IMG/VR virus record: IMGVR_UViG_3300006919_000130
Location: 1-40,584 of that record
Source: a virus
Strand: one strand, 5' to 3'
Length of the DNA: 40,584 nt
Shown here: positions 1 to 40,584 of the stretch, piece by piece
Layout: each line of letters starts with the position of its first letter
How positions within the stretch are numbered: the first letter of the stretch is position 1
The notes under the pieces: model-generated
Told to the model about the DNA's origin: nothing
Seen by the model: the letters and a program-made list of their open reading frames with translations, nothing else
Databases searched by the model: none
Translations under genes and position numbers: made by a program

Positions 1-50
1 GTTTGAAACACCTCGCAAGTGCTGCGCCGCAAAGGACCCGACCAGTGACC

Positions 51-64
51 AGTACAAATGTACT
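51..64. promoter_or_regulatory. Cyanobacterial-type LexA box (predicted)
   Basis: The 14-mer AGTACAAATGTACT fits the published cyanobacterial LexA consensus RGTACNNNDGTWCB at every position and is an almost perfect inverted repeat. A TATAAC -10-like hexamer starts at 62 on the plus strand and overlaps the box, as expected if a repressor blocks a promoter. No plus-strand gene is visible downstream within the window, so the controlled gene is unknown. A single 14-bp match can arise by chance. Confidence 0.4.
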
Positions 65-154
65 ATAACATTTAGTGCCGCAACTTTTGCCCCAATTCTT
101 TACACTTTATGTTTGGCCGCTATTTGTTAACGAAGATTGCCCGTAGCTGGACAC

Positions 155-182
155 AAAAAAATCCCCAGGATTGCCCTGGGGA
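155..182 (-). terminator. Rho-independent terminator
   Basis: On the minus strand an 8-bp stem TCCCCAGG/CCTGGGGA (arms 175-182 and 162-169 on the plus strand, 5-nt loop) is followed by a run of seven Ts. It lies 18 bp after the stop of the GP88-like gene and closes the five-gene minus-strand cassette. The rest of 1-199 shows no convincing gene. Confidence 0.9.
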
Positions 183-199
183 AGATATATTTTGATTGA

Positions 200-1045
200 T
201 CAAATCACACAGAAGTTAGATATATCTTCCTTGCTATATATTGTGCCGCGTGGTTGCTTAAATCTCAGGCCAATAATGCAACCCGCGACATCGTCAAAGC
301 GAGAATCTGAAATGTCACCGTCAAGGACTGGCAACCGATATCCGCACAAATTTATAAATTCTGGCAATGGTTCTGATTTTTTGATGTTAAAAGCAGCCGC
401 GACGTTGACGCCGTTCTTAATACCATCAGCAACAATTTTGTGGTTTTTGATGTTATCGTGGCCGTCAAAACTTACGGTAAGATGATAGTTTAAATCGCGA
501 CATTTCTGCCAATTGCGCTTAAGCTTGGAATAATCATAAAATAAGATATTGTGGCCTAAGAATGCCTCCAAAATATTATCGTACTTTCCAGCGTTAATTT
601 TAATTCCAAACTTATATTGTGCAAAATAAGCGACATCTGGCGACAGATTAAATGTTAGATTCTCCCACATAATATCTGAAGTTGCATTAAGCCTAAATGC
701 AATTGTTTCGCCCTGATGCTTATATATTGCGCGGCAGATTGCCAGAAATAATGTTTCGAGATACAAGCTATTATCAACGGCAAAAGCTAAAGTTTGGCGC
801 AACCTTTTAGCATTCTTACCTTTCATATAGGCTGGATTGCCTGCAAAATGTAGACATGTTTTTTTGCAATTGCCAGCGCCAGGGCAAACATTTATAGCGC
901 CAGATAAATCAGACGGTAACATATGATGAGGGAAAGTTTTTATATCATTCTTTTCAGTTTTTGGATTTATTCCAAACATTTCAGTGTAAGAAATGCTGTG
1001 ATTTTTTTGATAAGTTTTTAGTTTGTGCGGAAGATGGAGAGGCAT
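200..1045 (-). CDS. GP88-like cysteine-motif phage protein
   Basis: 281 aa. Residues 50-66 carry a CPGAGNCKKTC motif (Cys54, Cys60, Cys64), followed about 60 residues later by AFRLNATSD. This resembles the phage 'gene product 88' family (PF17338), which has a CPGA...C...C motif and then R-x-N-x-S/T-x-D. The family is widespread in phages and its biochemical role is not known; the clustered cysteines suggest metal binding. It is the last gene of a tightly packed AT-rich cassette, 23 bp after the 59-aa gene, and is followed by a terminator. The family assignment is from memory and was not searched. Confidence 0.6.
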   Translation of the reverse strand: MPLHLPHKLKTYQKNHSISYTEMFGINPKTEKNDIKTFPHHMLPSDLSGAINVCPGAGNCKKTCLHFAGNPAYMKGKNAKRLRQTLAFAVDNSLYLETLFLAICRAIYKHQGETIAFRLNATSDIMWENLTFNLSPDVAYFAQYKFGIKINAGKYDNILEAFLGHNILFYDYSKLKRNWQKCRDLNYHLTVSFDGHDNIKNHKIVADGIKNGVNVAAAFNIKKSEPLPEFINLCGYRLPVLDGDISDSRFDDVAGCIIGLRFKQPRGTIYSKEDISNFCVI

Positions 1046-1068
1046 GATGAAAACAATTAAGGGGAAAA

Positions 1069-1248
1069 TTAAATGTTAATTGTTACTCTGAGAACATTTT
1101 TTAGGGTTTTTTCGCATTCGTCTGTCTCATCTGCTAGTCGTTCAAAATTTTGAAATAAAAACTTAATGTCATCGTCTTCATCAATTAATGGCTCTAAGTG
1201 ATAAAGAAGGGCAGACAATTCGCCGTGGTTAATAAGAAAGGATTTCAT
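1069..1248 (-). CDS. Small acidic hypothetical protein (59 aa)
   Basis: Translated by eye: it begins MKSFLINHGELSALLYHLEP, ends with TLKNVLRVTINI, and the centre is very acidic (LIDEDDD). The ATG at 1248-1246 lies 6 nt after the TGA of the preceding gene, and the stop lies 23 nt before the next start. This spacing and its fit in the coupled run of genes are the main support. Amphipathic leucine spacing suggests a helical protein. No family recognised. Confidence 0.6.
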   Translation of the reverse strand: MKSFLINHGELSALLYHLEPLIDEDDDIKFLFQNFERLADETDECEKTLKNVLRVTINI

Positions 1249-1254
1249 GGTAAA

Positions 1255-1536
1255 TCAAATGTTTTTGAAAAAGTTGGCAGACTTAATTAGCATTTTGTAC
1301 TGTCTGGGTTTTAAGTTGATTTTATAGTTATATTCTGCCTCTAATGCATCCTGCCTTAAATGTTCGGGAACTGCATAATGGCCCATATATCCCTCATCAT
1401 AAAAAATACCCTCTTTTAAATCATAATAACTACGGCGAGGGTTTCCGTTAAAATCGTTCTCCGTGCAAATGTAAACAATCCGGACATTTTGCTGCTGATA
1501 ATTTGTTAAAGTTGCGAAAAATTCGTGAGAAAACAT
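1255..1536 (-). CDS. Hypothetical protein (93 aa)
   Basis: Begins MFSHEFFATLTNY and is rich in Tyr and Asn. The frame is open upstream to a TTG at 1542, but the ATG at 1536-1534 is preferred because it comes just after the TGA (1541-1539) of the 35-aa ORF (TGATCATG arrangement), which suggests re-initiation. The next gene starts 6 nt after its stop. No family recognised. AT-rich codon use matches its cassette neighbours and differs from the genes after 2437. Confidence 0.65.
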   Translation of the reverse strand: MFSHEFFATLTNYQQQNVRIVYICTENDFNGNPRRSYYDLKEGIFYDEGYMGHYAVPEHLRQDALEAEYNYKINLKPRQYKMLIKSANFFKNI

Positions 1537-1538
1537 GA

Positions 1539-1646
1539 TCAAAATTTAGGAAGAACAGGGGATTTTTTGTTAAGCCAGGCTGGCTGTTTAGGGTAATTCT
1601 TCTCACCAGGCAGAAGAACTTGCTTACGTTGAATGATATTTAGCAT
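1539..1646 (-). CDS. Micro-ORF (35 aa), translationally coupled
   Basis: Read by eye: MLNIIQRKQVLLPGEKNYPK followed by QPAWLNKKSPVLPKF. Its ATG (1646-1644) overlaps the TGA of the 75-aa gene as TGATG. Its own TGA (1541-1539) lies 2 nt before the ATG of the 93-aa gene. The exact junctions at both ends make it a likely real coupling peptide or small protein. It is basic and Pro/Lys-rich. No family recognised. Confidence 0.5.
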   Translation of the reverse strand: MLNIIQRKQVLLPGEKNYPKQPAWLNKKSPVLPKF

Positions 1647-1873
1647 CAGAAATCACCGCAAACAAATTCTACATTTAGTGCGCACAATTTAGGGTCTGCG
1701 AACTTACTGGAGAGAATGCGACCTTTAAGGGCTGCCAGTCGTTCGGCGTTGCGCTTGTTGTGCTGTTTCTGAGGGAGTCTGGCAGGCTTAGAGATAGGGC
1801 AGATCTCAGTTCTCAGTGAACCGAGATAGTGCCAACCGTCAAGGCCAGCGGAGCGAACTAGAAAGCGTTGCAT
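1646..1873 (-). CDS. Basic hypothetical protein (75 aa), first gene of cassette
   Basis: Starts MQRFLVRSAGLDGWHYLGSL, with a strongly basic centre (PARLPQKQHNKRNAERLAALKGR) that could bind nucleic acid. It ends in a TGATG overlap with the 35-aa ORF. It is the first gene after the repeat-rich non-coding stretch 1874-2436, so its promoter should lie there. No clear Shine-Dalgarno sequence is seen before the ATG. Function unknown. Confidence 0.55.
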   Translation of the reverse strand: MQRFLVRSAGLDGWHYLGSLRTEICPISKPARLPQKQHNKRNAERLAALKGRILSSKFADPKLCALNVEFVCGDF

Positions 1874-1966
1874 AATAAGTGAAACAAGGTAAATGGCCGA
1901 TCAGCTCAGTGCCTCTCGGTTGAAACCAATATAAGGGCACAAGACGCCATAGGCCAGTAAAAAATA

Positions 1967-1987
1967 GACGGTATGCCGATTGTCACA
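1967..1987. repeat. 21-bp direct repeat, copy 1
   Basis: GACGGTATGCCGATTGTCAC(A), repeated with one mismatch 75 bp downstream at 2042-2062. It lies upstream of the minus-strand cassette. It could be an operator pair; no inverted symmetry is obvious. Confidence 0.75.
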
Positions 1988-2041
1988 AGGTGGCAGCCTG
2001 GGGCTTCTACAGGATCACCGCCCATAGTCCAGAATTCTCGG

Positions 2042-2062
2042 GACGGTATCCCGATTGTCACA
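2042..2062. repeat. 21-bp direct repeat, copy 2
   Basis: GACGGTATCCCGATTGTCAC(A), one mismatch from the copy at 1967. It ends 13 bp before the 55-bp tandem repeats. Confidence 0.75.
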
Positions 2063-2075
2063 GCAGGACAGTTGT

Positions 2076-2262
2076 TGTTAGATTGACATCGAAAAAATAA
2101 ATAAGACTAACTCGATATAAAATAACTAAATGTTAGATTGATATCGAAATAATAAATAAAGCTAACTCGATATAAAATAACTAAATGTTAGATTAATATC
2201 GAAATAATTATTGTCGCTCTATTTTACATTTAACTAAATGTCAAATTAACATCAAAATAATT
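2076..2262. repeat. 55-bp tandem repeats (iteron-like), 3 copies plus a decayed fourth
   Basis: Units start with TGTTAGATTRAYATCGAA at 2076, 2131 and 2186 (spacing 55 and 55), and a degenerate unit TGTCAAATTAACATCAAA starts at 2239. The first two units differ at only a few positions over all 55 bp and end TAAAATAACTAAA. Each full unit also holds opposed ATCGA and TCGAT half-sites (for example GATATCGAA ... CTCGATAT), so each has a loose inverted repeat. An AT-rich tract follows. The arrangement resembles iterons of a replication origin, a partition site or a multi-copy operator. Confidence 0.8.
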
Positions 2263-2369
2263 ATTGCAAAAATATTATAATATTTACAAAAAATTTACAA
2301 AATAAAAATATTTTTGGCGTACATAAAAAGGCAGACGTTGTGTCTGCCTCTGTGTATGCCTTTATATAT

Positions 2370-2439
2370 GTGTGTAAAACCGACCCCTTGCGAGTCCCGC
2401 GCTTGTATGTAAAACCGGATGTCTGCGAGTCCCGCGCTA
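2370..2439. repeat. 35-bp tandem duplication (GTAAAACCG ... GCGAGTCCCGCGCT)
   Basis: Two copies in direct orientation: GTAAAACCG at 2374 and 2409, each followed about 15 bp later by TGCGAGTCCCGCGCT. The second copy ends at the stop of the zinc-motif gene (2437). A related third copy, ATAAAACCGAGTGTCTGCGAGTC, lies at 4384-4406 at the start of the small membrane protein gene. Meaning unknown. Confidence 0.7.
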
Positions 2440-2910
2440 TTCCAGCTCCAGGCGCTCTTCAAAGGGCTTGTCACCGTCAGCGACAGGCATGTTCAGGATC
2501 GCCAGGTCTGCAGGGCTCTCACCATGGATTGCATGCCGCCAGCGTGCAGAGCCGATTGACTCCTTGCCGGTGAAATGCATGGCAATGATCTTGGCCGCAG
2601 CATCGAGCGTTGGCTTGAAAGGATCGCCCTCAATGGCGATGGTGGCCGTCATCGGCAGAGTGACATCCTTGCCGGTGTGAAAGCGCACCATGCGCCACAG
2701 AAACCAAGCTCGTGGATCATCAGGACGCTTGCTGCGCACTGTGCGGGGCTTGCGACCTTTGATCGCGGCACATAGCTGCTCCAGGTCCGGCGCTTCAAAG
2801 GTGCCACGACCATCGCAGCAGGTGCATTGAACCTTGGTGCCATCGTTGCGCCAGTGATCGACCTCGCCAAGGCCACCACAGCGGGTGCAGTTAAGAACGG
2901 AAGGGGACAT
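2437..2910 (-). CDS. Small protein with DnaJ-like CxxCxGxG zinc motifs
   Basis: 157 aa from the ATG at 2910. That start is favoured by a GGAGG (plus-strand CCTCC at 2921-2925) ten bases upstream; the open frame extends a little further to a TTG at 2916. The N-terminus has CTRCGGLGEV (Cys8, Cys11) and CTCCDGRG (Cys29, Cys32), a pair like the zinc-binding repeats of DnaJ. The remaining 120 residues match nothing I recognise. Such small DnaJ-zinc-like proteins are common in phages; binding of nucleic acid or protein is a guess. It starts 22 bp after the 107-aa gene, so the two are probably co-transcribed. Confidence 0.65.
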   Translation of the reverse strand: MSPSVLNCTRCGGLGEVDHWRNDGTKVQCTCCDGRGTFEAPDLEQLCAAIKGRKPRTVRSKRPDDPRAWFLWRMVRFHTGKDVTLPMTATIAIEGDPFKPTLDAAAKIIAMHFTGKESIGSARWRHAIHGESPADLAILNMPVADGDKPFEERLELE

Positions 2911-2931
2911 GATCAAATTTCCTCCAGGTAA

Positions 2932-3255
2932 TCAGGCGTTAACAGGAACAGCAATAGCGCGGACGTTCTCACGGAAGATGCCAGTGCCAACGGAGACACG
3001 TTTCTCTCGGTCCCAGGTGCAGACCTCACTGCCCTGCAACTCGGCTCGCGTGGACCATCTGCGGTTGTGGGCAAGAGCCTTCTGCGCCAGATCAAGACGA
3101 CCGGCCCAGGTGACATTTTGGTTAGCAACAGTCCCGTCGCTATAGGTGATCTCTAGGTAAACGGCGTGTGTGTAAGTGCGAGCAGTCTTGCGGGTGAACA
3201 CCTCGCCGTTGTCGGCGGTTGCGGTGATCTTGCGGGGCTTGATGGCGGTTGTCAT
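2932..3255 (-). CDS. Hypothetical protein (107 aa)
   Basis: Starts MTTAIKPRKITATADNGEVF. Composition is mixed, with a TWAG segment and alternating hydrophobic positions suggesting a beta-rich fold. It is the first gene behind the conserved 60-bp element at 3283-3341 and is followed closely by the zinc-motif gene. No membrane segment or signal peptide. Function not recognised. Confidence 0.6.
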   Translation of the reverse strand: MTTAIKPRKITATADNGEVFTRKTARTYTHAVYLEITYSDGTVANQNVTWAGRLDLAQKALAHNRRWSTRAELQGSEVCTWDREKRVSVGTGIFRENVRAIAVPVNA

Positions 3256-3282
3256 GAGGTTGCTGGCTGTTGTTGATGTACG

Positions 3283-3341
3283 AAGTATGCCAGCGCTAGC
3301 TAGCGCTGCACAGAATTAGTAGACACTTCTTAATTGGCACA
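3283..3341 (-). promoter_or_regulatory. Conserved 60-bp intergenic element, copy A
   Basis: Shares with 4184-4243 both ends and nearly the same length (59 versus 60 bp): AAGYATGCCAGCGCTAGC on one side and GTRGACACTTHTTAATTGGC on the other. The centre of this copy is the perfect palindrome AGCGCTAGCTAGCGCT. Each copy sits just upstream of a minus-strand gene (107-aa and DUF2786). A shared promoter plus operator is the simplest reading. I see no good -10/-35 pair, so the sigma factor is unclear. Confidence 0.55.
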
Positions 3342-3357
3342 GGCCCCCGAAGGGGCC
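3342..3357 (-). terminator. UUCG-capped hairpin after the DUF2786 gene (possible terminator)
   Basis: In minus-strand RNA this reads GGCCCC-UUCG-GGGGCC, a 6-bp GC stem with the very stable C(UUCG)G tetraloop, 8 bp after the stop codon. No U-run follows, so it may be a weak or factor-assisted terminator, or an mRNA 3'-end stabiliser. Confidence 0.45.
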
Positions 3358-3365
3358 AGCCGCGA

Positions 3366-4148
3366 TCAATACCCGGTCAGAGCAGGTGCGCTGCTGCGCG
3401 ACATCTGGCGACTGACTGAAGTGCTGTTGCCTGCAGCCACGCCAGCTCTGGTGCCCGACCCACCGAAGGTGGCAGCCCTGCCAGAGCCCAGGCGAGGGAA
3501 GCGGTGCTTGACAAGGGCCTGCACCTCACGCTGCTCAATCTCATTGCGCTTCAGCAGGGCCAGGCCACCGCCGACTTCCGGAGCCTGGCAGCGCTCTTCG
3601 TGCTCTTGCTGCTTGCGCTGCTCACGCAGCTTCTGGCCGATCGCCCTGGCAAAGCCCTTGCGGAAATTGCCACGGAAAGCGCGATCACCATGAAAGCCCG
3701 CAGCAACATGCTCGGCTTTGGCCTTGTCGGCGAGCTTTTCCATCACCTCATAGAGGTACTCGTAATACAGCTCGATCTGGACCTTGTTGCCTTTGGTGGC
3801 AAGCACCTCGATCACAGACTGATTCTCGAAGTAGCCAGGCTCCCCAGCGCGAGCGCTGCGGTTGACTGTCTGACCATTGAAGTGCTCAGCAACGCGGGAG
3901 AGCAGCGACCAAGCAGCGTGATCCACACGCTTGAAAGGCTTGCCCATGCACCAGTAAACGGCAACATCGCGCTCAGGGTCATAGTCGGGTGAGCACTCGT
4001 CAGGGGAGATACCGTGCTCCTTGCAGAGCTTCTCGACAAAGGCTGCTGCGTTAGCTGCTTCGCCAGGGTTGTCGGACTGCTGCATGCGGAGCAGCTTGCT
4101 GATCTTGGCTTTGACGGAATCAGAGGTACACATAATTGAGAAAGGCAT
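3366..4148 (-). CDS. DUF2786-domain phage protein
   Basis: 260 aa. Residues 12-48 match the DUF2786 pattern: VKAKISKLLRM, then an NPGEAANAAAFVEKLCKEHG helix pair ending at HGIS. The middle part (about 60-150) would be the domain that often follows DUF2786 in phages (DUF7168-like). The C-terminal 90 residues are basic and low-complexity (REQRKQQEHEER), suggesting an exposed tail. Function is unknown; the family is frequent near phage replication genes. The ATG at 4133 is an alternative start. Element B lies directly upstream. Confidence 0.7.
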   Translation of the reverse strand: MPFSIMCTSDSVKAKISKLLRMQQSDNPGEAANAAAFVEKLCKEHGISPDECSPDYDPERDVAVYWCMGKPFKRVDHAAWSLLSRVAEHFNGQTVNRSARAGEPGYFENQSVIEVLATKGNKVQIELYYEYLYEVMEKLADKAKAEHVAAGFHGDRAFRGNFRKGFARAIGQKLREQRKQQEHEERCQAPEVGGGLALLKRNEIEQREVQALVKHRFPRLGSGRAATFGGSGTRAGVAAGNSTSVSRQMSRSSAPALTGY

Positions 4149-4183
4149 CTAAGGTGTCGCGTGCCGTTCGCTTGCGACACACA

Positions 4184-4243
4184 AAGCATGCCAGCGCTAG
4201 CGCTCATTAGCGCCAGTTCAGTGGACACTTATTAATTGGCACA
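4184..4243 (-). promoter_or_regulatory. Conserved 60-bp intergenic element, copy B
   Basis: Second copy of the element at 3283-3341. It contains the perfect palindrome AGCGCTAGCGCT and ends with GTGGACACTTATTAATTGGC plus ACA. It fills the gap between the small membrane protein gene (ends 4244) and the DUF2786 gene (starts 4148), so it probably drives or controls the latter. Confidence 0.55.
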
Positions 4244-4414
4244 TCACCTGCCGATGCTCTTGCAGGCGGCCACCACGCCTCGATCACAATCACGAGCCGT
4301 CATCTCCTGGAAGGCATCATGCAGGCCCAGGGCAAGAACCCCTAGGCCAATGAACACGAACGCGTATGAGGCCAGCTCAGCCCATAAAACCGAGTGTCTG
4401 CGAGTCTCTCTCAT
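4244..4414 (-). CDS. Small single-span membrane protein (56 aa)
   Basis: Starts MRETRRHSVLWAELASYAFV from the ATG at 4414, which overlaps the TGA of the preceding zinc-ribbon gene as ATGA; this overlap decides the start. Residues 9-31 form one hydrophobic span after a basic N-terminus, predicting N-in topology. The C-terminal 20 residues contain two cysteines (RDCDRG and AACKSIG). Function unknown. Confidence 0.6.
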   Translation of the reverse strand: MRETRRHSVLWAELASYAFVFIGLGVLALGLHDAFQEMTARDCDRGVVAACKSIGR

Positions 4415-5070
4415 GCCTTGACCTTGATGCAACCGTCAGGGATGCCGCCTGCTTGCAGGATCGCTTCATCCAGCTCAGGGAGGTAAATGCCAAGACCAGG
4501 ATCCTCTCGATGCATCAGCAGGTCCACGCCGGTGTGGCGCTCGGCCAGAAAGTCCTTGAACAGCTGAAACGTGCGATAGGGCAGATCCACCTGCTCACCA
4601 TCAAGCATGAACAGGTGAACTGAGCGATTGCCTGAGCTATCAGCCCATTCCAGGGCCTGATTGTCAGGCAGGTGCTTGTCACTGAAAACCTGAACAGCAC
4701 GATCGAACCTGCGATCGATCACCAGGACAAGGTCAGGACGTGACCAACCGGGCAGCTCTTCCTTGGTGATGATGTACTCAGATTCTGGATGGGAAAGACG
4801 GGACATCAGGATTCTCTTGGTTTTGCCGAAAGTGCAGCCGCCGCGCTTGTACTGAGCTTTCCAGTGATAAGTGGGCTGCAAGTCCTTGCGGGTCACGTTT
4901 GGACCCACAGTCCAGTCGTACTTGCGCACCATGGCCCTGCAGTTAGTGCATTGCAGAGCGGAGAAGCCCAGGTGATAAACGCGGCTGACGTGGTTGCAGT
5001 GCGGGCAGCGCACCAGGCGACCGTGCATCGTCACGCGATGGCTGGTGGTAAGAGGCTCGAAATAAGGCAT
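4411..5070 (-). CDS. Zinc-ribbon hypothetical protein (219 aa)
   Basis: From the ATG at 5070 (TGATG overlap with the preceding gene; a GTG one codon upstream is also possible). A four-cysteine zinc ribbon lies at residues 22-44: CPHC, 15 residues, CTNC. The remainder is mixed alpha/beta, with a possible strand-acid segment LVLVIDRRFDRAVQVF. I do not recognise the family. It could bind nucleic acid; its position between replication genes fits but does not prove this. Confidence 0.6.
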   Translation of the reverse strand: MPYFEPLTTSHRVTMHGRLVRCPHCNHVSRVYHLGFSALQCTNCRAMVRKYDWTVGPNVTRKDLQPTYHWKAQYKRGGCTFGKTKRILMSRLSHPESEYIITKEELPGWSRPDLVLVIDRRFDRAVQVFSDKHLPDNQALEWADSSGNRSVHLFMLDGEQVDLPYRTFQLFKDFLAERHTGVDLLMHREDPGLGIYLPELDEAILQAGGIPDGCIKVKA

Positions 5071-5480
5071 CACTCAAGACCTCTGTAAGCGCGATCTTGA
5101 GCAGATGCATGACGGTATACATCTGCGCTGAGATCTGCGATAAATTCGCGCCAATCAATCTCGCCCCAAGTTCTGTTATCCCCCATGGAGCTATATGGGA
5201 TGACATGAGGAGGCATAGCCGCCAAGATCGCAATCATCATTGTGTGAATATGAGACGGCGATGGCTCGACAGACAGGTCATAGCCAAGCGCTTCAATCTT
5301 CTCGCCTACACGGCGATAAGTGATTGGATACCGAGCTGCGATTTCGCGCATTGGACGCCGCAGCCTGTGAGGGTGCCAGTAGCTCATAAGATAAGTGCCG
5401 TTGGGCTTGTCGAAAGCATACAGCGCTAGCTGCTGCTCGTCAATGCTGTTACCTCGAAAGGCCAGCCGAAGTGCTTGCAA
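5070..5480 (-). CDS. Hypothetical protein with possible helix-turn-helix
   Basis: About 136 aa if it starts at the TTG at 5480; an ATT at 5444 (behind a GAGGT) or the ATG at 5387 are alternatives, so the N-terminus is uncertain. Residues RRPMREIAARYPITYRRVGE followed by KIEALG look like a recognition-helix pattern. It overlaps the 3' end of the 64-aa gene and is coupled to the zinc-ribbon gene by TGATG. A regulatory or DNA-binding role is only an inference. Confidence 0.5.
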   Translation of the reverse strand: MQALRLAFRGNSIDEQQLALYAFDKPNGTYLMSYWHPHRLRRPMREIAARYPITYRRVGEKIEALGYDLSVEPSPSHIHTMMIAILAAMPPHVIPYSSMGDNRTWGEIDWREFIADLSADVYRHASAQDRAYRGLE

Positions 5481-5620
5481 AGCTTGCGCACAACAGCGAT
5501 CCGGCTTTTTGGTACGAACAGCAGGCCATCGGTAACGTCCACGCGGAAGGGCCTGATGTTCAGACCCGCCAGCACGGTCTCTGCGTATTGGCGCTGTTCA
5601 ATCAGCTCAGGCGATGCCAT
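5426..5620 (-). CDS. Hypothetical protein (64 aa)
   Basis: Starts MASPELIEQRQYAETVLAGL at the ATG at 5620, inside the last codons of the ligase-like gene (14-bp overlap). A short helix is followed by strand-like segments (IRPFRVDVTDGLLFV). The stop lies inside the start of the next gene. The overlaps on both sides suggest a compact operon. Function unknown. Confidence 0.55.
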   Translation of the reverse strand: MASPELIEQRQYAETVLAGLNIRPFRVDVTDGLLFVPKSRIAVVRKLCKHFGWPFEVTALTSSS

Positions 5621-6458
5621 TGTTCTTCAATGCGATGGCCCAGTTCGGACACTCGAAACCTGCGCCGAGCTTACGTTGCAATTTCTGATCGAACACCTTG
5701 GCAACAACGCCATCAGTCGGCCAGCTTTTGAACAGCTTGGTGTTGAACGGCTGCCGCTCGCTGACGTGGCCTTCGCGCCATTGCTTGTACAGCTTGCAAA
5801 CCTCGGAAGGCTTTGTGCAAACGATTGTGTCTGGGACGTCAAAACCGTGCCTGCGCAAGTCCTCCATGGCCTGACTCTCGTTGGTGAGTGACCCAACCAG
5901 CCGATAAGCGCAAAACATCAGGCCAGAGCCACTGACACGGTTGAACCGCGCAGAGACTGCGGCGATTGACTGCGGCGTTCTGGAATCTTGCGAGTCCTTG
6001 GGCAGACCCCACAGCTCACCGTGGATCTCGACAGTGCCAATCGACTTGCGCTTGAGCTGCTTGGGGATGCTGTGGACAGACTCAATCAGCTCCATGGCAC
6101 AACGACCCTTGCGGGTCTGCGCCTCAGTGAGCTTGCCGTCGACATAGCGCAGGCCGATAGCGATGCCATCAATCTTGGGTTGGACGACCATGATCGGCTT
6201 CTCGGGCAGCTGCATGTACCACTCGTTAAATGACTCACGGCGGTTCTTGCGCAGACCCAGCATCACAACAGCGTCACCCTGCAGGTGCGGGTGGTGAGGA
6301 GCAGCTTTGCGCAGCTTGTCTTCAAGCTGGTCAAACTGCAGGTCGCTCATCAGAGGGGTGCCGTTGCGGTAGGCATCCTCGGCCTTCTTGTATTCGGCAG
6401 CAAGAGCAGCAACGGACATCCTGGTCAGGAATAAGATAACTTCCTCATAGTAGTCCAT
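5607..6458 (-). CDS. NAD+-dependent DNA ligase-like, adenylation region only
   Basis: 283 aa against about 670 for bacterial LigA. The N-terminus has the NAD+-specific domain Ia pattern (AYRNGTPLMSDLQFDQLE, 29-46). The nucleotidyltransferase motifs follow: QPKIDG (93-98, with Lys95 the expected adenylated residue), VEIHGELW (143-150), DGVVAKV (249-255) and PNWAIALK (271-278). It ends directly after the last motif. The OB fold, zinc finger, helix-hairpin-helix and BRCT domains are absent and no continuation follows, since the next gene begins inside its last codons. It could seal nicks with a partner, act only as an adenylyltransferase, or be a relic; the intact motifs argue against decay. The ATG at residue 14 is an alternative start. 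Confidence 0.8.
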   Translation of the reverse strand: MDYYEEVILFLTRMSVAALAAEYKKAEDAYRNGTPLMSDLQFDQLEDKLRKAAPHHPHLQGDAVVMLGLRKNRRESFNEWYMQLPEKPIMVVQPKIDGIAIGLRYVDGKLTEAQTRKGRCAMELIESVHSIPKQLKRKSIGTVEIHGELWGLPKDSQDSRTPQSIAAVSARFNRVSGSGLMFCAYRLVGSLTNESQAMEDLRRHGFDVPDTIVCTKPSEVCKLYKQWREGHVSERQPFNTKLFKSWPTDGVVAKVFDQKLQRKLGAGFECPNWAIALKNNGIA

Positions 6459-6472
6459 GCTGCATGATGCGT

Positions 6473-7213
6473 CTACCTGCTAGCCATTGCTCGTTGCAGT
6501 GAAAGGCTGATCAGGTCTGGCAACCTAGTTTCAGCCTCCTTGCGCACAAACTTCTCGTAGTCGAACACTGGCTTAAGAGTCGTCTTCCGGCTCGACAGGG
6601 TGAAGACCGTGGCAATGCTGTTGCCCTTGATTCGATAAACAGCATTTCCCTTAAGGCCTCCTCGTGCGCTGGTCGCGAAACCTGCGCGAGACGGGCCGGT
6701 GACGGAGGCAACAAACCGCTCGCCAGAGCCAGGCTGCTGCTTACGCACAAAGTTCTGCTCAAGACCAGAAATCACCTTGGCCGCATATGCCGGTCGGATA
6801 TCTGCGTATTGAGTCAGAGCGCCCAGGGCCTTCAAGTTGCCATAAGCCGGGATGGGATACATACCGGTGATGTTGCGAATGGCGCTGTGAATTGCAGTGT
6901 CAGTTGCCTCTCCTCCATACAAAGCGGATTTCAAATATTCGTTAGGAGAAACACCCTTGCCAGAATCGCCTTTGAAATACAACCTAAGTGTCATTCCGTC
7001 TGCTTCATACAGAGCAGCGTTCAACGTTCGAGGCACCGGCTTGCCAAAGCCATCAGGTGCATCGAACTCATCGTTGAACTTGTTGGGCAGCAGCTGTGTT
7101 TTAAATAAATGACCAAAACGCTTCAGGGCTTGGTTGGCGGCGAAGGGCACCTGGGTCTTCTGAATGATGTCCAGCTTGCCGATGAGTTTTTCAACCTTCA
7201 AATCGATGCTCAT
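6473..7213 (-). CDS. Minor tail protein Z-like / unknown phage protein
   Basis: 246 aa. The layout (N-terminal helix with AANQALKRFGHLFKTQ, a beta-rich middle with RLYFKGDSGKG and YLKSALYGGE, and a C-terminal helix FVRKEAETRLPDLISLSLQR) resembles minor tail protein Z/tail-completion proteins such as PF06763 members. Its place directly before the ligase-like gene, far from the tail genes, is unexpected for a structural protein. The resemblance is weak and from memory. It has no clear Shine-Dalgarno sequence. Confidence 0.4.
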   Translation of the reverse strand: MSIDLKVEKLIGKLDIIQKTQVPFAANQALKRFGHLFKTQLLPNKFNDEFDAPDGFGKPVPRTLNAALYEADGMTLRLYFKGDSGKGVSPNEYLKSALYGGEATDTAIHSAIRNITGMYPIPAYGNLKALGALTQYADIRPAYAAKVISGLEQNFVRKQQPGSGERFVASVTGPSRAGFATSARGGLKGNAVYRIKGNSIATVFTLSSRKTTLKPVFDYEKFVRKEAETRLPDLISLSLQRAMASR

Positions 7214-7283
7214 AACCGACAGGCTGCGGGTCCCGTAACCGCACCGTAGCGAGTCTCGATGCGTGAGACGAAAACGCTGCGAA

Positions 7284-7309
7284 CGTCCAACCCGTCCAAC
7301 CGTCCAACC
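7284..7309 (-). repeat. Repeat cluster 1: three CGTCCAACC copies
   Basis: CGTCCAACC at 7284, 7293 and 7301 (steps of 9 and 8 bp), the complement of GGTTGGACG. Confidence 0.8.
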
Positions 7310-7392
7310 TTTTTCCGCACACTTTCCCCTACACCCCCCTAGGTGCCCCCTATACCCCCCTTCTACTTACTTCTACCTTTTATAAGAAAGTA

Positions 7393-7408
7393 GGTTAGAC
7401 GGTTAGAC
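7393..7408 (+). repeat. Repeat cluster 2: two GGTTAGAC copies
   Basis: GGTTAGAC at 7393 and 7401, back to back, opposite in orientation to cluster 1. Confidence 0.75.
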
Positions 7409-7443
7409 ATCCCCTGGCATCAGGGCGATTTCGAGCAAAAACA

Positions 7444-7474
7444 GGTTGGACGTAGGTTGGACGTAGGTTAGACG
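7444..7474 (+). repeat. Repeat cluster 3: three GGTTRGACG copies at 11-bp steps
   Basis: GGTTGGACG at 7444 and 7455, and GGTTAGACG at 7466. The 11-bp step places each copy on nearly the same face of the helix. Confidence 0.85.
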
Positions 7475-7509
7475 TCCTTATGACAGTCGCAAGATCGCAC
7501 ACAGGCAAT

Positions 7510-7549
7510 GTCCAACCTGCGTCCGACCATGTCCAACCTGCGTCCGACC
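7510..7549 (-). repeat. Repeat cluster 4: four GTCCRACC copies at 10-11-bp steps
   Basis: GTCCAACC at 7510 and 7531, GTCCGACC at 7521 and 7542; steps of 11, 10 and 11 bp. It is inverted relative to cluster 3, 36 bp away, so the two could form a long cruciform or hairpin. The last copy runs into the stop of the primase-helicase gene (7549). Confidence 0.85.
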
Positions 7550-9684
7550 TAAGCGGCGTCTCGAACGTAGACTTGTTTGCGACAACCGTTGATGCATTTC
7601 TTGGGACCCTTGCTGTAGCCCAGTGATTTGAGCACGTTTCCGACAGCGGTCTGATCACCCCGCGTCTGCCGTTCAAGGGGCTTTGCAATGGCCTCGCTGA
7701 GTAACAACTCAACAGTCACATCTTTGAGGCGATTCTGTGGCATAGCCAGCCAACTTTCGACTGGGCCTTTCCAAGGATGTCCCATGGTGTACTTGCTGTT
7801 CTCAAGATTCACCTGCTGTTCATCTTCAATCGACAGTGCATATGGCTCGTTGTTTTGATATGCGTGAACAGCAGATGCCCAGATCGCGTCGACTTCTTTC
7901 ATTAACAGATCAACGTCAATGGGCTCTGCATGCGTCACACCAACAGGGATGACCCAAAAGCGTCGGTTGCCAGTCTCGTCGACCAAGAATTCATCGCTGT
8001 TTGTTGAACCGACGATGATGCCCCGGCGCGGAAAAACTTCCGCTGTTTTGCCGTAGGGCACGCGGAACATGTCGGTCGATTGTGAGAGGAACGCTTTGAT
8101 CAGTCCAGCTTGACGCTTGTTGGTGATGTGATCGAGTTCCGCCCATTCCATAATCCAGCTTCGGTGCAGGACCATCAGGTCATCCTTTGACTGGCAGTCA
8201 CGGAGCGCGTCCGAGAAGAAGTGACCGCCCAAGGCTTTCCAGAACGATGACTTGCGAGCGCCCTGCTCACCCAAGAGCACACAGGCGTAATCGTGTTTGC
8301 AGCCTGGCTCGAAGACTCTGGCGACAGCAGCGATCAAAGTGCATTTGAGCATCTTGTCGTAAAGGGTTGGCTCTGTTTTGGTGGCGTCTTGAGGCCTTAG
8401 GTAGGTGCTGGCGAGTCTGTCGATGTAGGTGGGCTCGACTGCGTTGGAGCAGTGTTCGAGGTAGGCGCGGACTGGGTCGTAGGAGTTTTCCTTGGCGACC
8501 TCAACGACACAGTCGATGGCAACTTCCTTGGAGATCTTGAGTCGCATCTGCGCGAGCTTGAGGTAAAAGCGCTCGATGCCTTCGAGGACCTTTTCTTCCT
8601 GCTCGATCTGCTGGGTGAAGATGTTGTAGCGGTACTCCTTCTTGGAGGCCCGGAGCAGCTGGATTAGCTGATCGGCCTCGATTTTTTGAAGCTTTTCGCC
8701 AGTTGGCTCGAACTCTCCAGCGTCAAGAGCTTCGGCTACAGCAGTGATGTTGAGTTCTGGCTTTGGCGGTGGAGCTGGTGGCCTCCAGCCGAAGTGCTTT
8801 GCCCAGTACCAGAAGGTTCCAGCGGTGACCTTCTCACCACCAGAGGTTGCGATCTGCTGAAGTCCTTTCCAGGAAGGGGAGTTTGCCTGCATGAGGCTGA
8901 CAGCCTGATCGCGTGTTCCGCCTGCTTCTTCGACTGCTTTTATTAGTCCCCAGAAGAGGTTGCGGTAGATGTGATAGGTGCCGGTCCCGGCTTTGCGAGC
9001 GGGAACTTTGTCGAGTGCTTCGCGGACTTCGTCGAGTGTTCGAGTCTTGTAATCGCTGTAGCGACCAGCCTCGATCATTTTTTCGTGGATCTTGCGAGAG
9101 GGGAGGCCCTTCTCGATATCCCGAACGGTGTAGTAGTTCTCTGAGGTGTGGATGATGCTGGTCAATCCACCGGGGTTGCCATCACCATCGATGTGGAAGG
9201 TGCCCGGCAACCGCATGACGCGGGATGGGTTTTTGAGAGAGCGATCAGCGTCGGCATGATCGAGGAGTCTGGTTTGCAGAGACTTCCAGTCGTCTACTGA
9301 GATGGGCTCAGCGAAGACCCAATAGTTGTGGATTGATTTGCCGCCAGTGTCGACCTGAAGGGTTGGCTCCGGGAGCCCAAGGTCTTTCCATGCATCGATC
9401 TGCCATTCCTTGGGGCGATCGTCCCATTCGCAGAAGACGGCTCGGCACTGTGTGATTTCAGAGTCGGTGTCGCCACCATCGTTGATAACGGCGTAAACAC
9501 CACGGCCTTCGTTCTGCCATTCTTCAACGGTGGCTCGTTTGGGTTCACCTTTGCGGCCAGAGTCAGATGATTTAAATGGATGGCCTGAGGGGTAGAAGGC
9601 CCTTAGGCGGAGGTTGCCTTTTTCTTTTTTGAGGATCGAGGTGAATAGCTTGGTCTGGGAGAGGTCAAGCGAAAGCGCGGGCAT
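7549..9684 (-). CDS. VirE-type primase-helicase (replication initiator)
   Basis: 711 aa. The N-terminal part looks like a RepB/AEP-type primase: acidic cluster FCEWDD (85-90) and GGKSIHNYW (114-122), a catalytic arrangement typical of archaeo-eukaryotic primases. The C-terminal half is a VirE/PF05272-type SF3-like helicase: Walker A GEQGARKS (472-479), Walker B IMEWAELD (511-518), sensor GSTNSDEF (559-566) and an arginine pair in NRRFW (574-575). It should prime and unwind DNA at the phage origin. The repeat clusters begin exactly at its 3' end, which fits a cis-located origin. The VRR-NUC and DEAH helicase genes precede it in the same direction. Confidence 0.88.
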   Translation of the reverse strand: MPALSLDLSQTKLFTSILKKEKGNLRLRAFYPSGHPFKSSDSGRKGEPKRATVEEWQNEGRGVYAVINDGGDTDSEITQCRAVFCEWDDRPKEWQIDAWKDLGLPEPTLQVDTGGKSIHNYWVFAEPISVDDWKSLQTRLLDHADADRSLKNPSRVMRLPGTFHIDGDGNPGGLTSIIHTSENYYTVRDIEKGLPSRKIHEKMIEAGRYSDYKTRTLDEVREALDKVPARKAGTGTYHIYRNLFWGLIKAVEEAGGTRDQAVSLMQANSPSWKGLQQIATSGGEKVTAGTFWYWAKHFGWRPPAPPPKPELNITAVAEALDAGEFEPTGEKLQKIEADQLIQLLRASKKEYRYNIFTQQIEQEEKVLEGIERFYLKLAQMRLKISKEVAIDCVVEVAKENSYDPVRAYLEHCSNAVEPTYIDRLASTYLRPQDATKTEPTLYDKMLKCTLIAAVARVFEPGCKHDYACVLLGEQGARKSSFWKALGGHFFSDALRDCQSKDDLMVLHRSWIMEWAELDHITNKRQAGLIKAFLSQSTDMFRVPYGKTAEVFPRRGIIVGSTNSDEFLVDETGNRRFWVIPVGVTHAEPIDVDLLMKEVDAIWASAVHAYQNNEPYALSIEDEQQVNLENSKYTMGHPWKGPVESWLAMPQNRLKDVTVELLLSEAIAKPLERQTRGDQTAVGNVLKSLGYSKGPKKCINGCRKQVYVRDAA

Positions 9685-9719
9685 CGATAAGGTACAAGTC
9701 TTCTAAGGGGTGCCTGGGA

Positions 9720-10073
9720 TCAGGCGGAGATGATCTGCAAAGCGTCCTCTGGGGACCTTGCTACGCCAGCGAAGCCACCAGCGGTTTGCACAGTATGGAG
9801 CCAATTCTGCTGGAGTCCAGTGAGACGGCCAGTTGGTGTTTTGACCTCAATGCTAGTGAAGACTGCATAGGACTTGCCCACGTCATCTTCTGTGATGGTC
9901 TTAGTAGTCCAGCCGACAATGTCGGCGGAGCCTTTGGCAAGACCAAACTGCACCGGTCGGCCAGTCCGGGGATCAGGGAGCTGGCCGACTTGATTCCTAA
10001 ATAAGCGCACATCTTCCCGCGTGCCAAGGGCGAGACGAATGCGCTGCTGGATGTTCGTCTCGACGTTTGCCAT
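9720..10073 (-). CDS. VRR-NUC domain nuclease
   Basis: 117 aa. Matches the phage-type VRR-NUC fold (PF08774): FGLAKGSADIVGW (43-55, Asp51), the PD-(D/E)XK core SIEVKTPTGRL (Glu76, Lys78) and the following QQNWL helix. Phage members are structure-specific or Holliday-junction-like nucleases; a job in resolving replication or recombination intermediates is inferred. It starts 9 bp after the stop of the DEAH helicase, a pairing seen in many phages. Confidence 0.85.
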   Translation of the reverse strand: MANVETNIQQRIRLALGTREDVRLFRNQVGQLPDPRTGRPVQFGLAKGSADIVGWTTKTITEDDVGKSYAVFTSIEVKTPTGRLTGLQQNWLHTVQTAGGFAGVARSPEDALQIISA

Positions 10074-10082
10074 GGGCCAAGG

Positions 10083-11453
10083 TTAATACCTTCGCCCATA
10101 AAAGATTTTGTACGCCCAGCCGGGCTTGTAGCCCTTCTTTTTGGCAAGAGCGAGGAGTTCAGGCAGGGTTCGAGCCCTGCCTATCTCTTTTCTCTGCTCC
10201 TTCTTCTCAATACGGTCGAGTGCGTCCTGTCGGCGCATCTCCTTCAGTTCGCCTTCGCGTTGGGTGAGTTCGCGCCTTGGTTTCGTCTTGAACTCATGCC
10301 CACAGCAAGGGCAGAACTGCTGCGGCTTGAAAGCAGCAAAACATTTAGGGCACTGCCTTACGGCTACTGCAGGTTCATCTTTGCGTTGCCGCTTTGGCTT
10401 GCTGTCTAGTGACCAAGGGCGAACGTCATCAATAAAGCCATGTTTGAGAGTGCTGCCAACGTGATCCAGAACAATTGCGATTTTTCCAGGTTGAGGGCGG
10501 AGGATGCGTCCGACTTGCTGGAGGTAAAGCGCTTCTGATTGTGTGGGGCGGAGCAGGATTGCTGCGGAGACTGCTGGAACATCGGTGCCCTCGGAGACGA
10601 CATCAACAGAGCAAAGAACCTGAGTGCGACCATCGGCTAGGCCGGAGATTGCCTCATCGCGTTCTTCCATTGGCATGTTGCCGGTGACGAGCTTGGCGCG
10701 ATAGCCAGCTGCGTTGAAAGACGCACAGACTGAGGTTGCGTGAGCTACTGAGCAACAGAACGCGATAGCAGGAAGACCGTCAGCAAGGCGGCGGTAATGA
10801 CCAATGGCATCACCAGTAATTGTGGGGCGATCCATCGCCTCAGAAAGCTGATCATTGGCGTAATCCCCTGCGCGTGTTTTGACGTTCTTTAGATCGGCGA
10901 TAACGGGCGGCGCGAAAACCCGGTGTTGTGACAAGAATCCAAGCTTTGTGAGCTGTTCTACGGATGGACCTGAGATGAGGGTTGAGAAATGGCTTCCAAG
11001 TCCGCGACCGTCGAGTCGGCTTGGTGTTGCGGTGACGCCTACAACTCTTGCGTCTTTGTAATGAAGAAGGATTTTGTCCCATGAGCCAGCAACGGCGTGG
11101 TGGGCTTCATCAATGATGATTAGATCTGGATCGACTGGCACTGTGCGAAGCCGTCGAGCCAGGGTTTGCACTGAGGCGACTTGTACTGAGTGAGCTGATG
11201 GCTTGAAGCCTGCAGCAATGATGCCGTGCTCGACACCAGCGTTTGAGAGCTTGTCTGAGGCTTGTTTTACGAGTTCACGACGGTGAACAAGGATTAGAAC
11301 TTTGCGGTTTTTATTGTCGGCAAGGCGGCAGATCTCACTGAATACAACGGTTTTGCCAGAGCCGGTGGGCATGACCAGCAGCGCTCTGGAGTGGTGGGCC
11401 AGTGCGCTTCTGAGCTGGGTGATGGCCAGCTCCTGATAGGAACGCAATGCCAT
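10083..11453 (-). CDS. SF2 DEAH-box helicase with C-terminal zinc finger
   Basis: 456 aa from the ATG at 11453 (MALRSYQELAITQL, the usual N-terminal Q-motif-like start). The open frame runs back to 11537, but that would overlap the divergent exonuclease gene. Motifs: MPTGSGKT (28-35), DEAH (115-118), TATP (141-144), SEGTDVP (287-293) and QQVGRILRP (312-320). A CPKC...CPCC zinc finger (368-384) and a basic tail follow. The family includes phage UvsW/RAD25-like and type III restriction-like translocases that remodel branched DNA. No obvious Shine-Dalgarno sequence. Confidence 0.88.
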   Translation of the reverse strand: MALRSYQELAITQLRSALAHHSRALLVMPTGSGKTVVFSEICRLADNKNRKVLILVHRRELVKQASDKLSNAGVEHGIIAAGFKPSAHSVQVASVQTLARRLRTVPVDPDLIIIDEAHHAVAGSWDKILLHYKDARVVGVTATPSRLDGRGLGSHFSTLISGPSVEQLTKLGFLSQHRVFAPPVIADLKNVKTRAGDYANDQLSEAMDRPTITGDAIGHYRRLADGLPAIAFCCSVAHATSVCASFNAAGYRAKLVTGNMPMEERDEAISGLADGRTQVLCSVDVVSEGTDVPAVSAAILLRPTQSEALYLQQVGRILRPQPGKIAIVLDHVGSTLKHGFIDDVRPWSLDSKPKRQRKDEPAVAVRQCPKCFAAFKPQQFCPCCGHEFKTKPRRELTQREGELKEMRRQDALDRIEKKEQRKEIGRARTLPELLALAKKKGYKPGWAYKIFYGRRY

Positions 11454-11511
11454 AGGGGGTTGCACGATTTGCGCTGAGGTTATATGGTGTGGCAGCAACG
11501 CGCAAGACGCT
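11454..11511. promoter_or_regulatory. Divergent promoter region between helicase and exonuclease genes
   Basis: 58 bp separate the two divergent starts. On the plus strand a weak TTGCAC (11460-11465) lies 17 bp before TATGGT (11483-11488), with TATATG overlapping. The minus strand shows no better pair. The position demands promoters for the recombination operon and for the replication block, but the elements are only tentative. Confidence 0.35.
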
Positions 11512-12357
11512 ATGGGCTTTGGCATCGAGATGAGCAATGCGGAGTATCACGCCCACAAGGCGATCTCCAAGAGCAAGCTCGATGCTGCTCGTAAGAGTGG
11601 TCGGCATCTGTACGACATGTTGTACGGCCCGCCACGGGACTCGACTGCTGCATTTGACATGGGCACAGTGCTGCACGCATCTGCTCTGCCTGGTGAAAAC
11701 GCAGATGACATCGCAGTGCGCATGCCTGCTGGCATGAAAAAGACGACTAAGGAAGGCAAAGCCTTTGTTGCTGAACACAAGGGCAAGATCATCCTCAATC
11801 CGTCTGATGCTTATGTGCTTGATCAAATGATGCTTTCTCTTCGAGAGCATCCCTTCACTGCGGGTCTCGTCAATGGCGAGTTAAAAGGCAAGGCTGAGCA
11901 AAGCTTCTTTTGCACTGATCCTGAGACCGGTCTTGAACTCAAAGCAAGACCCGACTTTCTGATGGACGATTTGTCGCTAATTATCGATCTCAAGTCCACT
12001 GTTGATGCGTCACCTAAGGGCTTCCAGCGCAGCGTTGCCAACTATCGCTACTTCGTGCAGGCATCGCATTATCTGGACGTGATTGAAGGTGCTACTGGCA
12101 CCAGGCCACAGGCGTTTTTATTTGTAGCTGTTGAAAAGACTCGTCCTTTTTCGACTGCTGTGTACATGGCTGACCAAGCCATGATCGATCTTGGCAAGCA
12201 GCAAGCTCGTGAGGATCTAAACAACATCGCGCAGTGGATCGCTGACGACAAATTTCCTGGCTATTCCGAGCGGGTGGAGGAGATCTCCTTACCTAAATGG
12301 ATGCTGCCTAAGGAAGACGGCGCTCCTGCTGATGCTCAACCTATTGAGTTGTATTGA
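11512..12357 (+). CDS. PD-(D/E)XK exonuclease (RecE/exonuclease VIII-like)
   Basis: 281 aa. The N-terminus MGFGIEMSNAEYHAHKAISK has the entry motif of phage RecB-like exonucleases (DUF3799-type). Catalytic signature: GTVLH (51-55), Glu129, ARPDFL (Asp148), IIDLKS (Asp159, Lys161) and the Q-x-x-x-Y helix FVQASHYLD. Such enzymes chew one strand of a duplex end to give single-stranded DNA for the RecT-like annealing protein, which lies 2 kb downstream in the same direction. An ATG at 11530 is a possible alternative start. Confidence 0.85.
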   Translation: MGFGIEMSNAEYHAHKAISKSKLDAARKSGRHLYDMLYGPPRDSTAAFDMGTVLHASALPGENADDIAVRMPAGMKKTTKEGKAFVAEHKGKIILNPSDAYVLDQMMLSLREHPFTAGLVNGELKGKAEQSFFCTDPETGLELKARPDFLMDDLSLIIDLKSTVDASPKGFQRSVANYRYFVQASHYLDVIEGATGTRPQAFLFVAVEKTRPFSTAVYMADQAMIDLGKQQAREDLNNIAQWIADDKFPGYSERVEEISLPKWMLPKEDGAPADAQPIELY

Positions 12358-12417
12358 CTATTGGGCATCCATCACGGTGTAAGCCCCACTCAACCCACTT
12401 ACCTTTTTTTTTGAATT

Positions 12418-13035
12418 ATGGCTAACAAGCCGATTGCAATTACTGCTCCTGACTTCCGAGTCATTCAGCTTGACCTTGAGGGCACTGCTCCCTTGGTGAT
12501 CAACAAGTTTTCTGCGAAAGCGCAGGAAAAGATGAAGTTGACCCAGGAGGCTGGAAGCACTTCTAGGTCACGGTCTGCCAAGGAAGCCAAGGACTTCGAG
12601 GCTCTGTACAACGGCGCTCGTCACATCAGTAATGAGGGTTGGGACGGCATCCATGCTGCTTCTTTCCGCAATGCAGCTATCAGCGCTTGCCGTGCTTGTG
12701 GCTTCAAGATGACGCACGCAAAGCTTGCTTTGTTTGTCGAGGCCGATGGCTTTGACCGTGACGACAAAACTCCGCTGGTGCGCATCACCAGAGGTGAGCC
12801 CGAGATGGTGATCAGCCCCTGCCGTAATGCAACGGGTGTGATTGACCTGCGCCCTCGACCCACCTATTTCCCGTGGTTTGCGAGTCTTCGTATTCGGTTT
12901 GACGCTGGCATGTTGACCGAGGAAGACGTTGTGAACCTGATGGCACGAGTTGGCCTGCAGGTTGGCATTGGCGAGGGTCGTCCTGACTCAAAAGCGAGTG
13001 CTGGTCTTGGTAACGGCTTGTTCCAAATCCTGTGA
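12418..13035 (+). CDS. Unknown recombination-operon protein with glycine-rich C-terminal loop
   Basis: 205 aa, starting MANKPIAITAPDFRVIQLDL. The C-terminal stretch QVGIGEGRP followed by AGLGNGLFQI is a glycine-rich loop reminiscent of ferredoxin-like RAMP/Cas7-type RNA-binding proteins and of a common phage family ending G-x-G-x-x-RP..GG-x-G-x-F. I cannot name a function. It lies between the exonuclease and RecT-like genes, so binding of single-stranded nucleic acid is reasonable but inferred. The GGCNN array begins 14 bp after its stop. No clear Shine-Dalgarno sequence; an eight-T run lies shortly before the start. Confidence 0.6.
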   Translation: MANKPIAITAPDFRVIQLDLEGTAPLVINKFSAKAQEKMKLTQEAGSTSRSRSAKEAKDFEALYNGARHISNEGWDGIHAASFRNAAISACRACGFKMTHAKLALFVEADGFDRDDKTPLVRITRGEPEMVISPCRNATGVIDLRPRPTYFPWFASLRIRFDAGMLTEEDVVNLMARVGLQVGIGEGRPDSKASAGLGNGLFQIL

Positions 13036-13048
13036 ATTCCCACTCAAT

Positions 13049-13761
13049 GGCATGGCATGGAATTGCAGGCAAGGCTCGGCTAGGCCCGGCACGCCCCGGC
13101 GTGGTCAGGTCCGGCAGGCGAGGCATGGCATGGCCAGGCAGGGCTCGGCCAGGACTGGTCCGGCAAGGATTTGCAGGCACGGCATGGTGTGGCTCGGACC
13201 GGCATGGAAACGCAGGCGGGGCATGGCACGTCACGGCTGGGCTCGGCTTGGATTTGCAGGCAGGGCTTGGCGCGGCAAGGCTCGGACTGGAGTGGATGGG
13301 AAACGCAGGCACGGCGAGGTTGGGCATGGCCAGGCGCGGCCGGGTTCGGATTCGCAGGCGAGGCATGGCCCGGCAAGGCTCGGCCGGGCGTGGATTCGCA
13401 GGCAAGGTGGGGCATGGCAAGGCCCGCCCCGGCCGGGATACGCAGGCAAGGTGTGTCAAGGTTGGGCTTGGCCGGGCCCGGATTCGCAGGCTTGGCCTGG
13501 CTTGGCGCGTCCAGGCCGGGTGGGGCTCGGAATCGCAGGCGGGGCATGGCACGCCACGGCAGATCACGGCAAGGCCTGGCCAGGCTGGGCCAGCAGTGGC
13601 AGGCAAGGCGGGGCGTTGCAAGGCATGGCTGGGCCTGGAATCGCAGGCTCGGCGGGGCTTGGAGTGGCTAGGCGCGGCACGGCATGGTCAGGAATTGCAG
13701 GCATGGTTCGGCTCGGCACGGCACGGCAGGGCACGGCGTGGCCCGGCCAGGAAACGCAGGC
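13049..13761 (+). repeat. GGCNN pentamer array with 15 phased anchors
   Basis: 713 bp made almost wholly of GGCNN pentamers. At 15 places an anchor GGAWWYGCAGGC interrupts (13 fit; the copies ending at 13119 and 13604 are degenerate). The GCAGGC starts are 13065, 13114, 13173, 13212, 13256, 13305, 13354, 13398, 13442, 13486, 13535, 13599, 13643, 13697 and 13756. Spacings are 49, 59, 39, 44, 49, 49, 44, 44, 44, 49, 64, 44, 54 and 59, every one of the form 5n+4. Each unit is thus 6-11 GGCNN pentamers, one GGAWW and a tetramer YGCA. It fills the gap between two genes exactly. Long ORFs through it are artefacts of few stop codons. GG every five bases could allow two-tetrad quadruplexes. Confidence 0.95.
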
Positions 13762-13785
13762 TCTTTGTTCAATTGCTTTCTATCA

Positions 13786-14283
13786 ATGTCTAATTACGAG
13801 TTCAGGAACGGCGCTCACATCAAGGGCGTCACAGCAGACCAGGCAGGTGATGAGCTTGCTCGGATCTATGTCGAGAAAGGGGAGCTGACTGCTCCGCTTG
13901 TTGTTGATGAGTCGCGGCCTGAGGAAGCGCCGCTGCATCCTGCTTTCGAGTGGGATGACGCGGTTGCTGCTGAGAGGCATCGCGAGCATCAGGCACGCAA
14001 CATCATCCGCTCGGTGAAAGTAATCACAGAAGACAAGCCTTCTGAGCCTGTCTATGTGCATATCTCCTCAGCCCAAAGCTACAAGCCAGTAGCGGAAGTT
14101 GTTAAATGCGTTAGCATGTACGCGGAAGCTTTACTGGCTGCCACAAAGCAAGTGGAACAAGCACAACATGCTCTTGATGTGCTTGAGAGGCATTGCAGTG
14201 ACGAGAACGAGCCAATCATTCGTGATTTGCGCCTTGTGATCAATAACACTTGCGATGTCCTCAAAACACTTGCAACTGCCTAA
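13786..14283 (+). CDS. Conserved phage hypothetical protein (165 aa)
   Basis: Start taken as the ATG at 13786 (MSNYEFRNGAHIKGVTADQA), the first after the pentamer array; longer frames run back into the repeat and are not credible. The segment APLHPAFEWDDAVAAERHRE with the following QARNIIRSV is a pattern I recall in many phage proteins of unknown role that sit near recombination genes. The C-terminal half is helical and may form a coiled coil. Its 5' leader is the end of the array, so translation could be affected by array RNA structure. Confidence 0.65.
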   Translation: MSNYEFRNGAHIKGVTADQAGDELARIYVEKGELTAPLVVDESRPEEAPLHPAFEWDDAVAAERHREHQARNIIRSVKVITEDKPSEPVYVHISSAQSYKPVAEVVKCVSMYAEALLAATKQVEQAQHALDVLERHCSDENEPIIRDLRLVINNTCDVLKTLATA

Positions 14284-14302
14284 TTTCACCTACCTATTTG
14301 TT

Positions 14303-14551
14303 ATGGCCCGTCAACCTGGAGCTAAGAACAAGACCCGCATCGAGTTGACTCTGTCACCTTGGTACGGCGAAAAGATCAAAGAGTTGCGTGTCGACTCTGG
14401 TTTTGAGACCGATCAAGCATTTTCTGCCTGGCTGCTCAAGAACACCGTGCAGATCCTGTGTGGTCAGCGCGAGCCCAGCAACCAAAAGCTTGGCGATCTG
14501 CGGCTGCGTATGGAACAAGCCCTCCCTGCCCCTGAGGTAATCAATGAGTGA
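14303..14551 (+). CDS. Small predicted ribbon-helix-helix protein (82 aa)
   Basis: From the ATG at 14303 (MARQPGAKNKTRIELTLSPW); the frame also opens at 14255 inside the preceding gene, but that part is less protein-like. A basic N-terminus, a TRIELTLS strand and then two helices (WYGEKIKELRVDSG and TDQAFSAWLLKNTVQIL) give a ribbon-helix-helix-like profile, suggesting a DNA-binding regulator. Not matched to a named family. It overlaps the RecT-like gene by 8 bp. Confidence 0.55.
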   Translation: MARQPGAKNKTRIELTLSPWYGEKIKELRVDSGFETDQAFSAWLLKNTVQILCGQREPSNQKLGDLRLRMEQALPAPEVINE

Positions 14552-15233
14552 GTCAACCGCCATAACCCAGGCTCCGCAGGTCTCTGGGTCTATCTATCTG
14601 AGCGAGGCAAGTTTCGACTTTGCGCAGCGTCAAGCTCGGATGCTGGCCGAGTCTTCCTTTGTCCCTAGGGAGTTCAAGGGCCAGGCTGGGTTGTCCAACT
14701 GCGTTGTTGCTGTTGGTGTTGCTCGCAGGATGGGCATGGACCCCACCTACGTCTGCCAATCGATCAATGTGATCAATGGCAGGCCCAGCTGGAAGTCTGA
14801 GTTCATCAGCGGTGCCATCCAAGGGTGCGGGAGGTTTACTGACTTTGGCTATGCCGAAACAGAAGATTCCTGCCAAGTGGTTTGCAAGCGTGCCGATTCT
14901 GGAGAGGAGGTGCGTGGAGTCAAGATCACGATGGAGATGGCAAAGGCTGAAGGCTGGACGCGCAACACCAAGTGGCGTTCAATGCCTCAACGGATGCTTC
15001 GTGCTCGTGCCGTGAGCTTTTTTGGCAGGGACTACATCCCTGACATTCTCAATGGCATGAGCAGTGTCGACGAAGCTGAAGTCATTGAAGCCGACATCAA
15101 GGTTGCGCCCAGCACTGCTGAGGACAAGCTTGACAAGGTTGCAAGCCTGTTAGCTCCTAAAACTGACCCTGTGCCAGTCCCTGAACCCGAGCGTGTTTCC
15201 GATGTCATTGAACCCGACGATTTTTTTGACTGA
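14544..15233 (+). CDS. RecT-like single-strand annealing protein
   Basis: 229 aa. The core matches phage RecT-type proteins: FDFAQRQARMLAESSFVP, NCVVAVGVARRMGMDP, INVINGRPSWKSEFI, and TKWRSMPQRMLRARAVSFFG at about 142-161 with DYIPDILNGM after it. These proteins coat resected single strands and anneal them to homologous DNA. The partner exonuclease (11512) and an SSB-like protein (15397) are in the same operon. The C-terminal 45 residues are Pro/acidic and likely disordered. It overlaps both neighbours by a few bases, so translation is coupled. Confidence 0.85.
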   Translation: MSESTAITQAPQVSGSIYLSEASFDFAQRQARMLAESSFVPREFKGQAGLSNCVVAVGVARRMGMDPTYVCQSINVINGRPSWKSEFISGAIQGCGRFTDFGYAETEDSCQVVCKRADSGEEVRGVKITMEMAKAEGWTRNTKWRSMPQRMLRARAVSFFGRDYIPDILNGMSSVDEAEVIEADIKVAPSTAEDKLDKVASLLAPKTDPVPVPEPERVSDVIEPDDFFD

Positions 15234-15393
15234 CGAGCAGCTAGCCGAACGCTGGCAATGCCATCGTCAGACGTTGATCAGGTGGCGGACGAAGGGCACT
15301 GGCCCGAAGTTCGTCAAGATCAACAACCAGATCCGCTACAAGCTCTCAGACGTGGAAGCGTTTGAAGAGGCAAACACCGTTACCCCGGAGTAA
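15202..15393 (+). CDS. Excisionase/AlpA-like helix-turn-helix protein
   Basis: 63 aa from the ATG at 15202, overlapping the end of the RecT-like gene by 32 bp; a GTG at 15193 is the longer option. LTDEQLAERWQCHRQTLIRW (HTH_17 type) is followed by the wing segment FVKINNQIRYKLSDVEAF. This is the small winged helix of excisionases and AlpA regulators. Its role may be DNA-bending in excision or transcription control. No integrase is seen in the window. Confidence 0.75.
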   Translation: MSLNPTIFLTDEQLAERWQCHRQTLIRWRTKGTGPKFVKINNQIRYKLSDVEAFEEANTVTPE

Positions 15394-15396
15394 TCC

Positions 15397-15828
15397 ATGG
15401 AATTCAAGTTCAACTCCAACATCTTCAAGAACAGCCCTGAAGACCAACAGCGTTTGTATGGGGACAAGTATGACCCCAACAAGAACTATCCAGTCTTCAC
15501 CGGCACTGCAAACATCCCCCGCAAAGAGCTTGCAGCTTTCGTTGAGTATCTCCACTGGGCACTCCGCACTGAGCTGAAAGTTGACAGCTATCTCGGAGAT
15601 GACGTTGTGCCCGTCAAGATCTCTGGTTGGCAGAAAGAATCCAAGAGCGGCAAGAAGTTCTTGAGCCTGGCTTATTCGCCCGACTACAAGACCTTGATGG
15701 CTTCTCGCGAAGCTAAAGAAGCGTCTGAATTGGCAGCACCGGCACCAACCGCTCAAGATGCCGCAGCTAGCCTTGCAAAGAGCACAGGCGGTGCTGTTGT
15801 GCAGACCCAGCAAGAAGACATCTTCTGA
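15397..15828 (+). CDS. SSB-like single-stranded DNA-binding protein
   Basis: 143 aa; a GGAG six bases before the ATG at 15397 supports the start. The central part, with VPVKISGWQKESKSGKKFLS, recalls the OB-fold strand of phage SSB-like proteins. The C-terminal 40 residues are low-complexity and end in QQEDIF, which resembles the acidic-Phe tip (DDDIPF type) that SSBs use to recruit partners. The position after RecT fits. The fold was not confirmed by search. Confidence 0.55.
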   Translation: MEFKFNSNIFKNSPEDQQRLYGDKYDPNKNYPVFTGTANIPRKELAAFVEYLHWALRTELKVDSYLGDDVVPVKISGWQKESKSGKKFLSLAYSPDYKTLMASREAKEASELAAPAPTAQDAAASLAKSTGGAVVQTQQEDIF

Positions 15829-16019
15829 TGGACATCCCGGACTCTCCGTTGCAGATGCAGCGTCAGTGGATTTACCAGAAGCTGGACGAACTGCCGGAGG
15901 GTTCGTCGGTAACGATCCCGGTCGAGCAGTATCGCGACATGGTCATGCGGCAGCTACAGCTGCATGACTTAGTTGCCAGCCAACAAAAACTATTGGAGGA
16001 ACATGTCCCGGACTATTGA
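15828..16019 (+). CDS. Hypothetical protein (63 aa)
   Basis: Starts MDIPDSPLQMQRQWIYQKLD; the ATG overlaps the preceding stop as TGATG, which supports the start. Helical and Gln-rich, ending LLEEHVPDY. It overlaps the next gene by 17 bp. Function unknown. Confidence 0.6.
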   Translation: MDIPDSPLQMQRQWIYQKLDELPEGSSVTIPVEQYRDMVMRQLQLHDLVASQQKLLEEHVPDY

Positions 16020-16239
16020 ACAGATCGGCCTCACCATGCTCCGGTGGGGCAGCAAGCGTCCTGTGCTGCTGCAGCGTCCACCCAGCTGGACTGTGCAGTA
16101 CCTGCGTCCGCTGCCAGCTGACAAGCCGCCAATCAATGTTGCACCCATCGGTCACGCTGGCATCTGGCTGATGAGACGCGCTAACCCGCTTTCCTACGTC
16201 AACGCAAATGGAAGTGCCATCAAGGTGACTTTGCCTTAG
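16003..16239 (+). CDS. Hypothetical protein (78 aa)
   Basis: Starts MSRTIEQIGLTMLRWGSKRP at the ATG at 16003, chosen because GGAGG lies three bases upstream; the longer frame from 15973 lacks such a site. It has a Pro/Arg-rich middle and a beta-like C-terminus (YVNANGSAIKVTLP). Function unknown. Confidence 0.6.
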   Translation: MSRTIEQIGLTMLRWGSKRPVLLQRPPSWTVQYLRPLPADKPPINVAPIGHAGIWLMRRANPLSYVNANGSAIKVTLP

Positions 16240-16263
16240 AATCACCGCTTACAGTCGTTATCA

Positions 16264-16650
16264 ATGGGATTACCATTTTTCAACAGCAGTTATCTTAATC
16301 GAACAGTTTATTTGTCCGAGATAGATGATATGTCCAGCAGAGATGTTGCTTCTCTTCGTGCAGAATTAAAAGTAGCAGTTTCTTCTATGCAGGAGAAAAT
16401 GCACGAGGAGAGAGATGTCGCTGAAAGTGACTGGCTTTATGGCATCAGCTTAAAAATTAAGATCTGCGAGCAGTTCCTGGAAAGGATCGACGAGCTTGCG
16501 AGTCTTGATAGCTCAAAGCTGAACCACTATCACCTCTTGTACTTACGGCAAGAGATCTCAAACGAGCTGGGTCCGCTCAAGGCCCAGCAATTATTCGACA
16601 AGTCCCGCGTTGGTGCGGTGGCTCAACTTCGCAAGGAATCTGTTTCGTGA
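16264..16650 (+). CDS. Hypothetical helical protein (128 aa)
   Basis: Starts MGLPFFNSSYLNRTVYLSEI. Long charged helices (residues 25-75, with AELKVAVSSMQEKMHEERD) suggest a coiled coil. More AT-rich than the neighbours. It is coupled to the next gene through a GTGA overlap. No family recognised. Confidence 0.6.
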   Translation: MGLPFFNSSYLNRTVYLSEIDDMSSRDVASLRAELKVAVSSMQEKMHEERDVAESDWLYGISLKIKICEQFLERIDELASLDSSKLNHYHLLYLRQEISNELGPLKAQQLFDKSRVGAVAQLRKESVS

Positions 16651-16865
16651 CGACCTTTCAATGGAATGACAACCATGCGCAAGCGCAGCATGGTGATGGC
16701 ATCAGCCATCCCAGGAAAGGTGTCAAGACCAAGCCATTCAAGTTGCTGGTGCGCAACGGGCAGGCTGCACCAATGATCTGGCGCACCTCTGCTGAGAACA
16801 AGACTGCTGCCATTAAGTACGGCAAGGCTCGGTGGCCTGAAGCGGCCATTGAAGTGATCAAGTGA
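16647..16865 (+). CDS. Hypothetical basic protein (72 aa)
   Basis: The GTG at 16647 overlaps the preceding TGA (GTGA). The protein is basic with a KPFKLLVRNGQ strand and an AAIKYGKARWPEAAIEVIK helix. Its layout (strand, tryptophan, helix, WPEA) looks like a compact alpha/beta domain. Function unknown. Confidence 0.55.
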   Translation: MTTFQWNDNHAQAQHGDGISHPRKGVKTKPFKLLVRNGQAAPMIWRTSAENKTAAIKYGKARWPEAAIEVIK

Positions 16866-16937
16866 TTACTTCTTACCGCCCTTCTTGCTGCCGCCTTTTT
16901 TGGTGCCTTTCTTCTTGTCGTCGTAGTGATAGGGCAT
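16866..16937 (-). CDS. Lys/Gly-rich micro-protein (23 aa, possible)
   Basis: Read by eye on the minus strand: MPYHYDDKKKGTKKGGSKKG followed by GKK. Its ATG shares the four bases CATG (16935-16938) with the ATG of the plus-strand gene at 16936, and its stop touches the stop of the gene ending at 16865. Similar tiny Lys-rich peptides starting MPYHY or MPMHY are, as I recall, common in marine phages. It may be a nucleic-acid-binding peptide or only a chance ORF. Confidence 0.4.
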   Translation of the reverse strand: MPYHYDDKKKGTKKGGSKKGGKK

Positions 16938-17160
16938 GACCAAAGGTGTGACTCGCATTGACCTTAGCGCTGGTGTAGCGCTAGAGGATGCCCTTGATCT
17001 CTTGTATCGAGGCAAGGCAAACGCAGCAAAACTGGCTGCTGCTGCCGGTGTGTCTAAAACCGAGTTGCAGCGGGTCTTCGCCGACTACGTCTCGTCACGC
17101 GGCTTGGAGCCTGACGCTTGGCAAAAAGATGATGAGGTTTCCTGGCCCTTCATCACCTAG
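16936..17160 (+). CDS. Predicted helix-turn-helix protein (74 aa)
   Basis: Starts MTKGVTRIDLSAGVALEDAL. The segment ANAAKLAAAAGVSKTELQRV has a classical helix-turn-helix spacing with a Gly in the turn. A small regulator or DNA-binding protein is likely but not matched to a family. Confidence 0.55.
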   Translation: MTKGVTRIDLSAGVALEDALDLLYRGKANAAKLAAAAGVSKTELQRVFADYVSSRGLEPDAWQKDDEVSWPFIT

Positions 17161-17238
17161 AGCTCAAAATTGGTTGCGGACTAAGGCCGACTCACGCATC
17201 CGCACCCCTCACACCTGATCCGCTGCAGGTCACTTGTC

Positions 17239-17260
17239 CTTCGCCCGTTTCAGGGTGAAG
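17239..17260. other. Hairpin in the gap before 17277
   Basis: An 8-bp stem (CTTCGCCC with GGGTGAAG, one G-U pair) and 6-nt loop. No T-run on either strand, so not a standard terminator. The rest of the gap 17161-17276 shows no gene. Confidence 0.35.
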
Positions 17261-17276
17261 AGTCCGAATCATAGCC

Positions 17277-17441
17277 ATGCGACAACCAAATTCAGTTGGA
17301 GTTCACCTTGTGACACTTGGAATCATGCCTCTGTTCAAGCCCTGGTTTTTTGATGGGGCCGTTGTGTACTGGGGTAAGCCCTGCCACACCCATAGCGCAG
17401 CACTTGAAGCAGCTGAGATACTGAGATCGACTTATCGGTAA
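17277..17441 (+). CDS. Small hypothetical protein (54 aa)
   Basis: Read by eye: it starts MRQPNSVGVHLVTLGIMPLF and ends AEILRSTYR. The TAA at 17439-17441 lies only 3 nt before the ATG of the next gene, which supports it as a real coupled gene. It contains VVYWGKPCHTHS. Function unknown. Confidence 0.55.
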   Translation: MRQPNSVGVHLVTLGIMPLFKPWFFDGAVVYWGKPCHTHSAALEAAEILRSTYR

Positions 17442-17444
17442 TTT

Positions 17445-17756
17445 ATGGCCTCTTTGCGTTATCACGCTGGACGAATGGTCCTTAGCGAGGATGGCGATGG
17501 ATGGCGCGTCAAAATAAAAACTAAGACCGGGAAAGTCTCCTACAGCCTCTCAGCCACTGAGCTTGAGCAAGCAGTGCTGGAGGCAGAACAGTTGTATGCA
17601 GATGCGCGTTGCATGAACAGTTCTCAGCCGCGTTGCATGAACTGCATACACTGGGAAATAGTAAAAGCCAATTGCAATGTTGGCTGTCCCGAAGGGAGGA
17701 TGACTGGTGGAACCTTCGCCAAAGACTGCGCCTACTTCTGGCAGCATCCCGACTGA
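17445..17756 (+). CDS. Cysteine-rich hypothetical protein (103 aa)
   Basis: Starts MASLRYHAGRMVLSEDGDGW. The C-terminal third has clustered cysteines (RCMNC, ANCNVGC, KDCAYF), likely a metal site. The N-terminal part is a charged beta-helix unit. No family recognised. Confidence 0.6.
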   Translation: MASLRYHAGRMVLSEDGDGWRVKIKTKTGKVSYSLSATELEQAVLEAEQLYADARCMNSSQPRCMNCIHWEIVKANCNVGCPEGRMTGGTFAKDCAYFWQHPD

Positions 17757-17760
17757 TGCA

Positions 17761-17922
17761 ATGGACTATGGCGATGGCTTTTACATCACTCAAGGTGTAG
17801 AACCTATTGGTGAGCCTCGCTATTGCAGTTGCGGTCCTGATGGACAAAGGCAGTTTTCTAATGACCTTTGGCAGGCTGACATTTACATCCAGCACATGAA
17901 GCATGCCAAAGCCAACAATTGA
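17761..17922 (+). CDS. Small hypothetical protein (53 aa)
   Basis: The ATG at 17761, 4 nt after the preceding stop, is preferred over the GTG at 17707 inside that gene. It starts MDYGDGFYITQGVEPIGEPR and has a CSCGPDG motif. It overlaps the next gene by 20 bp. Function unknown. Confidence 0.5.
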   Translation: MDYGDGFYITQGVEPIGEPRYCSCGPDGQRQFSNDLWQADIYIQHMKHAKANN

Positions 17923-18085
17923 GCTTGTGGTTGAGGATGGTTGCCCTGTATGGCTTGTTCAATATGGCGGCATGGCACGTCACTTCCCAGAGTCGAAGGA
18001 CTGGGCCGCTAAGCAATTTTTCGAGTTTGTAAGCCTTGCTTACAGCTCCATAGCCGATTCGCAGGCATCAAGTTCTGCGATGTGA
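17903..18085 (+). CDS. Small hypothetical protein (60 aa)
   Basis: Starts MPKPTIELVVEDGCPVWLVQ. It is the last gene of the plus-strand operon and overlaps the convergent 72-aa gene by 46 bp. A beta-hairpin-like N-terminus is followed by a helix. No terminator is visible between the two convergent genes. Function unknown. Confidence 0.5.
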   Translation: MPKPTIELVVEDGCPVWLVQYGGMARHFPESKDWAAKQFFEFVSLAYSSIADSQASSSAM

Positions 18086-18258
18086 CCAACCGCCTGCTGC
18101 AGCATTTTGGCTTGGTGCCAGTTTGTCCTCACCAAGGACACGCATAAGGTCCGCAACGCATCGCCGTCGTCACAGCTCTGAACGTCGCGGACGTTTTTCT
18201 CTAACTCGAGTTCTTCCTCAAGGCTTTGGTGAATGACCATCCAGTCAGCCCAGCCCAT
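18040..18258 (-). CDS. Hypothetical acidic protein (72 aa)
   Basis: ATG at 18258 (MGWADWMVIHQSLEEELELE); a TTG at 18279 is the longer choice. It follows the dCTP deaminase stop by about 20 bp. Acidic N-terminal helix, then an NWHQAKMLQQAVGHIAEL helix. Function unknown. Confidence 0.5.
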   Translation of the reverse strand: MGWADWMVIHQSLEEELELEKNVRDVQSCDDGDALRTLCVSLVRTNWHQAKMLQQAVGHIAELDACESAMEL

Positions 18259-18280
18259 AGCTTTGAAGATTCTTCTCAAT

Positions 18281-18799
18281 TCATGCCACAGACGGCATCA
18301 CTGTCAAGTGATTGTTGTAATGGCCTGTCTCTGCGTAGCTGTGCATTGGGGTGTTTGACATGGCGTGGAAGACCATCTGGCCGATCTTCATGCCTGGGTA
18401 GAAAGGCAATGCATGATGCAGTCGCTCGTTCTTCAATTCGAGCGTGAGCTTGCTTCCGTGCCAGCCTGGATCGCACCAGCCAGCGAGAAGGTGATTAACG
18501 CCATCTCTTGCACGGCTTGACTTGAGTACAAATTGGCAGCTGATGTCGTTGGGCAAGTTAAACAGCTCAAGTGTTTCAGCCAAGCAAAACTCGCCGGGCT
18601 GAAGCATGAACGGCTCATCTTCTGTCCTGTCTGAGATGTCGATGCGAATCAGCTCAGGGCTATAGATGCTCTCGATCATCAAGTGATCGCCTAAGCGCAA
18701 GTCCAGGCTGGCTGGATTCAACAGCTCTGGGTTGAAGGGAACAACCATGTCACCTTTGCGGCAACGAGCTTGGATCTCCCAGTCACACAGAACCGCCAT
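18281..18799 (-). CDS. dcd: dCTP deaminase
   Basis: 172 aa. Carries the dUTPase/dCTP deaminase fold motifs: NPASLDLRLG (28-37), the segment FVLKSSRARDGVN (90-102), GWCDPGWHGSKLTLELKN (107-124, with Glu121 in the catalytic position), PGMKIGQMVF (135-144) and a HYNNH tail. It would convert dCTP to dUTP and ammonia to feed dTTP synthesis during replication. Whether it is mono- or bifunctional cannot be told from the sequence. Confidence 0.88.
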   Translation of the reverse strand: MAVLCDWEIQARCRKGDMVVPFNPELLNPASLDLRLGDHLMIESIYSPELIRIDISDRTEDEPFMLQPGEFCLAETLELFNLPNDISCQFVLKSSRARDGVNHLLAGWCDPGWHGSKLTLELKNERLHHALPFYPGMKIGQMVFHAMSNTPMHSYAETGHYNNHLTVMPSVA

Positions 18800-18832
18800 T
18801 TGAGCAATGCAAAAACCAATGGTACTTAGATC

Positions 18833-19579
18833 TCAAGGGCTAACCAAAATGACCCAGCCAGTCTTCGGGCCTTCTGCCTGCCAGCGTTGATAGAACGCTG
18901 CTTGCCTCACACGGACATTGCGTCCCAGGTGTGGATTGGAGTGACCGCCTTTTTCCATTTCGGGATAGCCACGAGGGTCTTGCATGATCCACTCAGGATC
19001 ACTGCTGTTTTTGCCTGCGTAACCGCTGATCACGCTCCAGTGCCCGCAACCCAATGCGTTGCACATCGGTGGCTCGCCGAGAAGCATATTTCCAACATGC
19101 AGCCAACCTGCCATGACGGGGCGACCGGCCTCCAGCTCTCGTTCGACTAAGTCAGCGTCAGCGTCTTTGCGGAACTCAGCCTGCAAGCCAAGGCTGCGCA
19201 GTGCTGCCAGCTGAGCGTCTACTGACGTGCTGTCGCCGTACTTAGCGCGGATCTCGTTGTACTCATCATCTGTGCGCACCTTCTTGTAATACGCCGCCAC
19301 CATGGCAGCGGCCGAGCTGAAACACTCGCGATAGCCAGTTCCGGTTTTGTTGTCCCACTGCCGGAAGTAGGGCATGTAGATCTGCTGGTCATATCCGCTT
19401 TCCTTCCACGCCTGAAACCAATCTGCCTCGTCTTCCTCCAATAATCGAGCTGGCATTGACTCCTCAAGCTGTTTAATTGCAGCCAACTGGTGGGGCGTAC
19501 CACGGAAGAACTGAAAAAACGGCAGCAAGGCAAGACCCATGGCCCCAAGCAGCAAGGTCACTTGGATAATGCCGGACAC
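18833..19579 (-). CDS. Membrane-anchored C39-like cysteine peptidase (endolysin candidate)
   Basis: 248 aa from a GTG at 19579. Residues 4-25 form a single hydrophobic signal anchor. The rest is a papain/C39-like fold: Cys86 in YRECFSSAAAM, His180 in CGHWSVISGY and Asp201 in MQDPRG. It lacks an ABC transporter, so it is not a bacteriocin exporter. Its place beside small membrane proteins suggests a signal-anchor lysis enzyme that cleaves peptidoglycan peptides; a tail or host-protein protease is the alternative. Confidence 0.65.
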   Translation of the reverse strand: MSGIIQVTLLLGAMGLALLPFFQFFRGTPHQLAAIKQLEESMPARLLEEDEADWFQAWKESGYDQQIYMPYFRQWDNKTGTGYRECFSSAAAMVAAYYKKVRTDDEYNEIRAKYGDSTSVDAQLAALRSLGLQAEFRKDADADLVERELEAGRPVMAGWLHVGNMLLGEPPMCNALGCGHWSVISGYAGKNSSDPEWIMQDPRGYPEMEKGGHSNPHLGRNVRVRQAAFYQRWQAEGPKTGWVILVSP

Positions 19580-19582
19580 GCC

Positions 19583-19756
19583 TTACTTTTCAACTCTTGT
19601 GTCAGGCAACAGCAAATCCTTGAGATGCTTGACCGCCAAGTCGTCGAGGTCGTTGTCAGTGCGTGTGACGATCTTTTCCAGCATCGCCACGATCAACTCT
19701 TTAAATGCCCTTGAGCGCCACATGGTCATAACCAAGGGCTTGAGTACTAAAAGCAT
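19583..19756 (-). CDS. Small hypothetical protein of the lysis region (57 aa)
   Basis: Read by eye: MLLVLKPLVMTMWRSRAFKE with LIVAMLEKIVTRTDNDLDDL and a short tail. Its stop lies 3 bp before the GTG of the C39-like peptidase. A hydrophobic start and amphipathic helices suggest membrane association. Similar short proteins with LLEKIV-RTDNDLDD occur in phages, as far as I recall. Confidence 0.6.
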   Translation of the reverse strand: MLLVLKPLVMTMWRSRAFKELIVAMLEKIVTRTDNDLDDLAVKHLKDLLLPDTRVEK

Positions 19757-19783
19757 GAGACTGTTTTGAACAGCATCAATACC

Positions 19784-20038
19784 TTAGTTCCTATTGCTAT
19801 GGCCTTCCAGTCGCGCTACTGACTGCTCCAGAGTTGCTAGTCGAGCAAAAATTTCTTGGTCACGAGTCCTGATGTCGGCGTGAAGCACATCAAGGCGGCT
19901 GGCTAGGTTGTCTACAGCGGTCGTAAGGCGTATCAGGGAGTCACGTCCCTGCTGACTCTGACGACTCATTCCCGTCAGCCCAGCTGAAGCTACGCCGACA
20001 GACGCTCCAGCTACTGCAGCCCAGACTTCAACCACCAT
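19784..20038 (-). CDS. Membrane/coiled-coil protein, lysis module (84 aa)
   Basis: Residues 1-24 form a Gly/Ala/Val-rich hydrophobic span. The remainder (RLTTAVDNLASRLDVLHADI and RDQEIFARLATLEQSVARLE) is a heptad coiled coil. This resembles accessory holin or spanin-like proteins in architecture. It is co-directional with the peptidase and divergent from the 92-aa gene, 23 bp away. Confidence 0.55.
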   Translation of the reverse strand: MVVEVWAAVAGASVGVASAGLTGMSRQSQQGRDSLIRLTTAVDNLASRLDVLHADIRTRDQEIFARLATLEQSVARLEGHSNRN

Positions 20039-20061
20039 TCGACCTCTAGCGTCAAACCATC

Positions 20062-20340
20062 ATGGCAGAAAGCAAGGAATCGCAAGGCCAGGAGCAGGAA
20101 GACCACAGCAATGGTTGGCTAGGCGACTTTGTCCGCATCACAATCATGCTGTGGGCGATGGCGATTATCACTGCTAATTACGTCGGTTATTTCAAGGGTC
20201 AAATTGACGTGACTTTTAGTGCATCACTGCTTAGTTCGACTGCAGCTAGCTACGGGTTGACCATGAACAGAACGGCCAAGAAGAAAAAAGATGAAAGCGT
20301 TAACCTTGAAAGTAAAAGCACCACTTCAACCACCAAATGA
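20062..20340 (+). CDS. Holin candidate (92 aa)
   Basis: A charged N-terminus (ESKESQGQEQEDH), a hydrophobic span FVRITIMLWAMAIITANYVG, a second weak span ending SASLLSSTAASYGLT and a Lys-rich tail (KKKKDE). Size and topology fit a small holin forming the membrane lesion for the peptidase. No sequence family recognised. Its ATG lies 23 bp from the divergent coiled-coil gene. Its end overlaps the next gene by ATGA. Confidence 0.5.
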   Translation: MAESKESQGQEQEDHSNGWLGDFVRITIMLWAMAIITANYVGYFKGQIDVTFSASLLSSTAASYGLTMNRTAKKKKDESVNLESKSTTSTTK

Positions 20341-20840
20341 AGCGCACATTTTTGGTATTGGGGATTACTTTGCTCGCTGCCCCTGCCCATGCTGACTTGA
20401 CCCACCGAATCAGCAGCAGTATTCAGCTGGATGTTGGCGGCGCTTCAAGCCGTGCTGTTCGCGTTGGGAACAGCTACTCAATCAGCGGCAGCGGGGTTGA
20501 TACCAGCGTCACCGCAGGCGGCAATACCACCGCTGATGCCATTGGTGGGCTTGGAGCAGCCACCAACGGCGTCAATGCCATCACGATTCCAGATGCAACG
20601 CAGGCGACTGGTGGCAATGCTTTCAGTTTTGCCAACAGCTACACCCAAGGTGACACCGTGCCTACCTCAGCCCCAACGGTTGGCGAGGTTCCTGCATTTG
20701 GCGATGTGACCAGTACAGCCGCAGGCACAAACACTGGCCTGGCAGGCACAATCACCACAAACGGGTCGATCACGATTTCGCCAGGCGCAGGAAACACCAG
20801 TGCTATCGGACAGGTGATCAGTGAACTGCAGAGCCGCTAG
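20337..20840 (+). CDS. Exported Gly/Thr-rich protein 1 (167 aa)
   Basis: Typical signal peptide: MKRTFLVLGITLLAAPAHA then DL, with cleavage after AHA. The mature part is rich in Gly, Thr and Ser (TAGGNTTADAIGGLGAATNG) and could form a beta-helix or disordered surface protein. It is coupled to the holin-like gene by ATGA and to the next exported protein by a 20-bp overlap. The role is unknown; a phage-encoded envelope protein is unusual. Confidence 0.65.
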   Translation: MKRTFLVLGITLLAAPAHADLTHRISSSIQLDVGGASSRAVRVGNSYSISGSGVDTSVTAGGNTTADAIGGLGAATNGVNAITIPDATQATGGNAFSFANSYTQGDTVPTSAPTVGEVPAFGDVTSTAAGTNTGLAGTITTNGSITISPGAGNTSAIGQVISELQSR

Positions 20841-21216
20841 TGCGGTATTGCTGCTTCTGGCATCACCAGCGGCAGCTGTACCTGTAGTGCCTAACTTCAG
20901 CCAAGGTGTCGTTTCAACTCACACAGAGACCAAGACGATTGTGAAAGAGTCAATCGTCTCAGAATCGCACCGCACTGGCTGGGAGTACACAGTCACGGGC
21001 ACTGGCGTTGAGCCAAGCAGTGGCACCGTGAGCCCTGTTGTTAGCGGTGCAGGCTTAGATCTTGCCAATCGCAGCAACTGGGTGCAATCAACACCAGGAG
21101 CTGCCTTCCAGTTTGCTGAGACCTATCAAGGCCCTGGTCTGATCGAAAAAGTGATTATTGACAGGGAGACCATCATTGAAAGCGTGACCGACTCCACCAG
21201 CACTTTCAGCCAATGA
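20821..21216 (+). CDS. Exported protein 2 (131 aa)
   Basis: A GTG at 20821 gives MNCRAASAVLLLLASPAAAV, a good signal peptide (AAA-V cleavage). The mature part has ETKTIVKESIVSESHRTGWEY and ends SVTDSTSTFSQ. Function unknown. It is the second of three coupled exported proteins (ATGA overlap with the third). Confidence 0.6.
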   Translation: MNCRAASAVLLLLASPAAAVPVVPNFSQGVVSTHTETKTIVKESIVSESHRTGWEYTVTGTGVEPSSGTVSPVVSGAGLDLANRSNWVQSTPGAAFQFAETYQGPGLIEKVIIDRETIIESVTDSTSTFSQ

Positions 21217-21998
21217 GAGCGACAGCAACTGCGCTGCTACTCGGCTTGATTTACACAGCACCTGCAGCTGCACAGGTGAGCGCCACTGCATCACCTGTCT
21301 CAAACAGCAGTGGTTCAGTGGTCAACCAGGCCGTGCAGATCACCCCAGGCCAATATCAGAAGTTCAGCTTCGGCTCTGGCATCCAGTGCGATGGAGCAAC
21401 GCTAAATATTTCACCCTTCATGTCCGGCGTTCACTCTTTTGGCAAGCCAAACAATGAGTATTACCAAGAGCCGGTTTACGACAACAGCGACAACTATGGC
21501 TTGATTGACCCGGAAACTGGCTTGGACGGACCAGACGGAATACCTGACAATCCTGGCAAAGTCCTGTTCATGAAGCCGATGAGAACGGGCTATCGCAGCA
21601 ATTACAGCAACAACTTTGGCATCACTGCCACTATCTCAGTGCCGCTAGATCGTCGTGCCATTGATCAGTGTCTAAAGGCAGCAGAAAAGCAAGTTGCGCT
21701 TTACGAACAGAGCCTTGCTGATAAGCGGTTGAATTACGAAATGGGGCGCCTCAAGGCATGTGCTCAGGCGATTCGTGAGGGTTATGGTTTTTCCAACAAC
21801 AGCCCGTTCAAGGCGATTTGTGCTGACGTAGTGCTCAAGCCAATTCCTTTTAAGGATCACACTCACGAAATTATTTACCCACAGCCCGACGTAAAGCCAT
21901 TAGTGCGCGATTCCGATCTCGTTGCGCCAGGATCCGTTCCCGTAAAGATACCGGTTTCTCCTTTTTCAAAAGAAGCTTCTTCACAACCTTCTTCGTGA
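21213..21998 (+). CDS. Exported protein 3 (261 aa)
   Basis: Signal peptide MRATATALLLGLIYTAPAAA then Q. NSSGSVVNQAVQITPGQY and FGSGIQCDGATLNISPF are motifs I recall from marine cyanophage exported proteins. Four cysteines lie in the mature part. The last third has amphipathic helices (AIDQCLKAAEKQVALYEQSL). Its 3' end overlaps the convergent Pro-rich gene by 128 bp. Confidence 0.65.
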   Translation: MRATATALLLGLIYTAPAAAQVSATASPVSNSSGSVVNQAVQITPGQYQKFSFGSGIQCDGATLNISPFMSGVHSFGKPNNEYYQEPVYDNSDNYGLIDPETGLDGPDGIPDNPGKVLFMKPMRTGYRSNYSNNFGITATISVPLDRRAIDQCLKAAEKQVALYEQSLADKRLNYEMGRLKACAQAIREGYGFSNNSPFKAICADVVLKPIPFKDHTHEIIYPQPDVKPLVRDSDLVAPGSVPVKIPVSPFSKEASSQPSS

Positions 21999-22638
21999 CT
22001 GGCTTGACTAGCTTCTGCAGCACGGATGCAATTGGCTTGCTCAAGATGGCAGCAGTAGTGGCAAACGCTGCAGTCACCGCAACTGAAACAGTCGGGCCGA
22101 CATCAGGCACATAATTGTTGACGACCTGTGCGACAGGCACAGGATCCCAAAGCGCTACACACTTGCCGTCTTGCAACTCATAGCCCGCGAGAACCTCTGT
22201 CCCTAATTTGTTAAACGATCCGATTTCTTTTGCGCCAAAAGCTGGGCAGGGTGGATCTGGTGGCAACTTTGAATTGTCGGGGTCGGCACCCGGCACACCT
22301 GGGGAAGGGATCGCTGCCGGGGCTTTTGGCTCCGGCTTTCTCATTGGCGCCTGTGGCGGCTGAACCCATGTGAAATCACGGGGCCTGTAGTCAGGCGCCT
22401 CGTACACCGGAACACCTCCATCGCACAAGGTGACTGTGCCGCGGGGGTCGTCCTCAAAGGTCTCAACACCACCACCTTTGCCAATACGGGCACGAACGCA
22501 GCCAGGCATTTCAACAACTGGAAACGCCGCTGAGGTGACCGGTGGTGCAGCTGGTAAAACAGGGAGCGGGATTGGTTGACCTACAGAGATGTTGGGCACG
22601 CCGATCCGTTGCACACCTATTTCACGGATTTGAGGCAT
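21871..22638 (-). CDS. Proline-rich membrane-associated protein (255 aa)
   Basis: The N-terminal half is Pro-rich (VLPAAPPVTSAAFPVVEMPG and PAAIPSPGVPGADPDNSKLP). Near the C-terminus a hydrophobic span VSVAVTAAFATTAAILSKPI is followed by a strongly basic tail (KPVTKKVVKKLLLKKEKP). It may be a tail-anchored envelope protein. It converges on and overlaps the exported gene at 21213. Its ATG shares CATG (22636-22639) with the divergent 104-aa gene. Function unknown. Confidence 0.6.
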   Translation of the reverse strand: MPQIREIGVQRIGVPNISVGQPIPLPVLPAAPPVTSAAFPVVEMPGCVRARIGKGGGVETFEDDPRGTVTLCDGGVPVYEAPDYRPRDFTWVQPPQAPMRKPEPKAPAAIPSPGVPGADPDNSKLPPDPPCPAFGAKEIGSFNKLGTEVLAGYELQDGKCVALWDPVPVAQVVNNYVPDVGPTVSVAVTAAFATTAAILSKPIASVLQKLVKPVTKKVVKKLLLKKEKPVSLRERILAQRDRNRALMALRRAVGK

Positions 22639-22951
22639 GAAGTCAGAGCGGTTTACAGCAGGTCAACTTTGGATTGAACGTAACCGCAGACGCGAGGGTC
22701 CGCCTGTCGTTTACACCGTATTGTGCGGCAACTCAGCCAGACCATTCACCGATCCAAAGGCAATCCTCAAATGGGTGAAGTGGCCCAAAGGTACGCCTAC
22801 AGGTGACGCGCTACGAGAATGGCTGGCGGCGTTTGAGCAGAAACCTCAGGCACCCGCGCCAGAACTGGACATGGCGAAAGTCAAGGCGGAAGGCTTCGGG
22901 CCTGAAGCTCATGACGATGATCCAACCGCCAACACCAAGATGGTGACCTGA
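22637..22951 (+). CDS. Hypothetical protein (104 aa)
   Basis: Starts MKSERFTAGQLWIERNRRRE and has a WVKWPKGTPTGDALREWL segment. The C-terminal 35 residues look disordered and acidic. Its ATG overlaps that of the divergent Pro-rich gene (shared CATG). Function unknown. Confidence 0.55.
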   Translation: MKSERFTAGQLWIERNRRREGPPVVYTVLCGNSARPFTDPKAILKWVKWPKGTPTGDALREWLAAFEQKPQAPAPELDMAKVKAEGFGPEAHDDDPTANTKMVT

Positions 22952-22962
22952 GTTTGATCGTG

Positions 22963-23103
22963 CTATAAATGGCTTAGGCATACCCCCTACCCCTGCGTCG
23001 GATGGGTCGTCACTGCCAGCAAACCGGTGTTACCCGTGAGGTGCACTCCGTCACTGCGATGTCTGATCAGACCAGGAGAACCCTCGGGACGCCGGGGGTT
23101 TTC
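22963..23103 (+). ncRNA. Possible small RNA or leader ended by a terminator
   Basis: No ORF. TATAAA at 22963 could be a -10, and the stretch ends in the rho-independent terminator at 23079-23103. The interior contains short complementary segments but no known fold. It may instead be the 3' tail of the 104-aa gene mRNA. Confidence 0.35.
23079..23103 (+). terminator. Rho-independent terminator
   Basis: A 9-bp stem AACCCTCGG/CCGGGGGTT (one G-U pair) with loop GACG, then TTTTC. It directs termination of plus-strand transcription from 22637, just before the convergent oxygenase gene. Confidence 0.88.
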
Positions 23104-23109
23104 TTGTGT

Positions 23110-23634
23110 CTACTCCCCGCAAAGCAGGACAGTCACAGATATGCGGTACTTAGGCCCGTTTACTGACTGCGGCCTGATTGCATGGGGAATGCTGCCGTCA
23201 AACAGGATGATCCGCCCTGGCGTGTAAGACGAGGCAAAACTGATCCTGCTCAAGTCTTTTGGGTCGTAGAACAAGGTCTCTCCGTACCAGCCATCCTCCC
23301 AGTCCAGGTTGCAGTAGTACAACGCAACTTGCTTGCCGGGGTGTGAGTGGATGTAATGCACGTCTGACGGACGCACCAGATTCACCACTGCGCTTTCAAT
23401 CCGTCGCGAGGTGAAGAAAGCTGTTTCCTCTATGCACGGGGCGATGTAAGTGAAGATCCCGCTGGCGTCTAGCTGCTCCTGGCTCCAAGACGCATAGACG
23501 TTCGGCACTGACTTTTGATGGTCAACAACAGGTCGATCGGTCCAGCCAAGTGTGAAGTTGGCGCGAGAGCAGTAATCAAGGGCCTTTTCACGGACAGCGA
23601 AAGGCACCTGATTGTCAAAGACTTCAATTTTCAT
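23110..23634 (-). CDS. 2OG-Fe(II) oxygenase (prolyl-4-hydroxylase-like)
   Basis: 174 aa, a compact single-domain double-stranded beta-helix enzyme of a type often carried by marine phages. VALYYCNLDWEDGWYGETLF (103-122) is the typical core, with the distal His151 in SIPHAI and Arg164 in KYRIS for 2-oxoglutarate. The proximal metal motif reads HSH (96-98) where H-x-D/E is usual, so the iron site needs checking. Substrate unknown. It ends 7 bp after the plus-strand terminator. Confidence 0.75.
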   Translation of the reverse strand: MKIEVFDNQVPFAVREKALDYCSRANFTLGWTDRPVVDHQKSVPNVYASWSQEQLDASGIFTYIAPCIEETAFFTSRRIESAVVNLVRPSDVHYIHSHPGKQVALYYCNLDWEDGWYGETLFYDPKDLSRISFASSYTPGRIILFDGSIPHAIRPQSVNGPKYRISVTVLLCGE

Positions 23635-23640
23635 AAGTGA

Positions 23641-23865
23641 TCAAGTGTTAAATCGTTCAATTGCACGGTTTAGATACCACGCTGCTTTTTGCAGGTCTTG
23701 GACCGTGTTGCCCTTGTGCCATGCCCGCAGCAGGTACTTCATGGTCTGCCCCACGAGATAGCCAGTCACGGCATCAGGCGCACCAGCGACCACATCCTCG
23801 ATCACCTCAATCGCCTCGACGCGACCTTTGGTGTAGTGCGCTGGTGAGTTGACCTGATCGCTCAT
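23641..23865 (-). CDS. DUF3310 protein (74 aa)
   Basis: Matches the DUF3310 pattern: VNSPAHYTKGRVEAIEVIED, then a central MKYLLRAWHKG and DLQKAAWYLNRAIERF. Common in phages, function unproven (linked by some to nucleotide kinase-like proteins). It overlaps the previous gene's stop by 4 bp (ATGA). Confidence 0.85.
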   Translation of the reverse strand: MSDQVNSPAHYTKGRVEAIEVIEDVVAGAPDAVTGYLVGQTMKYLLRAWHKGNTVQDLQKAAWYLNRAIERFNT

Positions 23866-24095
23866 TGAAGCTTGAACGGCACGGCCGGTCCAGTGCTGGT
23901 CGGCAACTCTGGCATGGCTTCGTCAATTTGACCCGGCACCATGTCAGTCACCTTGCCGGTGATGTCATCCATCATGTCGGCGGCCATGTCATCGATCATC
24001 CCTGGAATTTGAGCAAAGGCAGCAATGCTTAGCCCAACAAGCGTCCCAGACATCACAAAGCCCAGCACGCCAAGCACGTTGTAGACCTTTTGCAT
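23862..24095 (-). CDS. Small single-span membrane protein (77 aa)
   Basis: ATG at 24095 (MQKVYNVLGVLGFVMSGTLV), 6 nt after the TAA of the 64-aa gene. The transmembrane helix covers about 4-28, followed by an acidic stretch with Met-Asp repeats (MIDDMAADMMDDI) and a Pro-rich end. Short proteins with this VYNVLGVLGF start occur, to my recollection, in marine cyanophages. Function unknown. Confidence 0.65.
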   Translation of the reverse strand: MQKVYNVLGVLGFVMSGTLVGLSIAAFAQIPGMIDDMAADMMDDITGKVTDMVPGQIDEAMPELPTSTGPAVPFKLQ

Positions 24096-24100
24096 GGTTC

Positions 24101-24295
24101 TTAGATGCACTCATCCATGCTACGGCGCTCGTAATAGCGCTTCAATTTCTCGCATTCTCGGGCCTTGCTGTGTTGACCGAATTGATCAAACAGCACTGCT
24201 CGTGCATGCTCGTAACGAATAGCTGTTGGCAAAAGCTCTGTTGGTACGCGGCTCCCCATGGGTGAGAATCTGGTGCCGTTGAGTTTGGTGCTCAT
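24101..24295 (-). CDS. Hypothetical protein (64 aa)
   Basis: Starts MSTKLNGTRFSPMGSRVPTE. Mostly helical with ARECEKLKRYYERR, basic and likely compact. Followed closely by the membrane protein gene. Function unknown. Confidence 0.6.
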   Translation of the reverse strand: MSTKLNGTRFSPMGSRVPTELLPTAIRYEHARAVLFDQFGQHSKARECEKLKRYYERRSMDECI

Positions 24296-24307
24296 GATAA
24301 ATAGATA

Positions 24308-24333
24308 AACAAAAGGCCCCCAAAAGGGAGCCT
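24308..24333 (-). terminator. Rho-independent terminator
   Basis: On the minus strand the stem GGCTCCC/GGGGGCC (one G-T pair) with a TTTT loop is followed by TTTTGTTT. It ends transcription of the small outer-membrane-like gene (24371-24718). Confidence 0.88.
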
Positions 24334-24370
24334 CTTGCCGACCTGTGTGAAGAGTCGACTGAGTTATAGC

Positions 24371-24718
24371 TCAGAAGCTAAATTTCGCACCAGTCTTGAA
24401 ACCAAGGCTCAGCTCATCGCCAGTGCTGAAAGAAATCTCGCCGTAGAGAGGACCACCGCTGATACCAGCTTTGCCGGTCAGCTCGACTTCGTTTTCACCA
24501 GTGTCCGGCAGGACAGCTGCTGGGCCTGCCTGGATGTAGGCACCATTGTCGAAGTCGTACCCAATGTGAGTTTCGAGGGTGGCACCGCCCGTGCCGGAAT
24601 CAAGCCCGGCTGAGGCATTGAGTTCCGGGTTGATGTACCAGTCGGCACGGACTTGAGCAGGAGATGCCAGCACAGCTGCTGAAACGGCGACACCACTCGC
24701 AATGAGAAGTTTGAACAT
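24371..24718 (-). CDS. Exported small outer-membrane-like protein (115 aa)
   Basis: Signal peptide MFKLLIASGVAVSAAVLASP with cleavage near VRA-D. The mature part alternates hydrophobic and polar residues (WYINPELNASAGLD, ATLETHIGYDF) and ends in Phe (FKTGAKFSF), the usual beta-barrel C-terminal signal. Too short for a full barrel of eight long strands; an outer-membrane or periplasmic role is likely. Related short proteins occur in marine cyanophages as far as I recall. Confidence 0.65.
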   Translation of the reverse strand: MFKLLIASGVAVSAAVLASPAQVRADWYINPELNASAGLDSGTGGATLETHIGYDFDNGAYIQAGPAAVLPDTGENEVELTGKAGISGGPLYGEISFSTGDELSLGFKTGAKFSF

Positions 24719-24729
24719 TTGGAAGAGAA

Positions 24730-24855
24730 CTAACGTTTTCCCTGGCCACGATACTTCTTTCGTCCATGGGACGGTTTTGAATGTGATCCATCCCCTTGAC
24801 GAGTCTTTTTGGGCTTGCTAGGGACAAAGTTTTTCCCGCTAATTGATTGAGCCAT
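24730..24855 (-). CDS. Small basic protein ending KKYRGQGKR (41 aa)
   Basis: Read by eye: MAQSISGKNFVPSKPKKTRQ, then GDGSHSKPSHGRKKYRGQGK and a final R. Its ATG overlaps the previous TAA as TAATG, and it ends 11 bp before the exported protein's ATG. A KKYRGQG end is, I recall, conserved in marine cyanophage peptides. The charge suggests nucleic-acid or capsid binding. Confidence 0.65.
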   Translation of the reverse strand: MAQSISGKNFVPSKPKKTRQGDGSHSKPSHGRKKYRGQGKR

Positions 24856-25046
24856 TAGATGCCGTCAGTGGATTCCAGCAGCGCATATTTATTGGTCAAG
24901 CCGGTGTAAAGACCATGCTGAGGGTGGCTGATCTGATCGCGACCATCAAGGAAATACAACTCGTTGATCCACAGCACTCTTGAGGCCATGGCCTGTATGT
25001 CCTCCGCGCCAGGCTTGGAGGCGATCATTGGATCTGGGCGTTTCAT
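24855..25046 (-). CDS. Hypothetical protein (63 aa)
   Basis: Starts MKRPDPMIASKPGAEDIQAM. TGATG overlap with the preceding gene supports the start. Contains LWINELYFLDGRDQISHPQH. Unknown function. Confidence 0.65.
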   Translation of the reverse strand: MKRPDPMIASKPGAEDIQAMASRVLWINELYFLDGRDQISHPQHGLYTGLTNKYALLESTDGI

Positions 25047-25273
25047 CAGGAACCTGCAGTGATTGCAGCGTTCAAGGGTGCAAGATCCTGGGCATCAGTC
25101 CAATAGGTCTTGGCCACCATGATCTGCAGGTGCTCAACGTTGCGTGCAACAGTTGCAGTCTGCTCATCATCACGGCTGCTAAGAGCTATCAGATCGTTAA
25201 TCAGGGTGACTGAATCCAGGGCAGCATCGTAATGCGCCTGGATTTCAGCAGCAGTCAGGGTTTCTTCGGACAT
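25046..25273 (-). CDS. Conserved phage hypothetical protein (75 aa)
   Basis: Starts MSEETLTAAEIQAHYDAALD and includes RNVEHLQIMVAKTYWTDAQD. Helical. A family I recall as frequent next to fibre genes in marine cyanophages. Coupled downstream by TGATG. Confidence 0.7.
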   Translation of the reverse strand: MSEETLTAAEIQAHYDAALDSVTLINDLIALSSRDDEQTATVARNVEHLQIMVAKTYWTDAQDLAPLNAAITAGS

Positions 25274-25281
25274 TTGTTGGG

Positions 25282-28200
25282 TCAGATGCCTGCAGCGTCA
25301 AGTCTAGCCTTAAGCGCAACATTTTCTGTTGACAGCTCTTTGACGGCGTTCACCAAATACCAAGTCAGGTTGTCTGAATCGACAGACTTAACACCTGTAG
25401 ATTCTGTCTTGACGCAATCTGGCAAGACTTCCTCCAGCTCTTGAGCGATAACGCCGAGCTGAACGCCTGACTTGTCGATCGCATCAGTTGCACTGAGTTC
25501 AGTGATTTCCTCGGGCAAGCGATACTCAAAGTTGCGAACACGAATGTCGTTAATTGCTGCCAACCCAGTTGTGTTATCAACAATGTTTTTCTTGAGGCGA
25601 CGATCAGAAGTAGTTGACCAAGAAGATGAGTTGTTGCCTTGGTAAACAGCTCCGCCTGATGGAGAAATAAAACCTGTGTCGTTACCTTTGCCTGTCTGGC
25701 CAGAGCCAGAAGAAACAACTAACTCATTCGATGCGCCACCAGAAGAGCATCTGGCATCCCTGCCAATCAAGGTATTTCTGTTTCCTGTTGTCGGGCCAGT
25801 GTTTTCACCAGCGCTTCTGCCAATAAGAGTATTATCACCGCCTGTTGTTACTAGCAGGCCAGCTCCACGGCCCATGCATACGTTGTCATTGCCTGTTGTG
25901 ATTGCTTGCCCACAAGAGTTACCCACCGCAACATTGCCAAGCCCAGTAGTGACTGCGCTAAGAGAAGTAGAACCGACACCAACGTTGTCCCTGCCTGTAG
26001 TTTGTGCGTCAAGACTGTTAGCACCAATAGCAGTGGAGTAATCGCCTGTAGTGTTTTGCTTTAACGCATTATAACCCATTGCAGTGTTGTAGTTTGCCGT
26101 AGTATTGTTCTCCATGCAGTTATGTCCAACCGCTATATTGCCAGCGCCGGAACTATTGCTGTAAAGAGCACTAACGCCAATACCAGTATTGCTATAGCCA
26201 GTGGTATTTGTAATCAGTGCGTTCCAGCCAAACGCTGAGTTTTCGTTAGCAGTATTTGCGCCTAAAGCATTATGGCCGACCGCAGTGTTTCGGATGGCAG
26301 TTGTACTTGCATCAAGAGCATTAGTGCCGACTGCTACGTTTTCGCCGCCTGTGGTCTGTGAACTAAGCGCGTCAAAACCAACAGCAACGTTGTTACTAGC
26401 AGTAGTATTTGCATCAAGCGCGTTAGCACCAACAGCAGTGTTGTAAGAGCCGGTGCTGTTTACAAGAAGAGCATGTCTGCCAGACGCTGCGTTGAATTGT
26501 CCAGTTGTATTAGCACTTAGAGAGGATTCACCAACGGCTGTGTTTTGCCCGCCAGTGGTGTTTTCTTCTAAAGCCTGGTGTCCGACAGCGGTGTTATTGC
26601 CTGCAGTGGTGTTCTTTTCAAGTGCTTCTTGACCAATAGCAGTGTTTCCAGCGCCAGTGGTGTTAGTGGTTAAAGCGTTTGTGCCGACTGCGACGTTAGA
26701 GCTTGCTGTGGTATTCGCGTCCAATGCACCAACCCCAATACCTACGTTCGATTGACCAGTCGTGTTTGCAAATAAGGCGTCTTTACCTACAGCAATGTTG
26801 TGGTCTGCTGTAGTGTTAGAAAAAAGTGCGTTATAGCCAATCGCAACGTTATTAGAACCCGTTGTGTTGACATAAAAAGACTCGCTTCCAACTGCAGTAT
26901 TTTTTTGCCCTGTTGTTGTATTTCGTGCAGCATCTTTTCCTGCCACAACATTATGCGTGCCAGTGGTGTTGTGGCGTAAGGCGTCATAGCCAACACCTGT
27001 ATTGTCTGCTCCTGTGGTGGTGCTGTATAAAGCCCTGGCACCAACAGCAGTCTGTCTTGCACCACTCGTGTTGCTGTATAGAGCGGTATAACCAATGGCA
27101 ACACTTTGATTGCCAGTCGTATTTAAATACGCGGCATACCCACCTATAGCAACACCTTCAGTGCCAGTTGTGTTTGACCCAAACGCGTGGTAACCAACAC
27201 CAGTGTTGTTATTTGCAGTGTTTGCATCAAGTGAGAAGTTGCCGACAGCTACGTTTTGAGTGCCTGTTTCATTGACGCCCAGAGCTGCGTAACCAATAGC
27301 AAGGTTGTGATTTGCAGTAGTATTTGCATCGAGAGCGTTTGCGCCAATCGCAATGTTTTGACTGCCGGTCGTGTTAACACCTAAAGCAGTATATCCATTC
27401 GCAATGTTGTAATTTCCGGTAGTATTTGCATCAAGAGCGAGTGAGCCAACCGCTGTGTTTTGCGTGCCAGTGGTGTTTACGTTTAGAGCGGCTCTACCAA
27501 GTGCTGTGTTGTTGCTTGCAGTTGTGGCAGCAGACAGAGCTGCGTCACCAAAAGCTGTGTTGTCAGCACCAGTGGTATTTGCATCAAGTGCAACATATCC
27601 CACTGCAGTGTTATTAGCGCCTGTAGTATTGGCACCGAGGGTGTTGTAACCCATTGCGGTGTTTCTGTCGGCAGTTGTGTTACTTGTAAGGGCAGCAGAT
27701 CCTACAGCTACGTTGTAATTACCAGTGGTGTTGTGATCCAGCGCGTTATAGCCGACCGCAGTGTTATGTGATGCAGTGGTATTCGAGTTCAGCGCGGCAC
27801 GGCCAATCGCCGTGTTACGTCCACCAGTGGTATTTGCGCTGAGAGTCGCGTGCCCGACACCCGTATTAGTAACACCAGTTGTATTTGCATCAAGAGCGAG
27901 TGAGCCAACAGCAACGTTTTCCGTACCAGTGGTGTTTGTCAGCAGGGCTTCTCGGCCAACAGCAACGTTATAATTTGCAGTGGTGTTATCCCTAAGGGCA
28001 CGCATACCCACTGCTACGTTGTAATCTCCGGTTGTATTTGTTGTTAGAGCGGTGCTACCTATTGCGGTGTTTTCGGAGCCAGTAGTGTTTGCATTTAGTG
28101 CGTTTTTACCAACAGCAGTATTGTGATTTGTAGTGCCATCATCGTTCGTAAGAGCACCCGTTCCAAGGCCAATCGTTGCGCCGCTGCTGTTCGTAACAGC

Positions 28201-30303
28201 ATCAGACAAGCCATTGATTTCAGTTGCTCCACCACTGGCATCGGCGAACTCAATGTCTCCGTTAGTCGAGTTGTAGGTAAGGACTTGACCGTTACTTGCG
28301 CCTGACTGCAGACCAGGAATGCGCAGGCTGCTGATATTTGCATCACCAAGCGTGATTTCGTTAGAAACGCTTGTTGTGCTTGCGTCTGCGTTAGCGCCAA
28401 GAATAAGGTTATTCGTGCCGGACAGGCTTACGTTGTATTGAGCCTCGTTGCCGATAATTGTGTTGTTATCACCTGTCACAGACGTGCCCGCACGACTGCC
28501 AAGGCAGACGCCATAACTTGCAGTGTTGCTCGACCCAGTGCCTCTTCCGATAAACGTATTGCTTATGCCTGTAGTTACACTGAAACCACTAGCTGCGCCA
28601 TCACCAATGTATACATTACTGGCGCCAGTCGTTACACCTCTGCCTGAATTGGTTCCAATAAAAACGTTGTTATTTCCAGTGGTCAATTTTCTGCCACTGT
28701 CGCTGCCAGAAATAGCAACGTTGAAATTACCTGTAACGCCAGCAGAATTATTAAGTGCGTTGCCAATCGCGATATTTCCGCTTGCTGTTGTTATGTCTCT
28801 GCCAGCCGTATAGCCCAAAAGGACATTTTTCGACCCTGAAGTGATGTCCAGCCCAGCGTTATAGCCAAGCGCCGTATTGTTCTGATTAGTGCCATTGCTA
28901 TTAGTTAACGCACCAGTGCCGAGACCAACACTGACTCCACTGTCGTAGGTGACAGCATCAGACAGACCATTGATCGCGGATGCACCATCAGCGCCATCAG
29001 CGCCTGCAGGTCCTTGAGGACCGGTTGCACCAGTTGCACCCGTAGATCCGGTTGCACCTTGGGGGATAGCAAAGTCAAAAGTAGCGGCAGAACTTGAGCC
29101 ACTATTGGTCACAGTGGCGCTTGAACCTGCAGCACCCGTGGTGACAGTGCCAACAGCAATCGTCGCTGCAGCACCTGCAGCTCCGGTTGCACCAGTCGCG
29201 CCTGCTGGGCCAGTCGCACCTGTATCGCCTTTGTTGCCAGTCCTGGCAAAGGTGACAACTAGACCCTGGTTGGCAGTGAAGGTGCCACCACCAGAAACAT
29301 AAGCACAAGTGACTTTGTGATATCCGCTCGCTTCTGTTGCAGCAGAAACTGTGTAGAGCCTGAACTCGTCAGGATCGTTTTCTACGCTGACTTTGAAATG
29401 ACCCTTGATCGTAGAGGTAGAGTCATCAATCGTCCTCAAGAAGGACTGAATATCGGTGCCATTTTCGTCGGCATCATCAATAAATAACGTTGTCGCACTT
29501 GCAAGAGTGCTGTTGTTGAAAGCTAGCTTGCCTGTTCCAGGGTCAGCATCGCTGGTGGAAGTGCTGAACAGATACTCGAACGTTGCGCCACCAAATGCAC
29601 CAGTCTCGCCTTGAGGGCCTTGAGGTCCAGTTGCGCCAGTAGGGCCTTGAGGTCCAGTCGCACCAGTTGCACCAGTCGCTCCAGTAGGGCCAGTGCTGCC
29701 GTGAGGAATGCCGAAGTTAAATACAGCAGTACTGGAGTTGCCTGAGTTGGTAACAGTGGCACTGCTGCCTGCACCAAGTGTGGTGACTGTGCCAACCGAG
29801 ATGCTGCCTGCTGGTCCTTGAGCACCCGTCGCGCCGGTTGCACCAGTCGAGCCTTGCGGACCAGTAGCACCCTGAGGACCAGTAGCACCCTGCGGGATAG
29901 TGAAGTCAAGAACAGCAGCGCCTGAAGAACCACTGTTTGAAACGCTTGCGTTTGACCCGGCAGAACCAGTTGTGACATTGCCAACTGCGATAGTCGCAGC
30001 AGCACCGGTTGGGCCAGTAGCTCCTTGAGGACCAGTAGCTCCTTGAGGACCAGTGGCACCCGTGGCACCTGTTGCTCCAGTGGCGCCTGTTGCTCCGGTC
30101 GGTCCGGTTGCACCACGAGGCAGCGTGATGTCAAGAACAGCAGCAGTAGAGGTGCCACTGTTGCTTACAGCTGCATTACTCCCAGGTGAGCCTGTAGTAA
30201 CAGTGCCAACTACCACTGTCGCGGCCAAACCTTGCGGTCCAGTCGGGCCAGTGATGACAGTGACGACTTTAGTGTTGGGGTCTCTTACTACTGCGGTCGT
30301 CAT
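25282..30303 (-). CDS. Giant tail fibre with collagen-like and 17-residue repeats, S74 end
   Basis: 1673 aa. The first ~470 residues alternate collagen-like Gly-X-Y blocks (GATGATGATGATG) with a module of the form VGxVTTGxxGSxA plus NSGxSxxAVxDFxIP, five copies. The centre holds about 46 tandem 17-residue units of the form NTAVGxxALxxNTTGxx, like the beta-roll heads of trimeric adhesins. The last ~100 residues are the S74 autoproteolytic chaperone, with [11 protein letters not shown] at the cleavage site and coiled coil at the end. It is an adhesion fibre that should trimerise and shed the chaperone. The start overlaps the preceding gene (ATGA). Confidence 0.9.
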
Positions 30304-30641
30304 GCTGTGTACCCCTGACTGACGGTGATCACACCCTCAAGATAGTACTGACGCAAGCCAGAAGAATCCTGAATCATGACGTCGTAGTAGAGAACGTCAG
30401 GGAACTCAGTGGTCTGAGTATCGGTCAAGGACAAGGTGACCTTGCCCTGTGCCCGATTGTTGTACGCAACCGCAAAGTCAGCGTACTTTTGAGTCCTCTT
30501 TTCGTTCCAGGCTTGCGACAGCACCGTGGCACCTGTCAGGTCAATCACTGCAGCCGGGTCACCTTCCTTGAATTGAATCTCAAGCGAAAAATCAGCCCTG
30601 CGTTGCAAGGTGAAGTTATAAGTGCCGGGATTAACTGACAT
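30300..30641 (-). CDS. Fibre-associated beta-sandwich protein (113 aa)
   Basis: Starts [21 protein letters not shown] BppU-N-like phage domain: [42 protein letters not shown] and [11 protein letters not shown] at the end. Such domains sit at the baseplate or connect fibres. ATGA overlap with the giant fibre suggests the two are made together. Confidence 0.7.
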
Positions 30642-30671
30642 GACAAGCCTTTTTAGGCAATTTTAGCCCCC

Positions 30672-30995
30672 TTACCAGGGAACTCCAGAGCCGGAAACAG
30701 GAGTGCGCTGCAAGTCGATCTGTGCCTGGAGCGCAGCTTCGATTTCAGCAACCTTGTCCGCACCACCAAGCTTGGCTTGCAGAGCTGAAATTGCCCAAGA
30801 CTCTGTGAGTTCCGAATACGCGGTCAATTCGGAATCATCTTCAGGCTGGTCAAGACCAACGCTGCCATACGCACCAGCTTCATAGGTGCCGTCGTTAGCG
30901 GTAACGGTGTAATGCACGGTTTGCACAGCACCGTTGCTCAGCTGACGATCCATGGTGCCAACGGCCCAAGTGAACGTTGTGGTGGGTGTAGCCAT
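30672..30995 (-). CDS. DUF7936-like fibre-cluster protein (107 aa)
   Basis: Starts MATPTTTFTWAVGTMDRQLS, then VQTVHYTVTANDGTYEAGAY and GVPW at the end. This matches a small family I recall in marine cyanophages beside fibre genes (DUF7936). AAGGA lies nine bases before the ATG. Function unknown; probably a structural accessory. Confidence 0.7.
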   Translation of the reverse strand: MATPTTTFTWAVGTMDRQLSNGAVQTVHYTVTANDGTYEAGAYGSVGLDQPEDDSELTAYSELTESWAISALQAKLGGADKVAEIEAALQAQIDLQRTPVSGSGVPW

Positions 30996-31023
30996 TGGGA
31001 AAGTCCTTGCAGGTGAAGTTTAC

Positions 31024-33582
31024 CTATTGCGCCTCAAGGGCGGCAACTTTCGCTTCTAGGGTTTCAATCTTACTGATGGCTTCTTGCAACGCAGCTGTTA
31101 GCAATGGCACCAGCTTCGACTGATCGATGCCCTGATAATCAGGGATTGTGTTGCCATCCTCATCAAGCTTGTTGTCCCCAACAGAAACACCCTCTGGCAG
31201 CTCTTGGCCTTCTTTCCAAACTTCTACGCCGTTGTGCGTTCCACTGATGGCCTCTGGCACAACGGTTTGCGCTTCGTGTGCAAGAAAACCATCGACTGTT
31301 CTATCAGTTTCACCAATAAAGTTAAATCGTTTAGGCGCTAACTGTTTGACACGAGTGATTGCGCCATCGAGATCAACGATGTTTTCTTTTAAACGATAAT
31401 CAGACGAAGTTAAATAACTGGTCGCTGCTGTTGCGGTTTGTTGGATCCTGCCAGTAGTAGTGCCTGCTGAATTTATAAATAGCAAATAATTTTGATTTAA
31501 GGTTGAATTTGTAGGCTTCAGCACCATCCCGTTTCGGGAAGTGTCAAACGCAGCACATATCAATCCGTTAGCGAGGCCGGAAGTCGTATTAATAAGTACG
31601 TCACCATTATTGGCGACAGTCACTTTATCTACATAAGATCCAGAAACATTGCTTGAGATCGTCAGATCATTATCGTCTTGGTTGGAGTTGAGTCTCCATC
31701 CATCGCCGTTATCGTCACCTTCATCTGCAATCAAATACAGGCTGGCGCTTAATCCTTCTCCTCCAGTAACCCGCAAGTCTCCTGACTTGACATCTACCAT
31801 TCCCGATGAATCGATTCGCAGCCGCTCGCTACTGGCAGTTTCAAAACGCATAGAGTTATCGCTATGCACATACCGGATACTGCCTGCCTCATCATCAGCA
31901 GCGTCTCCAAAATAGATGCGCCCTGTTGTTGCTGAAAGAATGGAAAGACCGGTATCTGCAGCACCTTTATCAATTACAAAATCATCAGCATTAGCGTCTG
32001 GCGTAACAGTTGATCCAGTTCCAATTTTTACCATGCCCGCGCTGTCGATTCGCATCCGCTCGAAAAGACTTCCGCCTGTTCTTGTATCAAAAGCAAGTTC
32101 TCCATTGTTTGCACCTTGTGATATTCCCCTAATTGTTGAAAACTGTTTGATGGCTGCGTTACTGTCATTGCCTTGAAAAGCAATGGAGGGTCCAGTCCCA
32201 GCCGCAAAGCTGCTTGTATCCCTTAGCTTTAAAGCTGGCGTATCTCCATGAACTTCTAGCAGTTCAGTACCACTTGTTGCACCAATCAGCACGCGGCCAG
32301 AGCTGTCAATTCGCATCCGCTCGGAATTGTTTGTCCCAAAACTAAGAACACCGGCAGCCTCAGTAGCTCCTAAAAAACAACTTCTGCTGCCACTGCTGTT
32401 AAATATCTCAACACCCCCGGTAGCGTCACCTATGGCCGAAGCATTTGCATCATGAAATCCTAAACGAGGGCTATTATCTACAATCCGTACATCTCCTACA
32501 ACGTGTAATTTTTCAGCAGGCGACGTCGTACCAATGCCAACATTGCCGTTTTCATCGATGCGTAATCTTTCAGCAATTGAACCTGCATTTCCAGTGGCAA
32601 ACGTCAACCCTGTTGCATTACTGCCGCCTTCATCGGTGGCATTGATTGCTGCAGTAATTCCACCAGTAGTAACAGCAAACGCAATGTTTCGTCCAATATC
32701 TCCAGTGCCTTGCGGTGCCTCAAAAACAGCTTGATACTCAGATAACGTTTGACTTAACGTTCCGTCGCCGCTGCCTGGACCGAAGTCGACTAATGCTCTG
32801 GGTGAAGTCGTGTTGACGCCAACATTTCCAGAGCTGTCGATAACCATGCGGTTACCAGTTCCAGCAGTCCTAAATGCTAAGCGATCATTTGTATGGCTAT
32901 ATTCGACAGCTCCGCGATATGCAGCATCACCTGAAGTTCCGTCAGCAAAAGTAAGTGAACCTTGATTGTTAGTGGCTGAATAAACTGTTATACCTTCACC
33001 GCCTGATCCGCTACCGACAACTAGGTTGTCAGAAGCGTTGCCAGTAAAACTGGACATAGTGGTGTTGCCAATACCAACACGGCCTGAGCTGTCGATTCGC
33101 ATTGCTGAAGAACCAGCAGTGTAAATCGAAAGAGCGTCAGTGCTGTGATTGTACTCAAGCTGTCCTCTATACTCGCTGGCACCAGAAGTCCCGTCTGAAA
33201 AATATATTGAGCCGTAATTTGACGTGCCACTGCGAAGTGTTAGACCGCAGTTGCCACTATCTGCGACAGTTAAGTTGTCAGCAAGGGCATTGCCTTCAGT
33301 CGTGGTGCCCAAGAGCAACCGCCCCGAGCTATCAATAACAAGCCGCTGCGTGCCGCTTGTCGCAAATGCCAACTCGTTCGCAGCAGGTGACAGCACACCC
33401 GTGTTTTGGTCGTCCGCAAACGCCAGTGCTGGTGCGCTCGCCGTTCCATCAGGCAAGTTCCGCAGCAGGTCACTGACGCTTACTTTCTTCGTCGCATCCG
33501 CTCCAACATCAACGATCGGCAGAACGTCAGTCCCGGCGAGGGCAGTGGCAGCCGTCAGTTCGGTGATCTTGACGTTTGCCAT
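31024..33582 (-). CDS. Tail fibre with S74 chaperone (852 aa)
   Basis: The N-terminal anchor MANVKITELTAATALAGTDV and LPIVDVGADATKKVSVSDLL is shared with the 489-aa fibre. It then carries seven IDSSGRVGIG-type units, typical of trimeric fibre shafts, and SSDYRLKENIVDLDGAI (about residue 728) opening an S74 domain with a C-terminal coiled coil. An adhesion fibre whose chaperone is cleaved after trimerisation. Confidence 0.9.
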   Translation of the reverse strand: MANVKITELTAATALAGTDVLPIVDVGADATKKVSVSDLLRNLPDGTASAPALAFADDQNTGVLSPAANELAFATSGTQRLVIDSSGRLLLGTTTEGNALADNLTVADSGNCGLTLRSGTSNYGSIYFSDGTSGASEYRGQLEYNHSTDALSIYTAGSSAMRIDSSGRVGIGNTTMSSFTGNASDNLVVGSGSGGEGITVYSATNNQGSLTFADGTSGDAAYRGAVEYSHTNDRLAFRTAGTGNRMVIDSSGNVGVNTTSPRALVDFGPGSGDGTLSQTLSEYQAVFEAPQGTGDIGRNIAFAVTTGGITAAINATDEGGSNATGLTFATGNAGSIAERLRIDENGNVGIGTTSPAEKLHVVGDVRIVDNSPRLGFHDANASAIGDATGGVEIFNSSGSRSCFLGATEAAGVLSFGTNNSERMRIDSSGRVLIGATSGTELLEVHGDTPALKLRDTSSFAAGTGPSIAFQGNDSNAAIKQFSTIRGISQGANNGELAFDTRTGGSLFERMRIDSAGMVKIGTGSTVTPDANADDFVIDKGAADTGLSILSATTGRIYFGDAADDEAGSIRYVHSDNSMRFETASSERLRIDSSGMVDVKSGDLRVTGGEGLSASLYLIADEGDDNGDGWRLNSNQDDNDLTISSNVSGSYVDKVTVANNGDVLINTTSGLANGLICAAFDTSRNGMVLKPTNSTLNQNYLLFINSAGTTTGRIQQTATAATSYLTSSDYRLKENIVDLDGAITRVKQLAPKRFNFIGETDRTVDGFLAHEAQTVVPEAISGTHNGVEVWKEGQELPEGVSVGDNKLDEDGNTIPDYQGIDQSKLVPLLTAALQEAISKIETLEAKVAALEAQ

Positions 33583-33627
33583 GATCGCTCAATAGGTGTG
33601 AGGACAGTCTAAGTGCAGACGATTGCG

Positions 33628-33876
33628 TCAACTAGAGGTGTCGTCTGCAATCGACGATTGATATGCACTGATCACATCAGCGGTCCAGAGTGCTGCTGCG
33701 ATGTCCTGCACTTCCTGCGCTTCGCCACTTACGTCCTGACCAGGAACAACAACATGGCGGTGATGGCTGCGTCCCAGCTCAACGCCATCTTCTTCGACCA
33801 CAGTGGTGGTGCGGATTTGGATGACCTGATTAGGCAGGATCTCTTCTTTGAGTTCAGTGCGCTTGGTGATGGCCAT
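33628..33876 (-). CDS. Conserved fibre-cluster hypothetical protein (82 aa)
   Basis: Starts MAITKRTELKEEILPNQVIQ. Contains VVEEDGVELGRSHHRHVVVP and IAAALWTADVISAYQS. The GVELGRSHHRHV pattern is one I recall in many marine cyanophages beside fibre genes. Function unknown. Confidence 0.7.
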   Translation of the reverse strand: MAITKRTELKEEILPNQVIQIRTTTVVEEDGVELGRSHHRHVVVPGQDVSGEAQEVQDIAAALWTADVISAYQSSIADDTSS

Positions 33877-33931
33877 TAGGGACGTTCTCCGAACGAAACA
33901 GGTTTAGGCGTAGTTTTGAGCCGTTGCGGGC

Positions 33932-35401
33932 TTAAGTCGTTATCTCATAAGTGAGACTAAATCTCATATTATTGTCACTAGCATTGTTCAGATCACTGTG
34001 TCTTACATCGTTATAATTAGTGTTACCTACTCCTTTCCTAAAACGGATAACCCAGCTATTGTCGAGATATTGAAGAAACGCAACTGCTAAGCTTGAACCA
34101 AGTCGCTCTCCATGAACAGCGGTAGACCCTAATTCCCCACTTGTAGTTGAAGGGACAAAAGGTAGACCGCCAATTTTAATGGGATTAGAGGAGGTAATGT
34201 TATCTAAAGCATGAATGTCGCAGTTAATTGTTACCAGCCTACCAATTTTTGTATAGGTATTAGTATATTGCGATGATCCAATGTTTCCGTCGCTTGCACA
34301 AGTTGGCGTCCAAGTGCCCTCCTCATAATCTTCGAGAGCGTTTGCGGCAGCCGTGTCGCTGTTGAACTTAAGACCGTCATTATCAATTCTTACCTTCTGA
34401 ACATTTCCAGTAGTCCCATCGTTGGGAGCAACATAGAAATACGTCCCATCAGAAGAGCTGTTACTGTCCCACTTGCAGCCAAGCTCACCACGGGTGTTTC
34501 CTGCTGTAGTTAATCTAAAATCAATTGCTGCGCCTTTATTTGCGGTAGCGTTAATAAAGTTAGATACGGCAAGTGGATAAGAACCACTAGAGCTAGTGTC
34601 AACAACTTCAAGCTTTCTGTCCGGCGATGTGACCCCAATGCCGACGTTGCCAGAGCTGTCGATTCGCATTTTCTCGCCATCAGCACGGCCAAAAATATGC
34701 TGATCAGCAGTCGTAATACTATTGACAAATGATGCAGTCGAACGGTTGTAATGATTTACAGTATTATTTCCAGCACTACTTCCAGGGTAAAACTCAAATC
34801 CTTCCGTGCCAGCATCTGAAACAACGAGTGCCCTTTGAGGATCCGCCGTTCCGATGCCAACTCGGCCAGAGCTGTCGATAACTACTTCATCGGCGCCTGC
34901 ACCGTTGTAGTTAAGTCTAAAAGTATTGTCAGTATAGGTATAGGCAAGCCAATCATTTGTGCTGTTTGTTGCCTCAAAAGCTTGTGTACCTTTTAGTGTT
35001 AAAAGATGACCAGGCGACGATGTTCCGATGCCCAAATTGCCAGAGCTGTCGATGCGGGCAGATTCACTGCCACCTGTATCAAAAGTTAGGTTATTGCCAC
35101 TACCTCCGATCCGAATGTTGTCTCCCGTAGAAGTGTTATTCCTGAAGCAAATTTCAGCAGCCGTTCCAGTTGCTTCAACGTACTGAACAATATTGTTACC
35201 CTTAACATGCAAATTAGAGGCAGGAGACGACACGTTGATGCCGACATCCCCAGGAATACCCTTGAACAGGCTTTCGACCGTGATCTTTTTGTTCTTATCA
35301 GCCGCAGCAGCCTCGCTAACGTCCACAATCGTCAGCAAGTCGCCCGTTGCCTGACTACCTGCAGCAAGAGCAGTCAGATCCGTAATTTTGCGGTCGGCCA
35401 T
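33932..35401 (-). CDS. Tail fibre (489 aa) with a different C-terminal domain
   Basis: The N-terminus (MADRKITDLTALAAGSQATG with NKKITVESLF) is homologous to that of the 852-aa fibre, followed by three to four IDSSGNVGIG shaft units. The S74 end is absent. Instead, LEDYEEGTWTPTC and YTKIGRLVTINCDIHALDN form a C-terminal receptor-type domain seen in other phage fibres. It may bind a different receptor from its paralogue. Confidence 0.85.
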   Translation of the reverse strand: MADRKITDLTALAAGSQATGDLLTIVDVSEAAAADKNKKITVESLFKGIPGDVGINVSSPASNLHVKGNNIVQYVEATGTAAEICFRNNTSTGDNIRIGGSGNNLTFDTGGSESARIDSSGNLGIGTSSPGHLLTLKGTQAFEATNSTNDWLAYTYTDNTFRLNYNGAGADEVVIDSSGRVGIGTADPQRALVVSDAGTEGFEFYPGSSAGNNTVNHYNRSTASFVNSITTADQHIFGRADGEKMRIDSSGNVGIGVTSPDRKLEVVDTSSSGSYPLAVSNFINATANKGAAIDFRLTTAGNTRGELGCKWDSNSSSDGTYFYVAPNDGTTGNVQKVRIDNDGLKFNSDTAAANALEDYEEGTWTPTCASDGNIGSSQYTNTYTKIGRLVTINCDIHALDNITSSNPIKIGGLPFVPSTTSGELGSTAVHGERLGSSLAVAFLQYLDNSWVIRFRKGVGNTNYNDVRHSDLNNASDNNMRFSLTYEITT

Positions 35402-35404
35402 TGC

Positions 35405-36514
35405 TTACGTTTTGATGACGTACATCATTGCAATGTTACGCGGCCTGGCCTCACTGCCACCACTATTGGCAATGCTGGTTGAGACGCTGATGCCAGTAAA
35501 GGCATTGTTTGTGTTTTTGTTCCTTTGTCCGCAGTCGTTATCGCCTGCTTTCCAAGGTCGATAACCCTCGTTGTGAGCTTGCTGGTCAATGTAAACATGG
35601 TTGTGACCAGGATCGGTCACGGTTGATGTGGCTGTGTGATTGTGTTGCTTGTTCTGGTCTGACTGTGAGCTTGCAAAACTGCGACCACTATCAACACTGC
35701 CGTTGTCAGCCCAGCCGCGAACAAACTCACCGCGTAGGTCTGGAAGGTTAAACGTGCTGCTGCCATCGCCTTCACCCCATGTCGTTCCAATAATTGCGAA
35801 GAGAGCAGCTTCAGTGGTCCTGCTAACTGCAGCGCCATTGCACTTCAAATAACCACTCGGCGCAGTGGTCGTCGCCATCAAGTGAACCGATCCAGTTGGC
35901 ACAGCCTGCGGCAAAGCCGTAAAGCTCAGATTGCCGCTGCCGTCTGACTGCAACACGTCATTCGCATTGCCGTCACTGCTGGGCAAAGTCAGCGTGATGT
36001 CGCTGGCAACGTTTGACGGGGCTTGGATCGCAACAAAATTGCTGTTGCTCGTATCCCGCAGCCTCAGTGCTTTGCGATCACGGATCGTGATTCCATTGCT
36101 GTCGACATGAGCACGGCGCGTCCCACCAGTGACAATGCTGAAATCATCAGCAGAATTTTTAAAGCAGCCAGTGTCAGTGTCCCCGGCGAAACGAAGTGGC
36201 AAACTGCTAACCGTTCCCGCAGGCACGGTGACGTTGCCAGTAAACGTTGGGCTGGCAACTGTTGCAAGACCAAGATTGGTCTCATTCATATTGCCAATAG
36301 TCACGAAGCCAGTGTTCGTACTATTTCTTAGCTTCAAAAGATTAGTGTTTTCGTCTGCCCAAGGCATCCGGGCAACAGAATTAGCGGCACTAGGCTCAGA
36401 TGAACTCGCATTCAGGCTGTAGATCGCAGCCATGTTGGAGTTAATGTCCGAGCGGACGTTTGCTCCAGTGTCATTCTGGATCGGAGTGGATTTTGTCTCG
36501 TTTACAAAGGACAT
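35405..36514 (-). CDS. Tail collar domain fibre (369 aa)
   Basis: Contains the phage tail collar domain: VPTGSVHLMATTTAPSGYLK at about 205, and FNLPDLRGEFVRGW at about 257-270. A His-rich metal-binding region follows (QHNHTAT, HNHVYID), and it ends PRNIAMMYVIKT. The family is short-tail-fibre-like (T4 gp12 type), binding host surfaces. The start overlaps the stop of the J-like gene (TGATG). Confidence 0.88.
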   Translation of the reverse strand: MSFVNETKSTPIQNDTGANVRSDINSNMAAIYSLNASSSEPSAANSVARMPWADENTNLLKLRNSTNTGFVTIGNMNETNLGLATVASPTFTGNVTVPAGTVSSLPLRFAGDTDTGCFKNSADDFSIVTGGTRRAHVDSNGITIRDRKALRLRDTSNSNFVAIQAPSNVASDITLTLPSSDGNANDVLQSDGSGNLSFTALPQAVPTGSVHLMATTTAPSGYLKCNGAAVSRTTEAALFAIIGTTWGEGDGSSTFNLPDLRGEFVRGWADNGSVDSGRSFASSQSDQNKQHNHTATSTVTDPGHNHVYIDQQAHNEGYRPWKAGDNDCGQRNKNTNNAFTGISVSTSIANSGGSEARPRNIAMMYVIKT

Positions 36515-39500
36515 CAGCCGATTCCGTAGCCAGTAGCGGTCCAGGTCACGTCGCGTGCCACGCGCTGGTTAGTCCCATGGTAAACCGAAAGATCAAACCC
36601 GGTAGCCGTGCTATTGCTAACAACGTAATGCTCGCTAGCCGTTTGAGCATTGAAAATAATGCCTACAGCTGGAGGGACATAGAACTTGTTGCCAGCGCCG
36701 TAGCTCACGCTGACATCGGTATCGCTGACGCCCTGTGCGTTTGTAGTCACTGTTCCAGTAATCGTCCTAATCGGCATTTCCGCTTGAACGCGCAGCTGGT
36801 CAACAGCAATCTGCTCCTGCGGGCCGCCAGTGCTGAACTCTGCTTTGACCTGGTAGCCACGGGCCTTGAACTCAGCGTTGTTAAACCGACGCCAGCTCGT
36901 GAACGTAGGAGAACCCGCAGGGTCATCCTGTGTGGTGCGGATATACAGCTCCACATCACAGGTGTTTGGAGCGGTGCCGTCAAACTCAGTGATCAGGTCA
37001 AAGTCAGGCTCATCGTCAATGCGTTCTCCATACGGGAAAAAGCTGCGAGCCCGCAACGTGCTGTCCAACCGCAGGCTAAAAACATCGCTCAACGTAAACG
37101 TGTTGCCGCTGTTGAAGACATACGTTCCAGATTGATGCAGCTCGTCGTCGCCTTGCAGATCTAAATTGCTGTCGTCCTCAAGTAACAAGCCGCCGCCATC
37201 TTCCAGGTCAAAGTCGCCAATAGCAGCAAGCTCATTGCCTGTAGTCGCTAGCTCTAGCTCATTGTTTACGGTGTCTACCGTCAGGTTGGTCTTGGTGCCG
37301 CTAAACGATGGATCTTCTGTCGAACCCAATGCACCAACAACCTCAACATTTAAAAGGTCGGCCTTCGTGAATTCGATCAGCGCAGCTGTCAGGCTTTCGC
37401 GGCCACCAGAATCAACAAACTTGGCGCTATACGTTCCAGCCTTCAGGTCGGCATATGCTTCAGTCGCAGAACCTGAGATCTGCTCAGAAATGCTGGTTGA
37501 AGTCGGCCAGGTAACACCGCTTAAATCAGGCGAATGACGCAACCGCACATAACCGCCAACACGAACATCTAGCTCCGTAGATTGCGTCCAGGTCAAACGC
37601 GCCTGCCCGTTGACCGGAATCATGCTGAAGTTAGTCACCGCAGCTGGCGCAGCAGTCTTGCCCTGTAGCTCAAAGTCGGCAGCCGTAATTTGACTGCCCT
37701 TGTTTAGGTAGTTCTTGGCCTGAATCTGCACATACAGCCGACCAGCTCGCAGGTTTCGCAGTGTGACTGATGGCGAAGACGTATCGACGGCCTGCCAGTT
37801 GTCATTGTCGATCCGGTACTGGACGCGGAACTCACTGACGTTGACGCGATCATGGTTCCAACTAACCAACGCACCAACGAACACGCCGTTGGCTTCTTCG
37901 TATAGAAACTCCTCAGTAGTGACGCTATCGACCGCGTTGGGGATCAACGACAGGTTGCTGATGTCTCTAGGGGTTAGCTCAGCATCAGCCTCAACCGCGT
38001 CATAAATATCTTTGTTGTAAGCAACAGCGCTAACGCCATAGATGCCTTCTTCTGCCTCAGCAACAGATACAACGCGGAACTGCTGAGACTGAACCTCGTC
38101 GTTCTGGAACAAAAACACTGATCCAGCGGCAGGTGCCTCGCTAAATGCACTCGCAACGTCAATCTCTGCCGTTCCATCCGCAAGCAGCGTGATACCGCCA
38201 ACCGGCACATTCTTCTGTTCAACCAAGCCAGTAGACAACATCACTGACAGCTTCGGGTTGTTTGCAGCAGCCAGTGAAGTGGTCAGACCGTTGCTGCTGT
38301 CTGTCGTGATCTGCGTTGTGGTTGAAGACTTGACCCGACCTGAACGACGCGCTCCAGCCTTAACAGGATCAGCAACATCAATGACCATGCCAGGTCGCAG
38401 GATGATGCCGCTTTCGATGGCAACAGAAAACCCAACCACTTCAGTCAGATTTTGCTCAGACAGCAGCGTCCATTTGCCAATCCTGTGAGCCTGGCCTTGG
38501 CTGTAACAGCCAATTGCCTTGATGTCTTTTTTGATGATGCCGTACTTCGCGACCGCATCATGATCTTCAACGTATTCATATTCGACATCACCACGGGTGT
38601 CATATGACTGCCAAGCAACAACAGCAACGGTGTGTCGCGCTTTTTGAGACGAGCCTGAATACTCAAAAAGTCCGTCAACAACATTGCTAGGGCTGAGCAG
38701 ATATTGCGGATCAGATGGCTTGTCCTGCAGCAGCTGCAACGTTCCAGCGCCGTAATAAGCAATGCCACGGAAAATAGCGGTCATCTGCTGGATGACGTTG
38801 TAAACCTCGTCTCTGCTGTTGATCAGCATGTTGAGGCTGAAGCGCGGTTCTTGGCCGCCATCGCCATCATCTACAAGCTCATTGCAATACTGGCTAATTG
38901 CAAAAAAGTCGTACTTATCAAGCGTTGATTCTGGAACGCCCGCACCATAACGCTCACTAATCAACAAGTCGTATAAACACCAGGCCGGATCATTTGTCCA
39001 TGTTGCAGCCTGAAAGGTGCCGTCCCAAACGCCGGAATATGTAATGCGCCCCAGATGCGTTGTGGTGTCTACCGTCGCATTGCTTGGAATTTTAACTTTG
39101 ATCCCACGAATTAAATACTTGCGAGCTGGAATGCTACTGAACTGACGCGAGTCAAATCGCAGGCCAACCAGTGCTGAGTTGGGATAGCTGAACTTATCAT
39201 CAATGATTTCAGTAAAACTCTGAAAAATTGTGCTGCTAGCTCGTTTTTGGCTTGTCTCATCAGCACTGACACGCACCATTCTTACTTCTACCGGAAGCGT
39301 ACCGCTAAGATTGATTAAATAATCTCGCTGATAACGGTTACTGCTTTTGCCGCTGATGGTGTCGGTAATAGCATCAGCAAATTCAGTATCTCCGGTATAT
39401 TTTGTTTGGATTTTAATTTGAACGCTGTTACCAACAACGTCACCATCATCTTCAAGCACTTGAAGCGATGGAATCGTCAGCGTGACACGCAAACGATCAA

Positions 39501-39867
39501 CATCTGTATCCGTGATGCTGCGAGTAACTGAAGTGCCGTTTGTAACTTCAACGCCAACTGCTGTTTCTCGCTCTGTTGTATTGAACGGTCCAGCAAGGTG
39601 AGTTTGAGCCTGCGTTCCAACGCGGGTAACAACAGTAAAACCCTCAAAATTGTTAGTGCCGTCAGCTGCTTGAACGGGCGTGTCGTCTAAGAAAATGCTT
39701 TTGTTGCCATCCTCAAGACCACCAATTTCGCCTTCGCTGATCAAGTCAAGGACATTGGCAAACTGTGTCGACTGGAGCGTATCGTCCTGCTCAGTTGGCG
39801 TGCTTCTACCGCCACCGCCTTTACCGCCGCCACCACCAGCACCAACGACGTATTTGGTCTGAGTCAT
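36514..39867 (-). CDS. Lambda J-like host specificity / tail tip protein
   Basis: 1117 aa, close to the 1132 of lambda gpJ. Gly-rich N-terminus (VVGAGGGGGKGGGGRST), then FANVLDLISEGEIGGLEDG (about 37-55), the usual entry of the J family. Domains of fibronectin type III appear in the middle (about 690-800, with FRVQYRIDNDNWQAV and VNGQARLTWTQS). It caps the tail tip and recognises the host. TGATG and ATGA overlaps bind it to the next and previous genes. Confidence 0.92.
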   Translation of the reverse strand: MTQTKYVVGAGGGGGKGGGGRSTPTEQDDTLQSTQFANVLDLISEGEIGGLEDGNKSIFLDDTPVQAADGTNNFEGFTVVTRVGTQAQTHLAGPFNTTERETAVGVEVTNGTSVTRSITDTDVDRLRVTLTIPSLQVLEDDGDVVGNSVQIKIQTKYTGDTEFADAITDTISGKSSNRYQRDYLINLSGTLPVEVRMVRVSADETSQKRASSTIFQSFTEIIDDKFSYPNSALVGLRFDSRQFSSIPARKYLIRGIKVKIPSNATVDTTTHLGRITYSGVWDGTFQAATWTNDPAWCLYDLLISERYGAGVPESTLDKYDFFAISQYCNELVDDGDGGQEPRFSLNMLINSRDEVYNVIQQMTAIFRGIAYYGAGTLQLLQDKPSDPQYLLSPSNVVDGLFEYSGSSQKARHTVAVVAWQSYDTRGDVEYEYVEDHDAVAKYGIIKKDIKAIGCYSQGQAHRIGKWTLLSEQNLTEVVGFSVAIESGIILRPGMVIDVADPVKAGARRSGRVKSSTTTQITTDSSNGLTTSLAAANNPKLSVMLSTGLVEQKNVPVGGITLLADGTAEIDVASAFSEAPAAGSVFLFQNDEVQSQQFRVVSVAEAEEGIYGVSAVAYNKDIYDAVEADAELTPRDISNLSLIPNAVDSVTTEEFLYEEANGVFVGALVSWNHDRVNVSEFRVQYRIDNDNWQAVDTSSPSVTLRNLRAGRLYVQIQAKNYLNKGSQITAADFELQGKTAAPAAVTNFSMIPVNGQARLTWTQSTELDVRVGGYVRLRHSPDLSGVTWPTSTSISEQISGSATEAYADLKAGTYSAKFVDSGGRESLTAALIEFTKADLLNVEVVGALGSTEDPSFSGTKTNLTVDTVNNELELATTGNELAAIGDFDLEDGGGLLLEDDSNLDLQGDDELHQSGTYVFNSGNTFTLSDVFSLRLDSTLRARSFFPYGERIDDEPDFDLITEFDGTAPNTCDVELYIRTTQDDPAGSPTFTSWRRFNNAEFKARGYQVKAEFSTGGPQEQIAVDQLRVQAEMPIRTITGTVTTNAQGVSDTDVSVSYGAGNKFYVPPAVGIIFNAQTASEHYVVSNSTATGFDLSVYHGTNQRVARDVTWTATGYGIG

Positions 39868-40526
39868 ACCTGCACCTGATCAACGTCAAGACCGCTGGAC
39901 AGCACCGCCGATCCAACGAACAGCCGTCCATAGGCTATTGGGCAGGGCATCCCCTGACGACTGGTGTTGACGACATTGGAAAAGGTAAACGACTCCAACT
40001 GCACTGATTCGTCAAGCGTGCTATTTAACTCTGGCTGAGGTGAAAGAGATTGCGCAATGCCACCCAGCGTCAACGCTATACCAAGGTTTCCTGCGATAAC
40101 TGCCAGCTTTACCCCAAAAGTGGCGGATGCAAACGTGCCACCAGCAGCAGTCACGCCAAAACCCATGCCGCCTCCAGCAAACAAACCTGCACCACCAGAC
40201 ATCGCTGCAACAGCAATTAATGCAGCGCCTGCAAGGATCATTCCACCACCCCGCCCCGCACCTGCAATAACAGGCGTGATGCTGAACACTTCACGATCAC
40301 TGAAAGGCATCAACAAAGGAGCAGCATTGTCCTCGGTCACTTGCTCTTTGCTGACTGTTAAACGATACCCAACGCCATTCTTTTCACTATCAACCAACCA
40401 ACTATCTAGCCCTGGAAAGTTGACACACAACGCCTTGATAGCCTGCGCTGGTGTCGCAACATCAAACTCAAACCGGCATTGACCAAGCCGTTTACGCAAA
40501 GCGCCATAGACCTTAACGACTTTCAT
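39864..40526 (-). CDS. Lambda I-like tail assembly protein
   Basis: 220 aa (lambda gpI is 223). Begins MKVVKVYGALRKRLGQCRFE (ubiquitin-like start of the family). A Gly/Ala-rich hydrophobic centre (GGGMILAGAALIAVAAMSGG) and the typical C-terminus PCPIAYGRLFVGSAVLSSGL follow. It is needed for assembly of the tail tip together with J. Its stop overlaps the J start (ATGA). Confidence 0.9.
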   Translation of the reverse strand: MKVVKVYGALRKRLGQCRFEFDVATPAQAIKALCVNFPGLDSWLVDSEKNGVGYRLTVSKEQVTEDNAAPLLMPFSDREVFSITPVIAGAGRGGGMILAGAALIAVAAMSGGAGLFAGGGMGFGVTAAGGTFASATFGVKLAVIAGNLGIALTLGGIAQSLSPQPELNSTLDESVQLESFTFSNVVNTSRQGMPCPIAYGRLFVGSAVLSSGLDVDQVQV

Positions 40527-40584
40527 GCCTCAAGGCGCAGGCAGTGCTCTTCCCATAGTAACCGCCATAGACATCCCTGCTAGA
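40513..40584 (-). CDS. Lambda K-like tail protein, C-terminal end only
   Basis: Truncated by the window edge. The last 23 residues read SSRDVYGGYYGKSTACALRH then ESR and stop, 14 bp inside the I-like gene. SSRDVYGGYY is the end pattern of lambda gpK-type proteins (NlpC/P60 and Mov34 domains). It fixes the order K, I, J. Confidence 0.65.
   Translation of the reverse strand, partial: SSRDVYGGYYGKSTACALRHESR

Follow-up and report, generated by a model that had tools for sequence, protein, structure and literature searches.

The giant fibre gene in the window, the 40,584-nucleotide stretch of viral DNA analysed here (IMG/VR record IMGVR_UViG_3300006919_000130), probably encodes an accessory host-binding tail fibre of an aquatic siphophage, which appears to travel in a swappable cassette with its own putative collar protein. 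Fibres of this type are already known; the plug-in arrangement with its own anchor gene is a useful lead. The gene lies in a run of tail genes, behind TipJ, a collar gene and two other fibre-like genes, and adjoins an LtfC-like gene (Table 1).

Table 1. Features of the fibre cassette and its flanks, in order along the fibre (positions are those of the window).
Feature	Residues	Position	Strand	Remarks
DUF7936 gene		30672..30995	(-)	left slot boundary
Cassette		25049..30671		LtfC-like gene, fibre and 75-aa ORF
LtfC-like gene		30300..30641	(-)	phrog_1084 / phrog_3304; stop overlaps fibre ATG
Giant tail fibre gene		25282..30303	(-)	1673 aa, ATG start
Leader	1-25	30229..30303	(-)	strand-rich, runs into GPTGPQG
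Beta module 1	about 27-62	30118..30225	(-)
Collagen-like GXY run 1	64-102	29998..30114	(-)
Beta module 2	about 101-138	29890..30003	(-)
Collagen-like GXY run 2	139-168	29800..29889	(-)
Beta module 3	about 166-201	29701..29808	(-)
Collagen-like GXY run 3	202-237	29593..29700	(-)
Unrelated stem module	237-360	29224..29595	(-)	about 124 residues
Collagen-like GXY run 4	356-379	29167..29238	(-)
Beta module 4	about 377-415	29059..29175	(-)
Collagen-like GXY run 5	416-442	28978..29058	(-)
Array 1	about 444-695	28219..28974	(-)	cap, irregular head-type units, neck
Array 2	728 to about 1509	25777..28122	(-)	46 head-type units
Peptidase_S74 core	1566-1632	25408..25608	(-)	S1566, K1571
75-aa ORF		25046..25273	(-)	directly downstream of fibre, within cassette
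63-aa ORF		24855..25046	(-)	right slot boundary

An earlier note, made from the letters alone, had read a collagen-like stem, five beta modules, about 46 head-type repeats and an S74 end in this single gene, and that architecture is confirmed. Pfam and PHROG searches match the gene to tail fibre, collagen and S74 families. The Collagen match has E 8e-17 (61 bits against a cut-off of 27), and the five GXY runs total 156 residues. Five is also the correct count of beta modules: four, each about 40 residues long, are homologous to one another (near residues 25-66, 99-140, 164-205 and 374-417), and the fifth is unrelated to them. The unrelated module is 47% identical to part of a fibre of Pelagibacter phage HTVC010P; its model is poor (pLDDT 66), Foldseek gave nothing for it at an E value of 0.001 or below, and the highest second-look Z was 4.9, so no fold is claimed for it. 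The estimate of about 46 repeats holds for the long array, but a separate, irregular array that precedes it had been missed. At the C-terminus, Peptidase_S74 matches with E 1.5e-12 (48 bits against a cut-off of 22), and S1566, D1567 and K1571 are invariant in all 29 aligned sequences. By endosialidase work, the S74 catalytic pair is a serine followed five positions later by a lysine, which corresponds here to S1566 and K1571.

Of the units in array 2, 43 have 17 residues, two have 16 and one has 19. A profile built from these units, whose 46 hits within array 2 arise by construction, finds four more in array 1; 100 shuffles of the protein yield a mean of 0.38 hits and a maximum of 3, and the repeat array is therefore far beyond chance. 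Within the units, conservation is found at core positions, whereas residues at the surface are free to vary. The array was modelled in part with AlphaFold; this model (monomer, 403 residues) has a block with pLDDT 85 or more at residues 81-260, in which strands recur every 17 residues, and is poor in its first 50 residues and in the S74 part. Foldseek returned no PDB match to this monomer model at E 0.001 or better. Second-look alignments pair it with the BpaC head (Z 18.4, rmsd 7.1, 280 residues) and with CbpF (Z 16.5, rmsd 2.8, 182 residues), and left-handed helix acyltransferases trail the adhesin heads at Z about 12-13. In these alignments the predicted monomer fold resembles the heads of trimeric autotransporter adhesins, which are left-handed beta-rolls, as seen in YadA-like heads (BpaC, CbpF, BoaA and UspA1). 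In contrast to these heads, the window fibre has 17-residue units and an S74 chaperone; it has no Pfam match to YadA_head up to E 5, a search in which HMMER's filters drop most weak matches, and a domain search matched no membrane anchor in the fibre, which ends in S74.

Fibres of uncultured Caudovirales that combine collagen, head repeats and S74 have similar repeat arrays. Examples are the BFVD entries A0A6J5SI17, named a collagen triple helix repeat protein, and A0A6J5KMU2, named an S74-type auto-processing protein, together with PHROG 4636, 23837 and 6002; none of these entries was shown to span the window fibre as a whole. The tail fibres encoded by Methylophilales phage Venkman and by Pelagibacter phage HTVC111P are 36-37% identical to the window fibre over 69-72% of the protein, from the array to the C-terminal end, and these matches begin at residue 460 or 506, so the stem of the window fibre is excluded.

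The cassette occupies a slot between the DUF7936 stop codon and the start of the 63-aa gene. In four relatives (L005, L007, L033 and L030), matches stop at window position 30674 and restart at 25048, at the same base of the locus. Across the 28 close loci with both flanks present, a set that is not dereplicated, the slot is empty in 18, holds 136 bp in one and is occupied in nine; the occupants span 1.3-7.6 kb and are usually another fibre. The empty slots could be the ancestral state or losses. The 75-aa ORF is also present in L083 (95%) and L032 (65%). Marine phage metaviromic islands and hypervariable host-recognition regions are described as holding variable fibre genes, some with YadA and collagen domains (PMC3909814, PMC7029224). 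In contrast to those regions, the slot in the window is defined to the exact base, and an adaptor gene comes with the cassette.

The gene in front of the fibre is a candidate LtfC relative. The window protein scores 22.9 against Pfam LtfC, below the cut-off of 27; all 12 homologues match phrog_3304, and 11 of the 12 also match Pfam LtfC, with E values of 0.1 or better. The best PDB match of the LtfC-like profile is the DT57C LtfC chain 8hqz_Q (E 0.012), with unrelated chains next at 0.03, and the protein alone finds only unrelated PDB chains, at E 0.09 or worse. In T5 and DT57C, according to PMC10713586, LtfC attaches the lateral fibres, and the window likewise has an LtfC-like gene beside a fibre with a strand-rich N-terminal leader. 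By analogy with DT57C in that source, the leader is proposed to plug into an LtfC-like collar. Differences from the system described there are that the window stem is collagen-like, whereas that of DT57C is a helical bundle, and that the window belongs to a lambda-like TipJ phage with the gene in a swappable cassette.

The leader recurs in other genomes. Thirteen distinct ORFs found by sequence match directly after an LtfC match all begin with a strand-rich leader that reaches GPQG, and all 13 carry this motif within the first 50 residues. As background, 26 other ORFs among 4389 also have GPQG in the first 50 residues; upstream neighbours were scanned for 10 of these, with phrog_1084 matched by nine (E below 4e-4) and phrog_3304 by eight. 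Ten genes located after LtfC-like genes in named phages were judged by eye: only three (those of S-CBS4, Melnitz-1 and AP1) begin with a leader that continues into a stretch of the GPxG or GTQGPP type, and the T4-like cyano- and pelagiphages otherwise have no such leader, so there are exceptions to the GPQG rule. Literature searches, judged from their listings and from passages of PMC3909814, PMC12906663, PMC10713586 and PMC7029224, gave no publication on an LtfC-plus-leader cassette. Tentatively, phrog_1084 may be an LtfC-type collar, and the LtfC-like protein with the leader may form a widespread, exchangeable plug and socket across different phage tails. The mountable cargo would then be any fibre with a leader, or with a short adaptor of 69-102 residues bearing one, which would explain why such fibres are exchanged in pairs of genes at slots with base-exact borders.

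Comparison with relatives indicates how the fibre varies. The fibre of the nearest relative, L083, is 96% identical in the stem and 89% at the end, also carries S74 (48.8 bits) and has 56 units. Between these conserved ends the array is scrambled, a pattern unlike the mere addition or removal of units, and the order of the units is scarcely retained (P 0.03-0.05). Among the matches listed, L083 is without array 1, and 671 nt of array 1 recur at 78% identity in the L085 fibre, which has a different N-terminus. Distal modules thus appear to have been swapped, as the window and L083 differ by an array that is itself present in an otherwise different fibre. The L032 fibre retains the stem and differs in its arrays and C-terminus; the repeat profile hits it 23 times, and S74 is not matched. 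A larger contribution to variation comes from exchange or loss of the entire cassette.

The earlier note had suggested that the 51-bp DNA repeats change in number by recombination. Repeat number does differ among relatives (46 here, 56 in L083), but a switch in which frequent 51-bp recombination or slippage creates many fibre lengths within a population is unsupported and highly improbable. The 43 full 51-bp units have a mean pairwise DNA identity of 0.535 (maximum 0.804) and share a longest exact word of 29 nt. Tandem Repeats Finder reports no array in the fibre gene, only short collagen-coding repeats; at the DNA level the array is no tandem repeat in the usual sense, and the near-identical adjacent DNA units expected of variable-number slippage are absent from the window fibre. 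Repeat counts are equal in 10 of 12 near-identical contig pairs, which are all those with both arrays complete, and each of the remaining two includes a contig that ends within the gene; these pairs are not decisive, because short-read assemblies could collapse true variants. Some observations are more favourable to a switch. Two adjacent units in L218 are 98% identical over 51 bp, and single-unit duplication therefore does occur in the fibre family. Neighbouring units in the window slightly exceed random pairs in identity (0.551 versus 0.534; permutation P 0.027, uncorrected for about ten lags), and nine non-independent pairs of sequences keep both ends and differ in the middle. Nevertheless, the divergence of the units and the equal counts in near-identical contigs lead us to reject rapid length switching by slippage of 51-bp units. 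A higher-order periodicity of units was also rejected, identity being nearly flat over lags 1-12 save for a slight rise at lag 1.

The array might instead be a passive spacer that sets reach, with neutral, freely swapped coils and the binding tip elsewhere, in the stem modules or the C-terminal cap. The conserved cores and variable surfaces of the units would fit such a spacer, as would the barely conserved unit order between a well-preserved stem and end. However, a variable distal part on a conserved stem is also typical of host-binding parts, L032 has different arrays and a different C-terminus on a retained stem, and a published marine fibre (PMC3909814) under-recruits reads at its C-terminal YadA part; on balance a passive role is rather unlikely. 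The resemblance to adhesin heads could also suggest a protein that acts off the virion, as a free or cell-surface adhesin, but the position in the tail run beside the LtfC-like gene and the lack of a matched membrane anchor domain make this scarcely credible.

Under the preferred reading, an accessory host-binding tail fibre, the LtfC-like protein would form a collar on the tail, to which the strand-rich leader would add strands, as in DT57C. The collagen-like runs would make a stiff rod, and the two repeat arrays would build a long trimeric beta-roll that serves as the binding surface. The S74 domain would fold the trimer and then cleave itself off before S1566. Diversity would arise mainly as the cassette and its distal modules are acquired, lost or swapped, and unit number and order would drift slowly by rare unit duplication and recombination, with no fast length switch. 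As to the host, no tRNA was found in the window and no LtfC relative in genome contigs. With TipJ, a single contig was hit at 71% identity, in a MAG assigned to Sphingobacteriales; this contig may be phage DNA binned by mistake, and the host is therefore left unnamed.

The plug-in arrangement is a lead on how such fibres attach to the virus and are exchanged, and it offers a clean natural comparison in which one slot is empty or holds a short or a giant fibre among close relatives. It also proposes a function for phrog_1084, a common phage family of unknown function. If the plug-and-socket proposal is true, the host-binding fibres of aquatic phages would become predictable from the small gene in front, and fibre exchange between unrelated phages would become testable.

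The giant fibre described in an earlier note, with its collagen-like stem, array of head-type repeats and S74 end, was found with all three parts in place and is ordinary in kind. Both the collagen and Peptidase_S74 matches lie above the Pfam cut-off. The stem (residues 1 to ~443) interleaves five GXY runs, totaling 156 residues, with beta-type modules; four are homologous, of ~40 residues each, and an unrelated fifth lies between GXY runs at residues 237-360. Among related viral loci (L-numbers), this last module recurs at 92-98% identity in three different fibres (L083, L032 and L086) and at 51% in L093; the version in Pelagibacter phage HTVC010P is 47% identical. Ser1566 and Lys1571 are unchanged in 29/29 aligned sequences. 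Collagen rises ~0.29 nm per residue and a head-type coil ~0.48 nm, so the GXY runs would form a ~45-nm rod and the 46 coils would add a further ~22 nm.

Features of the tail-fibre gene
Feature	Position	Strand	Details
Fibre ORF	25282-30303	minus	1673 residues
Array 1	~aa 444-690		capped, irregular; directly after stem
Array 2	aa 728-1509		capped, 46 units
S74 end	C-terminal to array 2		contains S1566 and K1571

An AlphaFold model of residues 1271-1673, built with 28 relatives, has a mean pLDDT of 73, reaching at least 85 across the middle of the array; its start and its S74 region are poor. Foldseek returned no PDB match to the array model at E 0.001 or better, the best row being the adhesin CbpF (E 0.0056). 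Adhesin heads top a second-look structural alignment: BpaC (Z 18.4, rmsd 7.1 over 280 residues) and CbpF (Z 16.2-16.6, rmsd ~3), with BoaA (12.1), AtaA (11.8) and UspA1 (11.3) lower down; non-adhesin matches include the curli subunit CsgA (16.5) and left-handed acyltransferases (12-13). Furthermore, 87 predicted viral proteins match at E 0.001 or better, the best a collagen-repeat phage protein, with giant-virus S74 and adhesin-like proteins also among them. Given the adhesin ranking and the absence of a Pfam YadA_head match in the fibre, the modeled array looks like an adhesin head by fold rather than by sequence family. Consistent with a solenoid with a fixed core, the 43 full-length units of array 2 are conserved at N1, A3, V/I4, G5, A8, L9, N12, T13, T14 and G15 and vary freely at positions 6, 7, 10, 11, 16 and 17.

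The gene ahead of the fibre, of 113 residues, has matches at 1e-18 to phrog_1084, annotated as of unknown function, and at 2e-9 to phrog_3304 (L-shaped tail fibre assembly); its match to Pfam LtfC falls under the cut-off. A profile with 11 homologues has as its best PDB match the DT57C LtfC chain 8hqz_Q (E 0.012), unrelated chains following at 0.03; within the LtfC-like set, 11/12 have a Pfam LtfC hit with an E-value of at most 0.1, and 12/12 match phrog_3304. Passages of the DT57C study describe a ring of twelve LtfC copies, to whose sheets the LtfA N-terminus contributes one or two short strands (PMC10713586). All 13 distinct ORFs directly behind an LtfC match (22/22 loci with downstream sequence, duplicates included) carry GPQG within their first 50 residues, past a strand-rich stretch. 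This pattern was picked after viewing the 13, so the remaining ORFs serve as control: 26 others among 4389 have GPQG in the first 50 residues, many with a leader of similar type. Ten of their upstream neighbors were scanned, of which nine match phrog_1084 (E <4e-4) and eight phrog_3304. Behind LtfC-like genes of named phages, the leader is seen by eye in only 3/10, automated positive marks for P-HM1 and P-SSM2 being spurious. Some LtfC-like partners comprise just 69-102 residues with the leader alone (L085:5977, L075:5520, L138:6075, L117:6066, L135:2597, L040:11748 and L042:8999), and are perhaps adaptors for a separate fibre.

The earlier note also proposed that the 51-bp units change number by recombination, making fibre length variable. 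Array 2 is old and diverged. Its full-length units have a mean DNA identity of 0.535 (maximum 0.804) and a longest common exact word of 29 nt. Shuffling synonymous codons between identical residues lowers the mean to 0.523 (sd 0.002), indicating that unit DNA is only slightly closer than the protein requires. Neighboring units are at 0.551 versus 0.534 for random pairs (P 0.027, with about ten lags inspected), and Tandem Repeats Finder reported nothing in the array. Elsewhere in the window, tandem repeats of 44 bp and 88 bp (72-75% matches) lie at 13191-13491, where ORFs overlap on both strands; an AT-rich 55-bp direct repeat (2.4 copies at 2076-2208, with 93% matches) may mark an origin or a regulatory region; and an exact 21-bp tandem duplication (7508-7549) lies at the end of a VapE-like helicase gene.

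Relatives were 221 viral loci picked for similarity to parts of the window locus. A 71% relative of TipJ is on L232, a contig of a Sphingobacteriales MAG that is likely a phage contig of doubtful bin membership. Distinct ORFs with at least three unit hits number 91 (range 3-54), the lowest rows being weak because shuffling also reaches three; eight rows have at least 40, one virus accounting for two of them. Unit DNA identity is conspicuous in two rows of the table: L087, with a mean of 0.70, and L218, whose fibre ORF (from ~7202) contains two neighboring units that match at 98% across 51 bp; in this relative one unit was duplicated recently. Nevertheless, unit counts are equal in 10/12 near-identical pairs (at least 93% identity over 60% of the shorter gene), and both unequal pairs include a contig that ends within the gene. 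With diverged units and equal counts, the length switch as stated is unlikely. L083 is 96% alike in the stem and 89% at the end, and has a single array of 56 units; its ten extra coils would be worth only ~5 nm. Its cap pairs with the window's second cap (91% DNA identity), making array 1 an extra part of the window, 671 nt of which match the L085 fibre, whose N-terminus differs. Between the conserved ends, unit order is barely shared with L083 (chain scores P 0.027-0.047, three gap costs), and the best match of a window unit is equally close in L083 (0.683) and within its own array (0.672). The identical proteins of L032 and L084 have the window-type stem and carry two other arrays, with no match to S74. 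Nine pairs, non-independent, keep both ends around a different middle.

The alternative to changing unit number is exchange of the cassette (LtfC-like gene, fibre and a 75-residue ORF) at the slot between the DUF7936 gene and a 63-residue gene. In relatives including L005, L007, L030 and L033, the match stops at window 30674, inside the DUF7936 stop codon, and restarts at 25048 on the identical base of the locus; at the empty junction this stop overlaps the 63-residue gene start (TGATG). Both flanks are present in 28 of 33 close loci (L003-L034 and L036; DUF7936 at least 79% identical, duplicates included), with 18 slots empty, one holding 136 bp and nine holding 1258-7623 bp; L005, L006 and L007 share the same row values. 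Five occupied slots (L003, L004, L008, L019 and L020) hold short fibres starting MANVKITDLD, three (L027, L032 and L036) LtfC-like-plus-collagen fibres, and one (L018) other genes. Among 47 distant loci (L035 and L037-L082), 32 have both flanks, all with at most 105 bp between them. In L024 (2489-5494) the main slot is empty and an LtfC-like gene and collagen-like fibre lie directly past the 63-residue gene, a second insertion point adjoining the main slot. A small outer-membrane-like protein of Phage_OMP type (24371-24718) adjoins the slot in many relatives. Two more fibre-like genes of the window, at 31024-33582 (with an S74 end) and 33932-35401, have starts of MANVKITELTAATALAGTDVLPIVDV / MADRKITDLTALAAGSQATGDLLTIVDV type. 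Since the relatives' short slot fibres begin like these genes, there appears to be a second type of anchor. Exchange of a cassette that brings its own anchor is a better-supported source of fibre diversity than a length switch.
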